A stretch of DNA of 64,000 nt from the NCBI RefSeq assembly GCF_002157505.1, contig NZ_NFSC01000022.1, positions 1-64,000 of the forward strand, in the 5' to 3' direction. The position numbers and the translations under genes are program-made. Each line of letters begins with the position of its first letter. Within the stretch, counting starts at the first letter, position 1. Below are positions 1 to 64,000 of this stretch, in pieces. The notes under the pieces were generated by a model, which saw only the letters and a list, made by a program, of their open reading frames with translations, made no database searches and had not been told where the DNA came from. Origin of the DNA: Arthrobacter agilis. GTDB taxonomy: Bacteria; Actinomycetota; Actinomycetes; Actinomycetales; Micrococcaceae.

Positions 1-1
1 G

Positions 2-14
2 ACCGTATTACGGT
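2..14. promoter_or_regulatory. Palindromic operator-like site, left copy
   Basis: ACCGTATTACGGT is a perfect 13-bp palindrome around a central T. The identical copy at 9773-9785 lies upstream of a minus-strand MFS gene, so this copy may control a gene to the left of the window. Its core resembles the sites at 869-883 and 10640-10654. Binding by the adjacent GntR protein is inferred. Confidence 0.55.
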
Positions 15-66
15 GTTATGAGCGTAGGGCGTGAGCTAGCGCACGTCAAGAGGGTTAAACGAGGGA

Positions 67-102
67 GGGCCCCGGGCCGCCGTGTTCGGCGATCCGGGGC
101 CC
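67..102 (-). terminator. Hairpin downstream of GntR gene (copy 1)
   Basis: GGGCCCCGG at 67-75 pairs perfectly with CCGGGGCCC at 94-102, with an inner GCCG/CGGC pairing. It lies just past the stop codon of the minus-strand GntR gene. There is no strong U tract, so its efficiency as an intrinsic terminator is uncertain. An identical hairpin is at 9838-9873. Confidence 0.55.
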
Positions 103-121
103 CCTGGGGAAACCGTGGTGG

Positions 122-835
122 CTAGCTGGCCTGGAGTCTGCGCATCTCGGTCAGTGCTGCTTCGGCGGCGTTCCTGATGTGTTCCTGGCAGGCGATGCGT
201 GCCTCTTCGGGGTCCCGGTTCACCGCGGCGGCAGCGGTCATGCGGGTGATTTCAGCGATGGTGTGGGCCTGCCGGCCCGGCGCGGCCAGGGACAGTGCCC
301 GCAGTATCTGGGTGCGAGCGTTGACGCTGCGCAGCATCCTCGCGATCTCGGCGTTTCCTGTGCCCTCGAGAAGGACGTCGTAGTACCTGTCCTTCGCGGC
401 AAGACGCTTCTCCGCGTTCCCCGACGTCATTGCGGCCTTGATTTCGCCAAGTCGTGCGACGAGTTCGGTGCACTGCTCATCGGTGGCACGCTCGGCGAAC
501 AAACTGCCTGCCAGCGACTCGAGGGCGCACCGGACCTCGTAGAGATTCTCCGCATCACTGATGCTCAAGGTGGCCACCTCGGGGCCGCGGTTGGCCACCA
601 TCGACACCAGGCCCTCGGATTCGAGCTGCCGCAGTGCTTCCCGGACCACCGTGCGACTGACAGAATACTTCTCGCACAGGACCGTCTCCACAAGACGCTC
701 CCCCGGGGTGAACTCCTGGGCGACGATGGCGCGCCGAAGAGCGTTCACCACCTCCGTGCGAAGCGGAGCGGCAGTTCGGCGAACAGCATCGATAGTCATA
801 GTCTTCCTCACCAGCGTTTTGACCATCATACGCAA
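122..835 (-). CDS. GntR-family (FadR/FCD) transcriptional regulator, copy 1
   Basis: A 237-residue DNA-binding regulator. The N-terminal winged helix spans roughly residues 25-95 and includes VSRTVVREALRQLESEGLV. The C-terminal part is an all-helical FCD ligand-binding domain with the usual E-x-R-x-x-L-E start (YEVRCALESLAG). FCD regulators usually bind organic acids and repress catabolic genes. The gene is divergent from an esterase, with a palindrome between them. The protein differs from copy 2 (9893-10606) by one residue, Lys6 here and Glu6 there. Autoregulation and control of the neighbouring catabolic genes are inferred from operator positions. Family assignment is firm; the ligand is unknown. 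Confidence 0.93.
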   Translation of the reverse strand: MRMMVKTLVRKTMTIDAVRRTAAPLRTEVVNALRRAIVAQEFTPGERLVETVLCEKYSVSRTVVREALRQLESEGLVSMVANRGPEVATLSISDAENLYEVRCALESLAGSLFAERATDEQCTELVARLGEIKAAMTSGNAEKRLAAKDRYYDVLLEGTGNAEIARMLRSVNARTQILRALSLAAPGRQAHTIAEITRMTAAAAVNRDPEEARIACQEHIRNAAEAALTEMRRLQAS

Positions 836-868
836 TGACCCTCCAAGGTGACACTAGACACACCGGCG

Positions 869-883
869 GTATTACCGTAATAC
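869..883. promoter_or_regulatory. Palindromic operator between GntR copy 1 and esterase
   Basis: GTATTACCGTAATAC is a perfect 15-bp palindrome with a central C. It sits between the divergent regulator gene (start 835) and the esterase (start 946). This is a typical place for a GntR/FCD operator controlling both genes. The assignment to this regulator is inference. Confidence 0.6.
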
Positions 884-945
884 TTAATCAGTTCCTTGGT
901 ACACCCGTGTCGTGGAACGACGTCGTCTGACCAAAGGAGGTCATT

Positions 946-1905
946 GTGGCATTTACCTTGGATTCCCAGCTCGCTAAAGTGCTTGCAGCACAGGCAGAAT
1001 TTGCGGCCGCCAGCGGGATCGAGTTCACGTTGCCCGCCCGCGGAGACGCACTTGGGTTGCGGGCCTTGGCCGAGGGGACAATCGCTCCCATGCTGTCGAA
1101 GGCAGATCCCGCACCGGACGTCACGTTCACTTCGGACCGGGCTCTTGCAGAGGATGGGACTCCCATCGAACTGCGGTGGTACACCAAATCCGGGGCCGCA
1201 CCGGGTCCGGCGATTGTGTACGTCCATGGCGGAGGAATGATCATGGGCTCCATCGGAGATTATGACCCGCTGGTGCGGCAGTACGTCCAATGGACCGGCG
1301 TCCCGCAACTTGCAGTGGAATACCGTTTGGCGCCAGAGGTGAAAGGTGAGACTCCGGCGCGGGATGTGCTCGCCGCTGTCCGCTGGCTTCACCAGAACGC
1401 CGAACGGCTCGAGGTGGACCCGAACCGAATCGCCGTCATGGGTGATTCTGGTGGTGGCGGCATCGGTGCGGGTGCGGTCATTCTTGCCCGCGATCATGGA
1501 GTACCACTGGCCAAGCAGATTCTCCTCTACCCGATGCTGGATGATCGCACCACCGATCCTGATCCTGATCTTGTTCCCTACATCTCATGGAACTACGACA
1601 GCAACTTCACGGGGTGGTACGCCCTCTTGGGCGATGAAATCGGCACCGATGAGGTTTCCCCCGTCGCCGCGCCCGCTCGTCTGGGGAACTTCTCCGGGCT
1701 GCCGCCGGCCTATATCGAAGTGGGAACGCTCGATATCTTCCGAGATGAATGCATCAGCTATGCCCAGCGGCTTCTGCGCGCTGGTATCGATACTGACCTC
1801 CATGTGCTGGCGGGCTACCCTCACGGAGCGGATTGGCACGGCCTTCAAACTTCTTGGAAGGACCGATGGAAGGCAGATCGGGTCCGAGCAATGACGAGTT
1901 TCTAA
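946..1905 (+). CDS. Alpha/beta hydrolase, hormone-sensitive-lipase type esterase or lactonase
   Basis: A 319-residue hydrolase. It shows the HSL-family oxyanion motif HGGG (VHGGGMIMGS, about residue 92), the nucleophile motif GDSGGG (about residue 166), and a late Asp/His pair in TLDIFRDE and YPHGAD. The start is GTG at 946, with AAAGGAGG five bases upstream. It would hydrolyse a short ester or lactone in the cytoplasm, as no signal peptide is visible. The family includes the monoterpene epsilon-lactone hydrolases, which fits the neighbouring LLM monooxygenase, but the substrate is not determined. It stands alone behind the GntR operator at 869-883. Confidence 0.88.
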   Translation: MAFTLDSQLAKVLAAQAEFAAASGIEFTLPARGDALGLRALAEGTIAPMLSKADPAPDVTFTSDRALAEDGTPIELRWYTKSGAAPGPAIVYVHGGGMIMGSIGDYDPLVRQYVQWTGVPQLAVEYRLAPEVKGETPARDVLAAVRWLHQNAERLEVDPNRIAVMGDSGGGGIGAGAVILARDHGVPLAKQILLYPMLDDRTTDPDPDLVPYISWNYDSNFTGWYALLGDEIGTDEVSPVAAPARLGNFSGLPPAYIEVGTLDIFRDECISYAQRLLRAGIDTDLHVLAGYPHGADWHGLQTSWKDRWKADRVRAMTSF

Positions 1906-2377
1906 CCCGAGCCGCATCTCCCTGAATCCTTCCTGCACCAGTGGATGCGGCGTCGGCCGCAACGCCGGGGCGTCCTTCAGGTCCTTGTGCAGGTGCCCGT
2001 CGACGTCGCGTCTACGGCTCGGAGGTATGCCAGCTGGTACCACCGTAAGGCCGACAGAGGCGGACCACCTGTGGGAGGGAGGGTTTAGCGGTTTGTTCTC
2101 ACGTCCTGGTTTGAGTTCCGCCGACGCGTAGCGGCAGTACAGGACGACGCCGGCACGCAACAGGTTCATCTCCGTCTGCACTGATCCGCAGGTGCAGGCG
2201 CCTTAAGTTCAGGCGGGCTTTGTTATCTCCCCCGATGCAGTCGGCCTCATTCCCAGGGCAGTTCGAAAAACACGTCCGCTGGTAAGCGGTTGGTGGAGTA
2301 TCACCTAATGGTGGGCCCTTGGTAGGGCATGCCGCAGGATGACGGTCACGATCACCAGCTCCCTGTGTCGCCGCCTC
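1906..2377. other. Gap without a recognised gene
   Basis: These 472 bases separate the plus-strand esterase and the minus-strand LLM monooxygenase, which converge here. A minus-strand open frame covers 1906-2181 but runs on into the antisense of the esterase, has no good ribosome binding site and resembles no family I know. It may be decayed DNA. No clear terminator hairpin was found. Confidence 0.4.
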
Positions 2378-3712
2378 TTATGTGGAGCTGGTTCTGATGC
2401 GGGGGTCGAGTCCGTACTGCGCAGGTAGTCCGAGGTGATCGCGGAGGGTCTTTCCCTCGTAGCCGTTGTGGAAGATTCCACGTTCGATGAGGAGCGGAAC
2501 GACCTGGTCGACGAAGTCGTCAATCCCGTGGTGGAAGTTGTCGACGTTGATCAGGAAGCCGTCGGCGGCTTCGGCGTCGAACCATTCCTGCAGGTGGTCG
2601 GCGGCCTGTTCCGCGGTGCCCACCACCGAGGGGTAGTGATCGAGCACTCCGTGGGCGAGGATGTCGCGCGGCGACCATCCCTCCCGGGCCAGCGTCATGG
2701 CCTGGGCGGAACGGGGGTTCCCTGGGTACGCACGAGCGGAGGCGAGCCGCTCTGGGGTCAGGGGTTGATCCGCGTGAGTGAACTCCTGCTCCAGGCCAAG
2801 GAGCGCACCCAGCCGCGCCAGCGGCACACGGAGATCGATCCGGTCATCCAAGGCGCGACGAGCATCCAACGCTGCACGCACCGTGTCACCGACCCCGTAG
2901 CCGGTGAACGCGATGAACTTGATTTCCTCCGGATCGCGGCCTGCCATCTCTGCTGCCCGGCGCACAGTCTCGCGTTGGGCCTGGCTCTCCTGGATAGTCG
3001 ACGGCATTCCGATGACGACGTTCGCGTACATGCCGGCCGCCTGCAGGCCGTAGCCGCTGCTGGCGGGCTGGACGATGACCGGCTGGCCCTGTTCGGACGG
3101 CGGGATGGGAAGAGGCCCGCGGGCTCCGACGTGCGTGCCGTGCAGGTTGACCGGGCGGATGTGGGCCGGGTCTGCGAACCTGCCGTTCTGGTCGGGCTGG
3201 CCCGCCTCATATCCCCAGCTTCCCCAGAGCGCATGAACGACCTGCATCACTTCGTGGAGACGCTCGTACTTCTTCTCCCGAGGCGGCCTTTCCTTGCCGA
3301 AGTTCGCGAACGCGTCGGGTTCGTAGCTTGGGACGGCGTTCCATCCGGCCCGTCCGCGGCTGATGACGTCGAGGGCTTTGAGTTGGCGGGCCAGCAGGTA
3401 CGGCTCGGTGAAGGAGGTCGACGCCGTGCCGATCAACCCGATGCGTTCGGTCGCCTGCGCCAGCGCCGACAGCACGATGATCGGATCCATCGCGAACATT
3501 GGGGGCGTCGGGGCCAGGTCCCCGTGCAGGAAGAGGCGATCGGCCAGGAAGACGAACTGCAATCCACCTCGTTCCGCCGTCCGCGCCTGCTCCACCGTGA
3601 CATCGATGTTCGTGTAGGCCCCGGGGTTTACGTGCGGCATCCGCCACGCGCCGGCATGGACACCGAAGTTGTTTCCCAGGCCCACGCCCAGAACCATCTG
3701 CTTCTTTTTCAT
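2378..3712 (-). CDS. LLM-class flavin-dependent monooxygenase (NtaA/SnaA/DszA-like)
   Basis: A 444-residue protein of the bacterial-luciferase-like fold. Family marks include the N-terminal strand with GAWRMP, the AERGGLQFVFLADRL segment, the GLIGTASTSF..P strand and SRGRAGWN(A)V. The NtaA/SnaA/DszA branch uses reduced FMN supplied by a separate reductase to oxygenate N-, S- or carbonyl-containing substrates. Some members perform Baeyer-Villiger-like oxidation. Length is normal for the family. It is the last gene of a minus-strand series beginning with the MHS transporter at 9718. Function as the ring-opening oxygenase of the island is inference. Confidence 0.88.
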   Translation of the reverse strand: MKKKQMVLGVGLGNNFGVHAGAWRMPHVNPGAYTNIDVTVEQARTAERGGLQFVFLADRLFLHGDLAPTPPMFAMDPIIVLSALAQATERIGLIGTASTSFTEPYLLARQLKALDVISRGRAGWNAVPSYEPDAFANFGKERPPREKKYERLHEVMQVVHALWGSWGYEAGQPDQNGRFADPAHIRPVNLHGTHVGARGPLPIPPSEQGQPVIVQPASSGYGLQAAGMYANVVIGMPSTIQESQAQRETVRRAAEMAGRDPEEIKFIAFTGYGVGDTVRAALDARRALDDRIDLRVPLARLGALLGLEQEFTHADQPLTPERLASARAYPGNPRSAQAMTLAREGWSPRDILAHGVLDHYPSVVGTAEQAADHLQEWFDAEAADGFLINVDNFHHGIDDFVDQVVPLLIERGIFHNGYEGKTLRDHLGLPAQYGLDPRIRTSST

Positions 3713-3903
3713 TTCCGACGTTCCTGCGTCTGTGACGGGGGCATGTGTCTACCTTCGTTCGTGCTCCACGGTGTTCCCGTGCTGGTTGCAGGACCCGCGA
3801 CCTGCCATGGTCATCGAGTCGGCAGCTGATGACTTCGGAGAGGACCAACAGGGTACGAGCTAGCGATCAGGGCCGCATATGAGTCTTCGGAGGAGGGCGG
3901 GTT

Positions 3904-5331
3904 TCATCTGCTAACGGCTTCTAGTAGAGGGGCATTGCGTGCCCGGGAAGGGAGGAATATTGCAGCAACAATTCCCGCCGCGGCAATGACACCACCAGCA
4001 GCGAAGGCTGCCTGTGCGCCGACGATGACCGACGTCGGATCTGAACCCTTCGCGTGAATCGTGAAGATGCCTACGAGAACGGCGAGCCCAGCCGCACCGA
4101 CGAGCTGTTGCACTGTATTAAGCGCAGCGCTCCCGTGCGCATGAAGCTCGTCCGGCAGCGACCCAAGCGCCAGCGTGTAGATGGGAGTCCAAGAAAGGGC
4201 CTGACCTGCGCAGATCACTAGGAACGTCACAAGTACGACCCACACCGGCACAGCTTGGTCAACAGTACTCATGAACCACCAACCGGCGGCGATGACGACT
4301 GCACCCGAGACGACAAGTGTCCGAGCACCCATGCGGTCATAAACCTTGCCTGCAAAGACGGACACGACGACGATCATCACACCTCCCGGCGCCATGAACA
4401 GCCCGGTCTCAAAGACGCCAAGCTCGAACGATTCCTGGAGAACGAGCGGCAACAGGACACTCAGGCTGAACGCTCCGGCGACGAGGAACCCGAACTGCAC
4501 GATCGACATCGTGAAAGCCCGGCGGGAGAAGATCCTCATGTTCATGAGCGGAGTGGAGTTGCGTTGCAATCTCAGTTGCCGCACGACGAAGGCGCCAACA
4601 CCAAGCAAGCCGAGGGGAACAGCAACCCAGAACGACACCGGGATCCCTGCTCCGGCGCCCTCGCCCACGGTGCTGAGCCCGTAGACCAGCGCGCCGAAAC
4701 CCACAGCCGCCAGGACGAACGACAGAACATCGAAACCCGAGCCCGAGGAGGCACTCGGGTTGGGAATTTTGAGAGCACCAAGGATCAAGCCGAGCAGTGC
4801 GAAGGGCAAAATAATGATGAAGAGCCAGCGCCAGCTCAGTTGCGCCATGACCAGTCCGGAGAAAGCAGGAGCGATCGCAGGCGCGACGGAGATCACCGCC
4901 GTGACCATCGCCATCATCTGACCTCGCCGCGCGGGCGCGACCATCCCGAATGTTGTTGTCAGAAGCATGGGCACGAGTACTCCTGTACCCAATGCCTGGA
5001 CGACGCGGGCCGCGAGCAGGACTTCGAAGCTCGGCGCGAGCGTCGCGATGAGCGTTCCGAGACTGAACAAGCCCATGCTCACGGCGAAAATGGGGCGGGA
5101 CCGGAAGCGTCGCAGGAGGTAGCCGGTCGTTGGAATGATCACCGCCAGGGTGAGCGCGTAACCCGTGGTCAGCCATTGCCCGGTGCTCGCGCTGATCTTC
5201 AGTTCAGCCATGATTGTTGGAAGGGCAACGCCCATGACCAGTTCTGACACGAGCGCGATGAATGCCGATGCTGCGAGCACGACGATCGTAATGATCTGAT
5301 CAGAGGTAAGTTTCTCGGGATTCGTACTCAC
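3904..5331 (-). CDS. MFS transporter, DHA2 (EmrB/QacA-like) family
   Basis: A 475-residue membrane protein with about fourteen hydrophobic segments. The typical DHA2 pattern is visible: VALPTIMAEL in TM1, the motif-A-like YLLRRFRSRP loop, and motif C region (ISVAPAIAPAFSG). It starts with GTG at 5331; the ribosome binding site is weak. Members are proton-driven drug or metabolite exporters. In this cluster it could export substrate or a toxic intermediate. Three 13-bp tandem repeats lie 40-80 bases upstream. Confidence 0.88.
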   Translation of the reverse strand: MSTNPEKLTSDQIITIVVLAASAFIALVSELVMGVALPTIMAELKISASTGQWLTTGYALTLAVIIPTTGYLLRRFRSRPIFAVSMGLFSLGTLIATLAPSFEVLLAARVVQALGTGVLVPMLLTTTFGMVAPARRGQMMAMVTAVISVAPAIAPAFSGLVMAQLSWRWLFIIILPFALLGLILGALKIPNPSASSGSGFDVLSFVLAAVGFGALVYGLSTVGEGAGAGIPVSFWVAVPLGLLGVGAFVVRQLRLQRNSTPLMNMRIFSRRAFTMSIVQFGFLVAGAFSLSVLLPLVLQESFELGVFETGLFMAPGGVMIVVVSVFAGKVYDRMGARTLVVSGAVVIAAGWWFMSTVDQAVPVWVVLVTFLVICAGQALSWTPIYTLALGSLPDELHAHGSAALNTVQQLVGAAGLAVLVGIFTIHAKGSDPTSVIVGAQAAFAAGGVIAAAGIVAAIFLPSRARNAPLLEAVSR

Positions 5332-5369
5332 TATGGCTTCAGGCTCTCTACGTAGTGCGGTGACCCGGC

Positions 5370-5408
5370 CGGATCAGGCAGTCGGATCAGGTAGTCGGAT
5401 CAGGTTGT
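5370..5408. repeat. Three 13-bp tandem repeats upstream of the MFS gene
   Basis: CGGATCAGGCAGT, CGGATCAGGTAGT and CGGATCAGGTTGT follow one another without spacing. They occupy the gap between the aldehyde dehydrogenase stop and the MFS start, upstream of the latter. They may be iterated binding sites or a replication-slippage product. Confidence 0.85.
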
Positions 5409-5498
5409 CGGAACGTGTGCAGGCACCACTTGAGCCCACCCCGCTGCGGTCGAGGGCGGACTCAGTCGAATCAGGGGCAACGCCGGGGATTGATTGCT

Positions 5499-6998
5499 CT
5501 AGTGCTGGTCCAGGTAGGGGTCTGGAATACCGATGTACTGGACGGTCGTGTATTCGGCCAGGCCTTCAGCTCCGCCCTCCCGGCCAAGACCTGATTGCTT
5601 GACGCCGCCAAACGGAGCAGCGGCGTTGGAGATGACGCCGGAGTTGAATCCGACCATGCCGAACTCGATCTGCTCCGCCACGCGGAGCATTCTGGCGTGA
5701 TCCCGGGTGAACAGATAGGAAGCAAGCCCGTACTCGGAAGAGTTGGCGAGTTCGATGGCTTCCTTCTCGGTTTGGAAGGTGGTCACGGGAGCTACGGGCC
5801 CGAAGATCTCGCTCTGGAGAATGGTTGCATGATGCGGGACATTGGCGAGGACTGTTGGCGGGTAGAAGTACCCGTCGCCGGCAATCGGCTCACCGCCGGT
5901 AGCGACGGTGGCGCCTTGTTCCACTGCTGCGGTGACCAAAGAGTGAATGTCTTCGCGTGCTCCGGCGTCGATGACGGGCCCGACAGCCGAGGCGGGGTTG
6001 GTGCCGCGACCTATGGTCAGCCCGCCCATGGAGGCGGCCAGCTTTGCGGTGAACTGCTCCGCCACGGTTTCATGGACCAGGAACCTGTTCGCCGCAGTGC
6101 AGGCTTCCCCCATGTTGCGCATCTTCGCTGCCATGGCGCCCTGCACTGCTTTGTCGAGATCAGCGTCGTCGAACACGATGAAGGGGGCGTTGCCGCCGAG
6201 CTCCATCGAGGTCCGCAGCACGTTCTGTGCTGCATCGGAAAGGAGCCGACGGCCGACCGGGGTTGACCCGGTGAACGAGACCTTCCGTAAGCGGGAGTCC
6301 TTCATCAACGGTCCTGAGATACCGGATGCGGACGAGGAGGCCACAACATTCAGCACACCAGGGGGCAGACCCGCTTCCTGCATCACTTGAGCAAACAGCA
6401 GTGAGGTGAGTGGCGTGAGTTTTGCGGGCTTGAGGATCATCGTGCAACCAGCCGCGATGGCCGGCGCGACCTTGCGCGAGGCCATGGCCAGGGGAAAGTT
6501 CCAGGGCGTGATGAGCAGACACGGCCCAACCGGTTTGCGCTGAACGAGAATTTTGCTCTTTCCCTCGGGCGAGGTGAGATAACGGCCATAGTCCCGGACC
6601 GCCTCCTCGGAGAACCATCGTAGGAATTCCGCGCCGTAGGTCACTTCGCCACGGGCTTCGGCCAGAGGCTTACCCATCTCCAATGTCATCAGCAGGGCGA
6701 AGTCGTCAGCTCGCTCCGTTACCAGTTCAAAGCCGCGGCGGAGCATTTCTGCCCTGTCGCGGGGAGCTGTTCGCGCCCAGCCTTTCTGAGCGGAATCTGC
6801 GGCATCCAGTGCTGACATCGCGTCAGCGCTGGTGGCATCGGCGATATCAAGGAGTGGCCTGCCGGTCGCGGGGTCTTCGACGGTGAACGTTCCACCATTG
6901 CTGGCTTCGCGCCACTCGCCATTGATCAATAGACCGGTGGGGAGGGTGGAGAGCAGCGATTGCTCGAGTGCGGGGGTGACAGTAGAGGTCTCAGGCAT
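5499..6998 (-). CDS. NAD(P)-dependent aldehyde dehydrogenase, succinate-semialdehyde dehydrogenase type
   Basis: A 499-residue soluble enzyme oxidising an aldehyde to an acid. The active-site Glu is in MELGGNAPF (about residue 266) and the catalytic Cys in GEACTAANR (about residue 300). The TPWNFPLAMASRK segment and SEIFGPVAPV are typical of the GabD group. Length is normal. Its start overlaps the end of the upstream hydrolase gene by 8 bases, so the two are translationally coupled. The true substrate need not be succinate semialdehyde. Context suggests a semialdehyde or hydroxyaldehyde produced in the island's pathway. Confidence 0.9.
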   Translation of the reverse strand: MPETSTVTPALEQSLLSTLPTGLLINGEWREASNGGTFTVEDPATGRPLLDIADATSADAMSALDAADSAQKGWARTAPRDRAEMLRRGFELVTERADDFALLMTLEMGKPLAEARGEVTYGAEFLRWFSEEAVRDYGRYLTSPEGKSKILVQRKPVGPCLLITPWNFPLAMASRKVAPAIAAGCTMILKPAKLTPLTSLLFAQVMQEAGLPPGVLNVVASSSASGISGPLMKDSRLRKVSFTGSTPVGRRLLSDAAQNVLRTSMELGGNAPFIVFDDADLDKAVQGAMAAKMRNMGEACTAANRFLVHETVAEQFTAKLAASMGGLTIGRGTNPASAVGPVIDAGAREDIHSLVTAAVEQGATVATGGEPIAGDGYFYPPTVLANVPHHATILQSEIFGPVAPVTTFQTEKEAIELANSSEYGLASYLFTRDHARMLRVAEQIEFGMVGFNSGVISNAAAPFGGVKQSGLGREGGAEGLAEYTTVQYIGIPDPYLDQH

Positions 6999-7905
6999 GG
7001 TCAGTTCCTTCCGAGGCAGATGGAGTGAGGTCCTGGCCGGACTCGCGGGGGTGCAGTTCGTCGAGGATGGGCAGCAAATGGGTTTTGAACAGGGGGTAGT
7101 TCTCGGCCATGGGGAAGTGTCCGATGCCCTTCATGGGACCGCCTTTGGCCCCTGGAATTTCGGCGATCGCATCCGCCGTGTCTGCTGGCGTGCAGGCATG
7201 ATCGTATTCACCGGTCAGGAGGTACACGGGGCACGCTTGTGTGTCGATTTCGTGTCCTCTCCCCCGCAGGTCAAGATCCTGGGAGTAGAAGTAGGTGTCT
7301 CCGCGGTAGATCCCAGGGCCGCCCTGACTGTAGATCCACCACACTTCGCGGCGGGAGACCTCAGGGCTTTGGGGTGCCATCAGGCTTGAGGTCCACGTTG
7401 CTACTGACTGCTGGGCGTTGATATCGGGGCGCAGAGACCAGTCCTGGAACCGTCCGTTGACCTTGAGTGCTCCGGACAGGCCGATCACCCCACCGATATC
7501 GTCCGCATGGCGCCGGGCCAGTTCCAGAACGAGTGACCCTGCCATCGAGCAGCCAATGACAACGGGTTGCTCCAGCCCCAGGGCAGCGGAGAAGTCGCGG
7601 ACGATCGCTACGTACGCGTCGGTCGTCAGCAGGTACTCCTCTTCCCACCAGCCTTCCGGCGGCAGCGATCGGCCATGCCAGGGCAGATCGAAGGCTACGA
7701 CCCGGAAGCGGCTGGTGATGTCCGGATCGTTGAGCAGGTGCCTGAACTGCCGGGAGTCAGCACCAGCAGTATGGAGACACAGAAGGACGGGCCCGGTGCC
7801 GGCTTCTTCAAAGTAGATCCGCTGATCGCGTCCGGATGAGCGCAGATTGATGTAGCGGCCGACGACATCTTCGATCACGGATGAAGGGGTGTCAGTGCTG
7901 AACAT
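6991..7905 (-). CDS. Alpha/beta-fold hydrolase
   Basis: A 304-residue hydrolase. The oxyanion region is LLCLHTAGAD, the nucleophile elbow is GCSMAG (about residue 122), an Asp lies in LTGEYDHACTP and the His in GIGHFPMAE. The elbow ends in Ala instead of the last Gly of GxSxG. Related enzymes hydrolyse C-C bonds, lactones or enol-lactones. It overlaps its upstream neighbour by 14 bases and its downstream aldehyde dehydrogenase by 8, so the three form one unit. A hydrolysis step yielding an aldehyde or its precursor is plausible but not shown. Confidence 0.85.
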   Translation of the reverse strand: MFSTDTPSSVIEDVVGRYINLRSSGRDQRIYFEEAGTGPVLLCLHTAGADSRQFRHLLNDPDITSRFRVVAFDLPWHGRSLPPEGWWEEEYLLTTDAYVAIVRDFSAALGLEQPVVIGCSMAGSLVLELARRHADDIGGVIGLSGALKVNGRFQDWSLRPDINAQQSVATWTSSLMAPQSPEVSRREVWWIYSQGGPGIYRGDTYFYSQDLDLRGRGHEIDTQACPVYLLTGEYDHACTPADTADAIAEIPGAKGGPMKGIGHFPMAENYPLFKTHLLPILDELHPRESGQDLTPSASEGTDHA

Positions 7906-8308
7906 GGAGTGCCTTTCCGAGATCGATCAGGCGAGCGATGACCCTTAGGTTCCTGACAAGTTCGACGTTGGATCCGCCGACTGTGACGTCGGGGCTGTTC
8001 TTGGCCAGCGCGAGTAGGTCGTGGTGGAGAGGTTTGGGTTGGGGATCGAAGATCTGATGCCAGCCGGCCTGGGTGGCGGAGATGAGGATGTGCTCCTCGG
8101 GCAGGTCGTCCCAGGACGCGGGAACAAGTTCCGAGTTGCGGAAATTGAGCGCAACCCTCCACCCGTCGGATGAGGCGGCGCCGATCCAGAAGTCACTGTA
8201 TTTGCCGATGACCTGGGCTTCGCGGTCGGTATGCACAGCCTCAGCCAAGCCGGAGAACCATGCCTCAGAAATGGCTGTTGGTGTGTCGTGGGTCGGAGTC
8301 ATGAACAA
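7892..8308 (-). CDS. Small SCP-2-like (sterol-carrier-like) protein
   Basis: A 138-residue protein without a signal peptide or membrane helix. The C-terminal half, ILISATQAGWHQIF followed by a conserved-looking PLHHDLLAL and VGGSNVELVRNLRVIARLI, resembles the lipid-pocket part of SCP-2 domains. No catalytic motif is visible. It lies 84 bases downstream of the MHS transporter and overlaps the hydrolase gene, so it belongs to the same transcript. A role in binding or presenting a hydrophobic substrate is inferred. A wholly different family is possible. Confidence 0.5.
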   Translation of the reverse strand: MFMTPTHDTPTAISEAWFSGLAEAVHTDREAQVIGKYSDFWIGAASSDGWRVALNFRNSELVPASWDDLPEEHILISATQAGWHQIFDPQPKPLHHDLLALAKNSPDVTVGGSNVELVRNLRVIARLIDLGKALHVQH

Positions 8309-8392
8309 CTTTCTGTGTTCGAGGAAGGGTCGTGGGCTTGGTGGCGCAGGTGCCCCGGTGCAGATTCCAGTGTGGCGCCAGCGGTCGCTCGT

Positions 8393-9718
8393 TCAGACGG
8401 TCAGTTCATCGGTGTGCGCGTTCTCCGAGCCCCTCGTCTTGCGGACAGTTTTGGCTGTGGCAATCGCGATGAAACCGAGGACGGCGGAGATGACCATGTA
8501 CCAGGCAACGGCATCGCTGGAGTTGTACCGCTCGATCAGGAGCGTAGCGATAATCGGTACCGGAGCCGAGGTGATGATGCCCCCAAGCTGATACGCCAGA
8601 GATGTCCCGGTGTACCGGACCTCGGTGGGGAAGAGCTCTGCTGTGAAACCGGAGATGACGCCATAAGAAATGGCATGCAGGACAGGTAGGGCGATGATCA
8701 GGGCTGCGAGAATGCCCCAGAAGGTCCCGGTGCTGAACAAGGCAAAGACGGGGAACGCTCCGGCGGCCACCAGGACGCAGCCTGTCAGCAACACCCGCTT
8801 CAGGCTGTGCTTGTCGGCGAATGTCGCGAAGAACGGCAAGGTGAAGACCTGGAGCGTAGCGGCGATCATCAGTGCGACGAAGATGGTGCCGGACGGAATG
8901 CCGAGTTGCTTGGGTCCGTAACTGACCAGGAACACGGTGGCGATGTAGAAGGTGAAGTTCGGAGCGAAGCCGCACAGGATCCCGTGTACGAGGGACCGTT
9001 TGTGGGATTTGAAGACGTCGAAGGCAGGAACCTTCGGAACCTCATTTTTCTCCTGAATCTTGAGGAACTCAGGAGATTCCGTCACCTTCAGGCGGATCCA
9101 CAAACCCACAGCGACCAGCACAATGGAAGCGATGAAAGGAATGCGCCAGCCCCAGCTCAGGAGCTGGTCCTCCGGCATCAACGAGAGAAGGGCGAAAGTG
9201 CCGCTGGACAGAACAGTGCCCGCTGGCACCCCTGCCTGGGGGAAGCTTGCGAAGAAGGCACGTTTGTTGGCCGGCGCGTGTTCGAGGGACATCAGTACCG
9301 CACCCCCCCATTCACCACCGACAGCGAATCCCTGCAGGAAGCGGCAGACCACCAGAAGGATCGGTGCCCAGATGCCGATCGCGGCGTAGTTGGGCAGCAG
9401 CCCGACGAGCAGCGTTCCCAGGCCCATGGTCAGAACGGACCATATGAGCATCTTCTTGCGGCCGATGCGGTCCCCGAAGTGTCCGAAGAACGCGCCGCCG
9501 AAAGGACGTGCGATGAAGGCGACGGCAAAGGTGGCGAAGGAGGCGAGGGTTCCCGCCAATGGATCAAGGGTAGGGAAGAACTGACTGTTGAGGACAAGAA
9601 CTGTGGCTGCACCAAAGATGTAGTAGTCGTACCACTCAATGGTGGTTCCGATGAAGCTGGCCAGCGCGACCTTCGTCGGCGAAGGTGGCGACGCCAGTGT
9701 CGCGGGGGCTGTGCCCAT
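8393..9718 (-). CDS. MFS transporter, metabolite:H+ symporter (MHS) family
   Basis: A 441-residue twelve-helix permease. The MHS signature IGTTIEWYDYYIFGAA is at the N terminus, the motif-A loop HFGDRIGRKKM follows TM2, and GFAVGGEWGGAVLMSLEHAP marks TM4-5. MHS proteins import carboxylates, betaines or aromatic acids with protons. It is the first gene of the minus-strand operon, with the ACCGTATTACGGT palindrome about 55 bases upstream. It probably brings in the pathway substrate, perhaps an acid. The start ATG at 9718 has GAAAGG about ten bases upstream. Confidence 0.92.
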   Translation of the reverse strand: MGTAPATLASPPSPTKVALASFIGTTIEWYDYYIFGAATVLVLNSQFFPTLDPLAGTLASFATFAVAFIARPFGGAFFGHFGDRIGRKKMLIWSVLTMGLGTLLVGLLPNYAAIGIWAPILLVVCRFLQGFAVGGEWGGAVLMSLEHAPANKRAFFASFPQAGVPAGTVLSSGTFALLSLMPEDQLLSWGWRIPFIASIVLVAVGLWIRLKVTESPEFLKIQEKNEVPKVPAFDVFKSHKRSLVHGILCGFAPNFTFYIATVFLVSYGPKQLGIPSGTIFVALMIAATLQVFTLPFFATFADKHSLKRVLLTGCVLVAAGAFPVFALFSTGTFWGILAALIIALPVLHAISYGVISGFTAELFPTEVRYTGTSLAYQLGGIITSAPVPIIATLLIERYNSSDAVAWYMVISAVLGFIAIATAKTVRKTRGSENAHTDELTV

Positions 9719-9772
9719 GAGGCTCGACCTTTCAAATAGCAGCTAGAGATGACTTCAATTCAGGTTTGTATG

Positions 9773-9785
9773 ACCGTATTACGGT
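9773..9785. promoter_or_regulatory. Palindromic operator upstream of MHS transporter
   Basis: ACCGTATTACGGT, a perfect palindrome identical to 2-14. It lies between the stop side of GntR copy 2 and the start of the MHS gene at 9718. This is the right place to control the minus-strand catabolic operon. Confidence 0.55.
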
Positions 9786-9837
9786 GTTATGAGCGTAGGG
9801 CGTGAGCTAGCGCACGTCAAGAGGGTTAAACGAGGGA

Positions 9838-9873
9838 GGGCCCCGGGCCGCCGTGTTCGGCGATCCGGGGCCC
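9838..9873 (-). terminator. Hairpin downstream of GntR gene (copy 2)
   Basis: Same 9-bp stem as at 67-102 (GGGCCCCGG with CCGGGGCCC), just past the stop of the second regulator gene. No U tract follows. Confidence 0.5.
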
Positions 9874-9892
9874 CCTGGGGAAACCGTGGTGG

Positions 9893-10606
9893 CTAGCTGG
9901 CCTGGAGTCTGCGCATCTCGGTCAGTGCTGCTTCGGCGGCGTTCCTGATGTGTTCCTGGCAGGCGATGCGTGCCTCTTCGGGGTCCCGGTTCACCGCGGC
10001 GGCAGCGGTCATGCGGGTGATTTCAGCGATGGTGTGGGCCTGCCGGCCCGGCGCGGCCAGGGACAGTGCCCGCAGTATCTGGGTGCGAGCGTTGACGCTG
10101 CGCAGCATCCTCGCGATCTCGGCGTTTCCTGTGCCCTCGAGAAGGACGTCGTAGTACCTGTCCTTCGCGGCAAGACGCTTCTCCGCGTTCCCCGACGTCA
10201 TTGCGGCCTTGATTTCGCCAAGTCGTGCGACGAGTTCGGTGCACTGCTCATCGGTGGCACGCTCGGCGAACAAACTGCCTGCCAGCGACTCGAGGGCGCA
10301 CCGGACCTCGTAGAGATTCTCCGCATCACTGATGCTCAAGGTGGCCACCTCGGGGCCGCGGTTGGCCACCATCGACACCAGGCCCTCGGATTCGAGCTGC
10401 CGCAGTGCTTCCCGGACCACCGTGCGACTGACAGAATACTTCTCGCACAGGACCGTCTCCACAAGACGCTCCCCCGGGGTGAACTCCTGGGCGACGATGG
10501 CGCGCCGAAGAGCGTTCACCACCTCCGTACGAAGCGGAGCGGCAGTGCGGCGAACAGCATCAATAGTCATAGTCTTCCTCACCAGCGTTTCGACCATCAT
10601 ACGCAT
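9893..10606 (-). CDS. GntR-family (FadR/FCD) transcriptional regulator, copy 2
   Basis: A 237-residue regulator identical to copy 1 except for Glu at position 6. The few nucleotide differences near the 5' end are otherwise synonymous. It is divergent from the zinc alcohol dehydrogenase operon, with a GTAATACCGTAATAC site between them, and its downstream end faces the MHS operon. The near-identity suggests recent duplication or gene conversion. Both copies should recognise the same operators and ligand, so the two sides of the island would respond together. Confidence 0.93.
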   Translation of the reverse strand: MRMMVETLVRKTMTIDAVRRTAAPLRTEVVNALRRAIVAQEFTPGERLVETVLCEKYSVSRTVVREALRQLESEGLVSMVANRGPEVATLSISDAENLYEVRCALESLAGSLFAERATDEQCTELVARLGEIKAAMTSGNAEKRLAAKDRYYDVLLEGTGNAEIARMLRSVNARTQILRALSLAAPGRQAHTIAEITRMTAAAAVNRDPEEARIACQEHIRNAAEAALTEMRRLQAS

Positions 10607-10639
10607 CAGCCCTCGAACGTGACACTAGACACAGCGCCA

Positions 10640-10654
10640 GTAATACCGTAATAC
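10640..10654. promoter_or_regulatory. Operator-like site between GntR copy 2 and alcohol dehydrogenase
   Basis: GTAATACCGTAATAC matches the perfect palindrome at 869-883 at 14 of 15 positions (A for T at position 4). It sits between divergent starts at 10606 and 10723. Confidence 0.5.
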
Positions 10655-10722
10655 TAGAAGCAGTCTTGGATAGCCGACTATGCATCAATGCCGCCGAGGC
10701 TGGCGGGGAGTGGAGTGGAACG

Positions 10723-11841
10723 ATGAAGTTCAGAGGAGCGGTTCTGGAGACGGTCGGAGCACCGACGCCATGGACAGATACAACTCCCATTAATGTGGCC
10801 GAGCTGACCTTGGATGCCCCGGGCCGCGGTGAGCTGCTCGTCCGCATGGAGGCGGCAGGGGTTTGTCACTCGGATCTCTCGCGGGTTAGTGGAGTGCGTG
10901 TATGCGCAGTTCCTATGGTTCTGGGGCACGAGGGCTCGGGAATCATCGAGGAGCTCGGCGAGGACTGTGGAGACCTCAAGGTGGGTCAGCGTGTCACGAT
11001 GACCTTCATGCCGCGCTGCGGTGAGTGCGCAGCCTGCACCTCAACCGGTTGGGCGCTGTGCCTGAACGGCACCAAAGCCAACGCAGAGGGCACGCTGCTT
11101 CACGGGGACCGCCGCCTCCATCTCGATGGCCGCTCACTGGACCATCACGGCGGCGTGTCAGCGTTCGCCGAGTACGCTGTCGTCGACAAGCATTCGGTGG
11201 TGCCACTGCCCGAGGGTGTGCCGGCTGATGTTGGTGCTCTCCTTGGTTGTGCCGTCCTCACCGGCGGCGGCGCTGTCATTAACGCCGCAAAGATCCAGCC
11301 GGGCGAATCCGTCGCCATCATTGGTATGGGCGGGGTCGGCCTCGCGGCTGCACTCGTCGCCAAAGCCGTCGGCGCCAGCGCCGTGACTGCCATCGACATG
11401 CTGCCCGCCAAACTGGAGACCTCTTTGGAGATCGGCGCAACTGCCGCCTACACCCCGGCCGAGGCCGAAGAGGCAGGATTGAAGTTCGACGCCGTCATCG
11501 AATGCGTAGGCAATCCGAGGGCGCTCTCCAACGCCATCAATCTCACCAAACCGGGCGGGCGAACCGTGACCGTAGGCTTGCCCCGCCCCGATGCGCGGCT
11601 TGAAATCTCACCGCTGAGCCTTGTGCTTGAAGCCAGGCAGCTCATTGGCTCATACATGGGCTCCGGTGTTCCGTCCGAGGACATTGCCATGTACGCCCAA
11701 ATGTACCTGGACGGGGTGTTGCCGGTTGAGAAGCTCATCTCCGGCACCATAGCGCTGGAGGACATCAACCACGCCATGGATGAATTGCGCGAGGGCAAAG
11801 TCATCCGTCAGATCGTTGACTTCAGAGGAAGCGCCTCGTGA
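10723..11841 (+). CDS. Zinc-dependent alcohol dehydrogenase (MDR superfamily)
   Basis: A 372-residue medium-chain dehydrogenase. Catalytic zinc ligands are visible in GVCHSDL and GHEGSG. Structural zinc cysteines lie in CGECAACTSTGWALC, and the NAD(P) fold is at GMGGVGLAA. The start at 10723 is preferred over an in-frame upstream TTG because GGAGTGGA lies just before this ATG and MKFRGAV is the usual N terminus. The enzyme would oxidise an alcohol to an aldehyde or ketone. It is the first gene of a tight six- or seven-gene plus-strand operon, overlapping the next gene by 4 bases. The specific alcohol is unknown. Confidence 0.9.
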   Translation: MKFRGAVLETVGAPTPWTDTTPINVAELTLDAPGRGELLVRMEAAGVCHSDLSRVSGVRVCAVPMVLGHEGSGIIEELGEDCGDLKVGQRVTMTFMPRCGECAACTSTGWALCLNGTKANAEGTLLHGDRRLHLDGRSLDHHGGVSAFAEYAVVDKHSVVPLPEGVPADVGALLGCAVLTGGGAVINAAKIQPGESVAIIGMGGVGLAAALVAKAVGASAVTAIDMLPAKLETSLEIGATAAYTPAEAEEAGLKFDAVIECVGNPRALSNAINLTKPGGRTVTVGLPRPDARLEISPLSLVLEARQLIGSYMGSGVPSEDIAMYAQMYLDGVLPVEKLISGTIALEDINHAMDELREGKVIRQIVDFRGSAS

Positions 11842-12590
11842 ACTTCACTGACCAGACTGTGATCGTTACCGGCGCTGGAAGCGGTATCGGCAGGGCTGCC
11901 GCCCTCCGATTCACTGAACTCGGCGCGAATGTCGTGATCGCCGATAAGAACGGGAACGCAGCGCGGGAAGTAGCTGCCGAGGCGGGCATGACCGCTTTGG
12001 CTGTGACCGTTGATGTCAGCGACTCCGTGAGTGTCCGTGCGATGGTGCAGACCGTCGTCGACGAGTTTGGAGGTATCGACGTGCTCTGCAACAACGCCGG
12101 GTTCGGCTTCCCCGGCAGTGTTGTGGACATCGATGAAGACGACTGGGACCGGCTGATGTCAGTCAATCTCAAGGGCGTATATCTGTGTTCCAAGTACGTG
12201 ATCCCGGAACTTGCCAAGAGCGGTGACGGCAGAATAGTCAACACCTCCTCGTACACAGCGGCCGTCGGGATCCGCGGCCGCGCAGCGTACGTGGCCTCGA
12301 AGGGCGGAGTGTCAGCGCTGACCAGGGCGATGGCTCTTGATCACGTTGACCAGGGCATTCGCGTCAACGCCGTGGCCCCGGGAACTGTTAATTCGCCGTA
12401 CTTCGACAAGATGATCAGTGAATCCGCGGACCCGGAAAAGCTCCTCGACGAGCTGAACGGGCGCTCCCCGATGCATCGCATGGGTCGGCCGGAAGAAATT
12501 GCCGAAGCCATCACATGGCTCGCCGCAAAGGAGTCCAGCTTCACGACCGGCTCCGTGCTGACCATCGACGGAGGAACCTCGACATGGTGA
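11838..12590 (+). CDS. Short-chain dehydrogenase/reductase
   Basis: A 250-residue classical SDR. It has the nucleotide-binding GAGSGIG, the NNAG strand, a catalytic Ser in NTSSYTA, the YVASK active-site pair and a C-terminal IDGG. The start is GTG at 11838 within a GTGA overlap, so translation is coupled to the alcohol dehydrogenase. It probably interconverts a secondary alcohol and a ketone using NAD(P). The substrate cannot be told from sequence. Confidence 0.9.
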   Translation: MNFTDQTVIVTGAGSGIGRAAALRFTELGANVVIADKNGNAAREVAAEAGMTALAVTVDVSDSVSVRAMVQTVVDEFGGIDVLCNNAGFGFPGSVVDIDEDDWDRLMSVNLKGVYLCSKYVIPELAKSGDGRIVNTSSYTAAVGIRGRAAYVASKGGVSALTRAMALDHVDQGIRVNAVAPGTVNSPYFDKMISESADPEKLLDELNGRSPMHRMGRPEEIAEAITWLAAKESSFTTGSVLTIDGGTSTW

Positions 12591-13495
12591 CGCCGAGCAC
12601 ATCGGCCTCCCTGTTCGTAGGGCTCGGAAACATGGGCCGCCCCATGGCCATCAACTACTCCCCCGGACGGGAACTTTTCGTCTACGACACGAACCTGGCA
12701 GCCGCAGCAGACGTCGCCATGGCTACGAACGGCACCGCCCTACCCAATCTGGAAAACATCCCGCCGCACATCGGGACAGTGATCCTGATGCTGCCCACCA
12801 GCCGGATCGTGGAATCCGTCCTGCGTAATGACCCCGGACTATTCAGCCAGCTGGCAGTGGGCTCGCTCATCATCGACATGAGCTCCTCGGACCCGGAAAG
12901 CACCACCGACCTCGCCGCCGAAGCAGCGGAACTCGGCATCGACTTCGTCGACGCACCGGTGTCCGGCGGCGTCAGCAAAGCCGACGCCGGAAAACTGGCC
13001 ATCATGGCCGGAGGCGAAAGCACCGCCGTTGAACGCGCCAAATCCCACCTGCGGAACCTCGGCGAAGACATCACCCATACAGGACCCGCTGGCACCGGTC
13101 ACGTGGCGAAGGCGCTGAACAACCTGCTCTCGGCCACCAACCTTGCAGCGGCGGCCGAGATCCTCACTATCGCCGCCACGGCAGGGATCACACCCGAAAC
13201 CATGCTCGAGGTCATCAACGGCTCCACCGGCCGAAGTCAGGCCACGGAATTCAAGTACCCTCGCCACATCCTGACGGGAACCTTTGACTCCGGCTTTGCC
13301 ATGGACCTGATGGTCAAAGACCTCAGGATCGCCCGGGATCTTATTTCCCGGCAGTCAGCAGAAGCACCGGTTGTCCTCACGGCGCAGCAGACCGCCGAGA
13401 AGGCCCGGGACCTGCTCGAAAGCGCCAGCCCCGACCACACCGAATTTGCCCGCTACTACGAAAAGCTCAACGGTTCGTCACTACGCGCCAGCTAG
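12584..13495 (+). CDS. 3-hydroxyisobutyrate-dehydrogenase-like beta-hydroxyacid dehydrogenase
   Basis: A 303-residue NAD(P)-dependent enzyme. It shows the Rossmann GLGNMGRPMA at the N terminus, the substrate signature DAPVSGGVSKADAGKL and the catalytic Lys in GHVAKALNN. The ATG at 12584 overlaps the end of the SDR by 7 bases and follows GGAGG, so the longer open frame from 12515 is not used. The family oxidises beta-hydroxyacids to semialdehydes. In this operon it could act after ring or ester opening, but there is no direct evidence. Confidence 0.88.
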   Translation: MVTPSTSASLFVGLGNMGRPMAINYSPGRELFVYDTNLAAAADVAMATNGTALPNLENIPPHIGTVILMLPTSRIVESVLRNDPGLFSQLAVGSLIIDMSSSDPESTTDLAAEAAELGIDFVDAPVSGGVSKADAGKLAIMAGGESTAVERAKSHLRNLGEDITHTGPAGTGHVAKALNNLLSATNLAAAAEILTIAATAGITPETMLEVINGSTGRSQATEFKYPRHILTGTFDSGFAMDLMVKDLRIARDLISRQSAEAPVVLTAQQTAEKARDLLESASPDHTEFARYYEKLNGSSLRAS

Positions 13496-13523
13496 CACCA
13501 CACCACCTTGAAAGGACACCCCA

Positions 13524-13964
13524 ATGACCATCGATGTGAACGACCAGACCGCCGCCGCTGAGGCCCAGGACTATATTGACGACATGGCTCGCAAACGCGG
13601 CTACGTCCTCGAATACCACAAGGTCATGGCCAAGCACGATTTTCCCGTGCTGCAAGCCGCGAACCACGTCGTGTCGGCCGCTTACCTGGACCAGCGCACG
13701 CTGGACCGCAAGACCAAGGAACTGATCTTCATCGTCAGCCTTACCGTCATGCGCGCGTCCAAGGGCCACATCCAAAGCCACATTCGGGTCGCCCTCGATC
13801 TGGGTGTCACGCCGACCGAAATCCTCGAGGCGATTGAGATTTCCCTCCCCGAAGCCGGCGTAGTAGCTTTCCAGGCTGGCTTCGACGCATGGCGCGAAGT
13901 AGTCGGAGCCGATGGAATCGAACCTACCGTGGAGGTCCACGAGGGCGGCAGTGGCGCCAGCTGA
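13524..13964 (+). CDS. Carboxymuconolactone-decarboxylase (CMD/AhpD) family protein
   Basis: A 146-residue protein of the CMD fold, with TKELIFIVSLTVMRASKGHIQSH and GVTPTEILEAIEI. The CxxC redox pair of AhpD-type members is absent (RASKGH instead), so a peroxidase-linked role is unlikely. It may be a decarboxylase, isomerase or hydrolase-like partner. AAAGG lies before the ATG. It sits 28 bases after the dehydrogenase gene and overlaps the next gene by 14 bases. Confidence 0.8.
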   Translation: MTIDVNDQTAAAEAQDYIDDMARKRGYVLEYHKVMAKHDFPVLQAANHVVSAAYLDQRTLDRKTKELIFIVSLTVMRASKGHIQSHIRVALDLGVTPTEILEAIEISLPEAGVVAFQAGFDAWREVVGADGIEPTVEVHEGGSGAS

Positions 13965-14775
13965 ACAAGGCCGCGGATACCGGGTGGTCGCCGTGAGGGT
14001 GGGTACCCGGACCACCGAACGCAGCGACGTCTACCTCAATCACCGGCTGTACGGCGAAGATGACGGGCCAGCCAGAGTGGACTACTTCTTCTGGGTCGTG
14101 CAAGGTCCCGGGGGGACAGTCGTTGTCGATACCGGTTTCAGCGAGGATGCCGGCCGCAAACGTGGCCGCACTCTCCTGCGGCGCCCGGCCGAGGCATTGG
14201 ATCGGCTGGGCGTTGATCCGGCCGCAGTCGCCGACGTCATCGTCACCTACGCCCATTACGATCACATTGGCAACCTCGATCTATTTCCCCACGCACGAAT
14301 TCATATTTCGGAGCGGGAATACAGATTCTGGACCTCACACACTGCCGAGCATCTACAGTTTTCCTTCTATTCGGAGAAAACTGAGATCGATAAGCTGCGC
14401 GAAGCCGAAAGCCATGGCAGGCTCAAGCTATTCTCTGGTAAGACCGAGCCCCTACCCGGCTTGCGGCTGGTGGAGGTGGGCGGTCACACGCCCGGTCAGG
14501 CAGTCCTCTACATCCCCACCTCCCAAGGCGAAGTGCTACTGACCTCCGACGCGGTTCATTTCTACGAAGAACTAGACCGCGACATGCCCTTCACCGCTGT
14601 CAGCGACCTGCCGGCCATGTATGACGCCTTCGCGTCCATCCGCGAGGAGAGACGAAGCCGCGGCGTCATCGTTCTCGCCGGTCACGACCCAGACGTCCTC
14701 ACGCGATTCAGCGCCTGCGAAGAACTCCCCGCAGGAGCGGGAATCGCAATCGGCAACGCACTAAAAACCCTCTAG
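13951..14775 (+). CDS. Metallo-beta-lactamase-fold hydrolase (N-acyl-homoserine-lactonase-like)
   Basis: A 274-residue MBL-fold protein. The N terminus has VDYFFWVVQGPGGTVVVDTGFSE, typical of lactonase-like members, then VGGHTPGQAVLY and the distal AGHDPDV. The metal motif reads YAHYDH where HxHxDH is expected, so the first histidine is a tyrosine. GTG at 13951 is chosen because it follows GAGGGCGG and avoids a long overlap; the frame is open further upstream. A lactone- or ester-opening role fits the operon. The Tyr substitution could alter metal content or activity. Confidence 0.8.
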   Translation: MAPAEQGRGYRVVAVRVGTRTTERSDVYLNHRLYGEDDGPARVDYFFWVVQGPGGTVVVDTGFSEDAGRKRGRTLLRRPAEALDRLGVDPAAVADVIVTYAHYDHIGNLDLFPHARIHISEREYRFWTSHTAEHLQFSFYSEKTEIDKLREAESHGRLKLFSGKTEPLPGLRLVEVGGHTPGQAVLYIPTSQGEVLLTSDAVHFYEELDRDMPFTAVSDLPAMYDAFASIREERRSRGVIVLAGHDPDVLTRFSACEELPAGAGIAIGNALKTL

Positions 14776-14783
14776 GAGACACC

Positions 14784-15098
14784 ATGAGTAGCACCTTCAA
14801 CGTCGTAGCCCGTTACCGGACAAAACCGGGTACCACCGAAGAAATACTGGACCACTTAGCCGCCATGGCGGCCCGAACCCGCGAGGAACAGGGCAACATT
14901 TCCTACGAGTTCTTCCGCGGAGTAGAAGATGACAGGAAGATCACCATCCTCGAGAGCTACTACACCGCCCGTGATTTCGAGATCCACAAACAAACTCGGC
15001 ACTTCCTGACAATAGGCGCGGTTCACATCATCCCCGAACTGGAGTCCCGGTCCGTCTCAACATATGTCACCTCCAATACTCCAAACGAAGCACCCTAA
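14784..15098 (+). CDS. Antibiotic-biosynthesis-monooxygenase (ABM) domain protein
   Basis: A 104-residue dimeric alpha-beta barrel protein of the YgiN/ABM type: FNVVARYRTKPGT, then the TREEQGNISYEFFRG strand and ILESYYTARDFEIHKQT. Such proteins are cofactor-free quinol monooxygenases or small isomerase-like enzymes. It starts 8 bases after the MBL gene with AGGAGA before ATG. It is the last clearly enzymatic gene of the operon. Confidence 0.85.
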   Translation: MSSTFNVVARYRTKPGTTEEILDHLAAMAARTREEQGNISYEFFRGVEDDRKITILESYYTARDFEIHKQTRHFLTIGAVHIIPELESRSVSTYVTSNTPNEAP

Positions 15099-15166
15099 TA
15101 ACGATCACTGATGAAGTCGCGCACCCACCAGCGCTATAGGTCTTGCCTGTCGGAACGGAGGCAGAT

Positions 15167-15475
15167 ATGGGAAGAACTGCACCCATCATGGGGCGAATAG
15201 TACGACCGCGGGAAAAGCCGTACATACATCCCTCCCCCGTTACCTATTTCGCCCGCGCAGAACGAACACGGTGGGTCGGGCTGCAATCCCTAGACCAAGT
15301 GACCGTACATGAAGGGAAAAGACCCTCCTACGAAGCGGTAGTAGACGTGATTACCGAGGATCGTACTGTCGTCTGGGTACTCCCGGTGACCAACGGCCAT
15401 CGTCGCGCCTTCCACTTCACCGATGACGTCGACATCATCCTGATACCACGAAAGCGAAGTGGGCGAGTTCAGTAG
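15167..15475 (+). CDS. Conserved-looking small protein of unknown function
   Basis: A 102-residue basic protein without a signal peptide, membrane helix or known motif. The start at 15167 is supported by CGGAGG five bases upstream; an earlier in-frame ATG at 15143 lacks one. The latter half, YEAVVDVITEDRTVVWVLPV, reads as alternating beta strands. It lies 68 bases after the ABM gene and may share its transcript. I do not recognise the family. Confidence 0.55.
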   Translation: MGRTAPIMGRIVRPREKPYIHPSPVTYFARAERTRWVGLQSLDQVTVHEGKRPSYEAVVDVITEDRTVVWVLPVTNGHRRAFHFTDDVDIILIPRKRSGRVQ

Positions 15476-15911
15476 TAGCTCAATCAGGGAATTACGCCCC
15501 GCGCAATGTCCTGACGGATGCCTCCGACGGATCGGCTCGAAAAGTGCTCGGTAAGGGCGTTGCCACCATAGGTTGACATAGGGCTGGTTATCAGCCTTTC
15601 AAAACCGGCGGGAGAGTGCCCGCAAAAAGGGTTTGTGCCCGGCATTCGGCCGCGGATTTACCCCAGAATTTTCGGGCTCAGAACTCGTCGGCTAGCGCCC
15701 GGTTTACGGCGGGGATGTCCAGGAAGGAAGGGGCAGAAGGCGCATCAGAGCCGGGGCCGTCGGCCATCCATTCGGAGTGTTCGGCGTGGTCAGCCTGCTG
15801 GCAGTTGACAGTAATCTCAATGGCTAGCGGGGTGAGGTTTCCTGTGAAGACTGCGGTCCGCAGCAATCGCTTGGTCCTCCTGCCCCAGGGATAGTCGAGA
15901 ACATCGAGTTC
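15476..15911. other. Gap with coding remnants at the island edge
   Basis: No intact gene. It contains a minus-strand coding-like fragment (15678-15920) and a second short minus-strand frame at about 15485-15575 ending in GGIRQDIARGVIP. Both look like leftovers of disrupted genes. The A/T-richer catabolic island changes to typical high-GC sequence about here. Confidence 0.45.
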
Positions 15912-15920
15912 GATAGGGGC
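15678..15920 (-). pseudogene. 5'-truncated coding fragment, unknown protein
   Basis: The frame reads continuously from about 15920 to the stop at 15678 with normal codon use (APIELDVLDYPWGRRTKRLL, then LAIEITVNCQQADHAEHSEW). No start codon with a ribosome binding site is present, and the frame runs into the terminator hairpin of the next gene. It may be the C-terminal end of a lost gene. The family is not recognised. A chance open frame cannot be ruled out. Confidence 0.35.
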
Positions 15921-15945
15921 CGGTTCGTTAGAACCGGCCCCTATC
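15912..15945 (-). terminator. Strong hairpin after the surface-protein gene
   Basis: GATAGGGGCCGGTTC at 15912-15926 and GAACCGGCCCCTATC at 15931-15945 form a perfect 15-bp stem with a 4-base loop. It begins 8 bases past the stop of the minus-strand surface-protein gene. No U tract follows, but the stem is strong. Confidence 0.8.
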
Positions 15946-15952
15946 CTGTGCG

Positions 15953-17134
15953 CTACTGCTGTGCCTTGACAGCGCGGTGACGGCCACGGCCCGCAAGGAC
16001 CATACCGGCACCGAGAGCCAGGAGACCGGCACCGATGCCCCCGGCGATTTTCATGTTGTCATCGGTGCCCGTGTAGGCAAGCTGCCCTGTGCTCTCAGTG
16101 GCCCCGTCGTCATCGTTGGTCACGAAAACTCCACCGTTGCCGGTGTTGCTCCCGGTGCCCTCGTCAGTGCGGTTTCCTTCGGTATCCAGTTCACAGCCGA
16201 TACCGTCGCTGTCCCGGTCGAGACCGGCACGGAAGCCTTCTTCACCCAGGAGTATGGAGCGGCCCAGTACGTCCCGAACCTCGGCGCAGTTCTCGTAATA
16301 GACACCAACCGCTGCATGGTCGAGCACCGGGAGAACGTTGTCGGGGGCGTCCACGACGACAACCGGCGTAAAGGGCACTTCCACCGTCACGGGGACCTCT
16401 ACCTCGACAGGCACAACGACGACGGGAGTCTCCTCGACAGGAGCCTCCTCAACGGGGACTTCTTCGACAGGGACCTCTTCGACCGGCACCTCTTCGACAG
16501 GGACCTCTTCGACCGGCACCTCTTCGACCGGCACCTCTTCGACAGGGGTCTCCTCGACGGGAAGCTCGGGAGTCGGCTCCTCCGGGGTTTCAGGAGTCTC
16601 AGGGGTAGGGACCGCGGGAGTCTCCGGTACCTCGGGGGTTTCAGGGGTAGGGACCGCGGGAGTCTCCGGCGTCTCCGGTACCTCGGGGGTTTCGGGGGTA
16701 GGGACTGCGGGGGTTTCCGGAACCTCCGGGGTCGGGATCTCGGGAACCTCGGGTGCCTCGGGAGTCTCCGGGATGGGAGCGACGACGACAGGCACAGGAA
16801 CCAACGTGTAGGAGTAGTGAGAAATGTCCTTCCCGCTGGAGTGGCTGATCGTCACCTGTGACTGGGGGGTAGACAGATCGACCGTCTCGGGACCGTTGCC
16901 CTGGTTGGAGGATCCGGCCTTGACGCAGTAACTCGCAATGAGCTGTCCCTGCGGGGCAGTAATGGTGACCTGGGTGAGTCCTGGCTCCGTAACGTCCTGC
17001 TTGCCACTCGTACCTTCGCCACACACCTGTTCGACAGGTTCCGCCAGATGGCCTGTTGCGAACGCCGGGGCGACAGAAAACGTGCTGAGACCGGCAGTGA
17101 CGGCGAGGGCGAGTAGCCCTGTGCGCTTGTTCAT
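15953..17134 (-). CDS. Sortase-anchored surface protein with Pro/Glu repeats and Excalibur domain
   Basis: About 393 residues. A signal peptide ([20 protein letters not shown], ending PAFA) leads an N-terminal domain with two Cys. A long extended region follows, of PETPEVP-type repeats and then seven or so VEEVP pentapeptides. Next is an Excalibur calcium-binding motif ([13 protein letters not shown] with [10 protein letters not shown]). The C terminus has LAYTG, a hydrophobic helix and a basic tail, which fits the LAxTG sorting signal of class E sortases. ATG at 17134 is preferred over the open frame from 17251 because the signal peptide starts there. It is probably exposed on the cell wall on a stiff stalk. 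Confidence 0.88.
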
Positions 17135-17595
17135 TTTTACCTGTTGTTTCTGTTGGTTGAGTTTGGCGCGGAGGGCGCCCCTCGCCGTGTCCGCTGAGGT
17201 CGACGTGGATTGCGACGACCGGTTTTTGTGCGGAACCGGTGGCGTGGACACTTTCCAAGTGAATGCAGAAGGCGCGGCCCCTCGCGCGAAGTAATCCGTC
17301 GTACAACACTCAATCTATGAACCCGGGGAGGAGGAAACAGGAGTGGCAACTACTCGTAAATTGCCAAGCTCATTGGAAAAGCAAGCAGTTACTACCCACC
17401 AATCGACTGTTGCCTACTTGAAAAACGAGAAGAAACTACTCGCATGGCAGCATTCATCGCCTTGGCGATGACCACCTGGGAAACCGACTGATCCTCCTGT
17501 TGACGCCGCGGCGGCGGCGGATGATCTCCGGTCCGGTCTTCGCTTGCGCGGCGGCAGGCGGAAATAATCTCTGCCTCCCCGTGGCTGGAAGGGAC
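17135..17595. promoter_or_regulatory. Divergent intergenic region without a gene
   Basis: These 461 bases lie between the minus-strand surface-protein gene and the plus-strand NmrA-type gene. The stretch 17340-17450 is A/T-richer than its surroundings and carries AACTACTCG-like words at about 17347 and 17431. It presumably holds both promoters. Open frames here have no family features. Confidence 0.4.
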
Positions 17596-18435
17596 ATGGA
17601 GCAGCGCATCGCAGTCACAGGTTCAACCGGCACCGTGGGTGGCCATGTCGCCCGCATCCTCGCTGCCGAGGGGGTGCCGCTGATCCTTCCGGTCCGGTCG
17701 CCGGACCGTGCGCAGCACCTGCCCGAGTCGGTCGTGCGCCAGACCACCTACGCGGACTTCGACGCCTCAGTTGAGTCACTCACCGGCGTCGACGTCCTGT
17801 TCATGGTGTCGGGCGCCGAGGAAGCGGACCGCGTCGCCACCCACCGCACCTTCATCGACGCGGCGAAGCAGGCGGGCGTCCGGCACATCGTCTACACCTC
17901 CTTCCTCGGCGCCGCCCCCGATGCGGCGTTCCTCCTCGGGCGCGACCACTGGTACACGGAGGAGCACATCCGCAGGTCCGGCATGTCGTGGACGTTCCTC
18001 CGCGACAACCTCTACCTCGATGTCGTGCCCGCCCTCGCGGAAGAGGGCGTCATCCGCGGACCGGCCGGGGACGGGCTGCTGTCCGCCGTAGCACAGGCCG
18101 ACGTCGCGCGTTCGGCCGCGGCGGTACTGCGGGCACCCGACGCGCATGTCGGCACGGCGTACCACCTCACCGGACCGGAAGCCTTCACCCTGGCCGAGGC
18201 CGCGGCACTCATCACCGAGCTCACGCCCGCCACCGTCCGGTTCGAGGACGAGACCTACGAGGAGGCCCTCGCGTCCCGCGCCCACCACGGCGCCCCGCGC
18301 TGGCTTGTGGAGGCCTGGGTCAGCACCTACACGGCCATCGCCCGTGGGGAGATGGCCGAGGTGACACCCGACGTCGCGCGCCTCACGGGACGCCGGCCGC
18401 TCAGCCTCCGAGACCTCCTCACGGCGAGGTCCTAG
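17596..18435 (+). CDS. NmrA-family NAD(P)-binding oxidoreductase (quinone-oxidoreductase-2-like)
   Basis: A 279-residue atypical SDR. It opens with IAVTGSTGTVGGHVARIL, the NAD(P)-binding GxxGxxG. The middle has VRHIVYTSFLGAAPDAAF, and the C-terminal substrate domain is helical. It lacks the YxxxK pair, as usual for NmrA and QorB proteins. The start at 17596 follows GGAAGGGA. Likely an NADPH sensor or quinone reductase in the cytoplasm. It ends 2 bases before the next gene. Confidence 0.82.
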   Translation: MEQRIAVTGSTGTVGGHVARILAAEGVPLILPVRSPDRAQHLPESVVRQTTYADFDASVESLTGVDVLFMVSGAEEADRVATHRTFIDAAKQAGVRHIVYTSFLGAAPDAAFLLGRDHWYTEEHIRRSGMSWTFLRDNLYLDVVPALAEEGVIRGPAGDGLLSAVAQADVARSAAAVLRAPDAHVGTAYHLTGPEAFTLAEAAALITELTPATVRFEDETYEEALASRAHHGAPRWLVEAWVSTYTAIARGEMAEVTPDVARLTGRRPLSLRDLLTARS

Positions 18436-18437
18436 GC

Positions 18438-19073
18438 ATGCGCAAGGACATCGTGCCGGACCCGGAAGCAAGCCGGACCTTCTACAAGTTCCTCACCTCC
18501 GTCGTCGTCCCGCGTCCCATCGCGTGGGTCTCGTCGACGTCCGCGGACGGGGTGGACAACCTCGCGCCGCATTCGTTCTTCACGGTCGCCTCGGTCAACC
18601 CGCCGATCGTCCAGTTCACCTCCGTGGGCCGCAAGGATTCCGTCCGCAACATCGAAGCCACGGGCGAGTTCGTGGTCAACTTCACGCCCGAGGACCTGTT
18701 CGAGGCCGTCAACGCCACCGGCACGAATTTCCCTCCCGACGTCAGCGAGTTCGACGCCGTCGGCCTCACGCGGGAGCCCAGCGCCACCGTGCGCCCGCCG
18801 CGCGTCCTCGAATCGCCCGTAGCCCTCGAGTGCCGGCTGCACCTGATCCAGGACATGGGCGACTGCACGCTCGTCTTCGGCGAGGTGCTGCACGCCGTGG
18901 TGTCCGAGGACGTGCTCGACGGCGCCCTGCCGGCCATCGACGCCCTCAAGCCGCTCTCGAGGCTCGGCAGGAACGAGTGGGGAACCGCGGGCAGGATCCG
19001 CACGATCACCCGCATCCCCGTCGGGGAATGGCCGGGACACTACCGCGCGCCCGGGGATCCCGGCGCGCACTGA
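18438..19073 (+). CDS. Flavin reductase-like (FMN-binding split-barrel) protein
   Basis: A 211-residue protein of the flavoredoxin/NTAB family. VVPRPIAWVSSTSADGVDNLAPHSFF is the typical flavin-binding strand-loop; PPIVQFTSVGRKDSVRNI and GEFVVNF follow. Members bind FMN and act as flavin reductases or hydrolase-like flavoproteins. The start at 18438 lies 2 bases after the previous stop, so the pair is co-transcribed. Confidence 0.82.
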   Translation: MRKDIVPDPEASRTFYKFLTSVVVPRPIAWVSSTSADGVDNLAPHSFFTVASVNPPIVQFTSVGRKDSVRNIEATGEFVVNFTPEDLFEAVNATGTNFPPDVSEFDAVGLTREPSATVRPPRVLESPVALECRLHLIQDMGDCTLVFGEVLHAVVSEDVLDGALPAIDALKPLSRLGRNEWGTAGRIRTITRIPVGEWPGHYRAPGDPGAH

Positions 19074-19130
19074 TCGGGGCGGCCCGGTATCAGGGGCCAT
19101 TCAGGGCGCTCCCGTAGAGTGAGGTCATCT

Positions 19131-19180
19131 GCGGGTTAGCACCCCACCCCGGCTGGGAAGCCTCCCGCGACCCCCAGGGA
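19131..19180 (+). promoter_or_regulatory. Possible structured 5' leader of the desaturase gene
   Basis: GCGGG (19131-19135) can pair with CCCGC (19164-19168), enclosing a small GGCT-GGGA-AGCC hairpin (19151-19162). TCCC at 19163-19166 could instead pair with GGGA at 19177-19180, which is part of the ribosome binding site of the desaturase. Two mutually exclusive folds are therefore possible. It matches no riboswitch that I know. Confidence 0.3.
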
Positions 19181-19184
19181 CCTC

Positions 19185-20267
19185 ATGAGCATTACCGCTG
19201 CCCCGCGCACCGTCCGCATCTCCAAGCCGAACGACATCGTCGCCTCCTACTCCGTCCTGCTCAAGCAGGTCCGCAAGGAAGGCCTCCTGAACCGCCGACG
19301 GCGCTTCTACGTCTCGGTGTTCGCGTTCCTGGCCCTGGCCATGGGCGCAGCATGGACGGGCTTCGCGCTCCTGGGCGACACGTGGTTCCAACTCCTGATC
19401 GCGGCCGCCCTCGGCGTGGTCCTCACGCAGGTCGCCTTCCTGGCCCACGAGGCGTCGCACCGCCAGATCTTTAGGACCCGGGGCGCCAACGACTGGTCCG
19501 GGCGCATCCTCGCCGCCGGCGTCGTCGGCATCAGCTACGCCTGGTGGATGGACAAGCACACCCGCCACCACAACGACCCCAACACCAGGGGCAAGGACCC
19601 GGACATCGAGGTGGACACCATCTCGTTCGTCGAGGAGGACGCCGCCAAGGCCCGCGGCCTCCGGGCGTGGATCACGCGCCGCCAGGGCTACCTCTTCTTT
19701 CCCCTCCTGACCATGGAGGGCATCAACCTGCACGCCCGCTCCATCAGCACGCTGTTCGCCCGCCGCACCATCAAAGGCCGCTGGGTGGAACTGGCGCTGC
19801 TCGGCGCACGGTTCGGCGCCTACCTCGGCATCCTGTTCTGGTTCCTCCCCGTCGGCATGGCCTTCGCCTTTTTGGGCGTCCAGCTGGCCGTATTCGGCAT
19901 CTACATGGGTGCGAGCTTCGCGCCGAACCACAAGGGCATGCCCGTGGTGCCCCGGGACAGCAAGCTGGACTTCTTCCAGAAGCAGGTCCTCACCTCGCGC
20001 AACATCCGCGGCGGCTCCTTCGTCAACAACGCCTTCGGTGGCCTGAACTTCCAGATCGAGCACCACCTCTTCCCGGACATGCCGCGCCCGCACCTCCGCC
20101 GCGCCGCCGTGATCGTGCGGGAGCACTGCGAGCGGCTCCGCGTGCCCTACACCGAGGTGGGCGTCGCGGCGTCCTACGGTGCCGTGGTGTCCTACCTGAA
20201 CCGCGTCGGCCTCGCCGCACGCAATCCCTTCGACTGCCCTCTGGTCAACCGCTTCCGCCGGGTCTGA
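19185..20267 (+). CDS. Membrane fatty acid (acyl-CoA/acyl-lipid) desaturase
   Basis: A 360-residue integral di-iron enzyme. The three histidine boxes are visible: HEASH (about residue 90), HTRHHN (about residue 125) and QIEHHLF (about residue 288). Hydrophobic pairs lie before the first box and between the second and third. It introduces double bonds into membrane acyl chains with oxygen and an electron donor. ATG at 19185 follows AGGGA. The leader at 19131-19180 may regulate it. Confidence 0.92.
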   Translation: MSITAAPRTVRISKPNDIVASYSVLLKQVRKEGLLNRRRRFYVSVFAFLALAMGAAWTGFALLGDTWFQLLIAAALGVVLTQVAFLAHEASHRQIFRTRGANDWSGRILAAGVVGISYAWWMDKHTRHHNDPNTRGKDPDIEVDTISFVEEDAAKARGLRAWITRRQGYLFFPLLTMEGINLHARSISTLFARRTIKGRWVELALLGARFGAYLGILFWFLPVGMAFAFLGVQLAVFGIYMGASFAPNHKGMPVVPRDSKLDFFQKQVLTSRNIRGGSFVNNAFGGLNFQIEHHLFPDMPRPHLRRAAVIVREHCERLRVPYTEVGVAASYGAVVSYLNRVGLAARNPFDCPLVNRFRRV

Positions 20268-20342
20268 GTACCACGCGGGGAGGCTGCAGCAGGAATACTA
20301 AGGGTGCTTTCTACTGCACCCGCGAGCCGTTACTGTGGATGG

Positions 20343-20573
20343 ATGTTCTTCCTCTTCGGCCTCACCACACGTGAGCACCTCCAGTTCACCCGCTCCGCCT
20401 CCTGCCGTTACTGCAGGATGCACGCGCCGCAGCAGGTGATCCAGCGCAAGACGAAGCTCTCGGTGTTCTTCATCCCGCTCCTCACCCTCAAGAAGACCCG
20501 ACTGCAGGTCTGCACCAACTGCGGCGGCACCTCGAGGATCAGCGGCTCGGAGCAGCGCGCCCTGGCCTACTAG
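20343..20573 (+). CDS. Small zinc-ribbon protein
   Basis: A 76-residue protein. Cys pairs CRYC and CTNC frame a basic linker (KTKLSVFFIPLLTLKKTR) and form a probable zinc ribbon. The N-terminal MFFLFG is hydrophobic. This small family is common in actinobacteria with no assigned role. An upstream in-frame TTG or ATG exists, but 20343 gives the usual N terminus. Confidence 0.72.
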   Translation: MFFLFGLTTREHLQFTRSASCRYCRMHAPQQVIQRKTKLSVFFIPLLTLKKTRLQVCTNCGGTSRISGSEQRALAY

Positions 20574-20591
20574 CGGACGAGCAGTTCCGGA

Positions 20592-21440
20592 CTAGGCGTT
20601 CCAGAGCCCGTAGGAATCCGCGAGCGAGGAGATCTTCTGTGCCCGCGCGAGACGCGGCAGATAGGACCCGTCGCCGACGACGGCGCCCGCGGCATGCTCC
20701 CGCAGAAGTTCGGCGGCCCAACTGATCTCGGACTCGCTCGGCGACAGCCCGCGGTTGATCGTGTCGGCCGCGTCCGGCCGCAGGCAGAGCTTGCCGGTCA
20801 TGCCCATCGAGGCGGTGACCTTGCAGGCTTCGAGCAGTTCGTCGCCCAATGCGCCGACGGTCGGACCGTCGATCGGGCCGGGCAGTTGCCCGACACGGGA
20901 TGCCACGACGAGCTTGGAGCGCGCGTAGGCGAGCGCCATCGGCTCGTCCGATGCTCCCGTGTCGCGGCGGAAGTCGCCGACGCCGAAGGCGAGGCGGAAC
21001 GTGCCGGGAGCGCTGGCGATCGCCGTCGCGTTCTCGATGCCGAGGGCGGATTCGACAAGGGCGAGGACGGGCGTCCCCGCCTGCAGGCGCATGGCCGTAT
21101 GAGTGACCTGCTCGGGCTTCTCCGTCATGGCGAGCATGACTCCACGCAGGCCGGGCGCCTTGGACAGGGCAGCTAGGTCATCGGCCCAGTACTCGGTCTC
21201 GATGCCGTTGACGCGCACCCACGCGGTCATGCCGGTGGACAGCGCCTCGACAACGCGCTCCCGGGCCTCGGCCTTGCCTGCAGCGGGGACGGCGTCCTCG
21301 ATGTCGAACACCACGGAATCCGCCTCCGACGTGAGGGCAGGGATGAAGTTGTCCTCGGAAGCAGCGGAGGCCAGGAGCCAGGATCGGGAGAGCTTGGCGG
21401 GGAGCGCGGCTGCGCGGCTGTTTCTGAGGGAAGAGGCCAT
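20592..21440 (-). CDS. CoA ester lyase, HpcH/HpaI-CitE family
   Basis: A 282-residue TIM-barrel lyase. The Mg-binding acidic motif is in VVFDIEDAVPAAGKAEAR, the Arg of RVNGIET follows, and a Glu lies in LALVESALGIENA. CitE-like enzymes cleave or hydrolyse malyl- or citramalyl-CoA-type esters. The start is uncertain: ATG at 21440 gives the typical N terminus, while a 10-residue-longer frame starts at 21470. It is divergent from an MHS permease and shares its promoter gap. Confidence 0.82.
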   Translation of the reverse strand: MASSLRNSRAAALPAKLSRSWLLASAASEDNFIPALTSEADSVVFDIEDAVPAAGKAEARERVVEALSTGMTAWVRVNGIETEYWADDLAALSKAPGLRGVMLAMTEKPEQVTHTAMRLQAGTPVLALVESALGIENATAIASAPGTFRLAFGVGDFRRDTGASDEPMALAYARSKLVVASRVGQLPGPIDGPTVGALGDELLEACKVTASMGMTGKLCLRPDAADTINRGLSPSESEISWAAELLREHAAGAVVGDGSYLPRLARAQKISSLADSYGLWNA

Positions 21441-21757
21441 CCTCAAACAGTACTGAGGACTGCCGCGCATTATCCAACGGAGACGCCCTGGACCGCGTGA
21501 ACACTACGACCAAAACAGGCCGGCCGGAGCCGGATGGACACGACGAGCCGGCTCCCGCACCCTTGACCCGCGGAGGGGTCGGGCCTACCATTCGTATACG
21601 ATCCGTACTCAACGCGGAGCACGCAGGTCGGGCCGCCTCCTTGGGTAAGCCCTCGCGGGAGTGCTCGTCGTCCCCTTTGCCCGCCCGATACGCCTCGGAG
21701 TGACATCCGATGCCCGCCCGTAGCACCAGCCGTCGTCAGAAAACAAGGGAGTTTTTC
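21441..21757. promoter_or_regulatory. Divergent promoter region of CitE-like lyase and MHS permease
   Basis: These 317 bases hold no gene. A plausible plus-strand promoter has TTGACC at 21563-21568, a 17-bp spacer and TACCAT at 21586-21591. A near-palindrome ATTCGTATACGAT (21590-21602, core CGTATACG) overlaps its -10 end. Such cores are common in GntR/FCD operators, so repression of the permease is likely. Confidence 0.5.
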
Positions 21758-23119
21758 ATGGCACTCGCGTCCGAACATACCGACCCCGGAAGCGGAACCC
21801 GCATGAGCGCTGCGGACCGCAAGGTCCTGGCCGGAACGATGGTCGGCACCACCATCGAGTGGTACGACTTCTTCATCTTCGCCCAGGCTGCAGGCCTTGT
21901 GTTTGCGAGCCTGTACTTCGGGCCCCTCGAGGGCGAGAGCCCGGGCCTCGCCCAACTCGTCTCCTGGGCGACAATCGGCATCAGCTTCTTCTTCCGGCCC
22001 CTGGGCGCCGTCGTCGCCGGGCGGCTCGGCGACCGGATCGGGCGCAAGGCGATGCTGGTGTTCACCCTGGTCATGATGGGTTCCGCCACCGCCCTGATCG
22101 GCCTGCTGCCCACCTACGCGCAGATCGGCGTCTGGGCTCCGATCCTGCTCATGCTGCTGCGCATCCTCCAGGGCTTCTCCGCCGGTGGTGAGTGGGGCGG
22201 CGCGGCCCTGATGGCCGTCGAGCACGCACCGGTGGACAAACGCGGCTTCTGGGGCGCCTACCCGCAGATCGGCGTGCCGGTCGGCATGATCCTGGCAACG
22301 CTCGTCCTGTTCGTGCTGCGCAGCTCCATGAGCCCGGAGGCGTTCCTCGCCTGGGGTTGGCGCGTCCCGTTCCTGCTGTCCGTCGTCCTGATCGTCATCG
22401 GCTACTTCATCCGCGCCGCCGTCGCCGAGAGCCCCGTCTTCAAGCGCATGATCGAGCGCAAGCGGGACACCGCCACCCCGCTGCGTAGCCTCCTCAGGAC
22501 CAACAAGCGCCAGGTGATCCTCTCCGCCGTCATCTTCATCGGCAATAATGCCGCCGGCTACCTCGTGATCGCCTTCCTCTCCTCGTACGCGCAGAAGAGC
22601 CTGGGCATGCCCGGAGCGCCCGTCCTCCTGGCGACCCTCCTGGCGTCGTTCGGTTGGCTCATCTTCACGCTGTACGGAGGCATCCTCTCGGACAGGATCG
22701 GCCGCGTCCGTACCTTCCAGATCGGCTACGCGCTCATCTTCGTCTGGATGATCCCGATGTTCCTGATGATCGACACACGGAACATCTGGGCCTACGGCAT
22801 CGCCATCTTCATCCTCACCATCGGTCTCGGCCTCTCCTACGGACCCATGTCAGCCATGTACGCGGAGATGTTCCCCGCGAACGTCCGCTACTCCGGCATC
22901 GGCATCGGCTACGCCCTGGGCGCCATCCTGGGCGGTGCCTTCGCTCCCCTGATCGCCCAGGCCCTGCTCGGCAGCACCGGATGGTCGGGGTCCATCGGGC
23001 TGTACATCATGGCCCTGTGCGCCATCTCGTTCATCGGGGCCAGCCTGGTGAAGGAGACCAGGGGTGCGCCCCTCGAAGCGGACAGGAGCTCCGCGGGCGC
23101 CGAGGGCACCGCCCGCTAG
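21758..23119 (+). CDS. MFS transporter, metabolite:H+ symporter (MHS) family
   Basis: A 453-residue twelve-helix symporter. It has GTMVGTTIEWYDFFIF, the GRLGDRIGRKAML loop and GFSAGGEWGGAALMAVEHAP. The ATG at 21758 follows AAGGGAG; the open frame extends further upstream without support. It resembles the island's MHS protein at 8393-9718, but codon use is the high-GC type of the chromosome. Probable substrate is a carboxylate, maybe one processed by the divergent CitE-like lyase. Confidence 0.9.
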   Translation: MALASEHTDPGSGTRMSAADRKVLAGTMVGTTIEWYDFFIFAQAAGLVFASLYFGPLEGESPGLAQLVSWATIGISFFFRPLGAVVAGRLGDRIGRKAMLVFTLVMMGSATALIGLLPTYAQIGVWAPILLMLLRILQGFSAGGEWGGAALMAVEHAPVDKRGFWGAYPQIGVPVGMILATLVLFVLRSSMSPEAFLAWGWRVPFLLSVVLIVIGYFIRAAVAESPVFKRMIERKRDTATPLRSLLRTNKRQVILSAVIFIGNNAAGYLVIAFLSSYAQKSLGMPGAPVLLATLLASFGWLIFTLYGGILSDRIGRVRTFQIGYALIFVWMIPMFLMIDTRNIWAYGIAIFILTIGLGLSYGPMSAMYAEMFPANVRYSGIGIGYALGAILGGAFAPLIAQALLGSTGWSGSIGLYIMALCAISFIGASLVKETRGAPLEADRSSAGAEGTAR

Positions 23120-23163
23120 GACGGTCCGGCAGGCGGCGGCAGCGAACTCGCCTTCCGTCGCCT

Positions 23164-23182
23164 GCCAGGCACCACGCCTGGC
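23164..23182. terminator. Hairpin after MHS permease
   Basis: GCCAGGC at 23164-23170 and GCCTGGC at 23176-23182 form a perfect 7-bp stem with a 5-base loop. It overlaps the right arm of a second stem (GGCAGGCG at 23128-23135 with CGCCTGCC at 23159-23166). It lies between convergent genes and could stop transcription from either side. Confidence 0.45.
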
Positions 23183-23271
23183 CGGGCCGCTGCTCGACTG
23201 CAAGGTTTCACGCAGGTCGTCGCGCCCTATATGCAGGAGATCGTGGCCGCTGCTACCGGCGCCCGCTGAGG

Positions 23272-23838
23272 TCAGCGCCTCACCCGGTAGCGAGAGGTGA
23301 CGACGCCGGAGCCGAAGACACGGCTCCCGATGAGCTCGAGGTCCGTCCGGCGCTGGTGGCGCGGGAAGAACGGGCGCCCGCCACCGACCAGCACCGGGTG
23401 GACCCTGACCCGGTACTCGTCGATGAGGCCCAGTGCCGCCGCCTCCTCGGCGAGCGCGGCGCCTCCGATCGCGATGTCTCCCTCCTCCGGCTCCGCTCGC
23501 AGGCGCTCGATCTCCTGCGACAGACTGCCCGACGCCAGGCGGGTGTTGCTTCCCCGGACTGCGGTGAGCGAGTGGGAGAACACCACCTTCGGGAGTGATT
23601 TCCAGAGCGCGGTCCACTCGCGGTCCGCCTCATCGATCGACGACTCCTGGTCGGCGGTCTCCCAGTACAGCATCGTCTCGTAGAGTCGGCGCCCCAGCAG
23701 GTGGGCCCCGATCGTGCGGATCTCGTCGATGGCCGACCGGAAAACCTCCTCATCCGGCGTCGTGAAGTCGAAGCCCCCATCCGGACCGACGATGTAGCCG
23801 TCCAGGGAGACCCCCATCGAATAGGTGACAGTACGCAT
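23272..23838 (-). CDS. Dihydrofolate-reductase-family protein (RibD C-terminal-like)
   Basis: A 188-residue protein of the DHFR/RibD-C fold. It has TYSMGVSLDGYIVGPDGGFD at the N terminus, HLLGRRLYETM, then GDIAIGGAALAEEA, GLIDEYRVRVHPVLVGGGRPFF. These conserved stretches bind NADPH. Such proteins are common, stand-alone and of unclear substrate; they are not the essential FolA. Confidence 0.85.
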   Translation of the reverse strand: MRTVTYSMGVSLDGYIVGPDGGFDFTTPDEEVFRSAIDEIRTIGAHLLGRRLYETMLYWETADQESSIDEADREWTALWKSLPKVVFSHSLTAVRGSNTRLASGSLSQEIERLRAEPEEGDIAIGGAALAEEAAALGLIDEYRVRVHPVLVGGGRPFFPRHQRRTDLELIGSRVFGSGVVTSRYRVRR

Positions 23839-23928
23839 CAGATCTCTCCTCCGTGGTAGGTCAGGACTCAGCTCCTTGCACCCGCGTCCGGTCGTGCTGC
23901 GGCTGTGCTTCCACGCCAGGCTCCGTCG

Positions 23929-24198
23929 TCAGCGCCGGATCCCTTTCCAGAAGTACAGGATCGGGCCGAAGAAGTTGATCGCTATCACGGCGGCCCACGT
24001 GCCCCTGTTGCCGTTCACCTGGCCCCTGGGGCGTGTTGCCAGGTCTACCCAGGCGGAGGCCGCCAGGGACAGTTGCAGGGAGGCGAGGACCAGCACCCTC
24101 GCCTTCTGCCTGCCCGTCAGGTCGCCCCAACGCTGTCGGCCGGACCCCTTCGCCTTTCGGCCAGGCGCTGTCCGGGTAGGTGCTGTGCGGTCAACCAT
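23929..24198 (-). CDS. Small membrane protein with PLDc_N-like domain
   Basis: An 89-residue protein. A basic N terminus is followed by two hydrophobic helices (VLVLASLQLSLAASAW and GTWAAVIAINFFGPILYFW) ending in KGIRR. This matches the PLDc_N (phospholipase D nuclease N-terminal) hairpin found alone in many actinobacterial small proteins. The start at 24198 is chosen because the open frame upstream is antisense-like and lacks a binding site. Confidence 0.6.
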   Translation of the reverse strand: MVDRTAPTRTAPGRKAKGSGRQRWGDLTGRQKARVLVLASLQLSLAASAWVDLATRPRGQVNGNRGTWAAVIAINFFGPILYFWKGIRR

Positions 24199-24441
24199 GG
24201 GCGTCTCCCACGTCGGCGCCCATGACGGAAGCGGCGTGGAGCGTCGTTCCCGGTGCACAGGCAGGGCGGAACCTTCGGGTGCCCATTCCACCACGTGCCC
24301 GAGGTCCACCACCATGCTGCGGGCGGAGGTTTTCGGGGACGAACAGGAGGGACAGCCCCCACCTCGCGGGAGAAGGGAGTACTACAGTGAAATACCGCGA
24401 ACCTTCCACTCGCGGCACACCAGTCGCCACAGGAGAAACGC

Positions 24442-25485
24442 ATGGCTGCCAGCCGCAATCCGCTCGACGACCTGCGCGAGACGATCGGGCATCTGGCCGA
24501 TCAGCTCAAGCTGCCCGGTTCGGAGCGGGTGGATGACCTGATGGGTGATCTCATCGGTACCCGGCCCGGGCCGGCCCGACCGCTCTCCGAGGTGCAGGCC
24601 GAGCTCGACGCGCTGGTCGGGCTGGAGACCGTGAAGGAACAGGTGCGGGCGCTCGTTGCACTACTGCAGGTCCAGGCGCGCCGCAAGGCGCACGGACTGC
24701 CGGAGGTGGCGACATCACAGCACCTGGTGTTCCTCGGAAACCCGGGCACCGGCAAGACCACCGTGGCGCGGCTCCTGGCCGAGATGTACCGCGCGGTCGG
24801 CCTGCTGCAGAAAGGCCACCTGGTCGAGGTCGACCGCTCGGGCCTGGTGGGACAGTACGTCGGCGCGACCGCCATCAAGACGGACCGGGTGATCCGGCGG
24901 GCGCTGGACGGCGTCCTGTTCATCGACGAGGCCTACGCCCTGACTCCGGAGGACGGCCGGACGGACTTCGGCCCCGAGGCGATCGAGGTCCTGCTCAAGC
25001 GGATGGAGGACCACCGCCACCGCCTGGTCGTAATCGTGGCCGGTTATCCGCGGCTGATGGAGTCGTTCCTGCTCTCGAACCCCGGCCTGCGCTCCCGGTT
25101 CGCCCGCGAGATCACCTTCCCGGACTACTCCGTCGATGCGCTCCAGACGATCTTCTCCCAGATGCTGGCCCAGCACGAGTACACGCTGGAGCCGGGCGCG
25201 GAACAGATGCTGCGCCGCGTCCTCGCCGGCCTCCACGCCGGCGAGGACTCCGGCAACGCGCGGTTCGCCCGCACACTCTTCGAGCAGGCGCTCAACCGCC
25301 AGGCACTGAGGCTGTCGCTCGACGAGGACCGGGACCTCGACGCGCTCGATCGCGAAGACGTCATGACGCTCACCACGGACGACATCGTCGAGGCCGCACG
25401 AGCCCTGGGCGAGGGACCGGCGCCGGAACCCGAACCCGAACGCGAACCGTCGCGGTGGTGGCGCTGGCTGATCGAATCGACATGA
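24442..25485 (+). CDS. AAA+ ATPase, CbbX/SpoVK-like
   Basis: A 347-residue ATPase. The N-terminal 70 residues are helical, with LDALVGLETVKEQVRAL leading the AAA+ core. Walker A is GNPGTGKTT (about residue 100), Walker B is GVLFIDEAYAL, and arginine-finger-like SNPGLRSRF follows. CbbX-type proteins remodel protein complexes; the best-known client is RuBisCO, and none is seen here. ATG at 24442 follows AGGAGAAA. The acidic C terminus has a PEPEPEREP run. Function in this genome is open. Confidence 0.85.
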   Translation: MAASRNPLDDLRETIGHLADQLKLPGSERVDDLMGDLIGTRPGPARPLSEVQAELDALVGLETVKEQVRALVALLQVQARRKAHGLPEVATSQHLVFLGNPGTGKTTVARLLAEMYRAVGLLQKGHLVEVDRSGLVGQYVGATAIKTDRVIRRALDGVLFIDEAYALTPEDGRTDFGPEAIEVLLKRMEDHRHRLVVIVAGYPRLMESFLLSNPGLRSRFAREITFPDYSVDALQTIFSQMLAQHEYTLEPGAEQMLRRVLAGLHAGEDSGNARFARTLFEQALNRQALRLSLDEDRDLDALDREDVMTLTTDDIVEAARALGEGPAPEPEPEREPSRWWRWLIEST

Positions 25486-25522
25486 CGGACCTGGTACGGG
25501 GAAGAGCAGGAGGGACGGTCGG

Positions 25523-26206
25523 ATGACCGAGCTGGCAGGAGCATCCGAGCGGGCTGCCGCGGGCAGCAAGTCCCAGCAGGCGTATGCCGCGGTCACGGCG
25601 CGGATCGTGGACGGCACCTACCCGCCCGGGCACCGCCTCGTGCTCGCGAAGATCGCCCATGACCTCGGCGTGAGCGTGGTACCCGTGCGTGAGGCGATCC
25701 GTCGCCTCGAAGCCGAGGGTCTGGTCACCTTCACGCGCAACGTGGGAGCGACGGTCGCGGGCATCGATCCCACCGAGTACCTCTACACCATGCAGACCCT
25801 GAGCCTCGTCGAGGGCGCGGCGACAGCGCTGTCCGCTCCCCTCATCGGCCCGGGGGACATCACCCGCGCGCGCGCCGTCAACGAGGAGATGCGGGCCTGC
25901 CTGCAGCACTTCGACCCGCTGCGGTTCACCCGGCTGAACCAGGACTTCCACGCCATCCTCTTCGAGCATTGCCCCAATCCCCACATCCTCGACCTGGTGC
26001 ACCGGGGCTGGAACCGCCTGGCATCCCTGCGGTCCTCGACCTTCCGTTTCGTCCCCGGCCGTGCCCGGGAATCGGTCGAGGAACACGAGGCACTCCTCCA
26101 GCTCATCGAGACCGGTGCGGACGCCGACGCGATCGAGCGGGCCGCCCGCCTCCACCGCGGTGCAACCCTCGACGCCTACCTGGCGCACTCCGGCGCCGAC
26201 CGCTAG
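25523..26206 (+). CDS. GntR-family (FCD) transcriptional regulator
   Basis: A 227-residue regulator. The winged helix is at about residues 15-85 (YAAVTARIVDGTYPPGHRL, LGVSVVPVREAIRRLEAEGLV) and the FCD effector domain follows, with paired His in NQDFHAILFEHC. AGGAGGG precedes the ATG. It is unlike the two island regulators in sequence. A candidate target is the CGTATACG site at 21590-21602, by inference only. Confidence 0.88.
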   Translation: MTELAGASERAAAGSKSQQAYAAVTARIVDGTYPPGHRLVLAKIAHDLGVSVVPVREAIRRLEAEGLVTFTRNVGATVAGIDPTEYLYTMQTLSLVEGAATALSAPLIGPGDITRARAVNEEMRACLQHFDPLRFTRLNQDFHAILFEHCPNPHILDLVHRGWNRLASLRSSTFRFVPGRARESVEEHEALLQLIETGADADAIERAARLHRGATLDAYLAHSGADR

Positions 26207-26342
26207 GACCTTCCAGCGGCAGCGAGCCAGCGCCCGCACGCGGACGGGCCGCCCAGCGGCTACCGATATCGGAGCCGCTGGTCACAGCCCGGTGCTAACG
26301 GTCACCAAGACTGCGCACAGGGTGGGTTCGTAGAACTGATGT

Positions 26343-27806
26343 ATGGCCCTTCACGACCCTTCGACCCAGCTCCCCCTCGTCGGTCCGCGCCGGCAGTTGC
26401 CACCGGCACCTGCGGTGCCGCCGACCCTGGGCCTACCCCTCTCCGCCTACCGACAGAGGGCGCGCAGGCGATTGTGGGCGGCTGACGCCCTCACCGTCGT
26501 CCTGGCCGCGTCCGTCGCTGTTGCTGTCGCTCTCTACCTCAGCGACGGTGGAGCATCGGGCTTCGGGACGCCGTCGGGATTCCTGACGTCCCTGGGAGTG
26601 GTCGCCGGCCTCGCCGCGATGGATCTGGTGCTCGTCATGTTCCTGTTGTCGGCGAGGGTACCGGTCATCGACAGGACGATCGGGCAGGACAAGGCCCTCA
26701 TGCTCCACGGGGCGCTGGGCAAACCCATCCTCTACCTGCTGATCGCGCATGGTGCGCTGCTGCTCCTGGGGTACGCGGCCACCGAGGGCATCGGTCCGAT
26801 CACCGAAGCGCTCTCGCTCTGGGCGAGCGGACGGGACCTGCAGTGGGCGGTGGTCTCCCTGGGCCTGTTCATCCTCGTCGCCGTCACCTCCCTGGTGGCA
26901 GTGAAGCGCCGGCTCGACCAGGAGGTCTGGCATGGCATCCACCTGCTCACCTACGCGGCGGTGGCCCTCTCCATCCCTCACCAGTTCAGCCTCAGCGGGC
27001 TCTTCTCGCCCGGCAGCCCACAGCGCTGGTACTGGCTGACGCTGATGGTCCTGACCGGCGCAGCCGTCCTGACCTATCGGGTGCTGGTACCGCTCACCCG
27101 TTCCCTGCATCACCAGGTGCGCATCACACGTGTCACCAGCGTCGCTCCGGGCGTGGTCACCATCGACATGACGGGCCGGGACCTGGAACGGCTGCATGCC
27201 CAGGCAGGACAATTCTTCATCTGGCGTTTCCTGACTCCCGCACTCTGGTGGCAGCCCCACCCGTTCTCCGTCTCGGCCACTCCGACGCCCACATCCCTGC
27301 GCATCACGGTCCGGAACCTCGGAGCGGGTACCGCCAGGCTGATGGACGTCCGCCCCGGGACGAGGGTGGCGATCGAAGGGCCGTACGGCATCTTCACCGA
27401 AGCCGCCCGTACCTCGCGCCAGGTACTCCTGGTGGGCTCGGGCATCGGCAACGCCCCGATCCGCGGGCTCCTCGAGGGCCTGACGTTCCTCCCCGGAGAA
27501 GCGACAGTGATCCTCCGTGCATCGAGCCCGGCCGAGGTGTACCTCCTCGACGAGATCAGCGCGCTGTGCGAGTACCGGGGAGTGCGCCTCTTCGTCCTGA
27601 CCGGCCGACGGGCAACCGGGCACTCGTCCTGGCTGCCGGCGACGGCGGTCGGAGCGGGCTACACCCTCGGCTCCTACCTGCCGGCAGGGCAGATTCCGGA
27701 CGTGTACGTCTGCGGTCCGCTGCCCTGGACCGACCTCGTACGGCAGGACGCCCTCGACGCCGGTATCCCGGCCGAGAGCATCCACGCGGAGAAGTTCGCC
27801 CTATGA
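26343..27806 (+). CDS. Membrane ferric-reductase-like flavoprotein (heme, FAD and NAD(P) domains)
   Basis: A 487-residue protein. The N-terminal half has six or so membrane helices, with heme-ligand-type histidines in HGALGKPILYLLIAHGA and WHGIHLLTYAAVALSIPHQ. The C-terminal half is a ferredoxin-NADP-reductase module with FAD motif HPFSVS, the NAD(P) motif VGSGIGNAPIRG and a CGPLPW end. It would move electrons from cytoplasmic NAD(P)H across the membrane. Its stop overlaps the start of the FMN-binding protein gene (ATGA), so the FMN proteins outside are the likely acceptors. Confidence 0.88.
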   Translation: MALHDPSTQLPLVGPRRQLPPAPAVPPTLGLPLSAYRQRARRRLWAADALTVVLAASVAVAVALYLSDGGASGFGTPSGFLTSLGVVAGLAAMDLVLVMFLLSARVPVIDRTIGQDKALMLHGALGKPILYLLIAHGALLLLGYAATEGIGPITEALSLWASGRDLQWAVVSLGLFILVAVTSLVAVKRRLDQEVWHGIHLLTYAAVALSIPHQFSLSGLFSPGSPQRWYWLTLMVLTGAAVLTYRVLVPLTRSLHHQVRITRVTSVAPGVVTIDMTGRDLERLHAQAGQFFIWRFLTPALWWQPHPFSVSATPTPTSLRITVRNLGAGTARLMDVRPGTRVAIEGPYGIFTEAARTSRQVLLVGSGIGNAPIRGLLEGLTFLPGEATVILRASSPAEVYLLDEISALCEYRGVRLFVLTGRRATGHSSWLPATAVGAGYTLGSYLPAGQIPDVYVCGPLPWTDLVRQDALDAGIPAESIHAEKFAL

Positions 27807-28258
27807 GGCCCCGGGCTGTCCTCGGATCGGCTGCCGCCTCCCTGTCGATCCTCGTCCTGGGCTGGCAGCTCGGCGGACAACCTGCCACTGTCGCAGGCAG
27901 CACCACCAGCTCACTCACCACTACCGGCACCGGAGCCGGCACCGGCGATGGGGCGCCTGCCAGTAGTGCGCTGGATGCGGGGGCGGCCGCCTCCTACACG
28001 GGCACCACCAGCACGTCCCGGTACGGTTCGATCACGGTGTCGATCACCGTCGAGGACGGAACGCTCACCGATGCCACCGCCGAGGTGAGCGCCGACGACG
28101 GGCGGTCCAGGAGCATCAGCGCACGCGCCGTTCCCCTCCTGCGCAGCGAGGTGCTCACTGCACAGTCGGCGGAGGTGAGCATGGTCAGCGGGGCGACCTA
28201 CACGTCCGAGGGATACCTCTCCTCGCTGCAGTCTGCACTCGACCAGGCGGGCCTGTGA
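27803..28258 (+). CDS. Exported FMN-binding domain protein 1
   Basis: A 151-residue protein with an N-terminal signal-anchor (VLGSAAASLSILVLGWQLGG), a Thr/Ser/Gly-rich linker and a C-terminal FMN-binding domain. The domain ends in VSGATYTSEGYLSSLQSAL; the Thr of SGAT is the expected site for covalent FMN attachment by ApbE. The ATG at 27803 lies in the stop of the reductase gene. It should act outside the membrane as an electron carrier. Confidence 0.85.
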   Translation: MRPRAVLGSAAASLSILVLGWQLGGQPATVAGSTTSSLTTTGTGAGTGDGAPASSALDAGAAASYTGTTSTSRYGSITVSITVEDGTLTDATAEVSADDGRSRSISARAVPLLRSEVLTAQSAEVSMVSGATYTSEGYLSSLQSALDQAGL

Positions 28259-28379
28259 CAGGACGGCGCTGCCCCACAACGCATCCGGCCGCGCCTCCGA
28301 AGCCTTCCTGTCTGCAGAACGGCTCACCCCTGGACCTCCTGCATGACAGGGCTCCAGCTTCCCCCGAAAGGAACGAACC

Positions 28380-28907
28380 ATGAGACTCCGAGCCTTCGCT
28401 TCGGCAGTCACCGCCACCACTTGCATCCTCATCATCGGCTGGCAGCTCGGCACCCCGGCCAGTGATGCGACGACGGCGACGACGGCGCAGGACCGCGACG
28501 GCCGTGATGAGGGACGCATGTCCCAGGCGTTCGCCGACCGCTCCGACCGTCCCGGGCGCGGGGGCCAGGACGGGCGCGGCGCACGTTTCGAGGCTGCCGC
28601 CACCCCCACAACCTTCACCGCCCTCGGTGCCTCCGACGGCACCTTCTTCGGCCCTCCGATCCCCTACCCCCGCGGGTCGGTGGAGGTGGGAGTCACGGTC
28701 GCCGACGGCGTCATCACCGACGTCGAGGCCGCCCTCGTCGCCCAGAACCCGGTATCCCGGGACATCAACGGGCGGGTAGCTCCCCTGCTCCGGAACGCCG
28801 TCCTCACCACGCAGACCAGCGACATCACCATGATCAGCGGAGCGACCTACACGTCCGAGGCCTATGCCGCCTCGCTGCAGGCCGCCCTCGACGAGGCGAC
28901 ACCATGA
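28380..28907 (+). CDS. Exported FMN-binding domain protein 2
   Basis: A 175-residue protein built like its neighbour: an N-terminal hydrophobic segment (RAFASAVTATTCILIIGWQL), an Arg/Asp-rich linker and an FMN-binding domain ending in ISGATYTSEAYAASLQAAL. GAAAGGA precedes ATG. It overlaps apbE by 4 bases. The pair probably arose by tandem duplication. Two carriers may allow a chain or different acceptors. Confidence 0.85.
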   Translation: MRLRAFASAVTATTCILIIGWQLGTPASDATTATTAQDRDGRDEGRMSQAFADRSDRPGRGGQDGRGARFEAAATPTTFTALGASDGTFFGPPIPYPRGSVEVGVTVADGVITDVEAALVAQNPVSRDINGRVAPLLRNAVLTTQTSDITMISGATYTSEAYAASLQAALDEATP

Positions 28908-29692
28908 CGGCCCCCGGTGCGGCCCCGGAGAACCTTTGCGACAATCCGGCCGACAGTCCGATCGCCGGACCCGCCGCCGTCTTCCGGACGATGGGCACGG
29001 TCGTGAGTTTCCGGGCTTCCCTGTCGGTGCGGACCGCTTTCACGGCAGACCTCGAGCAGGTCTTCCGGGACCACGACGAACGGTTCAGCCTGTACCGGCC
29101 CGACTCGGAATTGAGCAGGATAGCCACAGGCCACCTCGCGCTGTCCCGGAGCTCGGAAGAGCTCCGGGACATGTACGCCCTGGCGGTGGAATGGCGCAAT
29201 GCCACGGGGAGCCTGTTCCAGCCGAGCGACCCGGACGGCCGGCTGGACCTCAACGGCGTGGTCAAAGCCCACGCAATCCACCGCGCAGGAGCCTTCCTGG
29301 AGCAGCAGGGGGCCACGGACTGGTCACTGAACTGCGGAGGGGACATCTTGTGCAGCGGCCTGCAGTCCCCTGGAGTCCCGTGGACCATCGGCATCGCCGA
29401 TCCCGCCGATCGCACCGCCCTGGTCGCCACGGTAGCGGCCACGCCCACCCGCAGGGCGATCGCCACCTCCGGGACCAGCGAACGTGGACAGCACATCTGG
29501 GCCCGCACACGTGGGGAAACGGAGACCCCGCTCGACCAGGTCACCGTAGCCGCAGCCGACATCCTCACGGCCGACGTGCTCGCCACCGCTATCTGCGCGG
29601 GCGGCTCCAGCAGCATCCGGGACCTCGCGGAACGGTTCGGCGTCGACGTATGGGCGATCGACGCCGACCGGCAGCTGGTCCGGACGCCCTGA
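28904..29692 (+). CDS. apbE: FAD:protein FMN transferase (ApbE)
   Basis: A 262-residue transferase that attaches FMN through a phosphoester to Thr in target proteins. It shows RTMGTVVSF near residue 28, DLNGVVKAHAIHRA and SLNCGGDILCSG, then TSGTSERGQHIWARTRG. The length is at the short end of the family, and no signal peptide or lipobox is evident. If active inside the cell, its substrates would have to be modified before or during export. ATGA overlap couples it to the second FMN protein. Confidence 0.9.
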   Translation: MTAPGAAPENLCDNPADSPIAGPAAVFRTMGTVVSFRASLSVRTAFTADLEQVFRDHDERFSLYRPDSELSRIATGHLALSRSSEELRDMYALAVEWRNATGSLFQPSDPDGRLDLNGVVKAHAIHRAGAFLEQQGATDWSLNCGGDILCSGLQSPGVPWTIGIADPADRTALVATVAATPTRRAIATSGTSERGQHIWARTRGETETPLDQVTVAAADILTADVLATAICAGGSSSIRDLAERFGVDVWAIDADRQLVRTP

Positions 29693-29790
29693 GCGAGGAT
29701 CCGTCGCGGCTCGGTCGGCGCCGCGAGCGGCACGCGATCGGGGCGGGCCGCCGTCGTGGATCCGGAGCGCCTTCCCGCTAGGCTCCAGTC

Positions 29791-30195
29791 ATGACGCGAT
29801 CCTCCGCCCCCAGATCCACCCGACGAACGGCCGGAATCGCGGTCCTGCTCCTGGGGGTGGTCTCTGCTTTCCAGGCGGCGCTGGCGGGAGGAGCGCCGTG
29901 GGGGTCGGCCGCCTACGGCGGCTACCACCGCGGCACGCTGCCGACCAGGTTCCGGGCGACCAGCGCCGCCTCATCGCTGGCCTACCTCGCGCTCGCCCTC
30001 GTCACGGTGAGCGGGCGCCCGGAGACGACGACGAAGCGCCGGATCCTCAAAGGCTCCGCGGGCCTGATGGGAGTGGGCACGGTGATGAACCTGGCCTCGC
30101 GGTCCCGCGTCGAACGCCTGCTGTGGACACCTGTTGCAGGGGCCCTTGCCGTCACCCTGCTGCGCGTCGCGCGGAACCTGCCGGGCCGGCCGTAA
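29791..30195 (+). CDS. Small integral membrane protein, unknown function
   Basis: A 134-residue protein with a basic N terminus and about four hydrophobic segments (GIAVLLLGVVSAFQAALAG, AASSLAYLALALVTVSG, GLMGVGTVMNLASRS, PVAGALAVTLLRVA). No motif identifies it. It stands alone, convergent with the rhamnose operon end 4 bases away. Confidence 0.6.
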   Translation: MTRSSAPRSTRRTAGIAVLLLGVVSAFQAALAGGAPWGSAAYGGYHRGTLPTRFRATSAASSLAYLALALVTVSGRPETTTKRRILKGSAGLMGVGTVMNLASRSRVERLLWTPVAGALAVTLLRVARNLPGRP

Positions 30196-30198
30196 CCC

Positions 30199-30525
30199 CT
30201 ACAGCTGGTCCTCGAGGTGGAAGACCTCCTCGAGCCGGAGGAAACCCTCGTCGGGCCGGCCGTCGAGCGCCACGAAGAACGGCGCCATGTCCGCCTGCCA
30301 CCGCGCATTGACCTCGGTCCCGGCCATGGCCGCCTGGGAGGCGGCGAAGTCCTCGCACTCCACGTAGCCGATCAGCAGGCCGTCCGGACGCAGGAACAGC
30401 GAGTAGTTGTTCCATCCCGTCTCCTTGAGCGCACGGGCCATGTCCGGCCAGATCGCGGCGTGGCGCTCGCGGTACTCGGGGATGCGCTCGGGCCTGACCT
30501 GCAACTGGAAGCACACGCGTTCCAT
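30199..30525 (-). CDS. rhaM: L-rhamnose mutarotase
   Basis: A 108-residue enzyme that interconverts alpha and beta L-rhamnose. It shows CFQLQVRPERIPEYRERHAAIWPDM at the N terminus with the active-site His, then NNYSLFL and LIGYVECEDF. Length is normal. It is the last gene of the long minus-strand transport operon, after the isomerase-like gene. Confidence 0.92.
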   Translation of the reverse strand: MERVCFQLQVRPERIPEYRERHAAIWPDMARALKETGWNNYSLFLRPDGLLIGYVECEDFAASQAAMAGTEVNARWQADMAPFFVALDGRPDEGFLRLEEVFHLEDQL

Positions 30526-30573
30526 CGATTGTTGTTCCTTCGCTGTCGGAGGGGTGCTGTCAGAGGGGTGCTG

Positions 30574-32040
30574 TCAGAGGCTGACGTGGCGGTGTTCGAC
30601 GCCGAGGAGGGACGCCGCCGCCTTCACGTCGGCGGCACGGTGCCCCACGCAGAGCGCCCAGTGGTGGCCGATGCCGGTCTGGCTCCATGCATCCACCCAC
30701 AGTCCGGGGTCTCCCCCGAAGTCCACGCGCGACGTCGTGTTGCCGATGGCCAGCAGCGGACCGGGAACCACGGTCCCCTCGGACGTGATGAAGACGTAGG
30801 AGCCGTCCGGGTCCTGTCCGATGCCGAACGTCGTGACCGGCCCGTGCCGCACGTCGAACTCGACCGAGACGCCCCAGCCACGCTTGCCGTGATACACCCC
30901 GAGTCCGCGCAGCAGCGGGTCGGCAGCGCTGACGGCGAGGTGGGCCGGACCGTCGTGGCCCATCTCCACCACGTTGTCGAAGAAGTTCAGTGCCTGGATC
31001 TCGGTGAAGGACCCTCCCGCGCCCATGGCCTGAGCCGCCAGCATGGCGATCGAGGTCCGCAGCTCGTACTCGCCGGCCATCGGCACACCGCGCGCGGTGA
31101 GGATGGATGCGCCGAGGATCATGCCCGCCCCGAGGCGCTCATGCTGTTCCCCAGCGAGCCCGCGGTGGTAGTAGGCGAGGGAGTCGAGGTCGAATTCGGC
31201 CACGAGGCGGTCGAGGCCGACGGAGACCCTCGCGCCCCATGCGAAGTCCTCGTCGATGACCGACTCGTCCACGGTGAAGAGGCTCCGGGCGAGGGCCACG
31301 CGCTCGCGCACCTGCTGCTCCGTCACCTCGCCCACGAACTCGCGCAGGTCGTCGAACTCGAGGACCTCGACGTGTGAGCCGAACGTCGTCGACACCGTGG
31401 TGAGGTCGGTGGAGACGTCGAGCATGCCCGGGTAGACGTGGCCCATGAGCCCGTGGCGGGCGTGCCGGAGCCTGCCGCGAACCCCCGCGGCGTGGACCCA
31501 CCGGTTGATGCGCTCCCACGCCGATTCCTGCTTCAGGTGGCCGGACACCGACCGGAAGGGGATGCCGGCCCGCTGGAAGACGTTGGCGACCTCGGGGACC
31601 GGGCACTGGCCGCAGTAGGCGAGCCACTTGCCGGTGTCGAAGCTCGCGTGGTCCATGGCCTCCGTGGGCTGGAGGTCGATCACGAGGACCGGTGTGTTCG
31701 ATCGCTGGGCGATCGGCAGCACCATCGAGGATGTCAGGTACGTGGTGAGGAAGATGACGATCAGGTCGCAGTCCGCGCGGCGGAGCTCCTCCGCGGCCGC
31801 GGCCGCCTCGCGGGCATCGGACACGAAGCCGACGTCGGTCACTTCGGCGTCGAGCTCGTTGAATCGGGCCGTCACGTAGCGGGCCGACTCCTGCAGTTGC
31901 GGAAGGAGGTCGGGGAACTGGGGCCAGTACGCGCCGAGGCCGCCCGAGACCAGTCCGAGGCGGGTGGGCCGGCGGCGGATCGGCTCGAGCTGGACGGACA
32001 GGGCCAGCGGGGCGGGCCCGGCGGGAGAATCGGTGGTCAT
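30574..32040 (-). CDS. L-fucose/L-arabinose isomerase family protein
   Basis: A 488-residue protein with the two-part architecture of the arabinose/fucose isomerase family. The N-terminal part has RLGLVSGGLGAYWPQFPDLL, DLIVIFLTTYLTSS and LVIDLQP. The C-terminal part has a metal-site-like His in EMGHDGPAHLA and GHHWALCVGH. The start at 32040 follows AGGAG; the longer frame upstream is not coding. It lies between the sugar-binding protein and mutarotase genes. A canonical rhamnose isomerase is encoded separately at 38422, so this enzyme probably handles another deoxy or pentose sugar or acts as a second isomerase. The substrate is unknown. Confidence 0.78.
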   Translation of the reverse strand: MTTDSPAGPAPLALSVQLEPIRRRPTRLGLVSGGLGAYWPQFPDLLPQLQESARYVTARFNELDAEVTDVGFVSDAREAAAAAEELRRADCDLIVIFLTTYLTSSMVLPIAQRSNTPVLVIDLQPTEAMDHASFDTGKWLAYCGQCPVPEVANVFQRAGIPFRSVSGHLKQESAWERINRWVHAAGVRGRLRHARHGLMGHVYPGMLDVSTDLTTVSTTFGSHVEVLEFDDLREFVGEVTEQQVRERVALARSLFTVDESVIDEDFAWGARVSVGLDRLVAEFDLDSLAYYHRGLAGEQHERLGAGMILGASILTARGVPMAGEYELRTSIAMLAAQAMGAGGSFTEIQALNFFDNVVEMGHDGPAHLAVSAADPLLRGLGVYHGKRGWGVSVEFDVRHGPVTTFGIGQDPDGSYVFITSEGTVVPGPLLAIGNTTSRVDFGGDPGLWVDAWSQTGIGHHWALCVGHRAADVKAAASLLGVEHRHVSL

Positions 32041-32149
32041 GGATGCTCCTGGAACAACGGGTGCGACGACGGATGGAAGAAGCGGGAGGGAAGAGGCGGG
32101 AGGAACGGGAAAGGGCGGGACGCCTGACGGCGCCCCGCCCCTGGAACGA

Positions 32150-33214
32150 CTAGAAGTCGTAGTCGTCGATGTTGTCCGCGTTGAACTGCGTGGGGGGACC
32201 GACCAGGACGATCCCGCCGTCGCCGATCTCACGCTCGCCGAGTTCCCCGGCTTCGAAGGTGTCGCCGGTCTCTCCGGTGATGTCGCCGTCGGCCAGGGCC
32301 TTGCCGGCGAACGCCGCCACGTACCCGAGCTGTGCCGGATCCCAGAGCGCGAACTCGGTGACGGTGCCGTCCTTGACGAACGGGCGCATCTCGTTCGGCA
32401 GGCCCAGGCCCGTGAGTGCAACCTTGCCCTTGTACTCCGAGGTGGAGAGGTAGCGGGCGGTGGCTGCGATGCCGACCGTGGTGGGCGAGATGATGCCCTT
32501 CAGGTCCGGGTAGGCCTGCAGGAGTCCCTGTGCTTCCTGGAAGGACTTCGTGTCGTCGTCGTCGCCGTACACCTTCGCCACGAGCTTGATCTTCGCGTAG
32601 TCAGGGTTGGACTTCAGTTCCTCCTCCATGAACTTGATCCACTCGTTCTGGTTGGTGGCGTTGGCCGTGGCCGAGAGGATGGCAATCTCGCCCTCTCCAC
32701 CGATCTGCTCCGAGATCAGCTCGAGCTGGATCAGGGCCACGTCCTTGGCGTTGACCTGGCTGACGAAGACGTCGCGGTAGTCGGGGTTGGTGTCCGAGTC
32801 GAACGCCACGATCTTCGCGCCCGCCGTGCGGGCTTCCTCGAGGGCGGGCCCGACGGCGTCGGGATCGTTCGCGGCGATGACGATCACGTTGGTGCCGCGC
32901 TGGGTCTCGGCGTTGATGAAGGACACCTGGCTCGAGGCACTGGCGTCCAGCGGCCCGACGACCTCCGAGGAGGCGAAGCCTGCTTCCTTCGCTCCCTCCT
33001 CGCCGCCGCCCAGCACCACGTCGGTGTAGGGGTTGTTGAGCTGCTTGGGGATGAAGGTGATGGTCTGCTCGCCCTCCGACCCGCTGCCGCCCTCGCTGCC
33101 GCCGCCTTCGGTGGCCGCACCGCCGCCACATGCGCTGAGGACCAGGGCTGCGCTGGTTGCGAGGGCTGCGAATGCTGCCCGTCGTCCGGTGGATCCGGAG
33201 TGGATGAACCTCAT
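32150..33214 (-). CDS. rhaS: Sugar ABC transporter substrate-binding lipoprotein (rhamnose)
   Basis: A 354-residue type-I periplasmic-binding-fold protein. The lipobox LSAC at residues 27-30 follows a basic hydrophobic signal, then a Gly/Glu-rich linker. TITFIPKQLNNPYTD, VIAANDPDAVGPALEEARTAG and DSDTNPDYRDVF are typical of the RhaS branch. It captures sugar outside the membrane for the two permeases encoded upstream. GAAAGGAAGAAACA precedes the ATG. Confidence 0.9.
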   Translation of the reverse strand: MRFIHSGSTGRRAAFAALATSAALVLSACGGGAATEGGGSEGGSGSEGEQTITFIPKQLNNPYTDVVLGGGEEGAKEAGFASSEVVGPLDASASSQVSFINAETQRGTNVIVIAANDPDAVGPALEEARTAGAKIVAFDSDTNPDYRDVFVSQVNAKDVALIQLELISEQIGGEGEIAILSATANATNQNEWIKFMEEELKSNPDYAKIKLVAKVYGDDDDTKSFQEAQGLLQAYPDLKGIISPTTVGIAATARYLSTSEYKGKVALTGLGLPNEMRPFVKDGTVTEFALWDPAQLGYVAAFAGKALADGDITGETGDTFEAGELGEREIGDGGIVLVGPPTQFNADNIDDYDF

Positions 33215-33275
33215 TGTTTCTTCCTTTCGATGGGCGCTGGGAACCAGACGCCGGGTGCAACCCTAGGAGGACGGC

Positions 33276-34454
33276 CTAGGGAAGTGGAGCAGTGCGGACC
33301 CGCCGGGAGTGGCGGGCCTGCTTGATGGCGGACGCGATGTTCGGCGCCACCACCGAGATGATGAGCAGCGAGCCCGTCACGATGATGAGGACCACCTCGG
33401 AGACGCGGTCCAGTTTGAGGGCGTAGTTGATGGTGCCGATCAGGAGCACCCCGGCGAGGACGCCCGGGATGGACCCCTTGCCGCCGAAGATCGAGACGCC
33501 CCCGAGCAGCACCGCTGCGATGACGGCGAGTTCGAGACCGCTCGCGTTGTCACTGCGGGCGCTGGAGTAGCGGAGGGTCCAGTAGATCCCGGCGAGCGCG
33601 GACACGGTGCCGGTGGCCAGGTACAGCAGGAACTTGGAGCGGGCGACGTCGATACCGACGAACGTCGCCGCTTCCTTGCTGTAGCCGAGGGCGAAGAGCC
33701 CGCGGCCGAACGGCGTGAAGTGCAGGACGACGGCGAAGGCGATGATGAGCACGACGACGCCGACCATGACCGTGGGGATGCCTGTTCCGCCGATCTTCGA
33801 GGTGAAGAAGGCCGTGAGGCCCGGCGGGAAGTTCGCTACTGCGTTGTCGCCGATGACCACGAGGGCGAGGCCGCGGAAGAGCGCCAGCGTGCCGATGGTG
33901 ACGGCGAGGGACGGTAGCCCGAGGTAGGCGATGAGCACCCCGTTGAAGGCACCGGCGGCGAGGCCGGCCAGCACGCAGATCACCAGGACGAGGCCGATGT
34001 TCATGCCTCCCTGCCAGAGGACGCCCATGAGGGCGCTCGTGAGGCCGGCGATGCTGGCGACCGAGAGGTCGATCTCCCCCGAGATGATGACGAGCGTCAT
34101 CGGCAGTGCGATGAGCAGGGTGGGGATCACGTCGAGGAGGAGGAACCCGACCGTGACCGGGGAGGCGAACCGCGGGATCACGATGCTCGCGTAGATCACG
34201 ACGACGAGCAGCACGTAGATCATGACCGCGTCGCGCCCGAGCAGGATCCGTGCGGCGCCCGTGCGGCCCTTGGGGACGGCCAGCACCTTCGAGGTGTCGG
34301 CCTTGCCCGCGCGTGCCTGTTTCGGGCGTTTCTCGACCCCCTGCTGGGTGCTTCCAGGTGTCGCTGCCATGTGCCTGCCTTTCGCTGGGGAGCCGTTCTC
34401 CGGCCGGGGCCCTTCGGGCGGGAGGATGGTCTGGGCGCCTGAGGGATCAGACAT
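33276..34454 (-). CDS. rhaQ: Sugar ABC transporter permease (rhamnose)
   Basis: A 392-residue inner-membrane permease of the ribose/rhamnose type, with about eight to ten helices. The family stretch LVIISGEIDLSVASIAGL and the ATPase-contacting ALGYSKEAATFVGI loop are clear. The first 60-70 residues are polar, longer than usual. Start 34454 has GGAGG upstream and overlaps the previous gene by 8 bases; an ATG at 34370 is an alternative. It pairs with the permease at 34447-35493. Confidence 0.88.
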   Translation of the reverse strand: MSDPSGAQTILPPEGPRPENGSPAKGRHMAATPGSTQQGVEKRPKQARAGKADTSKVLAVPKGRTGAARILLGRDAVMIYVLLVVVIYASIVIPRFASPVTVGFLLLDVIPTLLIALPMTLVIISGEIDLSVASIAGLTSALMGVLWQGGMNIGLVLVICVLAGLAAGAFNGVLIAYLGLPSLAVTIGTLALFRGLALVVIGDNAVANFPPGLTAFFTSKIGGTGIPTVMVGVVVLIIAFAVVLHFTPFGRGLFALGYSKEAATFVGIDVARSKFLLYLATGTVSALAGIYWTLRYSSARSDNASGLELAVIAAVLLGGVSIFGGKGSIPGVLAGVLLIGTINYALKLDRVSEVVLIIVTGSLLIISVVAPNIASAIKQARHSRRVRTAPLP

Positions 34455-35493
34455 TGCGGGCCTCCGCGATCCGGAGTTTTCGGGCCGACCGCACGCTGGC
34501 GATGCGGTCGATGACGACGGCGGCGAGGATGAGGATGCCCACGATGGCCTGCTGCCAGAACTTGTCGACGCGCAGCGCCGTCAGGGCACTCGTGATGGTG
34601 GTCAGGAGCAGGGCGCCGATGGCGGCCCCGAAGACCGTGCCGCTGCCGCCGAAGATGGCGACGCCGCCCACCACCGCGGCGGCGACGACGTCGAGCTCGA
34701 GGCCCGATCCCGTCGTCGCGCCCACCGAGTTGAAGCGGCTGGCGTACAGCACCCCGGCGAGCCCGGCCAGGAGCCCGTTCACCACGAAGGCGAGCAGGAC
34801 ACGGCGCTGGACGGGGATGCCGAAAAGCCGGGCTGCATCGGGTTCGGATCCGATGGCATACAGGTCGCGTCCCGGGCGGGTGCCGAGCATGTAGACGGCG
34901 ACGATCGCGACGACGACCACCGCGATCAGCGTGATGACCGGGAACCCGAGGAACGTGTCGACGGAGAGGTTGCCGAAGGCGTCGGGCCGGTCGCCGGCGA
35001 AGTACTGCGTGCCACCGGCCCAGGCGTTGCTGATGCCGCGGAAGATGTAGAGGGTCCCGAGCGTGATGACGAGGGCCGGGACCTTCGCGATGGTGATGAG
35101 CAGGCCGTTGAGGGCCCCGAGGGCCGCACCGAAGAGCATGCCGAGCACGAACACGGCGACGATCGGCAGGTTCGGCGCGGCCACGAAGATGCTGCCCGTC
35201 CCGAACGCCACGAGTCCGAGGATCGAACCCACGGAGAGGTCGACATTGCGTGTGATGATCACGAGGGTCTGTCCGACGGCCAGGATCATGAGGATGGTCG
35301 CGTTCAGCAGCAGGTCCTTGATGCCCTGCGCGCTGAGGAACAGTGGATTGATGGCCGCGGTCACCGCGACCAGCACCACGAGGGCGAGCACGACAGGGAG
35401 TTCGCGGAGCTTCAGGAAGGAGCCGAGGGCCGACGGCCGCCCGTGCCCGGGAGTGGTGTGTGCCGGGGCGGCACTCTTGCTGTCGAGGCTCAT
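34447..35493 (-). CDS. rhaP: Sugar ABC transporter permease (rhamnose)
   Basis: A 348-residue permease of the same family, with [19 protein letters not shown] and the coupling loop [14 protein letters not shown]. The ATG at 35493 overlaps the stop of the ATPase gene (ATGA), so the longer open frame from 35766 is rejected. With the second permease it forms the membrane channel of the importer. Confidence 0.9.
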
Positions 35494-37043
35494 CGCGTGA
35501 TCTCCAGGGATGCGGTTGCGGCGTGCATGACGGTTTCGGCCGTGGCTTCCGAGCGGTCCAGCCGGCCCGTGATCCGGCCCTCGCGCATGACCAGGACGCG
35601 GTCGGCCATGCCGAGCACCTCGGGCAGCTCGGAGGAGATCATCAGGATCGCGATCCCCCGCCCCGCGAGTTCGGAGATCAGGCGGTGCACCTCGCTCTTG
35701 GTGCCGACGTCGATGCCGCGCGTGGGCTCGTCGATGATGAGGAGCTTCGGGTCCGTGGCCAGCCACTTCGCGAGGACCACCTTCTGCTGGTTGCCGCCCG
35801 ACAGGGTGGAGACGGCGTGCTCGGGCGAGCCCGCCTTCACCTGCAGCCGCTTGCCCCAGGTCTGGGCTGCCTCGCGCTCGGCCTTGCCGCTGATGAGTCC
35901 GAATTTCGCCAGTGAATGCCGCAGGGTCAGGGCCGCGTTGCGTTCCACGGAGAGCTCCATGACGAGGCCCTGCTTGCGGCGGTCCTCGGGGACGAAGCCG
36001 ATGCCGGCGTCGATCGCCGCCCGGGGGTCCTTCCCGCGCAGCTGCCGCCCGAACATCTCGACGGTGCCCGACTCGTACCGGTCGATGCCGAAGACGGCGC
36101 GTGCCACTTCGGTGCGGCCCGCGCCCACGAGCCCGGACAGCGCGACGATCTCGCCTGCCCGCACCTCGAAGTCGATGTCGTGGAACACGCCGGGCCGCGT
36201 CAGCCCGCTCACCTTCAGGACGACATCGCCGACGTCCGTCTCGCTCTTGGGGAACAGGGCGTCGATGTCCCGGCCCACCATCTCGCGGACGATCGCCTCG
36301 ACCGACGTCGCCCCCGTCTCGTGGGTGGCGATGTACGTGCCGTCGCGCATGACGGTGATGCGGTCACACAGGCCGAAGACCTCGTCGAAGCGGTGCGAGA
36401 TGAAGAGGATGCCGCTGCCGGCATCGCGCAGGCGACGGGCGACGGCGAACAGGCGGTCCACCTCGACGCCGCTGAGGGCGGCGGTGGGCTCGTCCATCAC
36501 GAGGACGCGTGCATCGAGGGAGATGGCCTTGGCGATCTCGATGATCTGCTGGTCGGCGATCGACAGTCCCTCCGCAACGCGGTCGGGATCGATGGGGACG
36601 CCGAGCTGGTCGAAGAGCTCCTTCGCCCGGCGGCGCATCTCCACGCGGCTGATGAGGCCGAAGCGGCCCTTCGGCTGGCGTCCGATGAAGATGTTCTCGG
36701 CGACCGTGAGGTCCGGGAAGAGCGTGGGCTCCTGGTAGATGACCGAGATGCCCGCAGCCTTGCTGTCGGCGACGTTGCGGAAGCTGACGGGCTGCCCTGC
36801 GACGAGGAATTCGCCGGCGTCGGGCTGGTGCACGCCGGCGAGGATCTTCACGAGCGTGGATTTCCCGGCGCCGTTCTCCCCTACGAGGGCGTGGATCTCA
36901 CCGGCCGCGAGGTCGATGGTCCCGTCCGCGAGGGCGACGACCGGCCCGAACGTCTTCAGCGCTCCCCGCAGGGTCAGCACGGAGGTCCTTGCCGGTACGG
37001 CGGGGTCGGCGGCCTCACTGCCACGACCATCAAAGTGCGTCAA
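35490..37043 (-). CDS. rhaT: Sugar ABC transporter ATP-binding protein (two ABC domains)
   Basis: A 517-residue ATPase with duplicated nucleotide-binding domains. The first has Walker [10 protein letters not shown], signature LSIADQQ and Walker [12 protein letters not shown]. The second has the degenerate Walker [10 protein letters not shown], signature LSGGNQQK and [12 protein letters not shown], as in RbsA-type proteins. The start is taken as TTG at 37043, because GGAGG at 37051-37055 is 7 bases upstream. It leads the transport operon, behind a LacI-type operator at 37063-37074. Confidence 0.9.
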
Positions 37044-37062
37044 TGCAACTCCTCCGGAGAAA

Positions 37063-37074
37063 TGAATCGTTTCA
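37063..37074. promoter_or_regulatory. LacI-type operator of the rhamnose transport operon
   Basis: TGAATCGTTTCA, a near-palindrome 20 bases upstream of the ATPase start. Its reverse complement, TGAAACGATTCA, occurs exactly at 38296-38307 upstream of the isomerase gene. The shared site fits control by the LacI-family regulator encoded between them. Confidence 0.75.
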
Positions 37075-37124
37075 GAGCCACGATCCACTTGGAATACTAG
37101 GCGCGCCCTCCATCACCGTCAACA

Positions 37125-37151
37125 GGCCGAGATCGAGTTGTTACCTCGGCC
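37125..37151 (-). terminator. Hairpin downstream of the LacI regulator gene
   Basis: GGCCGAG at 37125-37131 pairs with CTCGGCC at 37145-37151. It begins 20 bases past the regulator's stop codon on the minus strand. The 7-bp stem has a 13-base loop, so it is a moderate candidate. Confidence 0.4.
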
Positions 37152-37170
37152 GCCGGAGCAGTCGAACTCC

Positions 37171-38202
37171 CTAGCCGACGGCGCGGATCGGCGCCGTCGT
37201 ACTGCCGCGCTCCACGAGTTCCGGGTCGAAGATGACCTGCCGCCGCCGTGAGGCCGGACCCTCGATCTCCTCGAGCAGGAGCTCGACGGCGGTGCGTCCC
37301 ATGAGCTCGGTCGGTTTGCGGACGCTCGTCAGGGGCACGACGGCCGAGGCGGAGAAGTCGATGTCGTCGTACCCGATGAGGGCCAGGTCCTCGGGGATCC
37401 GGAGACCCCGGATCAGGAGGACCGCCTGCATCACACCGATGGCGAGGAGGTCGTTGGCGCAGAAGATGCCGTCGGGGAGGTCGCCCGGCCGGCGCTGCGC
37501 AATCGCCTCCCCGACGTCCCTGCCCGCGAGGACGGTCATGGCATCGGCCTCGACGACCTCCAGCACCGCACCGTCGTGTTCGTCGACGGCCTGTCGCGCA
37601 CCCGCCAGCCGGTCCGCCACCTGGCGGTAGCCCGCCCGGGTCCCGACGAAGACGATCCGCCTGCGCCCCGCCTCGAGCAGGTGCTTCACGGCCATGTACC
37701 CGCCGGCGACATCGTCCACGGACACCGAGCTGCAGCGGCGCTGCGGGTCGACGCGGTCCACCAGCACCACGGGCATGCCGCGCTTGCGCAGCGCCTCGAC
37801 ACGGAGCCCCACGTCCCCGACGGGCGAGATGAGCATGCCCTGGACGCGCTGCTGCTCGAAGACGTCGATGTACCTCGCTTCGCGTTCCGGGTCCTGGCCG
37901 CTGTCCCCGAGCACCACGGTGCTGCCGTTCTCGGCGGCGCAGTCCTCGGCAGCGCGGGCGAGGGAGGAGAAGAACGGGTTGCCGACGTCGAGCACGATCA
38001 GGCCGATCGTGCGGCTCTGGCCCGCCCTCAGCTGCCGGGCGGCATCGTTGCGGACGAAGCCGAGCGCGTCGATCGCACCCTGCACGCGCTCCCTCGTGGC
38101 GGCGGAGACGCGCGCGGGGTGGTTCAGCACGTTGGATACCGTGCCGATCGCCACTCCCGCCCGGTCCGCAACGTCCTTGATGCTGACTGGTCGGCTGTCC
38201 AT
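37171..38202 (-). CDS. LacI-family transcriptional regulator of rhamnose genes
   Basis: A 343-residue repressor. The N-terminal helix-turn-helix is VSIKDVADRAGVAIGTVSNV with the hinge helix LNHPARVSAATRERV. The periplasmic-binding-like effector domain follows (TIGLIVLDVGNPFFSS, VVLVDRVDP, DGIFCANDLLAIGVMQA, IGYDDIDFS). ATG at 38202 follows GAGG; the upstream extension to 38295 crosses the promoter region and is rejected. Matching operators flank it at 37063 and 38296. Rhamnose or a rhamnose phosphate is the likely inducer (inference). Confidence 0.9.
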   Translation of the reverse strand: MDSRPVSIKDVADRAGVAIGTVSNVLNHPARVSAATRERVQGAIDALGFVRNDAARQLRAGQSRTIGLIVLDVGNPFFSSLARAAEDCAAENGSTVVLGDSGQDPEREARYIDVFEQQRVQGMLISPVGDVGLRVEALRKRGMPVVLVDRVDPQRRCSSVSVDDVAGGYMAVKHLLEAGRRRIVFVGTRAGYRQVADRLAGARQAVDEHDGAVLEVVEADAMTVLAGRDVGEAIAQRRPGDLPDGIFCANDLLAIGVMQAVLLIRGLRIPEDLALIGYDDIDFSASAVVPLTSVRKPTELMGRTAVELLLEEIEGPASRRRQVIFDPELVERGSTTAPIRAVG

Positions 38203-38295
38203 CGGTACCTCGAAGCTCGTGTCCGGCACCGGCGGGGCTGTCGGCAGGACTGTTGACACTCGGTCTTGTGCAAGGATAACTTTGAAACGTGCCAA

Positions 38296-38307
38296 TGAAA
38301 CGATTCA
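38296..38307. promoter_or_regulatory. LacI-type operator upstream of the rhamnose isomerase operon
   Basis: TGAAACGATTCA, exact reverse complement of the site at 37063-37074. A second half-like TGAAACG is at 38283-38289. It lies between the divergent regulator (start 38202) and isomerase (start 38422) genes, so it could also mediate autoregulation. Confidence 0.75.
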
Positions 38308-38421
38308 AAGGCGCACCAGTTCTGCGCACTTCTCCCGGACTCCGCCGGGGCACAGGAAGTCCGCTGAGAAACCCCCGCCCGGAGTGGAAGCACCCGGTCG
38401 CCACCACGCTGGAGAGAGTAC

Positions 38422-39588
38422 ATGACTGTCATCGACGACATCGCTGCAGAGCTGGATCAGCTCGCCATCGAGGTGCCATCCTGGGCCTACGGTAATTCCG
38501 GAACACGCTTCAAGGTCTTCGCGACCCCTGGTACCCCCCGCACCGTCGAGGAGAAGATCGCGGACGCGGCCATGGTCAACAAGCTGACCGGCCTCGCTCC
38601 CAGCGTCGCCCTCCACATCCCGTGGGACAAGGTGGACGACTACGGGAACCTCGCGTCCTTCGCGGGCGAGCACGGCGTGAAGCTCGGCACCATCAACAGC
38701 AACACGTTCCAGGACGACGACTACAAGTTCGGCAGCCTGACGCACAGCGACGCCGCGGTGCGGAACAAGGCGATCGACCACATGTACGAGTGCATCGAGG
38801 TCATGAACGTCACCGGTTCACGCGACCTGAAGATCTGGCTCGCGGACGGCTCCAACTACCCGGGCCAGGCCGACATGCGCTCGCGCCAGGACTGGCTGCA
38901 GGACTCACTCCGGAAGGTCTACGACCGCCTCGGCGAGGACCAGCGGCTGGTCCTCGAGTACAAGTTCTTCGAGCCGGCGTTCTACCACACGGACGTCCCC
39001 GACTGGGGTACCTCGTACGCCCACTGCCTGCAGCTGGGCGAGAAGGCACTGGTCTGCCTCGACACCGGACACCACGCACCCGGCACGAACATCGAGTTCA
39101 TCGTGGCGCAGCTGATCCGGCTCGGGAAGCTCGGCTCCTTCGACTTCAACTCGCGCTTCTACGCCGACGACGACCTGATCGTCGGTGCCGCCGATCCGTT
39201 CCAGCTGTTCCGCATCATGGCCGAGGTGGTCCGCGGCGGCGGCCTCGACCCGTCGAGCGGTATCGCGCTCATGCTCGACCAGTGCCACAACCTGGAGGAG
39301 AAGATCCCCGGCCAGATCCGCTCCGTGCTGAACGTGCAGGAGATGACGGCGCGGGCCCTGCTCATCGACCGCGCCGCACTGACCGCGGCACAGGAATCCG
39401 GTGACGTGCTGGGCGCCAACGCCATCATGATGGACGCCTTCTACACCGACGTCCGCCCGGGCCTGGCCTCCTGGCGCGAGTCGAAGGGCCTCCCGGCGGA
39501 CCCGATGGCCGAATACCGGGCCAGCGGCTACCAGGACCGGATCAACAGCGAACGACAGGGCGGCCAGCAGGCCGGATGGGGAGCATGA
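38422..39588 (+). CDS. rhaI: L-rhamnose isomerase (catabolic)
   Basis: A 388-residue TIM-barrel sugar isomerase converting L-rhamnose to L-rhamnulose. Metal-ligand-type stretches are LEYKFFEPAFYHTDVPDWG, CLDTGHHAPGTNIE and FDFNSRFYADDDL. It is the RhaI type of actinobacteria and pseudomonads and differs from enteric RhaA. GGAGAGAG precedes the ATG. It is the first gene of the catabolic operon and overlaps the aldolase/dehydrogenase gene. Confidence 0.92.
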   Translation: MTVIDDIAAELDQLAIEVPSWAYGNSGTRFKVFATPGTPRTVEEKIADAAMVNKLTGLAPSVALHIPWDKVDDYGNLASFAGEHGVKLGTINSNTFQDDDYKFGSLTHSDAAVRNKAIDHMYECIEVMNVTGSRDLKIWLADGSNYPGQADMRSRQDWLQDSLRKVYDRLGEDQRLVLEYKFFEPAFYHTDVPDWGTSYAHCLQLGEKALVCLDTGHHAPGTNIEFIVAQLIRLGKLGSFDFNSRFYADDDLIVGAADPFQLFRIMAEVVRGGGLDPSSGIALMLDQCHNLEEKIPGQIRSVLNVQEMTARALLIDRAALTAAQESGDVLGANAIMMDAFYTDVRPGLASWRESKGLPADPMAEYRASGYQDRINSERQGGQQAGWGA

Positions 39589-41699
39589 CAGTGACCACGG
39601 CAGGAAACACGACGACGACAGGGCCCGCGACCAGCGCTGCCACGAACGGCCCGACGAACCCGGCGGTCAATCAGACCGTGCAGGACCTCATCGGGCGCTC
39701 CAACCGGCTCGGCGCCGACAAGCGCAACACGAACTACGCCGGCGGCAACACCTCCGCGAAGGGCATGGGCTTCGACCCGGCCACCGGCGAGGACGTGGAA
39801 CTCCTCTGGGTCAAGGGCTCCGGCGGTGACCTCGGCACGCTCAAGGAATCCGGGCTCGCCGTCCTGCGTCTGGACCGCATGCAGGCCCTGCGCTCCGTGT
39901 ACCCGGGGGTGGAGCGTGAGGACGAGATGGTCGCGGCCTTCGACTACACGCTCCACGGCAAGGGCGGTGCGGCGCCGTCCATCGATACGGCCATGCACGG
40001 GCTCGTCGATGCCGCCCATGTGGACCATCTGCACCCCGACTCGGGTATCGCGATCGCCACGGCCGTGGACGGCGAGGCGCTGACCTCCACGATCTTCGGC
40101 CCGAAGGTGGTCTGGGTGCCCTGGCGCCGGCCCGGTTTCCAGCTCGGACTCGACATCGCCGCCATCAAGGAGGCCAATCCGCAGGCCATCGGCACGATCC
40201 TCGGCGGCCACGGCATCACGGCGTGGGGCGACACCTCCGCGGAGGCGGAGGCGAACTCGCTGGAGATCATCGAGACGGCTGAACGCTACATCGCCGAGCA
40301 CGGCAAGGCCGAGCCCTTCGGCCCCGCCCTCGAGGGTTTTGCTGCCTTGCCCGAGCAGGAGCGCCGGGCGAAGGCCGCGGCCCTCGCGCCGACCATCCGC
40401 GGTCTCGCCTCCACGGACAAGGCGCAGGTGGGCCACTTCACCGACGACCCCCGTGTCCTGGAATTCCTGGCCTCGACCAACCACCCCCGCCTCGGCGCAC
40501 TCGGGACGAGCTGCCCGGACCACTTCCTGCGCACCAAGGTCAAGCCGCTCATCCTCGACCTGCCGGCCGATGCCGACGTCGAGAGCTGCCTGCTGCGCCT
40601 GCGTGAACTGCACACCGAGTACCGGACGGACTACGCCGCGTACTACGACCGCCACGCGACGGACGACTCACCCGCGATGCGCGGCGCGGACCCGGCGATC
40701 GTGCTGGTGCCCGGCGTGGGCATGTTCTCCTTCGGGGCGAACAAGCAGACCGCCCGGGTCGCCGGTGAGTTCTACCTCAACGCCGTCAACGTCATGCGCG
40801 GTGCCGAAGCCATCTCCACCTACTCCCCCATCGAGGAGAGCGAGAAGTTCCGCATCGAGTACTGGGCCCTCGAGGAGGCCAAGCTCGCCCGGATGCCCAA
40901 GCCGAAGTCGCACGCGGGGCGTATCGCCCTGGTGACGGGAGCGGCGTCGGGCATCGGCAAGGCCATCGCCACGCGCCTCGCCGCCGAAGGTGCCTGCGTG
41001 GTCATCGCGGACCTCAACATCGACAGTGCCGGCGCGGTGGCGGAGGAGCTCGGCGGCCCCGACGTCGCCATCGGCGTGCAGGCGGACGTCACCGACCCGG
41101 CCCAGGTGCAGGAAGCCGTGAAGGCAGCCGTGCTGGCCTTCGGTGGGCTGGACCTCGTGGTGAACAACGCGGGCCTGTCCATCTCCAAGCCGCTCCTCGA
41201 GACCACCGAGAAGGACTGGGACCTGCAGCACAACGTCATGGCGAAGGGCTCCTTCCTCATGTCGCAGGCCACCGCGAAGGTCCTGATCGAGCAGGACATG
41301 GGCGGGGACATCATCTACATCTCCTCCAAGAACTCCGTGTTCGCGGGCCCCAACAACATCGCCTACAGCGCGACGAAGGCGGACCAGGCACACCAGGTAC
41401 GCCTGCTCGCCGCGGAACTCGGTGGCTACGGTGTCCGGGTCAACGGCATCAACCCCGACGGCGTCGTCCGCGGCTCCGGCATCTTCGCCGGCGGTTGGGG
41501 CGCCAAGCGGGCAGCCGTCTACGGCGTGGAGGAGGAGAAGCTGGGCGAGTACTACGCGCAGCGCACCCTGCTCAAGCGCGAGGTGCTGCCCGAGAACGTC
41601 GCGAACGCCGTCGCCGTCCTGACGTCCGCCGAACTCTCGCACACCACGGGCCTGCACATCCCCGTGGATGCGGGCGTCGCCGCAGCATTCCTGCGCTGA
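39585..41699 (+). CDS. rhaD: Bifunctional rhamnulose-1-phosphate aldolase / short-chain alcohol dehydrogenase
   Basis: About 704 residues. The N-terminal class-II aldolase domain (to about residue 430) has zinc His residues in HVDHLHPDSGIA and GGHGITAW. The C-terminal SDR domain has GAASGIGKAIA, NNAG and YSATKADQ. The aldolase yields dihydroxyacetone phosphate and L-lactaldehyde; the dehydrogenase then oxidises lactaldehyde to lactate. ATG 39585 overlaps the previous stop; an ATG at 39576 and a GTG at 39591 are alternatives. The fusion is characteristic of many actinobacterial rhamnose loci. Confidence 0.92.
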   Translation: MTVTTAGNTTTTGPATSAATNGPTNPAVNQTVQDLIGRSNRLGADKRNTNYAGGNTSAKGMGFDPATGEDVELLWVKGSGGDLGTLKESGLAVLRLDRMQALRSVYPGVEREDEMVAAFDYTLHGKGGAAPSIDTAMHGLVDAAHVDHLHPDSGIAIATAVDGEALTSTIFGPKVVWVPWRRPGFQLGLDIAAIKEANPQAIGTILGGHGITAWGDTSAEAEANSLEIIETAERYIAEHGKAEPFGPALEGFAALPEQERRAKAAALAPTIRGLASTDKAQVGHFTDDPRVLEFLASTNHPRLGALGTSCPDHFLRTKVKPLILDLPADADVESCLLRLRELHTEYRTDYAAYYDRHATDDSPAMRGADPAIVLVPGVGMFSFGANKQTARVAGEFYLNAVNVMRGAEAISTYSPIEESEKFRIEYWALEEAKLARMPKPKSHAGRIALVTGAASGIGKAIATRLAAEGACVVIADLNIDSAGAVAEELGGPDVAIGVQADVTDPAQVQEAVKAAVLAFGGLDLVVNNAGLSISKPLLETTEKDWDLQHNVMAKGSFLMSQATAKVLIEQDMGGDIIYISSKNSVFAGPNNIAYSATKADQAHQVRLLAAELGGYGVRVNGINPDGVVRGSGIFAGGWGAKRAAVYGVEEEKLGEYYAQRTLLKREVLPENVANAVAVLTSAELSHTTGLHIPVDAGVAAAFLR

Positions 41700-41700
41700 C

Positions 41701-43152
41701 ATGGGGCACGTCTTCGCCGCCGTCGACATCGGGGCATCCTCCGGACGCGTGATCCTCGGGAAGCTGACGGACACCGGTCCCGAGCTGGTGACGGTGCACC
41801 GGTTCCCCAACGGCGCGCAGTTCCTCGGCGGCGCCCTGCGTTGGGATGTCGAGGCGCTGTTCGCCGAAGTGGTCACCGGACTCGCGACCGCCGCGGACGC
41901 GGCGGCGCGGGCCGGGGACACCGTCACCAGCATCGGGATCGACACCTGGGCGGTGGACTACGGGCTGGTTGACGACTCCGGGACGCTCCGGCACCTGCCG
42001 TTCAGCTACCGCGACGCGCGCACGGAGGCGACCATCGGCGTCGTGCATGCCGCCCTGCCGCCGGAGCGGCTGTACGCGCGCACCGGGTTGCAGTTCCTGC
42101 CCTTCAACACCCTGTACCAGCTGGCGGCGGAACGGTCGCTGGCCGGAGTGCAGGCACTGCTCATCCCGGATCTGCTCGCCTACCGGCTGACCGGCACGCG
42201 CTGCACCGAGGCCACCAACGCGTCCACCACGGGACTGCTCGACGCCAGGACGGGCACGTGGGCGGAGGACCTCTTCGCCCCGCTCGGGCTGGCTCCGGAC
42301 CTCTTCCCGCCGCTCGTCGAGCCGGGCGCGGTGGTCGGCCGGCTGCTGCCCGCGGTCGCCGCGGCAACGGGACTCCCCGAGTCCACCGCCGTCGTCGCCG
42401 TCGGTTCCCACGACACCGCGTCGGCCGTAGCCGCCGTCCCGGCCGAGTCGCCCCACTTCGCCTACATCTCGTCCGGTACCTGGTCGCTCGTCGGTGTCGA
42501 ACTCGGCGCGCCGATCCTCACGGACGAGAGCCGCGAGGCGAACTTCACCAACGAGCGCGGCGTCGACGGGACCATCCGCTACCTCCGCAACACGGGCGGC
42601 CTCTGGTTGCTGCAGGAATGCCTGCGGGAGTGGAGCATCGAAGGGCCCGAGCCGGACCTCGTCGGGCTGCTGGCAGCCGCGGCGACGCTACCTGCCGGCG
42701 GACCGACCATCGACGCCGACAGCAACGATTTCCTCGCCCCGGACGGGATGCCGGGACGGATCCGCCGGGCGGCCGAAGCTGCAGGGCATGCCGCACCGTC
42801 GTCGCGGGAAGCAGTGGTCCGATGCATCCTGGACAGCCTCGCCGATGCCTACGCCCGCACGCTGCACGACGCCGCCCGGCTGTCGGGTCACCGCATCGAC
42901 GTCATCCATGTGGTCGGTGGAGGGTCGCAGAACGCCCTGCTGTGCCAGCTGACCGCGGACCGGACCGGCCTGCCCGTCCTCGCAGGCCCCGTGGAAGCGA
43001 CCGCGCTCGGCAACATCCTCGTCCAGGCGCGCGCGGCCGGCCTCCTGGCTGCCGGCCCGGGGCTTGCCGGGATCCGGGAAGCGGCCCGCGCCGGGGCCCA
43101 GACCGTCCGGTACGAGCCCGCGGACCACGCGGCACTGTCCTCAGCGAGGTAA
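41701..43152 (+). CDS. rhaB: Rhamnulokinase
   Basis: A 483-residue FGGY-family kinase that phosphorylates L-rhamnulose at O1. It has AAVDIGASSGRVILG at the start, IGIDTWAVDYGLVD, AVGSHDTASAVAAVP and the distal VVGGGSQNALLCQLTADRTG. The ATG at 41701 follows the previous stop by one base. With the isomerase and aldolase it completes conversion of rhamnose to lactate and dihydroxyacetone phosphate. Confidence 0.92.
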   Translation: MGHVFAAVDIGASSGRVILGKLTDTGPELVTVHRFPNGAQFLGGALRWDVEALFAEVVTGLATAADAAARAGDTVTSIGIDTWAVDYGLVDDSGTLRHLPFSYRDARTEATIGVVHAALPPERLYARTGLQFLPFNTLYQLAAERSLAGVQALLIPDLLAYRLTGTRCTEATNASTTGLLDARTGTWAEDLFAPLGLAPDLFPPLVEPGAVVGRLLPAVAAATGLPESTAVVAVGSHDTASAVAAVPAESPHFAYISSGTWSLVGVELGAPILTDESREANFTNERGVDGTIRYLRNTGGLWLLQECLREWSIEGPEPDLVGLLAAAATLPAGGPTIDADSNDFLAPDGMPGRIRRAAEAAGHAAPSSREAVVRCILDSLADAYARTLHDAARLSGHRIDVIHVVGGGSQNALLCQLTADRTGLPVLAGPVEATALGNILVQARAAGLLAAGPGLAGIREAARAGAQTVRYEPADHAALSSAR

Positions 43153-43167
43153 CCGCGGTCCGAGCCG

Positions 43168-43254
43168 TCTCAGGTGCGGCCTCGGGTGCGGTCGCACGTG
43201 CGGCGGCCCGGGGCGCGGCCGCACATGCGGTCTCACATGCGGCTTTACATGCGG
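43168..43254. repeat. Seven degenerate 12-bp tandem repeats
   Basis: Seven 12-bp units of consensus like CTCACATGCGGC run from 43168 to 43254, with a 3-bp insertion after the third. Examples are TCTCACATGCGG at 43231-43242 and CCGCACATGCGG at 43219-43230. The last unit contains the stop codon of the DUF1206 gene. They fill the convergent gap after rhaB. Confidence 0.8.
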
Positions 43255-44087
43255 CCGAAGATGGAGCGGATCACGGCGAAGATCCCGTAGCAGATCAGGC
43301 CGACGGCGATCGCCGTCAGGACATAGACGCCCATCGGGTGGTACTGGAGCGCCTTGAGGCTGCCGTCCAACCCGGTCGATTCCTGCGGGTTGCGGTCCAG
43401 GCCGGCGATGACGAACAGGCTGCCCACGAGGAGCAGCGCGCACCCCTTGGCCACGTGCCCCACGACGCCGAAGACCTCGATGACCCGCCCGCGGTGCGTG
43501 TCCTCGAACTTCCTGAGTTCCGGCCGGAAGGTGCGGCGGATGCCCTTGACCACGAAGTGCACGCCGATCCCGAGGACGACGCCCGCTGCGACGAACACGA
43601 GGACGACCCCGAAGTTCGAGGTCAGGAGGGACCGTGTGAAGTCGACGGTGGATTCCGAGGAGTCGGGGCCGTCGCCGAGGGCGAAGCGCGCGAACGTACC
43701 GGCCATGGAGCCGTAGATGAGGACGAGCGAACCGGATGAGATGTGCTTGCCGATCCGCTTCCCGGTGGGGAGATGCCGCGCGCGCAGCGTCGCTTCGCTG
43801 AGCTGCCACAGCGCCAGGCCGGCGCAGCCGACCGCGCAGACCCAGAGGATCGGTGTTCCGAACTGCCCCTCGGCGACCTCCTCGAGCGCGCCCGTCGGCT
43901 CGGCCTCACCGTTGCCGCCGAAGGCGAGGCGCAGTGCGATGGCGCCGATCAGGACATGTACCAGTGCGAGCGCCGCGAACCCGAGCCGTGCCGTGACATC
44001 GAGCGCACGGGTATCGGAGGCCTGCTCGATGGCGTCCGCGGCCCGGCTGGGCAGGCTCTGCGGGTCCGCACTGCTGTCCGTCGTCAC
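43245..44087 (-). CDS. DUF1206-domain membrane protein
   Basis: A 280-residue protein with six hydrophobic helices arranged as three repeated pairs (ARLGFAALALVHVLIGAIAL, VFGVVGHVAKGCALLLVGS and others). This matches the triplicated DUF1206 layout; its function is unknown. GTG at 44087 is chosen because GGGAGG lies 6 bases before it. The C terminus FGRM* falls inside the first unit of the 12-bp repeat array. Confidence 0.82.
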   Translation of the reverse strand: MTTDSSADPQSLPSRAADAIEQASDTRALDVTARLGFAALALVHVLIGAIALRLAFGGNGEAEPTGALEEVAEGQFGTPILWVCAVGCAGLALWQLSEATLRARHLPTGKRIGKHISSGSLVLIYGSMAGTFARFALGDGPDSSESTVDFTRSLLTSNFGVVLVFVAAGVVLGIGVHFVVKGIRRTFRPELRKFEDTHRGRVIEVFGVVGHVAKGCALLLVGSLFVIAGLDRNPQESTGLDGSLKALQYHPMGVYVLTAIAVGLICYGIFAVIRSIFGRM

Positions 44088-44237
44088 TGCATCCTCCCGG
44101 CGCCGTCGTCCAGGCGCCGTCCCTCGGGAGGACGGTCGCCGCGGTAGTTGCTCAAGCATAGGAGAACCAACGGTGCCGGAGGCAGCGGATGCGCAGGCTT
44201 GTGCCCGCAGGCCGGAGGGGCTTCCCGTTCCGCGACG

Positions 44238-45002
44238 TCAGGAGGACCGTGCAAGCCGTTCCTGAAGTGCTGCCCGTACCAGTTCCGCACCGCCCTGGCC
44301 GCCATAGTTCGCTGCGAAGCGCGGATCGGAGACGTACATGTCCCCCAGCCCCCGGACGTACTCCGCCGACGGGGAGCCGTCCTCGTCGGCGGGCACGCCG
44401 GGAATGCCGGAGAGCCACTCGATGTGCTGCCGGGCGAGTGCCTGCGCCTCATCGCCGGCCGGAGTCGCTCCCCGCGAAGCAGCGTCCGTCCAGCCCTTGT
44501 TGAGGTCGGCGACCTTCCTCGAGAACGCCTCCTTCTCGTCGTCGGTCTTGCCGCGCCACCAGGAATCGCCCTGCGCGTAGGCGTCGGGTCCCCACCGCTC
44601 CTCGACCTCGTCCCTGTGAAGCGCGTTGTCGAATCCGTCGAACATCTTCTCTGGCATGGGTTCTTCTCCTCGTTCGAGGGCCTCCACCGTTGTGAGGACC
44701 GCATTGATCTGCCGGTCGAGCCGGTGCTGCTCGCCACGGAGGTAATCGAGATGGATCCGCAGAGCCGCTGCGGCGCCGTCCGGAGCGCCGCCGTCGATCA
44801 CCGCGCGGATCGCCGGCAACGGCAGTCCGAGCGATCTCAACAGCAGGATGCGCTGGAGCCGCACCATGGCCGCCGAGTCGTAGTACCGGTAGCCGTTCGC
44901 CCCGACGCGGGACGGTTGGAGCAGTCCGATGTCACCGTAGTGGCGCAGCGTGCGGCTCGTGGTGCCGGCCAGCCGGGCGACGGCGGTGATGGGGTAGTCC
45001 AC
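44238..45002 (-). CDS. MerR-family regulator with TipAS-type C-terminal domain
   Basis: A 254-residue regulator. The MerR helix-turn-helix and wing are at residues 1-75 (YPITAVARLAGTTSRTLRHYGDIGLL, NGYRYY). A coiled-coil dimer helix follows, then a TipAS domain (KMFDGFDNALHRDEVEERWG, DSWWRGKTDDEKEAF) that binds peptides or antibiotics in TipA. GTG at 45002 is preferred over ATG at 45026 because GGAAGGAG sits 5 bases upstream. Its own promoter at 45048-45078 has the MerR layout, so autoactivation is likely. Confidence 0.88.
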   Translation of the reverse strand: MDYPITAVARLAGTTSRTLRHYGDIGLLQPSRVGANGYRYYDSAAMVRLQRILLLRSLGLPLPAIRAVIDGGAPDGAAAALRIHLDYLRGEQHRLDRQINAVLTTVEALERGEEPMPEKMFDGFDNALHRDEVEERWGPDAYAQGDSWWRGKTDDEKEAFSRKVADLNKGWTDAASRGATPAGDEAQALARQHIEWLSGIPGVPADEDGSPSAEYVRGLGDMYVSDPRFAANYGGQGGAELVRAALQERLARSS

Positions 45003-45047
45003 CTGTTCTCCTTCCGTTCCCGGCATCCAGGTGCACCGGCGCTACCC

Positions 45048-45078
45048 ACAGTAGGAGTTGACGCAGCGTCAAGGTCAA
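45048..45078 (-). promoter_or_regulatory. MerR-type promoter of the TipAS regulator
   Basis: On the minus strand, TTGACC (45078-45073) and TACTGT (45053-45048) are separated by 19 bp. The spacer holds the perfect palindrome TTGACGCTGCGTCAA (45058-45072). A 19-bp spacer with an internal dyad is the standard layout for MerR activators. Confidence 0.8.
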
Positions 45079-45199
45079 GGGAGGAATCTGGGCCCGGGCA
45101 GCGGCGGATGGCCCGCGGGCTGCCTTCGCCCGCACGGCACCCCGGGAAGGTCCGGCCACCTGCGGTGGACGGACCGGTCAGCCGGCGACGATCAGGAAA

Positions 45200-45472
45200 T
45201 CAGCTGTACCAGAACCACTGCGGCGGGCGCCATGATGCCGGAACCGTATGGGCGTTGAAGGTGCCGCACTCGGAACAGGTGTAGCTTGCGCTTGCCGCGA
45301 TCAGGTCGGGGGAGTGTTCCGCCTGCCGCGCGGGGACGAATTCCTCGAAGATCAGGTACTCGTCGGTTCCGCACCGGGGGCAGGACGGTGCCTCACCCGT
45401 ATCCATCTGGAGGAAGGTGGAGCCGCTCGTGCGCAGGCTCCGCCCGGAATCGATTGTTGTCATTACACTCAC
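45200..45472 (-). CDS. Small zinc-ribbon-like protein
   Basis: A 90-residue protein. CPRCG and CSECG pairs, 35 residues apart, form a probable zinc ribbon, and the C terminus is aromatic (PASWRPPQWFWYS). The start is uncertain: GTG at 45472 or the ATG three codons on. It stands alone and the function is unknown. Confidence 0.6.
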   Translation of the reverse strand: MSVMTTIDSGRSLRTSGSTFLQMDTGEAPSCPRCGTDEYLIFEEFVPARQAEHSPDLIAASASYTCSECGTFNAHTVPASWRPPQWFWYS

Positions 45473-45615
45473 CGTTTCAGTCTTGCAACCGACGCTGGAA
45501 GCAAGTAGGAAGGGTACTTGTATCTAAAATATAGACGCGCGCCCCGCGTTGCGGAAGGTAGGGTCACGTGCTGCCCTCCGGGGATGCCGTGCCCTCCGGC
45601 TGGCACAATGTCCGT

Positions 45616-46035
45616 ATGACGGCCAGACCCCCGAGATCAGCAGCGGCACTCCCGCCCGAGCAGGCGGGCCCGCTCCGGCGTGCTCTCACCGACAGCGCTG
45701 ACGTCACGGTCTTCGTGGACGGCACCGCCCACCGGCTTCCCCCCGAGGCGCAGGCCGCCGTCGTCGATCTGCTTGCCCGGTTGTCCGACGGCGACGCCGT
45801 CCAGGTGACCTCGGTGGCCGAGCTGCTGACCACCTCCCAGGCGGCCGAACTCGCTGGGATCTCGCACAGCTACCTGCGCAAGCTCACGGACGCCGGCACC
45901 CTTCCCGTCGAATACCGCGGCTCCCACCGGCGCCTCCGGAGGTCCGACGTCGAGGAGTGGCTCCGAAGCCAGTTGCGGCGCACTGATCCGTCTGTCGCGC
46001 CCGCTGGCCGAGAGCCGGCGGATCCGCCGTCGTGA
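45616..46035 (+). CDS. Helix-turn-helix (excisionase/antitoxin-like) protein
   Basis: A 139-residue protein. A C-terminal MerR/Xis-like helix-turn-helix is clear: LLTTSQAAELAGISHSYLRK, with GSHRRLRRSDVEEWL. The N-terminal half has VFVDGTAHRLPPEAQAAVVDLLARL, as in antitoxins paired with PIN-domain toxins. No toxin gene follows, since the next gene is on the opposite strand. It may be an orphan antitoxin or a regulator. ATG 45616 is chosen on N-terminal similarity; an in-frame start at 45568 exists. Confidence 0.7.
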   Translation: MTARPPRSAAALPPEQAGPLRRALTDSADVTVFVDGTAHRLPPEAQAAVVDLLARLSDGDAVQVTSVAELLTTSQAAELAGISHSYLRKLTDAGTLPVEYRGSHRRLRRSDVEEWLRSQLRRTDPSVAPAGREPADPPS

Positions 46036-46068
46036 CAGCCGTGCGAACCGCGCTCCCGGCGGCAGGCA

Positions 46069-47691
46069 TCACACCGTGAGGCCGCGTCGCCGGAACAGGT
46101 ACACCGCGGCCCCTGCCCCGGCGAGGGCGATAACCGACATGACCAGGGCAGCTGTGAGGTCGAACGGCTCGACGGGCATCGCCGCGGAGTGCCGGAAGGG
46201 GCTCACATCCTGCAGCCAGGCAGGCAAGCCCAGCAGTTCACCGAACTGGCCCAGGACCAGTCCGCCGGCCAGCATCCCCCACCCCAACGGGATGCTCAAA
46301 CTGGGCACTGCTGCGAAGAGGACCGCCGCTGCCGCGGTGAACACGCCGGCGGCCGGTACGTGCGCCAGAGCAGCAGCCACGAGAAGGCCTGGAGGGTCGT
46401 TCACCACGCCGGAGAAAGCAAGGCCGACGGTCGCTGCCGTCCCGGCCGCCACGGCCACGACCACCGCAGAAGCCGCGGCGAGCAGCAGGTTGGCACCAAG
46501 CCATCGTGCTTTGGAACGGGACGTGGAGAGGAGAAGTTCCGCTCGGCCCTCGGCTTCCTCCGCGCGCAGGCGCAACACCGCCTGAATGCCGGCGGCGGCC
46601 GCCAGGACTCCGGCAATGCCCAGCAGGGCTGTGATGAATACATCGATGATCTCCGCCCGGCTTCCAGGGACGAGTCTGCTGATCAGCTCCCGGAGCGAAT
46701 CGTTGCCGCCCATCACATCACTGACCACCGGCCCGAGCCCCCCGGCGATCCCTCCCAGCAGGGCTGCGAAAACGCACCATCCGATCAGGGTGGGCCACTG
46801 TTGGCGCCACGCCAGGCCCAGGAATGAGTCACCCCCGACGCCGGCACGAGCCCTGCCTGCAGGTTCGACCAGCAGGCTGGCGCCCAGGTCCCTACCCTTT
46901 CTGATTCCTAGTACGGTGACGGCCAGAGCGACGGCGACTCCCGTCAGAACCAACAGCGGTGCGGGATCGGCGACCGAAAAGGGCCGGGAGCGTTGGCCCC
47001 ACCCGATAGGTGAGAGGAGCGAGAGCCACGCGCTGGTGACCTGGGTGAGATCGGCGCTCGAGGTGCCGAACGCATCACCGATGCCGCGAAGGAAATATGC
47101 CACACCGACCAGACCCGCGGCCGCACCGTTGGCGGATCGCCCTGAGGGCATGACCTGCGCGACAGCCGCTGCCACGGCCACGAAAAAGACTCCGACAGCG
47201 CCGACGGCGGCCCCTGCCGTGAGTACCCCGACACCGCGCAGCCCTGCGAGGGCGAAACCGGCGGCTACGGACAGAGCCAGGACTAGATTCACGACCGACC
47301 CCAGAATCAGGGTGGCCGCTAGTGACGCTGCCCGCGGTATCGGCACGGAGCCGATGAGTTCCGCGCGTCCGAGCTCCTCATCAGTGCGGGTATGCCGGAT
47401 CACCAGGAAGGTGCTCATCAGTGCTGCGAGTACGGCGGTGAAGGCATAGCCCTGGAAGAACACCACTGCTCCGATGCCGGTCCCGTCGGGCAGGCCGCGG
47501 ATGAACAGGAACGCCGGGCTCGCCGTGGCCATGCTGACGATCGCCGCCCGATCGGCCTCATCCGCGAATTCCGTGGCCACAGCACCTGCTACTGCGAATG
47601 CCAGAACGGCGATGCCCAGGATCCAGACGGGCAGGACTACCCGGTCCCTGCGTGCCTGGATCAGCGCGAGGTCCCTGACGCCGGACATCAC
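46069..47691 (-). CDS. ABC exporter permease (polyketide/antibiotic-export type)
   Basis: A 540-residue membrane protein with about twelve helices in two similar halves, the layout of actinobacterial exporter permeases of the Tcmp/antibiotic type. No ATPase motif is present. Its ATG at 47691 overlaps the stop of the ATPase gene by 4 bases. With that ATPase it forms an exporter; the cargo is unknown. Confidence 0.82.
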   Translation of the reverse strand: MMSGVRDLALIQARRDRVVLPVWILGIAVLAFAVAGAVATEFADEADRAAIVSMATASPAFLFIRGLPDGTGIGAVVFFQGYAFTAVLAALMSTFLVIRHTRTDEELGRAELIGSVPIPRAASLAATLILGSVVNLVLALSVAAGFALAGLRGVGVLTAGAAVGAVGVFFVAVAAAVAQVMPSGRSANGAAAGLVGVAYFLRGIGDAFGTSSADLTQVTSAWLSLLSPIGWGQRSRPFSVADPAPLLVLTGVAVALAVTVLGIRKGRDLGASLLVEPAGRARAGVGGDSFLGLAWRQQWPTLIGWCVFAALLGGIAGGLGPVVSDVMGGNDSLRELISRLVPGSRAEIIDVFITALLGIAGVLAAAAGIQAVLRLRAEEAEGRAELLLSTSRSKARWLGANLLLAAASAVVVAVAAGTAATVGLAFSGVVNDPPGLLVAAALAHVPAAGVFTAAAAVLFAAVPSLSIPLGWGMLAGGLVLGQFGELLGLPAWLQDVSPFRHSAAMPVEPFDLTAALVMSVIALAGAGAAVYLFRRRGLTV

Positions 47692-48590
47692 AGGACCTTG
47701 GATTCGCCGTAATGGCTCAGGAACAGGGATTCCAGGGAGGGCGGTGAAACGCTCAGGCCGCTGATCCGGGCTGCCGCGATCACGTCCAGAACGGTTGCGA
47801 GGTCGGAGGCGTCGACGTCGAACTCGACGAGGTCCCCGTCGGTGAGGACGTTCTGCACCCTGGGCAGGGCTGCCAGCAGTCCGGCATCGGTCCCCTCGAT
47901 GCGGAAATGGGTGAGTTTGAGATGCCTCAGCTCAGCCAGGGTCCCCGATTCCACGGTCCTGCCGGAACGGATGATCGTGACCCGGTCACAGAGTTGCTCG
48001 ACTTCGCTGAGGATATGGCTGGAGAGCAGAACCGTGGCACCGTCGTCGCTGACGCGCCGGACCTGCCGGCGGAACACCGATTCCATCACCGGGTCCAGTC
48101 CGGCACTGGGCTCGTCGAGCAGATAGAGCTGGGCCGGGCGGGCGAACGCCGCGATGAGTGCCACCTTCTGCCGGTTGCCTTTCGAATACGTCCGGGCCTT
48201 GCGCCGCGGATCGAATTCGAACTCGTCGATCAGTTCCCGGCGCAACCGTTCCTCGGAGCCGCCGCGCAAGCCTGTGAGCAGGTCGATGACTTCCCCGCCG
48301 GACAAGCTCGGCCATAGGCTCACATCTCCGGGAACGTAGGCGATGTTTTGGTGAGTGCGAACCGGTTCCCGCCAGGGATCCAGGCCGAACACGCGTGCCG
48401 TGCCCGAGGTCGGGCGGATGAGGCCGAGGAGCACCCGCAAGGTTGTTGATTTGCCGGCCCCATTAGGACCGAGGAATCCATGGACCTCTCCCGGACGGAC
48501 GCGCAGATCAAGGGCGTCCAGAGCGCGGGTCCTGCCGTACGTCTTCACAAGCCGTGTGGCGTCGATGACCGGATCTGATGCTGACGTCAT
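47688..48590 (-). CDS. ABC exporter ATP-binding protein
   Basis: A 300-residue ATPase of the daunorubicin-resistance (DrrA-like) type. Walker A is GPNGAGKST, the signature region YSKGNRQKVALIAAFA carries Lys-Gly-Asn in place of Ser-Gly-Gly, and Walker B is LYLLDEPSAGLD, followed by LLSSHILSEVEQLCDRV. ATG 48590 is chosen as the start of the usual N terminus; the frame continues 10 codons upstream. It is the first gene of a two-gene exporter operon. Confidence 0.88.
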   Translation of the reverse strand: MTSASDPVIDATRLVKTYGRTRALDALDLRVRPGEVHGFLGPNGAGKSTTLRVLLGLIRPTSGTARVFGLDPWREPVRTHQNIAYVPGDVSLWPSLSGGEVIDLLTGLRGGSEERLRRELIDEFEFDPRRKARTYSKGNRQKVALIAAFARPAQLYLLDEPSAGLDPVMESVFRRQVRRVSDDGATVLLSSHILSEVEQLCDRVTIIRSGRTVESGTLAELRHLKLTHFRIEGTDAGLLAALPRVQNVLTDGDLVEFDVDASDLATVLDVIAAARISGLSVSPPSLESLFLSHYGESKVL

Positions 48591-48779
48591 GGTGGGTACG
48601 TTTCCTCGGTCCAGTGACAACGACCGAGGCGGCTGCCAAGGCGTTCCGCGGTCACATCATCCCGCGGGCCGACCAGGCTTCCCGGCTCTCCGAGCCACAG
48701 TGTACGCGCGGTCCAACGCGCTGGGAAGGAGCCCCGATAGCCGGCCGTCAGCCCGACACGTGGGCCGGACCGGACCAGG

Positions 48780-50123
48780 TCACAGGCGGCGGTCCTCCTC
48801 GTAGACGTCCGGGATGCCGTCGCGGTCGGTGTCGATGGCCTCTTCCGCCTCCACGGCGCGGTACTGACGGTTGCGGATGCCCAGCACTGCCGAGGCGAGG
48901 ACGGCGGCCAGCAATGACGCGGCGAGGATCCCCACCTTGGCGTGGTCGTCGTGGACGCTGCCCTGGCCGAAGCTCAGCTCCGCCACGAGGAGTGAAACCG
49001 TGAAGCCGATCCCGGCCAGAAGGGACATGCCGAACACATCGATCCACTTGAGGGACCGGTCCAGGGAGGCTTTGGTGGCCTTGGTGAGGAGCCACGTCGT
49101 CCCGAGGATCCCTGCCGGTTTTCCCAGCACCAGAGCAACGATGATGCCGATGGCTACAGGGTCGGTCACCGCCGAGACCAGACCGCTCCAGCCACCCACG
49201 GCGACACCGGCGGAGAAGAATGCGAAGACAGGAACCGCGATGCCGGCGGAGATCGGCCGGAACCGGTGTTCGAAGATCTCCGAGAGGCCAGGACCAGCTG
49301 AAGGGCCGCCGCTCGCCTGCGACCGGATCACCGGGACTGCGAACCCCAGCAGTACCCCGGCGACCGTGGCATGGATGCCGGATGCATGCACCAGAGCCCA
49401 GGTAGCCATGCCGAGGGGAAGCAGGATGATCCACGCCGCGGCCGGTCTGGTCCCGAAGAAACGGCGGTACTTCTGAGCCAGGACGGTGTAGACCACCAGT
49501 GGGACCAGCGCCAGCAGCAACGGACCGGCCTGGATCTCGCTTGTGTAGAAGATCGCGATGATGCTGATGGCGATCAGGTCGTCGACCACTGCCAGGGTGA
49601 GCAGGAAGACCCGCAGCGCACTGGGCAGGTGGGAACCGATGATGGCCAGCACGGCTACGGCGAAAGCGATATCCGTGGCCGTAGGGATGGCCCAGCCGCG
49701 CAGTGTCTCGGGATTGGCGAGGTTGATCAGGGCATAGATGACTGCCGGAACCACCACACCTCCGACGGCCGCCGCGATGGGTACTACGGATTTACTGAAC
49801 TGGCGGAGATCCCCGGCCACGAATTCACGTTTGAGCTCCAGCCCGACGAGGAAGAAGAAGATCGCCAACAGGCCGTCGGCAGCCCAGGCCCCCAGGCTGA
49901 GGCGTAGGTGCCAGGGCTCATAGCCGATGCGGAAGTCGCGCAATCCGAAGTAGCTGTCGGACATCGGGGAGTTCGCCCAGATCAGGGCAAGGACTGCTGC
50001 GGCGACCAACAGGATGCCACCGACGGTCTCCTTCCGCAGGATCTCGCCGATGCGCAGTACTTCGGCGTAGCTGCCCCGTCCCAGAACGGGGGAACGGGGA
50101 GGAGTAGGCCGATTTTCACTCAT
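48780..50123 (-). CDS. nhaA: Na+/H+ antiporter NhaA
   Basis: A 447-residue membrane antiporter. The paired ion-binding aspartates lie in [43 protein letters not shown] and [15 protein letters not shown] are typical. About twelve helices are visible, and the C-terminal tail ([17 protein letters not shown]) is longer than in E. coli and calcium-loop-like. It expels sodium in exchange for protons and is transcribed alone. Confidence 0.92.
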
Positions 50124-50276
50124 GAAGGTGTCCTAAACATTGGCTCGACAAAGAACATGCCGACCAGACTTCCCGGCTCACCTGCGGCCAGTCTACCGGC
50201 TTCACGTTGCGGCCCCATGGCCGGCGGACGTCCGCGGGGCGGGCAGCCGCTCCCGACCGTTCCCGTGACTACCGTT

Positions 50277-51656
50277 CTAGGACTGCTCGAAGCGCGGGCG
50301 GGACCGCCAGCGCCGGGCCTTGAGTGCGAGGTGCAGTTCCAGCCGCACCATCCCGCCCAGCGGGTCCGCGCCGACGACCGACCGGATGCGCGCCAGCCGG
50401 TTGTAGACGGTGCTGCGGTGCAGGTGGAGCTGCGCCGCGACATCCTGCACCGACCCGTTCTTGTCGTAGAGCAGTTCGAGGACCGGCAGGAGCTCGCCCA
50501 CGCGGTCCGCGTCGCTCAATTCCGCGAAGTGCACACTGCCGTGGGCGGGTGCCTGCCAGCCCACGGCGCCGAGGAACTGGTAGACGCCGATATCCGCGTA
50601 GGAGGACACGTCGCCGAGCTGCGGATCCACCGCGGCCGCCTGCACAGTGTGCTGCGCCTGGGAGAAGGAGTCTGCAAGGCCCCGATGATCAGCTGAGGAT
50701 TCGCCGAGCCCGAGCACGACGCGCCCCGCGGGGCGCCCGGCTCGCTTGGGCACCTCGGCGCGGTACCGGTCGAGGACCTCCTGCAGCGCCCTGCGCCCGA
50801 TGTCCGGGGCACACAGCAGGACGGAGAAGGTGGAGGCTCCGGCACTGAACAGGACGGGCGCGACGCCGACGGTCGCCTGGAGCGCGAGGGTCCGCTGAAG
50901 GAGGGCGGCCTCGTGCGGATCGTGTCCGTCGCCCGTCCCCAGCGGCTCCGTCCGCTTGCTTGCCGTCCTTCCCGCCCGGGAGCCCGGCAGCGACCCCCTG
51001 GCCGTCCCTTCCGGTGCAGCCGCCCTGTCCGGCCCCACGCCGGTCAGCTCGTGCACCACGGCCACGCGCCAGGGACCGCCACCGAGTTCGCGCCAGCCGC
51101 GGAGGTCTTCGATCGCAGCGGCGACACCACGGCAGGCTGCGAGGAACGTCGCCTCCCGCTGCGTCCGGCGCTCGGAGGACGCCGTATCCGTCTCGAGGAG
51201 CAGTTCGGCGAGGCGGTCGATGGTCGGCCGGACGGCCGGCAATGCCGCCAGGATCCCGGACGCCGGATCGTCGTCCGACTGCTGCTGCACCCACAGGTAA
51301 CCGACCCGGAAACCGCGCACCAGCAGCGGGACGCACACACGTCCCAGCATGCCGAGCTCCTCGTTCGCCGGTACGGCAACCGCTCTCACGGCCTGCGCGA
51401 TCCCGTGGCGGAGCTGCCACTCGCTCACGTCCGCAGGGACCTTCTTGCTCAGCAGGAAATTCACCCTGACCCGGTCGGCCGAGGTCTGGTGACTGCTGTA
51501 GGCGAGGAGCACGCCGTCGGGGTCCTCGAGGGAGAGGCCGCGGCCCAGCTTCTGGGCGATCGACTCGACGACGTCCTCGATGACCTGGTTCTGCACAGCC
51601 CAACAGTAGATGGGCGGAACCCAGCGGGCGACATCTGCCGCTCTCGAACGCGACAT
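50277..51656 (-). CDS. PucR-family transcriptional regulator
   Basis: A 459-residue regulator. The C-terminal PucR helix-turn-helix is SVQDVAAQLHLHRSTVYNRLARI, preceded by a GGDEF-like CdaR domain (APVLFSAGASTFSVLLCAP, GRVVLGLGE). The N-terminal region is GAF-like. It is divergent from alanine dehydrogenase. In Bacillus subtilis the PucR-type AdeR activates ald, so the same relation is likely here (inference). The start could be GTG at 51596. Confidence 0.85.
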   Translation of the reverse strand: MSRSRAADVARWVPPIYCWAVQNQVIEDVVESIAQKLGRGLSLEDPDGVLLAYSSHQTSADRVRVNFLLSKKVPADVSEWQLRHGIAQAVRAVAVPANEELGMLGRVCVPLLVRGFRVGYLWVQQQSDDDPASGILAALPAVRPTIDRLAELLLETDTASSERRTQREATFLAACRGVAAAIEDLRGWRELGGGPWRVAVVHELTGVGPDRAAAPEGTARGSLPGSRAGRTASKRTEPLGTGDGHDPHEAALLQRTLALQATVGVAPVLFSAGASTFSVLLCAPDIGRRALQEVLDRYRAEVPKRAGRPAGRVVLGLGESSADHRGLADSFSQAQHTVQAAAVDPQLGDVSSYADIGVYQFLGAVGWQAPAHGSVHFAELSDADRVGELLPVLELLYDKNGSVQDVAAQLHLHRSTVYNRLARIRSVVGADPLGGMVRLELHLALKARRWRSRPRFEQS

Positions 51657-51859
51657 CTGTCGATGGCGCCCGGGGTGAACGCGTGCTAGTGGTCCAGCTC
51701 ACACGGCGTCAGGTCCGCGAAATGACGGGCACGAGACCCAGCCGAACCGGCGAGGGCCTGCGCGGAGGTGCCCCTTGTTCGTCCGGGAACCGCCGCGCGC
51801 TTGAGGTCCTGTCCCTATTCTGGAGCTACCCCGCCCACCCCGATCCCGTGGAGAACCCA

Positions 51860-52972
51860 ATGATCATCGGCGTCCCCAAAGAAGTGAAGAACAACGAGTT
51901 CCGTGTCGCCATCACCGCATCGGGCGTGCACGAGTTCGCAGCCCACGGGCACACCGTGCTGGTCGAGCGGGGAGCAGGTGTCGGCTCCAGCATCACCGAC
52001 GCGGAGTACGAGGCTGCGGGCGCGGAGATCGTCGACGCCGCCGACGACGTCTGGGCGCGCGCGGACATGGTCCTGAAGGTCAAGGAGCCCATCGCCGCCG
52101 AGTACCACCGGTTCCGCAAGGGCCTCATCCTCTTCACCTACCTGCACCTGGCCGCGGAGCCCAACCTGACCCGGGCGCTCCTCGACTCCGGGGTGACGGC
52201 CATCGCCTACGAGACGGTCCAGGACGGACGGACGTTGCCCCTGCTCGCCCCGATGTCCGAGGTCGCCGGCCGGCTCTCCGTGCAGGTGGGCGCCCAGGTG
52301 ATGACCGCCCCCGCCGGCGGCCCCGGACTGCTGCTCGGCGGCGTCGCAGGCGTCCGTCCCGCCAAGGTGGTCGTCCTGGGAGCCGGCGTCGCCGGCACCA
52401 ACGCGACCACCATGGCCGTGGGCACGGGCGCGGAGGTCACCATCCTCGACATCAACATCGCACGGCTTCGCGAGCTCGACGCCCTGTACTCGGGCCGCGT
52501 CAAGACCGTCGCATCGAACTCCCTGGAGATCGAGAAATCCGTGCTCGAGGCCGACCTCGTCATCGGCTCCGTCCTCATCCCGGGAGCACGGGCGCCGAAG
52601 CTCGTGGCGAACGCGCTCGTGGCGCGCATGAAGCCCGGCAGCGTGCTCGTGGACATCGCGGTGGACCAGGGCGGATGCTTCGAGGACTCGCGCGTCACCA
52701 CGCATGAGGACCCTACCTTCCCCGTGCATGGTTCACTGTTCTACTGCGTGGGCAACATGCCGGGCGCCGTTCCCAACACCTCGACGTACGCCCTGACCAA
52801 CGTGACCCTCCGCTACGCCGTCGCGCTCGCGGACAGGGGCGTCCGCGCCGCCTTCGAGGCGGACCCGGCGCTTGCCCGCGGGCTGAACGTCGCGTCGGGC
52901 AAGGTCGCGCATCACTCCGTATCGGAGGCACACGGTCTCGACCTGGCCGAGGACTGGCGGGCACTGGTCTAG
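51860..52972 (+). CDS. ald: Alanine dehydrogenase
   Basis: A 370-residue NAD-dependent enzyme that interconverts L-alanine and pyruvate plus ammonia. It has the N-terminal IGVPKEVKNNEFRVAITASG, the active-site HLAAEPNLT region, GRLSVQVGAQVM and the Rossmann VLGAGVAGTNA. ATG 51860 follows GGAGA; the longer frame from 51683 is rejected because its extension is not conserved-looking. Its 3' end overlaps the convergent oxidoreductase by 4 bases. Confidence 0.93.
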   Translation: MIIGVPKEVKNNEFRVAITASGVHEFAAHGHTVLVERGAGVGSSITDAEYEAAGAEIVDAADDVWARADMVLKVKEPIAAEYHRFRKGLILFTYLHLAAEPNLTRALLDSGVTAIAYETVQDGRTLPLLAPMSEVAGRLSVQVGAQVMTAPAGGPGLLLGGVAGVRPAKVVVLGAGVAGTNATTMAVGTGAEVTILDINIARLRELDALYSGRVKTVASNSLEIEKSVLEADLVIGSVLIPGARAPKLVANALVARMKPGSVLVDIAVDQGGCFEDSRVTTHEDPTFPVHGSLFYCVGNMPGAVPNTSTYALTNVTLRYAVALADRGVRAAFEADPALARGLNVASGKVAHHSVSEAHGLDLAEDWRALV

Positions 52973-54045
52973 CGTCGCCCTGATCGCATCCTGTTCACGG
53001 GGAAGGTCTCGTGGACCTGTTCGATGATGCGTGCCACCGCGAGCGCATCCTCCGCCGCCACCGGTACCGGACCGGATCCCTCGATCGCCGTGGCCAGCCC
53101 CGCGTAGAAGGCCGTGTAGGTGCCAGGCCCGACGGCGAACGGCTCGGGGTGCCCGTTCTGCACCAGGAGCCCACGGGCGAGGTCCGTCGCCGCATCCGCG
53201 ACCCTGTCCGGGATGGCGCCCGGGAGCACCCCTGCCGCGAGGAGTTCCTCCTGCTGGTCGGTGCCGGTGACGGTGACGGCAGCACCGTCGCCCGTCACCC
53301 GGAACCGGGGGCGGGGCAGTGGCACGAGGGTCCCCGCATGGAGGTGGCTCGTGATGCCGTCGCGATGCTGGAGCACGAGGAAGAAGGCGTCGTCGGCCCG
53401 GGCGCCCTCGCGGTCCATCCGGAGTTCGGCGAATGCCGGTACGGCGGGGCCGAACAGTGTGAGGGCCTGGTCGATCAGGTGAGAGCCGAGGTCGTAGAGG
53501 ACTCCCCCGCCGTCCCCCGGCCCTGCCTCCCGCTTCCACTGCTTCGTGATGGACGGCTTCCAGGACTCCAGGGCGGACTCGAAGATCCGGATCCCGCCCA
53601 GGGAGCCCGGCTCCACCATCGACCGCACGGCCAGGAAGTCACCGTCCCACCGCCGGTTGTGGAACGGCACGAGGAGGCGGTCCGCTGCACGCGCCGCGGA
53701 GATCAGGCGCTCGCCGTCGTCGGGCCGCACCACGAAGGGCTTGTCGACCACCGCGTGCAGTCCCCTGCCGATCGCGGCTGCGGCCAGCGGTGCGTGGGTC
53801 GCGTTGGGCGTGCTGAGAACGGCCAGGTCCAGGTCCGGCACCGCCTGCAGCGCTTCGTCCAGGGTTCCGACGACGACTGCGTGCGGATAGGCCGCCCGGG
53901 CGTTCTGCCGTCGGTCCGGGCTCGGAGTCACGACGACGGCGAGGTCGAAGCGCGGATCGTGCTCGATGAGCGGAGCGTGGAAGACGCGGCCGCCGTGCCC
54001 GAATCCCACCAGCACGGTCCTGATGGGCCTGCCATGCGCCGTCAT
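52969..54045 (-). CDS. Gfo/Idh/MocA-family oxidoreductase
   Basis: A 358-residue NAD(P)-dependent dehydrogenase. The Rossmann motif is VLVGFGHGGRVFHAPLI, the substrate-Lys motif is DKPFVV (in place of EKP) and GGGVLYDLGSHLIDQAL is the C-terminal signature. Members oxidise sugars, inositols or related polyols. The gene stands next to the TetR regulator but 70 bases away. The substrate is unknown. Confidence 0.88.
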   Translation of the reverse strand: MTAHGRPIRTVLVGFGHGGRVFHAPLIEHDPRFDLAVVVTPSPDRRQNARAAYPHAVVVGTLDEALQAVPDLDLAVLSTPNATHAPLAAAAIGRGLHAVVDKPFVVRPDDGERLISAARAADRLLVPFHNRRWDGDFLAVRSMVEPGSLGGIRIFESALESWKPSITKQWKREAGPGDGGGVLYDLGSHLIDQALTLFGPAVPAFAELRMDREGARADDAFFLVLQHRDGITSHLHAGTLVPLPRPRFRVTGDGAAVTVTGTDQQEELLAAGVLPGAIPDRVADAATDLARGLLVQNGHPEPFAVGPGTYTAFYAGLATAIEGSGPVPVAAEDALAVARIIEQVHETFPVNRMRSGRR

Positions 54046-54114
54046 CGTCGTCCACCTCGCTCCACCGCTCGAAGGTCCCCCGGGCCTTCCCGAGTCTACA
54101 AGGACGCCCGGGCG

Positions 54115-54720
54115 CTACCGCCGGCCGGTCGTTGCGAGCGCGGTGACGAGGACGCTCCACGAGGCGGTGAGGCGGGCGTTGGTCATGCCCCGGTTCTCCT
54201 GCAGGTGCAGCAGGAGTCCGGCGTTGAGGAAGGCGGCCAACTGGTACGCGGCAAGCTCCGGATCCTGCACACCGATCTCCCGCAGCAGCATGGACAGGTG
54301 CAGCCGGGTGAGCTGCTGCGTCGGGTGCTCGAGGTCCGGACCGCCGCGCTGCTCGGCCGCCCGGAGGATCTGCCCGTCGAGGCGCATCCTCCCGATGCTC
54401 GCCTCTCCGAACGCGATGAGGCGATCGAGCGGCGGCGCACCCGGCCCCAGGGGAGGAGGGCCCGCCATGAACGCCGCCTGAAAGGAGCGGCCGGCCTCGT
54501 CGGCGAGTGCATGCAGAAGGCCCGCCCGGTTGCCGAACCGCCGGTACACGGTCCCCTTGCCCACACCCGCACGACGCGCCACCGCGTCCGTGGTCAGCTT
54601 GTCCGGGCCGCAAGCGGCCACGATCTCGGCCGCGGCGTCGAGGAGGAGGCGGCGGTTGCGCGCCGCATCCGTTCGCTCCCCGTCGTCTCCGGCGACCCGG
54701 ATCACCTCCCCGCCCTGCAT
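54115..54720 (-). CDS. TetR-family transcriptional regulator
   Basis: A 201-residue repressor. The N-terminal helix-turn-helix is AARNRRLLLDAAAEIVAACG, with AVARRAGVGKGTVYRRFGNRAGLL. The C-terminal helices form the effector domain. ATG 54720 is chosen since the extension to 54780 would cross the operator at 54744-54763. It is divergent from the FMN reductase, with the perfect 20-bp palindrome between them. Confidence 0.88.
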   Translation of the reverse strand: MQGGEVIRVAGDDGERTDAARNRRLLLDAAAEIVAACGPDKLTTDAVARRAGVGKGTVYRRFGNRAGLLHALADEAGRSFQAAFMAGPPPLGPGAPPLDRLIAFGEASIGRMRLDGQILRAAEQRGGPDLEHPTQQLTRLHLSMLLREIGVQDPELAAYQLAAFLNAGLLLHLQENRGMTNARLTASWSVLVTALATTGRR

Positions 54721-54743
54721 GCCGCAACTATAGCCATGGAATA

Positions 54744-54763
54744 AAGCGGACCGCGGTCCGCTT
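54744..54763. promoter_or_regulatory. Perfect 20-bp palindromic TetR operator
   Basis: AAGCGGACCGCGGTCCGCTT is a perfect inverted repeat without spacer. It lies 24 bases before the TetR start and about 70 before the FMN reductase start, so it can control both. Cognate binding by the TetR protein is inferred from position. Confidence 0.8.
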
Positions 54764-54834
54764 GTACTGTGCAGACGCATCAGCTGCGTTCCCCTTCAGC
54801 CTGACCGCGAGGTCACATACCCCTGGGAGTACAG

Positions 54835-55395
54835 ATGTCCACCACGATCCTGACCCTCGTCGGCAGCCTGCGCGAGGGCTCCATCAACCGCCAGCTCGCC
54901 GAAGCGGCCGCGGAGCACGCCCCCGACGCCGTCGACGTCGTCACCTTCGACGCCCTCAGCGACGTCCCGTTCTACAACGAGGACATCGACAACGACGTCG
55001 ACCGCCCGAAGGCGGCCGACGACCTCCGCGCGGCCGCTGCCGGCGCTGACGCCCTCCTCCTCGTCTCCCCCGAGTACAACGGCACCATGCCCGCCGTCCT
55101 GAAGAACGCCATCGACTGGCTGTCCCGCCCGTACGGTGCCGGCGCCATCTCGAGCAAGCCCGCGGCTGTCATCGGTTCCGCCTTCGGCCAGTACGGCGGC
55201 GTCTGGGCCCACGACGAAGCCCGCCGCGCCCTCGCAGTCGCAGGCGCCTCGGTCGTCGAGGACGCCAAGCTGTCCATCGGCGGCTCCATCACGCGCTTCG
55301 CCGAACTGCACCCGAAGAACGACTCGGAGGTTGCCGGCCAGGTGACCGAGGTGCTCTCCGCGCTCGCCGGGGCAACCGCACCCGTCGCGGCCTGA
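54835..55395 (+). CDS. NADPH-dependent FMN reductase
   Basis: A 186-residue flavodoxin-fold reductase. The phosphate loop is LVGSLREGSINRQLAEA, and SPEYNGTMPAVLKNAIDWLS is the family signature. It reduces FMN, quinones or azo dyes with NADPH. GGGAG lies 5 bases before ATG. Repression by the divergent TetR protein is likely. Confidence 0.9.
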   Translation: MSTTILTLVGSLREGSINRQLAEAAAEHAPDAVDVVTFDALSDVPFYNEDIDNDVDRPKAADDLRAAAAGADALLLVSPEYNGTMPAVLKNAIDWLSRPYGAGAISSKPAAVIGSAFGQYGGVWAHDEARRALAVAGASVVEDAKLSIGGSITRFAELHPKNDSEVAGQVTEVLSALAGATAPVAA

Positions 55396-55450
55396 TCCAC
55401 GTCACCCGACAGGACTGACACAGCAGGACCCTGCATAGAACTGACGTAAC

Positions 55451-55481
55451 AGGACGCCGGCGCATTCCGCGCCGGCGTCCT
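55451..55481. terminator. Bidirectional terminator between convergent units
   Basis: AGGACGCCGGCGC (55451-55463) and GCGCCGGCGTCCT (55469-55481) form a perfect 13-bp stem with a 5-base loop. It lies between the convergent FMN reductase and the minus-strand peptide cluster. GTCGTCTCT follows on the plus strand. Confidence 0.75.
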
Positions 55482-55569
55482 GTCGTCTCTGGTGCTGGTC
55501 CGCTTCTGGTGCTGGTTCGTCTCCGGTGCTGGATTCCTGCTGGTTGCTGCTGCTGCGGTCTGGTGGCGG

Positions 55570-55761
55570 TCAGTGCCAGAGGCTGTCGGCCCAGGCGGCG
55601 TCGCGCAGGTAATCCCTCGCCGGACCGATCTCCCAGAGCTGGCCCTGGGACTCGAGGACGCCGTCGTTCTGCATGGATTCGACGGCCTCCGAGGAACAAC
55701 CGAGGGCCTCGGAGAGGTCGGCGTCATCAACGGCTAGCACGATGGTGTTCCTGGCGTTCAT
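55570..55761 (-). CDS. 63-residue protein coupled to the SpaB_C gene
   Basis: A short acidic protein. DADLSEALGCSSEAVESMQNDG followed by VLESQGQLWEIGPARDYLR resembles a small helix-turn-helix with a wing, and the C terminus is Trp-rich (WADSLWH). No signal peptide is present. The start overlaps the stop of the SpaB_C gene (ATGA at 55758-55761) and AAAGGAC precedes it, so coupled translation is likely. It could be an adaptor, a peptide-recognition partner or a second precursor. I do not recognise the family. Confidence 0.65.
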   Translation of the reverse strand: MNARNTIVLAVDDADLSEALGCSSEAVESMQNDGVLESQGQLWEIGPARDYLRDAAWADSLWH

Positions 55762-56759
55762 GGTGCAGTCCTTTCGCTGGAGTGGTCCTGGCGGGCCGAT
55801 GGAGCGGTACGTGGTCCGGCCAGGTCGACCTGCGGGTGCCAGGTCCGTGCATACAGTCCCAGCGCAGCCTCCTCCCGGGCGACGAACCCGAGCCGGTTGA
55901 GCGTCATGTGCGCCTGGTACACGGTGAGATGCTGCGCACTGCGGCTGACGCGGACCTTGTCCGCGCGGTACAGGTAGGTGTCGAGGGACCGGACCCACCG
56001 GCGTCGCCAGTTGTGCACGGTGGATTCCGCAGCCGTCGCTGCCATCAGGGCATGGAAGCCCGTCGACTTGGCGGCGACCCGCAGGGTCATCGCCTCCCGC
56101 ACGCCGGGGGCGCGGGGGCCGACGTCGGCGGTGCAGGTCCGGAGGTGACCGTCCCAGTAGGAATCCCACGAGAGCCGGCGGCGGTCGGGCCACGTGGCCG
56201 AGTGCGGTCCGTGCATCATGCTGTCCGCCGCGTCGAACAGGAGAAGGGCACCGAGGGCGGAGCGGCTCTGCATACGGGGGAAGCGCGCGGTGGCCCACGC
56301 CGCGAGTTCCGAGCTGAGCTCGAACACCTCCTCGGCGAGGTGCAGGCCCTCGACGCCGCCGTACTTGACGAGGTTCGCCTCGAGCTGCGGATCGGCCATC
56401 TCCTGGCCGCCGGAGTAATACGTGTTGCTCACCGGGGCCGTGAACTGCTGGCGAACCGCCAGCAGGGGGAACTTCCCTCCGCTGCGTGCCTGAAGTGCCC
56501 GCTGGAAGGCCTGTAGCCGTTCGAGGACGCGGGGATGTGCGTGGATGCTGAGCCGGACCTGACCGGCCGGCGCGTCGTCGGCTCGGGTGAAATACCAGCG
56601 CTTGGCACCGAGTGCCTGAGCATGCGCCACCAGCGGGGTAACCAGCTCTTCGATGATGCCGTCCGCTACATCGAAGCCACCCGTCGAGAGGGAGAGATGC
56701 CACCATTGAGTGCTGACGACCGTTCGTGAGGCGGTTCGAACGGCGGTCAACTGGCTCAT
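55758..56759 (-). CDS. Stand-alone SpaB_C-like (lantibiotic dehydratase C-terminal / thiopeptide-type) protein
   Basis: A 333-residue protein. The N-terminal QWWHLSLSTGGFDVADGIIEELVTPLV, AKRWYFTRADD and QVRLSIHAHP match the SpaB_C fold, in which a Trp strand and a RY/FxR strand frame the active site. YYSGGQEMADPQLEANLVKYGGVEG and the long helical C terminus follow. SpaB_C domains eliminate glutamate from glutamylated Ser/Thr or catalyse cycloaddition in thiopeptides. No LanB N-terminal glutamylation domain is encoded nearby. AAGGAGAGA precedes ATG. It lies 83 bases after the peptide gene. Confidence 0.8.
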   Translation of the reverse strand: MSQLTAVRTASRTVVSTQWWHLSLSTGGFDVADGIIEELVTPLVAHAQALGAKRWYFTRADDAPAGQVRLSIHAHPRVLERLQAFQRALQARSGGKFPLLAVRQQFTAPVSNTYYSGGQEMADPQLEANLVKYGGVEGLHLAEEVFELSSELAAWATARFPRMQSRSALGALLLFDAADSMMHGPHSATWPDRRRLSWDSYWDGHLRTCTADVGPRAPGVREAMTLRVAAKSTGFHALMAATAAESTVHNWRRRWVRSLDTYLYRADKVRVSRSAQHLTVYQAHMTLNRLGFVAREEAALGLYARTWHPQVDLAGPRTAPSARQDHSSERTAP

Positions 56760-56842
56760 GGCTCTCTCCTTCAGGGTCTGTGGTTACCCCCGCTGGGGCG
56801 GGCTCTGAGTGGGGCCTCCGGGCTCTGGTCCGGGGCCTCCTG

Positions 56843-56983
56843 TTACTTGGGCCAGTCCCAGCTACTCGCTGCGACCTCGCCCTTGGGCCAATCCCAGCTT
56901 CCTGCGCTGGTCGACTGGCCCGCCGGCACAACAGCCCCGACCAGGATCAACAGGCCTGCAGTTGCACCGAGTACCTTCTTCAT
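56843..56983 (-). CDS. 46-residue secreted peptide with tandem SWDWPK (putative precursor)
   Basis: A tiny gene below usual calling limits. MKK starts a hydrophobic core (VLGATAGLLILVGAVVPA), with likely signal peptidase cleavage after STSA (residue 27). The remaining 19 residues contain SWDWPK at 29-34 and again at the C terminus, 41-46, joined by GEVAAS. The repeat is also visible in DNA as two 18-bp copies with one mismatch (56846-56863 and 56882-56899). AAAGGAT is 6 bases before ATG. It is probably the substrate of the SpaB_C protein, a secreted signal, or both. Confidence 0.75.
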   Translation of the reverse strand: MKKVLGATAGLLILVGAVVPAGQSTSAGSWDWPKGEVAASSWDWPK

Positions 56984-57344
56984 CGCGATCCTTTCTTTCC
57001 CGCTGTCCGGGAGGTCGAGCTGCTCCTGCACTGCCCGATCCTGCGGAAAGCCTCCCTCGGGCCTCCCGGCGAACCGGCTTCACCAGAATGTCCGGCCCGT
57101 GCGGGTAGTGTCCAGCAGTACGGGTGGCCGTTTGTGGACATGGCGCCAAGAGGACTCGGCTCCACCGCCCAGGACGACGGTGAACCGCTTTCCGCCCCGG
57201 GAATCCGCGGAAGGACGGGAATTATGAGGATTTGCGACCTGCCGGAATTGCCTGCCACGCTGATCTGTCCTTAACTGGACATGTCATGTTTTTTCCTACG
57301 CAATGATGCCGCTGGCATCACAGCGGCCCGGACAAGGACTGCCC
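56984..57344. promoter_or_regulatory. Divergent promoter region of the peptide cluster
   Basis: These 361 bases separate the peptide gene from the LuxR-type regulator. Open frames here lack binding sites and family features. The A/T-rich stretch at about 57285-57300 could supply the plus-strand promoter. No perfect palindrome was seen. Confidence 0.45.
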
Positions 57345-58313
57345 ATGCTGGATGCGACGGCGCTCGAGGTCTACCGATACGCCGTCGGACACCCGGGCTG
57401 GACCCGCTCCGAAGCCTCGGATGCGCTGGGCCTGACCCTGCGCCGCATCGACCAGGCCATCGCCGCCCTCTCCGACCGCCGCCTGCTCAGCCCGCAGGCC
57501 GGCAGCGAGGCGGGACTGGTCGCGGTATCCCCCGACGTCGCCCTCGCCGACCTCGTCGACGCGGACGAGCGCGCCGTCCAGGAACTGAAGTCACGCATCA
57601 GCAGCCAGCGGCGTGAACTCTCCAGCCTGCTGCCCACGTTTCTCGAAGCGCGGAAGAACGTGCTCGCCAGCACCTCCGTGGAGACGCTCGAGGATCCCCA
57701 TCTCATCCACCGGGTCCTCATCGACTACGGGCGGGACGTCACGGAGAAGGTCTACATCGCCCAGCCGGGACAGGGCTCGACGGCGGACGTCCACGAGGAG
57801 AGCGTCCGGAAGGACCTGGAACTGCTGGAGAACGGCGTGCGGCGGCGCACGCTCTACGACACGAGCACGCGGGACCACGTGCCGACCCGCAAGGCCGTCG
57901 AGGCGATAGCGGCCGGGGGCGGCGAATTCGGCGTCCTGCCCTTCATTCCCCTGCGTATGCTCATCTTCGACGAGAAGCTCGCCCTGGTGGCCCGCCAGCT
58001 GACGCGGGACGACAAGGCAGCCCTCGTCATTCGGGACCACAGCCTGATCAACATCTTCACGCAGCTGTTCGACATCGCCTGGGAGCTCAGCGAGTCCTAC
58101 CTCGCTCCGGACCAGGTCGGTTCGCCCCTGAGCAGCCTGCAGCGCTCGATCATCCAGGGCCTGGCGAACGGCCTGTCGGACGAGTCGATCGCCCGGCGCC
58201 TGGATATCAACGTGCGGACCTGCCGTCGGCACATCGCCTGGATGCTGGAGACGCTCCGCGCGGAGAGCCGGTTCCAGGCCGCCTTGAAGGCCCGCGAGGC
58301 GGGCTGGGTCTGA
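57345..58313 (+). CDS. TrmB/LuxR-type transcriptional regulator of the peptide cluster
   Basis: A 322-residue regulator. An N-terminal TrmB-like winged helix (YRYAVGHPGWTRSEASDALGL, RRIDQAIAALSDRRLL) is followed by a helical linker. The central domain is phospholipase-D-like in layout (TLYDTSTRDHVPTRKAVEAI, LPFIPLRMLIFDEKLALVA). A C-terminal LuxR-type helix-turn-helix ends it: GLANGLSDESIARRLDINVRTCRRHI. ATG 57345 follows AAGGAC. Its divergent position suggests that it senses the peptide or its state. Direct regulation is inferred. Confidence 0.82.
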   Translation: MLDATALEVYRYAVGHPGWTRSEASDALGLTLRRIDQAIAALSDRRLLSPQAGSEAGLVAVSPDVALADLVDADERAVQELKSRISSQRRELSSLLPTFLEARKNVLASTSVETLEDPHLIHRVLIDYGRDVTEKVYIAQPGQGSTADVHEESVRKDLELLENGVRRRTLYDTSTRDHVPTRKAVEAIAAGGGEFGVLPFIPLRMLIFDEKLALVARQLTRDDKAALVIRDHSLINIFTQLFDIAWELSESYLAPDQVGSPLSSLQRSIIQGLANGLSDESIARRLDINVRTCRRHIAWMLETLRAESRFQAALKAREAGWV

Positions 58314-58399
58314 CCGGGGATTTCGCCAGCGGCAGGCCCTGGGCAGGCGCTCGGTCAACACCTGTTGCCTCTTGGTCAACCCGCGCCTAGACTCGCGGG

Positions 58400-59692
58400 A
58401 TGTCCTCCAGTGAAGCCTCCGCCGACCTCCTGCCCGCCGAGACCGAAGCAGCTCTCGAACGAGCAGTCGATTCGCACAACCGCCACGAGCAGCTCTTCTC
58501 GGTCCGGGCGGCGAACATCAAGCAGTCCGCCGTACGCGACGTCTTCGACATCTCCATCCGCCCCGGGCTCGTCTCCCTCGCAGGCGGCAGCCCCTACCTG
58601 AAGTCCCTGCCACTCGAGGACCTCGGCCGCACGGCCCAGAAAATCATCGCGGAACACGGCCTCGAGGCGCTGCAGTACGGCGGCGGGCAGGGCATGGAGC
58701 AGCTCCGCGAGCTCGTCTGCGACGTGATGGCGGCCGAGGGCATCGAGGGCGCCGACCCCGACGACGTCGTGATCACCACGGGGTCGCAGTCCGCCCAGGA
58801 CGTCGCCGCCAAGGTCTTCTGCAATCCGGGGGACGTCATCCTCTGCGAGGACCCGACCTATGTCGGGGCGCTCAACACCTTCGAGGCGTACGAGGTGGAC
58901 GTCGTCGCCATCCCCATGGACGACACCGGCCTGATCCCGGACGAGCTCGAGCGCACCATCGCGGAGCTCGAGGCGCAGGGACGGGCCATCAAGCTGCTGT
59001 ACACAATCCCGAGCTTCAACAACCCGAGCGGCATCACGATGGCTGCGGACCGCCGGCAGCGCGTCGTCGACATCTGCCGCGCGCACAACATCCTCGTCCT
59101 CGAGGACAACCCCTACGGCATGCTGCGCTTCGACGGCGAGCCGCTGAGGCCCATGCGCGCGGACAACCCCCACGACGTCATCTACCTCGGCTCCTTCTCG
59201 AAGATCTTCGCGCCCGGCGTGAGGCTCGGCTGGGCCCTGGTGCCGAAGCACCTCTACCGCCGGTTCTACCTCGCCTGCGAAGCCGTGGTGCTCTGCCCGT
59301 CCCCCCTCACGCAGATGCTGGTGACCGCCTACCTCACCGAGTACGACTGGCGCGGGCACCTGCACACCATGCGCAGCCTGTACCGCGAGCGGTGCGAGGC
59401 CATGCTCGGCGCCCTGGCGGAGGAACTGCCGGAGGGGGTCCACTGGACCACACCCGACGGCGGATTCTTCGTCTGGGTCACCCTTCCCGAGGGCATCGAC
59501 ACCTATCCCCTGCTCTACACGGCGATCGACGCCGGCGTGGTCTTCATCCCCGGAGCCGCCTTCACCCCCTCGGACGAGCCGTCCAACAAGCTGCGGCTCG
59601 CCTTCAGCGCCGTGGCGCCCGAGGACATCGTCGAGGGCGTCCGGCGCCTCGCACCGATCCTGCGTACAGCGATCGAGGAGATCCGGGCCTGA
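58400..59692 (+). CDS. PLP-dependent aminotransferase (MocR/2-aminoadipate type, no DNA-binding domain)
   Basis: A 430-residue fold-I aminotransferase. The PLP Lys is in GSFSKIFAPGVRLGW (about residue 275), with YTIPSFNNPSG and EDNPYGMLRF upstream and FTPSDEPSNKLRLAFS at the end. It resembles 2-aminoadipate/kynurenine-type enzymes that use branched or aromatic amino acids. It is convergent with the branched-chain 2-oxoacid dehydrogenase genes, whose substrates it could make. No helix-turn-helix is fused to it. Confidence 0.88.
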   Translation: MSSSEASADLLPAETEAALERAVDSHNRHEQLFSVRAANIKQSAVRDVFDISIRPGLVSLAGGSPYLKSLPLEDLGRTAQKIIAEHGLEALQYGGGQGMEQLRELVCDVMAAEGIEGADPDDVVITTGSQSAQDVAAKVFCNPGDVILCEDPTYVGALNTFEAYEVDVVAIPMDDTGLIPDELERTIAELEAQGRAIKLLYTIPSFNNPSGITMAADRRQRVVDICRAHNILVLEDNPYGMLRFDGEPLRPMRADNPHDVIYLGSFSKIFAPGVRLGWALVPKHLYRRFYLACEAVVLCPSPLTQMLVTAYLTEYDWRGHLHTMRSLYRERCEAMLGALAEELPEGVHWTTPDGGFFVWVTLPEGIDTYPLLYTAIDAGVVFIPGAAFTPSDEPSNKLRLAFSAVAPEDIVEGVRRLAPILRTAIEEIRA

Positions 59693-59747
59693 TTCGGCCC
59701 GGCCCTCCGCCTGTCCCCTCGCCGGGCTGCTGGTTCATGCGCCCACC

Positions 59748-61367
59748 CTAGTCGAGCAGCAGTGCGGGCTCCTCGAGGATGGAGGCGACGTCGGCCATGA
59801 AACGGGCGCTGAGGTCTCCGTCCACCACGCGGTGGTCGAAGGAGCCGCCCAGGGTCGTGATCCAGCGGGGGATGACTTCGCCGTCGAGCACCCAGGGCTT
59901 CTGCTTGATCGTGCCGAACGCCACGATCGCCACCTCACCCGGGTTGATGATCGGCGTTCCGGTGTCGATGCCGAGTGCTCCGATGTTGGTGATGGTCAGC
60001 GTGCCGCCCTGCATCTGGGCCGGCTGCGTCTTGCCCGCCCTCGCCGTCGTCGCGAGGTCGTTCAGTGCCAGCGCCAGTTCCTTCAGGGACAGGTCCTGCG
60101 CGTCCTTGATGTTCGGGACCATGAGGCCGCGCGGGGTGGCGGCAGCGATGCCGAGGTTCATGAAGTGCTTCACGTGGATCTCGTCCTCGGCCCAGGTGGC
60201 GTTGACCGACGGGTTGCGTGCCGCGGCCCAGATGACGGCCTTGGAGAGGATGAGCAGGGGCGAGACCCGAATGCCCTCGAAGTCGCGGGATGCCTTGAGC
60301 CGCTTCACGAACTCCATGGTCCGGGAGGCGTCGACGTCCACGAAGATGCTGACGTGCGGCGCCGTGAAGGCGCTCTGGACCATCGCCTTCGCCGTGGCCT
60401 TGCGGACGCCCTTCACCGGGATGCGCTCGATCCGTCCGCCGCCGAGGAGCTTGCGGTTCGCCCAGAAGGAATCGGCGCCGTCCTGCTCCGCGTCGCGCTG
60501 CGACTGGTAGCTTATGAGGTCCTGCTTCGTGACCTCCCCTGCGGATCCCGTGGCGGGGACGTCGGCGAGGTTGATGCCCAGGTCGCGTGCCGCCTTGCGG
60601 ACCGGGGGTTTCGCCAGGACGCGGTTGATCAGCTGGTTGAGCGGGTTGCTCCGCGCCGGCGTCTCCGCTTCCGCGGGCTGTCCCGATCGGGTGCCGTCGG
60701 CAGCGCCGGCGGCAGGTGATGCCGGATCCTGCGCCGTGTCTCCTGCCGTGTCTCCTGCCGTGTCTCCTGCCGTGCCGTCCGCCCCCGGGCCGACAGCACC
60801 GACGGCCCCGGCTGATCCGGAGTGCGGCCGGCGGGGGCGGCGCTTGACGGCGTCGGCCTTCGGTCCCGTGCCGACGAGGGGACCGGGCGTCGCATCGGGA
60901 GCGGCCGCCTCCGTCCTCGGCGCGGTGTCCACCTGCGGCCCGGCGAGTTCTCCGGGCATCTCGGGGACCGGTACGGCATCGTCGCCAGCCGGCGTCGATG
61001 CCGGCTCCCGTCCGTCGCTGCCGCCGCGGGACGGGGTGCCGTTCGCGTTCGAGCCCGTTCCCTGGCCGTCCCGCCCGGGCGCAGCGGCGCCGTCGTGCCC
61101 GCTTCCAGCGCCCGGAGCCCCGTCCTGGGAGTCCTCGACGGAGATGATCGGTGTGCCGACCTCGATGGTCTCGCCCTCGGCCACGAGCAGTTCGGAGACG
61201 GTCCCTGCGTAGGGCGAGGACAGCTCGACGAGGGACTTGGCGGTCTCGATCTCGCAGATGACGTCGTTCACGGACACCGTAGCTCCGGGAGCCACCTTCC
61301 ACTGCACGATCTCCGCCTCGGTGAGGCCCTCACCGACGTCGGGCAGGTTGAACGTATTGAGCGTCAT
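59748..61367 (-). CDS. bkdC: Dihydrolipoamide acyltransferase E2 of branched-chain 2-oxoacid dehydrogenase
   Basis: A 539-residue protein. A lipoyl domain (lipoyl Lys44 in [10 protein letters not shown]) is followed by a very long Ala/Pro/Gly linker, a peripheral-subunit-binding domain ([18 protein letters not shown]) and the catalytic domain with the active-site DHRVVDG near the C terminus. It forms the complex core and transfers the acyl group to CoA. The linker includes TAGD repeats encoded by three identical 12-bp units. It ends the operon, 9 bases after E1beta. Confidence 0.9.
60736..60771. repeat. Three identical 12-bp units inside the E2 linker
   Basis: GTGTCTCCTGCC occurs three times in a row. 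On the coding strand the units encode repeated TAGD in the flexible linker of the acyltransferase. Since the units are in frame, length change by slippage would be tolerated. Confidence 0.9.
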
Positions 61368-61376
61368 GATGGTCCT

Positions 61377-62351
61377 TCAGTAAGCGAAGGCACGGTCGAG
61401 TGCCTCGAGGATGCGATCGATGTCCGGCAGGTACTGTTCCTCCACGCGGGCCACGGGGTAGGGCATGTGGAAGCCGCCCACGCGGATGACAGGCGATTCG
61501 AGGGATAGGAAGGCGCGCTCGGAGATCCGCGCGGCGATCTCGCCGCCGATGCCGCCGAAGGTGGGAGCCTCGTGCGCGACGATCAGCCGGCCGGTGCGCG
61601 TGACCGACTCCGTGACCGTGTCGAAGTCGATCGGCGAGATGGAGCGGAGGTCGATGACCTCGATGCTCCGGCCGTCCTCCTCCGCAGCCGCGGCGGCCGC
61701 GAGGGCCACGGGTACGAGCGGTCCGTAGGCGACGACGGTCGCGTCCGTTCCCCGGCGCAGGACATGGGCGGAGAACGGGTCCCCTGCAGGGGCGGTCGTG
61801 TCCACCTCGCCCTTAAGCCAGTAACGCCGCTTCGGCTCGAAGACGATCACGGGGTCCTCGCACGTCACAGCCTGCTGGATCATCCAGTAGGCGTCCTGGG
61901 GGTTCGAGGGCGTGATGATCCGCAGTCCGGCCGTGTGCGCGAAGAGTGCCTCGGGGGACTCCGAGTGGTGCTCGACGCTGCCGATGCCGCCGCCGTAGGG
62001 GATGCGGATGACGACGGGAGCGCTGAGCATGCCGTCGCTGCGGGTCCGCATCTTCGCGAGCTGCGTGGTGATCTGGTTGAAGCCCGGGAAGACGAAGCCG
62101 TCGAACTGGATCTCGCAGATGGGACGGTATCCGCGCAGGGCCAGGCCGATGGCTGTGCCGATGATGCCGGACTCGGCCAGCGGCGAGTCGACCACCCGCA
62201 GCGCCCCGAAGTCCCTCTTCAGGCCGTCCGTCACGCGGTACACGCCCCCGAGCTCCCCGATGTCCTCACCCATCAGCAGGGTCTTCGGATCCGAGGCGAG
62301 CGACGCCCGCAGCCCCTCGTTGATCGCCTTCGCGATCGTCATCGTCGCCAT
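61377..62351 (-). CDS. bkdB: Branched-chain 2-oxoacid dehydrogenase E1 beta subunit
   Basis: A 324-residue transketolase-type subunit. AINEGLRASLASDPKTLLMGEDIGELGGVYRVTDGL holds the thiamine-diphosphate Glu; CEIQFDGFVFPGFNQI and HHSESPEALFAH are typical. It pairs with E1alpha to decarboxylate branched-chain 2-oxo acids. Its ATG overlaps the E1alpha stop (TGATG). Confidence 0.92.
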   Translation of the reverse strand: MATMTIAKAINEGLRASLASDPKTLLMGEDIGELGGVYRVTDGLKRDFGALRVVDSPLAESGIIGTAIGLALRGYRPICEIQFDGFVFPGFNQITTQLAKMRTRSDGMLSAPVVIRIPYGGGIGSVEHHSESPEALFAHTAGLRIITPSNPQDAYWMIQQAVTCEDPVIVFEPKRRYWLKGEVDTTAPAGDPFSAHVLRRGTDATVVAYGPLVPVALAAAAAAEEDGRSIEVIDLRSISPIDFDTVTESVTRTGRLIVAHEAPTFGGIGGEIAARISERAFLSLESPVIRVGGFHMPYPVARVEEQYLPDIDRILEALDRAFAY

Positions 62352-63571
62352 CAGGCGTGCTTCACTTCATCGGCGAACCCGGCCTCGTACTCCTGGAAGA
62401 ACCGCAGCTCCTCCTGGACGAGCGGATGCGGCTCTGCATACACGGCGGCGAAACGGTCCGCGAGTTCCGGCGCCGTCATCGACAGCACGGCCTGGCGCAG
62501 GTCCGTGGCCATGGCACGGGCCTCCGCGCCGAGCTCCTCGAAGAATGTGTCGTCCGCCATCCCGGCCGATCGGAGGTAGACCTCGAGCCGTGCCAGGGGG
62601 TCCCGGGGCTGCCACTCCTGCTCGTCGCGTGAGAGCCGGTACTTCGTCGGGTCGTCCGCTGTCGTGTGGGCGCTCATGCGATAGGTGTAGGCCTCGATCA
62701 GGACCGGGCCCTGCCCGGACCGGGCGTGCTCGAGGGCCCAGCGCGTGACGGCCTCGACGGCGACCACGTCGTTGCCGTCGACGCGGATGCCCGGGAACCC
62801 GTAGCCCTCCGCCCGCTGGGCGAGGGGCACTCGAGTCTGAACGCTGGACGGGACGGAGATGGCCCACTGGTTGTTCTGGCAGAAGAACACCACGGGGGCG
62901 TTGAACGACGCCGCGAACACCATCGACTCGTGGATGTCACCCTCGGAGCTCGCCCCGTCGCCGAAGTAGGCGATGGATGCCGCCGGCGGCAGGGACGGGT
63001 CGGCGAGCTGGTCCCGCTGCATCCCCATCGCATAGCCGACGGCGTGCAGGGACTGCGCCGCGAGCACCAGCGTGTAGAGGTGGAAGTTGCGCTCGCGGGG
63101 ATCCCAACCGCCGTTGGTCACGCCCCGGAACAGGCGGAGGATGTCCGGGAGTTCGACACCGCGCGTCAGGGCGACGCCGTGCTCCCGGTAGGTGGGAAAG
63201 GCGTAGTCCTGGGGCTCGAGGGCGCGGCCGGAGCCGATCTGCGCGGCCTCCTGCCCGGTGAGCGGCACCCAAAGGGCGAGCTGGCCCTGGCGCTGCAGGG
63301 CCGTGGACTCCTGGTCGAAGCGACGGATCATGAACATGTCGCGGTAGAGCGAGCGCAGGTGGGCGGGGTCGGAGGCCGAGAGGTACGGGGAGAAGTCGAC
63401 GGTGCTGCCGGCGATCTCCGCCGTCAGCCCGCCGGCCATGGTCCCGTCGGCCGAGAGGATCTGCAGCATCCCGGCGTCCGGCTCCAGCTGGCCGTCGACG
63501 TCGTCGGAGTGCACAGCACGCCCGACTTCCTCGACCTCGAATTCCGCTGCCGGCAATCGGCTGCTGTTCAT
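62351..63571 (-). CDS. bkdA: Branched-chain 2-oxoacid dehydrogenase E1 alpha subunit
   Basis: A 406-residue thiamine-diphosphate subunit. The TPP motif runs from GDGASSEGDIHE to FCQNNQWAIS, and RMSAHTTADDPTKY is the phosphorylation-loop region of the family. GGAGCAGGG precedes the ATG. It is the first gene of the operon, behind overlapping inverted repeats at 63596-63631. The product feeds branched acyl-CoA into degradation and branched fatty acids. Confidence 0.92.
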   Translation of the reverse strand: MNSSRLPAAEFEVEEVGRAVHSDDVDGQLEPDAGMLQILSADGTMAGGLTAEIAGSTVDFSPYLSASDPAHLRSLYRDMFMIRRFDQESTALQRQGQLALWVPLTGQEAAQIGSGRALEPQDYAFPTYREHGVALTRGVELPDILRLFRGVTNGGWDPRERNFHLYTLVLAAQSLHAVGYAMGMQRDQLADPSLPPAASIAYFGDGASSEGDIHESMVFAASFNAPVVFFCQNNQWAISVPSSVQTRVPLAQRAEGYGFPGIRVDGNDVVAVEAVTRWALEHARSGQGPVLIEAYTYRMSAHTTADDPTKYRLSRDEQEWQPRDPLARLEVYLRSAGMADDTFFEELGAEARAMATDLRQAVLSMTAPELADRFAAVYAEPHPLVQEELRFFQEYEAGFADEVKHA

Positions 63572-63595
63572 CCCTGCTCCTCACCCGGTGCAGCA

Positions 63596-63613
63596 CATTC
63601 CTTTTGAGGAATG
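63596..63613. promoter_or_regulatory. Inverted repeat upstream of the bkd operon
   Basis: CATTCCT (63596-63602) and AGGAATG (63607-63613) form a 7-bp inverted repeat with a 4-base centre, 25 bases before the E1alpha start. It overlaps the next repeat by two bases. It may be a site for an Lrp-type regulator, which is common for bkd genes. Confidence 0.5.
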
Positions 63614-63631
63614 TATGCTGTAAGCCATACA
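63612..63631. promoter_or_regulatory. Second inverted repeat upstream of the bkd operon
   Basis: TGTATG (63612-63617) and CATACA (63626-63631) flank an 8-base centre. The spacing is typical of a dimeric regulator site. Confidence 0.5.
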
Positions 63632-63706
63632 CCGAAGAACATATGTCCCGGCGACGTACTGATCAAGACTAGTCAGCGCGGGCCCGTGGGCCTATTTAAG
63701 ACCGCA

Positions 63707-64000
63707 TCACTCGCCGACGGGCCGGTGCGTGTAGCCTCTGCACAGCTCCAGGAAGCGCGTGTTCGCCGCCTCTTCGCCGATGGAGACACGCACGCCCTCC
63801 GATCCGAAGGGGCGTACCGACAGGGCCTGTTCCGCTGCCTTCGCAGCGAAGTCCTGGCTGTGCTCGCCCAGCGCCAGCCAGACGAAGTTCCCCTCGGCCT
63901 CGGGGACGGTCCACCCGAGACTGCGCAGCCCCTCCACCACGCGCACGCGCTCGTCCACGATCGCCTGCACGCGGGCCTCGACCTCCCCGATGTGACGCAG
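63707..64000 (-). CDS. Histidinol-phosphate-aminotransferase-like protein, C-terminal part
   Basis: The last 97 or so residues of a PLP aminotransferase; the 5' part lies beyond the window. QAIVDERVRVVEGLRSLGWTVPEAEGNFVWL and VRPFGSEGVRVSIGEEAANTRFL match the HisC/Pat C-terminal domain, with the substrate-carboxylate Arg in VRVSIG. It could be histidinol-phosphate or aromatic amino acid aminotransferase. It is transcribed toward the bkd operon in the same direction. Confidence 0.8.
   Translation of the reverse strand: MRHIGEVEARVQAIVDERVRVVEGLRSLGWTVPEAEGNFVWLALGEHSQDFAAKAAEQALSVRPFGSEGVRVSIGEEAANTRFLELCRGYTHRPVGE

Follow-up and report, generated by a model that had tools for sequence, protein, structure and literature searches.

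Organization of the locus

The window, a 64,000-nucleotide stretch of a contig of the soil bacterium Arthrobacter agilis, contains a locus made up of genes for an exported-type peptide, a stand-alone SpaB_C protein and a 63-residue partner, together with a divergently oriented gene for a TrmB/LuxR-type regulator (Table 1). All four genes lie where the first-pass annotation had placed them, and the existence of the locus is confirmed. The starts of two of them were corrected: that of the peptide gene was moved to a conserved ATG, giving a precursor of 46 residues, and that of the regulator gene to MLDATALEVYRY, because the 14 codons upstream are not conserved. The partner gene and the end of the SpaB_C gene overlap by 4 bases. 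The four-gene set is kept across genera of the Micrococcaceae.

Table 1. Features of the locus, with positions in the window
Feature	Positions	Strand	Evidence
Precursor peptide, 46 aa, MKK...SWDWPKGEVAASSWDWPK	56843..56983	-	ORF conserved in Arthrobacter relatives; purifying selection; predicted signal peptide
Peptide motif copy 1, SWDWPK	56882..56899	-	pN 0, 11 distinct sequences, synonymous changes occur
Peptide motif copy 2, SWDWPK, C-terminus of precursor	56846..56863	-	pN 0, 11 distinct sequences, synonymous changes occur
SpaB_C (Lant_dehydr_C) stand-alone protein, 333 aa	55758..56759	-	PF14028, E 1e-17; alignment A1; HxRxR site is QVRLS
63-aa partner, C-terminal tail RDAAWADSLWH	55570..55761	-	Tail in 52/55 distinct loci; alignment A3; no Pfam match
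TrmB-like/LuxR regulator, divergent, 322 aa	57345..58313	+	GerE/LuxR HTH, E 3.4e-8; TrmBL2 profile match
Putative operator box A, CATGTCC-N7-GNCA, preceding the regulator	57266..57283	-	Exact genome pattern match
Putative operator box B, preceding the peptide operon	57125..57142	-	Exact genome pattern match; comparable position in many relatives
Gap between peptide and SpaB_C genes, possible hairpins	56760..56842	-	GC-rich stretch, conserved

A tryptophan-motif peptide accompanies the regulator

The first-pass annotation had staked its reading on the conservation of the peptide gene beside SpaB_C homologues in related genomes, and this conservation is borne out. In 52 of the 55 distinct Micrococcaceae loci that contain both the regulator and SpaB_C, a short ORF upstream of SpaB_C has W-x-W close to its C-terminus, and the same criterion was satisfied by 27 of 5500 dinucleotide shuffles; loci were counted as distinct when they differed in the 200 bases preceding SpaB_C and, being related, are not independent. 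Among distinct SpaB_C loci that lack the regulator, the WxW peptide was found in 2 of 29 (shuffles, 13 of 2900). At loci L024 and L026 the peptide, SpaB_C and the partner are present and the regulator is absent (the upstream ORFs were inspected in L024), and in genome G278 (locus L086) the SpaB_C frame is intact, the second motif copy is altered and no partner gene was found. The partner ends in a tail, A[AV]WAxxxW, that occurs in exactly the 52 loci having the WxW peptide.

The motif itself is under purifying selection. Across the 11 distinct 46-residue precursors, which come from 17 loci, neither SWDWPK copy shows a nonsynonymous change (pN 0), as compared with a pN/pS of 0.78 in the spacer, and the Asp, Pro and Lys of the motif are conserved as strongly as its Trp residues. 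Precursors with a predicted export signal were found in several genera and carry one to six motif copies across the Micrococcaceae. The variants SWDWPK, NWEWPK, VWDWPQQ, AWDW, VWDWI and IWDWKN have W-x-W alone in common, and no Ser, Thr or Cys is conserved in the motif across the loci compared. A short degenerate sequence pattern was of no use for detecting the peptides. In one Micrococcaceae genus the ORFs lack a leader and, if the start closest to the motif is taken, span 7-17 codons (for example MKSWDWF); there the peptide has no obvious export route.

The regulator and the shared promoter

The regulator combines a TrmB-like domain with a LuxR-type HTH: besides the GerE/LuxR match, residues 10-251 align with TrmBL2 structures in a profile comparison (E 5.2e-7), although the Pfam TrmB model scored below its cut-off. 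The families matched by the window's regulator with E values of 1 or lower do not include a TPR family, and the same holds for the 25 of 39 families listed for the regulator profile A2. An exact-pattern search for CATGTCCNNWWNNNGNCA returned two matches in the whole genome of the window, boxes A and B. The box pair is complete in 7 of 8 genomes, with further matches elsewhere in G099 (one) and G193 (three).

Between the peptide and SpaB_C genes, a GC-rich, hairpin-like stretch is conserved in Arthrobacter (row L077 was left out of the comparison); an Rfam search gave one match, with a score far under the gathering score. Leaders of the trpL type act by attenuation at Trp codons, and short ORFs with two Trp codons that closely precede SpaB_C, followed by such a stretch, might be taken for a leader of this kind, through which the level of charged tRNA-Trp would govern SpaB_C. 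We consider this minor alternative very improbable. A leader of this type accounts poorly for exported forms in several genera, for up to six copies per precursor, or for the conservation of Asp, Pro and Lys on a par with Trp in the 46-residue class. Furthermore, other regulators of the family are accompanied by tandem motifs that contain a single Trp each. No hairpin pair in the gap showed a compensatory change on both sides.

The SpaB_C protein and lanthipeptide chemistry

The assignment of the 333-residue protein to the SpaB_C family was upheld by the profile search (65.6 bits; cut-off, 24.4), and this protein is the sole PF14028 match in its genome. It scored 35.3 with the NCBIfam thiopeptide-type model TIGR03891, under the cut-off of 48.45. 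The YGG motif is present in the PF14028 domain, and the H..NRLG motif in most cases. HxRxR is the basic motif of the elimination domain, with a role known from NisB. All 8 PF14028 domains compared from outside this group have it intact, whereas the window's protein has QVRLS at this site; among its relatives the site is variable, with H.R.R retained in some. The residue equivalent to H961 is retained in 50 of the 55 loci. As the first-pass annotation had claimed for a glutamylating LanB partner, the LanB N-domain (PF04738) is absent from the window's genome, and 22 of the 23 module genomes tested likewise lack it. Only G256 has the domain, on a contig other than that of the module, and this genome also contains a further SpaB_C that belongs to another type. 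The same model found the domain in both split-LanB genomes, G005 and G022, the match in G022 being below the cut-off. No SpaB_C match was obtained in plasmids and phages. Lanthipeptide chemistry is unlikely for this locus, because the LanB N-domain is missing, HxRxR is eroded and no Ser or Thr of the motif is conserved. Glutamate elimination was also considered as the default role of SpaB_C, and was set aside in view of the eroded HxRxR and the missing LanB N-domain.

The locus could still be a minimal RiPP cluster, in which SpaB_C and the partner would modify the WxW peptide in the cytosol; the product would be secreted as a metabolite, with the regulator as the switch of the cluster. SpaB_C domains are RiPP enzymes, and here one is encoded in the peptide's own operon; the leaderless ORFs resemble very short RiPP precursors; and the retained H961 equivalent and the coincidence of the partner tail with the WxW tail in the same 52 loci point in this direction. 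The eroded HxRxR, the missing LanB N-domain and the lack of a conserved Ser, Thr or Cys argue against it. In addition, the SpaB_C gene of G058 is split across frames while the reading frames of its regulator, peptide and partner remain open, and regulators of the same class occur with similar peptides and no SpaB_C in the fetched flanks. On balance, we regard a RiPP cluster as unlikely, albeit the most serious of the rivals.

Regulator-peptide pairs beyond the Micrococcaceae

At other loci, genes of this regulator family frequently lie divergent to genes for exported-type peptides with tandem [DE]xxW motifs. Outside the family Micrococcaceae, a small ORF was accepted as a candidate if it was signal-like and contained either a W within ten residues of its C-terminus or an aromatic 4-mer in tandem. 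In the exploratory loci, a divergent peptide passed this filter in 11 of 29, against 2, 1 and 1 of 29 at control positions. In one Streptomyces-like group the figures were 16 of 20 loci and 0, 0 and 0 of 20 in three controls; 15 were tandem, with one Trp in each motif, and members of the regulator family are present in 58 of the 61 Streptomyces-like genomes sampled. A broader fresh sample gave a weaker signal than this group, with 9 of 28 divergent loci against 1, 0 and 5 of 28 at control positions and tandem motifs in 2 against 0, 0 and 2; the other 19 of 28 loci had no filter-passing peptide in the divergent position. In our judgement, three of the five positives at the last of these control positions appear to be genuine motif peptides that are oriented differently. 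No SpaB_C match was found in the fetched flanks of the loci of this regulator family (0 of 109). The Micrococcaceae locus is not an isolated case but belongs, as one branch, to a wider class of regulator-peptide pairs.

Phage Chymera encodes a relative of the regulator together with an exported-type peptide that contains DPGWG twice, near the integrase and the immunity repressor. A search of IMG/VR with the phage regulator returned three relatives: two are diverged and keep both peptide copies with a changed spacer, and the third is identical. The regulator profile A2 found no relative in viral contigs. Of the three relatives of the phage regulator, L241 gave a weak tblastn match to SpaB_C (E 0.003).

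Tandem repeats and export do not by themselves prove signalling, and the peptides could instead be structural, envelope-binding or bacteriocin-like products of which the regulator merely sets the dose. The existence of single-copy and 7-residue leaderless forms, and the fact that divergent hosts and a phage repeatedly pair such peptides with a single regulator family, make this explanation improbable, more so than a RiPP cluster.

A proposed signalling mechanism

The first-pass annotation had left the choice between a new RiPP and a secreted signal sensed through the regulator. We favor the signal, because the WxW peptide co-occurs with the regulator rather than with SpaB_C itself, and because the regulator family is divergent from tandem-motif peptides at loci without SpaB_C; modification of the peptide is neither shown nor excluded. 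Our preferred reading, to which we assign a probability of roughly 0.57, is that of a local peptide-signalling locus in which SpaB_C and the partner are Micrococcaceae accessories. The operon would supply a precursor destined for export, in many cases with several motif copies (here, SWDWPK twice), and cleavage outside the cell would release the short tryptophan-motif peptide from it. This peptide would return through an oligopeptide importer; import is possible, because the window's genome encodes nine family-5 solute-binding (oligopeptide-type) proteins. Inside the cell, the TrmB/LuxR regulator would recognize the motif peptide and bind both boxes of the shared promoter, thereby exerting control over the peptide operon and over its own expression. 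SpaB_C and the partner with its AAWAxxxW tail would most likely bind or tailor the WxW peptide, rather than act as a lanthipeptide dehydratase. It should be noted that a small exported-type peptide is conserved next to the regulator, as in a signalling pair, in some but not all members of the family, and that the peptide may be a regulated product rather than a signal. The leaderless ORFs, the two loci that lack the regulator, the control positives of the fresh sample and the additional box matches in G099 and G193 also weigh against this reading.

Signals of actinobacteria are typically small molecules, according to one paper (PMC10075063). The recurring peptide-regulator pairs suggest an undescribed form of bacterium-to-bacterium signalling, and we found no published description of this system in the open literature. 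On a broader and more tentative view, to which we give somewhat less than even odds, these pairs would constitute a widespread undescribed class of actinobacterial peptide communication, with exported WxW or [DE]xxW precursors, often tandem, each read by a TrmB/LuxR regulator of its own; the class would include a phage-borne, arbitrium-like form, and in the Micrococcaceae a repurposed SpaB_C would act with the partner on the signal, whose gene has seven codons in one lineage. If this is true, orphan regulators in Streptomyces and in a phage that infects a laboratory host would gain candidate ligands that can be synthesized and tested directly, and a domain of lantibiotic enzymes would have been redeployed for another use.

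Comparison with known systems

With the split LanB/SpaB_C lanthipeptide and thiopeptide enzymes (NisB, TsrE), the locus shares the PF14028 domain with YGG and mostly H..NRLG; it differs from them in the eroded HxRxR, a genome without the LanB N-domain and a motif without conserved Ser, Thr or Cys. The regulator resembles archaeal TrmB/TrmBL2, as its profile matches TrmBL2 chains, but has an added C-terminal LuxR HTH and falls under the cut-off of the Pfam TrmB model. The RRNPP pairs of Bacillota likewise consist of a small propeptide gene next to that of a cytosolic DNA-binding regulator, and are also found on plasmids and phages. Here, on the other hand, the host phylum is Actinomycetota, the regulator is TrmB-like with a LuxR HTH and has no TPR among the matches listed, the peptide motifs are WxW or [DE]xxW and frequently tandem, and one branch has SpaB_C as an accessory. 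Finally, arbitrium is a communication system of phages, and phage Chymera likewise has a regulator relative and a two-copy exported-type peptide near its integrase and immunity repressor, although the receptor family differs.

Peptide and regulator occur together

The locus in the window (table below) is, in our view, somewhat better described as a peptide-signalling pair whose receptor is cytosolic than as anything else (probability roughly 0.57). The first-pass annotation had proposed either a secreted signal of this kind or a new type of ribosomal peptide product, and the latter, in the form of a small RiPP produced by the SpaB_C protein, is the strongest rival, albeit an unlikely one.

Features of the module in the window
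Feature	Position	Strand	Remarks
Precursor peptide, 46 aa	56843-56983	-	signal-peptide-like N-terminus, SWDWPK x2
SpaB_C protein, 333 aa	55758-56759	-	scores above PF14028 cut-off
Partner, 63 aa	55570-55761	-	
Regulator, 322 aa	57345-58313	+	divergent from peptide operon

A PF14028 match was present in 69 of the 295 Micrococcaceae genomes searched, SpaB_C of all kinds included. We examined 96 loci with this group's SpaB_C, namely PF14028 matches and 14 loci from named or metagenome-assembled genomes; the locus set includes 60 selected stretches rather than every PF14028 match, and some genomes are listed by name and again by handle. Leaving out L043, an Arthrobacter-like locus on a contig filed under Vibrio cholerae that is probably contamination or mislabelling, 95 loci remained, of which 64 have the regulator and 31 lack it; counting only those that differ in the 200 bases before SpaB_C, which are related and hence not independent, gave 55 and 29, respectively. 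Among the 55 regulator-bearing loci, 52 possess a short upstream ORF whose C-terminal region includes W-x-W (27 of 5500 in dinucleotide shuffles). Of the 29 regulator-less ones, 2 do, L024 and L026, which retain a sequence like box A of the shared promoter. Thus, the peptide tracks the regulator and not SpaB_C as such. Read by eye, the three exceptions carry related sequences: L086 has SWDWPK and then a changed second copy, L091 has IYDWPTVA and L092 has IWAWPESW.

The 63-aa partner ends in A[AV]WAxxxWx in the identical set of 52 of the 55 loci; this tail was not found in L086 and L091, and L092 stops at the contig end. The partner's N-terminal part may differ past the point of recognition; the functional piece is probably the tail rather than this HTH-like N-terminal part. 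In one genome (L107, 1047-1999) SpaB_C is split over two frames, reflecting either sequencing error or loss, with regulator, peptide and partner open throughout.

Forms of the peptide

The tails of the 55 distinct loci are SWDWPK (21), AWDW (9), SWEWF (7), SWDWF (4), NWEWPK (3), VWDWI (2), the VWDWPQQ type (2), and IWDWKN, IWDW, IWGWPQKT and VWDWL (once each), with no tail in three. Exported precursors carry one to six motif copies. Among eleven distinct 46-aa sequences, pN/pS rose from 0 in both motif copies to 0.33 in the signal and 0.78 in the spacer. Leaderless ORFs, for example MKSWDWF and MTKVWDWI, occur in one genus and have purine-rich, ribosome-binding-like stretches; in a few of these loci an in-frame upstream start would yield a longer ORF. 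In a SpaB_C tree built from 44 selected rows, the leaderless forms cluster together as a group of 10 (support 92/91), surrounded by exported forms; this points to a single loss of the signal peptide, the root of the tree being unsure.

Role of the SpaB_C protein

A small RiPP would be made by the SpaB_C protein, the sole PF14028 gene of its genome. The first-pass annotation had noted that the window encodes no LanB partner, and this holds more widely: the LanB N-domain was absent from 22 of 23 module genomes (17 of 17 in one set, 5 of 6 in another), and it was detected in both split-LanB comparison genomes, G005 and G022, in the latter below the curated cut-off. The exception, G256 of the genus Arthrobacter, has the module on contig 20, a LanB N-domain match on contig 27 and a second, stronger-scoring SpaB_C of another kind (L002) on contig 26; these last two probably belong to an ordinary RiPP cluster. 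HxRxR, the elimination motif of NisB, is unbroken in all 8 of the 8 PF14028 domains from outside the group; the window's protein has QVRLS at this position, and the motif persists in some relatives. The histidine equivalent to NisB H961 is conserved in 50 of the 55 loci, is Q in two, and was missed by the search pattern in three. One guess is that the protein binds or tailors the peptide.

Outside the family, no comparable SpaB_C profile match was found among the 396 phylum and 396 order genomes sampled (cut at E 1e-10), the best reaching E 2e-22 versus 6e-70 or better within the group. One Micrococcaceae genus has extra paralogues (L028-L031, L093, L095, L096, L099, L102, L104-L106, L108-L124), and neither a regulator nor a partner or WxW-tail peptide was detected in their vicinity; the H..NRLG histidine is missing in some aligned regulator-less paralogues.

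Regulator, promoter boxes and proposed mechanism

Besides a LuxR-type HTH, the regulator shows similarity to TrmBL2 structures, which its profile matches along residues 10-251 (E 5.2e-7). Searched as an exact pattern, CATGTCCNNWWNNNGNCA has two occurrences in the window's own genome, and both lie in the shared promoter. Across eight genus genomes, six have the module's two boxes alone; in G099 both are joined by a further match elsewhere, and G193 carries a single box at the module and three matches elsewhere. The reversed pattern gave no match in seven and one in G193. The regulator presumably binds these candidate operator boxes.

For the signalling pair, the peptide would be exported, presumably processed, then re-imported, and would finally be sensed by the cytosolic receptor. 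The three tested flanking genes (TetR, FMN reductase, aminotransferase) are unremarkable, and no transporter or protease gene was seen between them; the genome encodes nine oligopeptide-type solute-binding proteins, through which import would be possible.

A wider class of regulator-peptide pairs

Regulator profile matches were found in 21 of 396 phylum genomes and, at E 1e-25 or better, in 58 of the 61 genomes examined from one Streptomyces-like genus. We scored divergent signal-like ORFs that either had W among their ten C-terminal residues or contained a tandem aromatic 4-mer, together with three control positions. In 29 exploratory loci the divergent position had a peptide in 11 versus 2, 1 and 1 at the controls (tandem repeats, tallied from the printed list: 7 versus 0, 0 and 0), and in 28 fresh loci run with the same script in 9 versus 1, 0 and 5 (tandem: 2 versus 0, 0 and 2). 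Three of the last five control matches, namely two tandem DDFVWP peptides and one with DTSWGG at its end, may be real pairs in a different orientation; the remaining two resemble chance matches. Finally, 20 loci (19 genomes) with a match profile resembling the earlier tandem-peptide loci gave 16 versus 0, 0 and 0, 15 of them tandem; these loci were selected on the regulator match alone, peptides unseen, within a group sorted by match profile rather than as a clade and itself picked for previously seen tandem peptides. Motifs include DSGWT, DTGWT, EISWG, DSKWP, EPTWE, DIGW and DTAWS. GAACATGATG, a possible operator of this Streptomyces-like group, is present in 17 of the 20 regulator-peptide gaps (L270-L289).

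Two or three such regulators are adjacent in several Streptomyces-like genomes, and L207 has three around one repeat peptide. Near some Streptomyces regulators (L231, L235, L236, L238, L199), a protein of about 90 aa or longer, sharing by eye a ...CRRAL... stretch (VERALA in L235), stands beside the peptide or replaces it.

Regulator matches also occur in 85 plasmid and two phage records. In 8 of the 12 examined, a small ORF with a Trp motif was seen by eye, six with a clear signal-like start; none was seen in L231, L236 and L237, and L228 is ambiguous. A tblastn search (27 queries, E 0.01) gave a SpaB_C match in 0 of 109 non-Micrococcaceae bacterial, plasmid and Chymera loci and a weak one (E 0.003) in one of three IMG/VR loci.

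Comparison with known systems

Among the open-access papers listed, judged by their titles and the beginnings of their abstracts, we found no description of the regulator-peptide pair, nor of a stand-alone SpaB_C with WxW peptides. In the Streptomyces phage Chymera (L227, 1931-3600) the regulator is divergent from an exported peptide with two DPGWG copies, near an integrase and an immunity repressor. Of its three IMG/VR relatives (L239-L241), one is identical and two retain both copies with an altered spacer. The regulator and peptide of Chymera and these relatives are candidates for an arbitrium-like pair.
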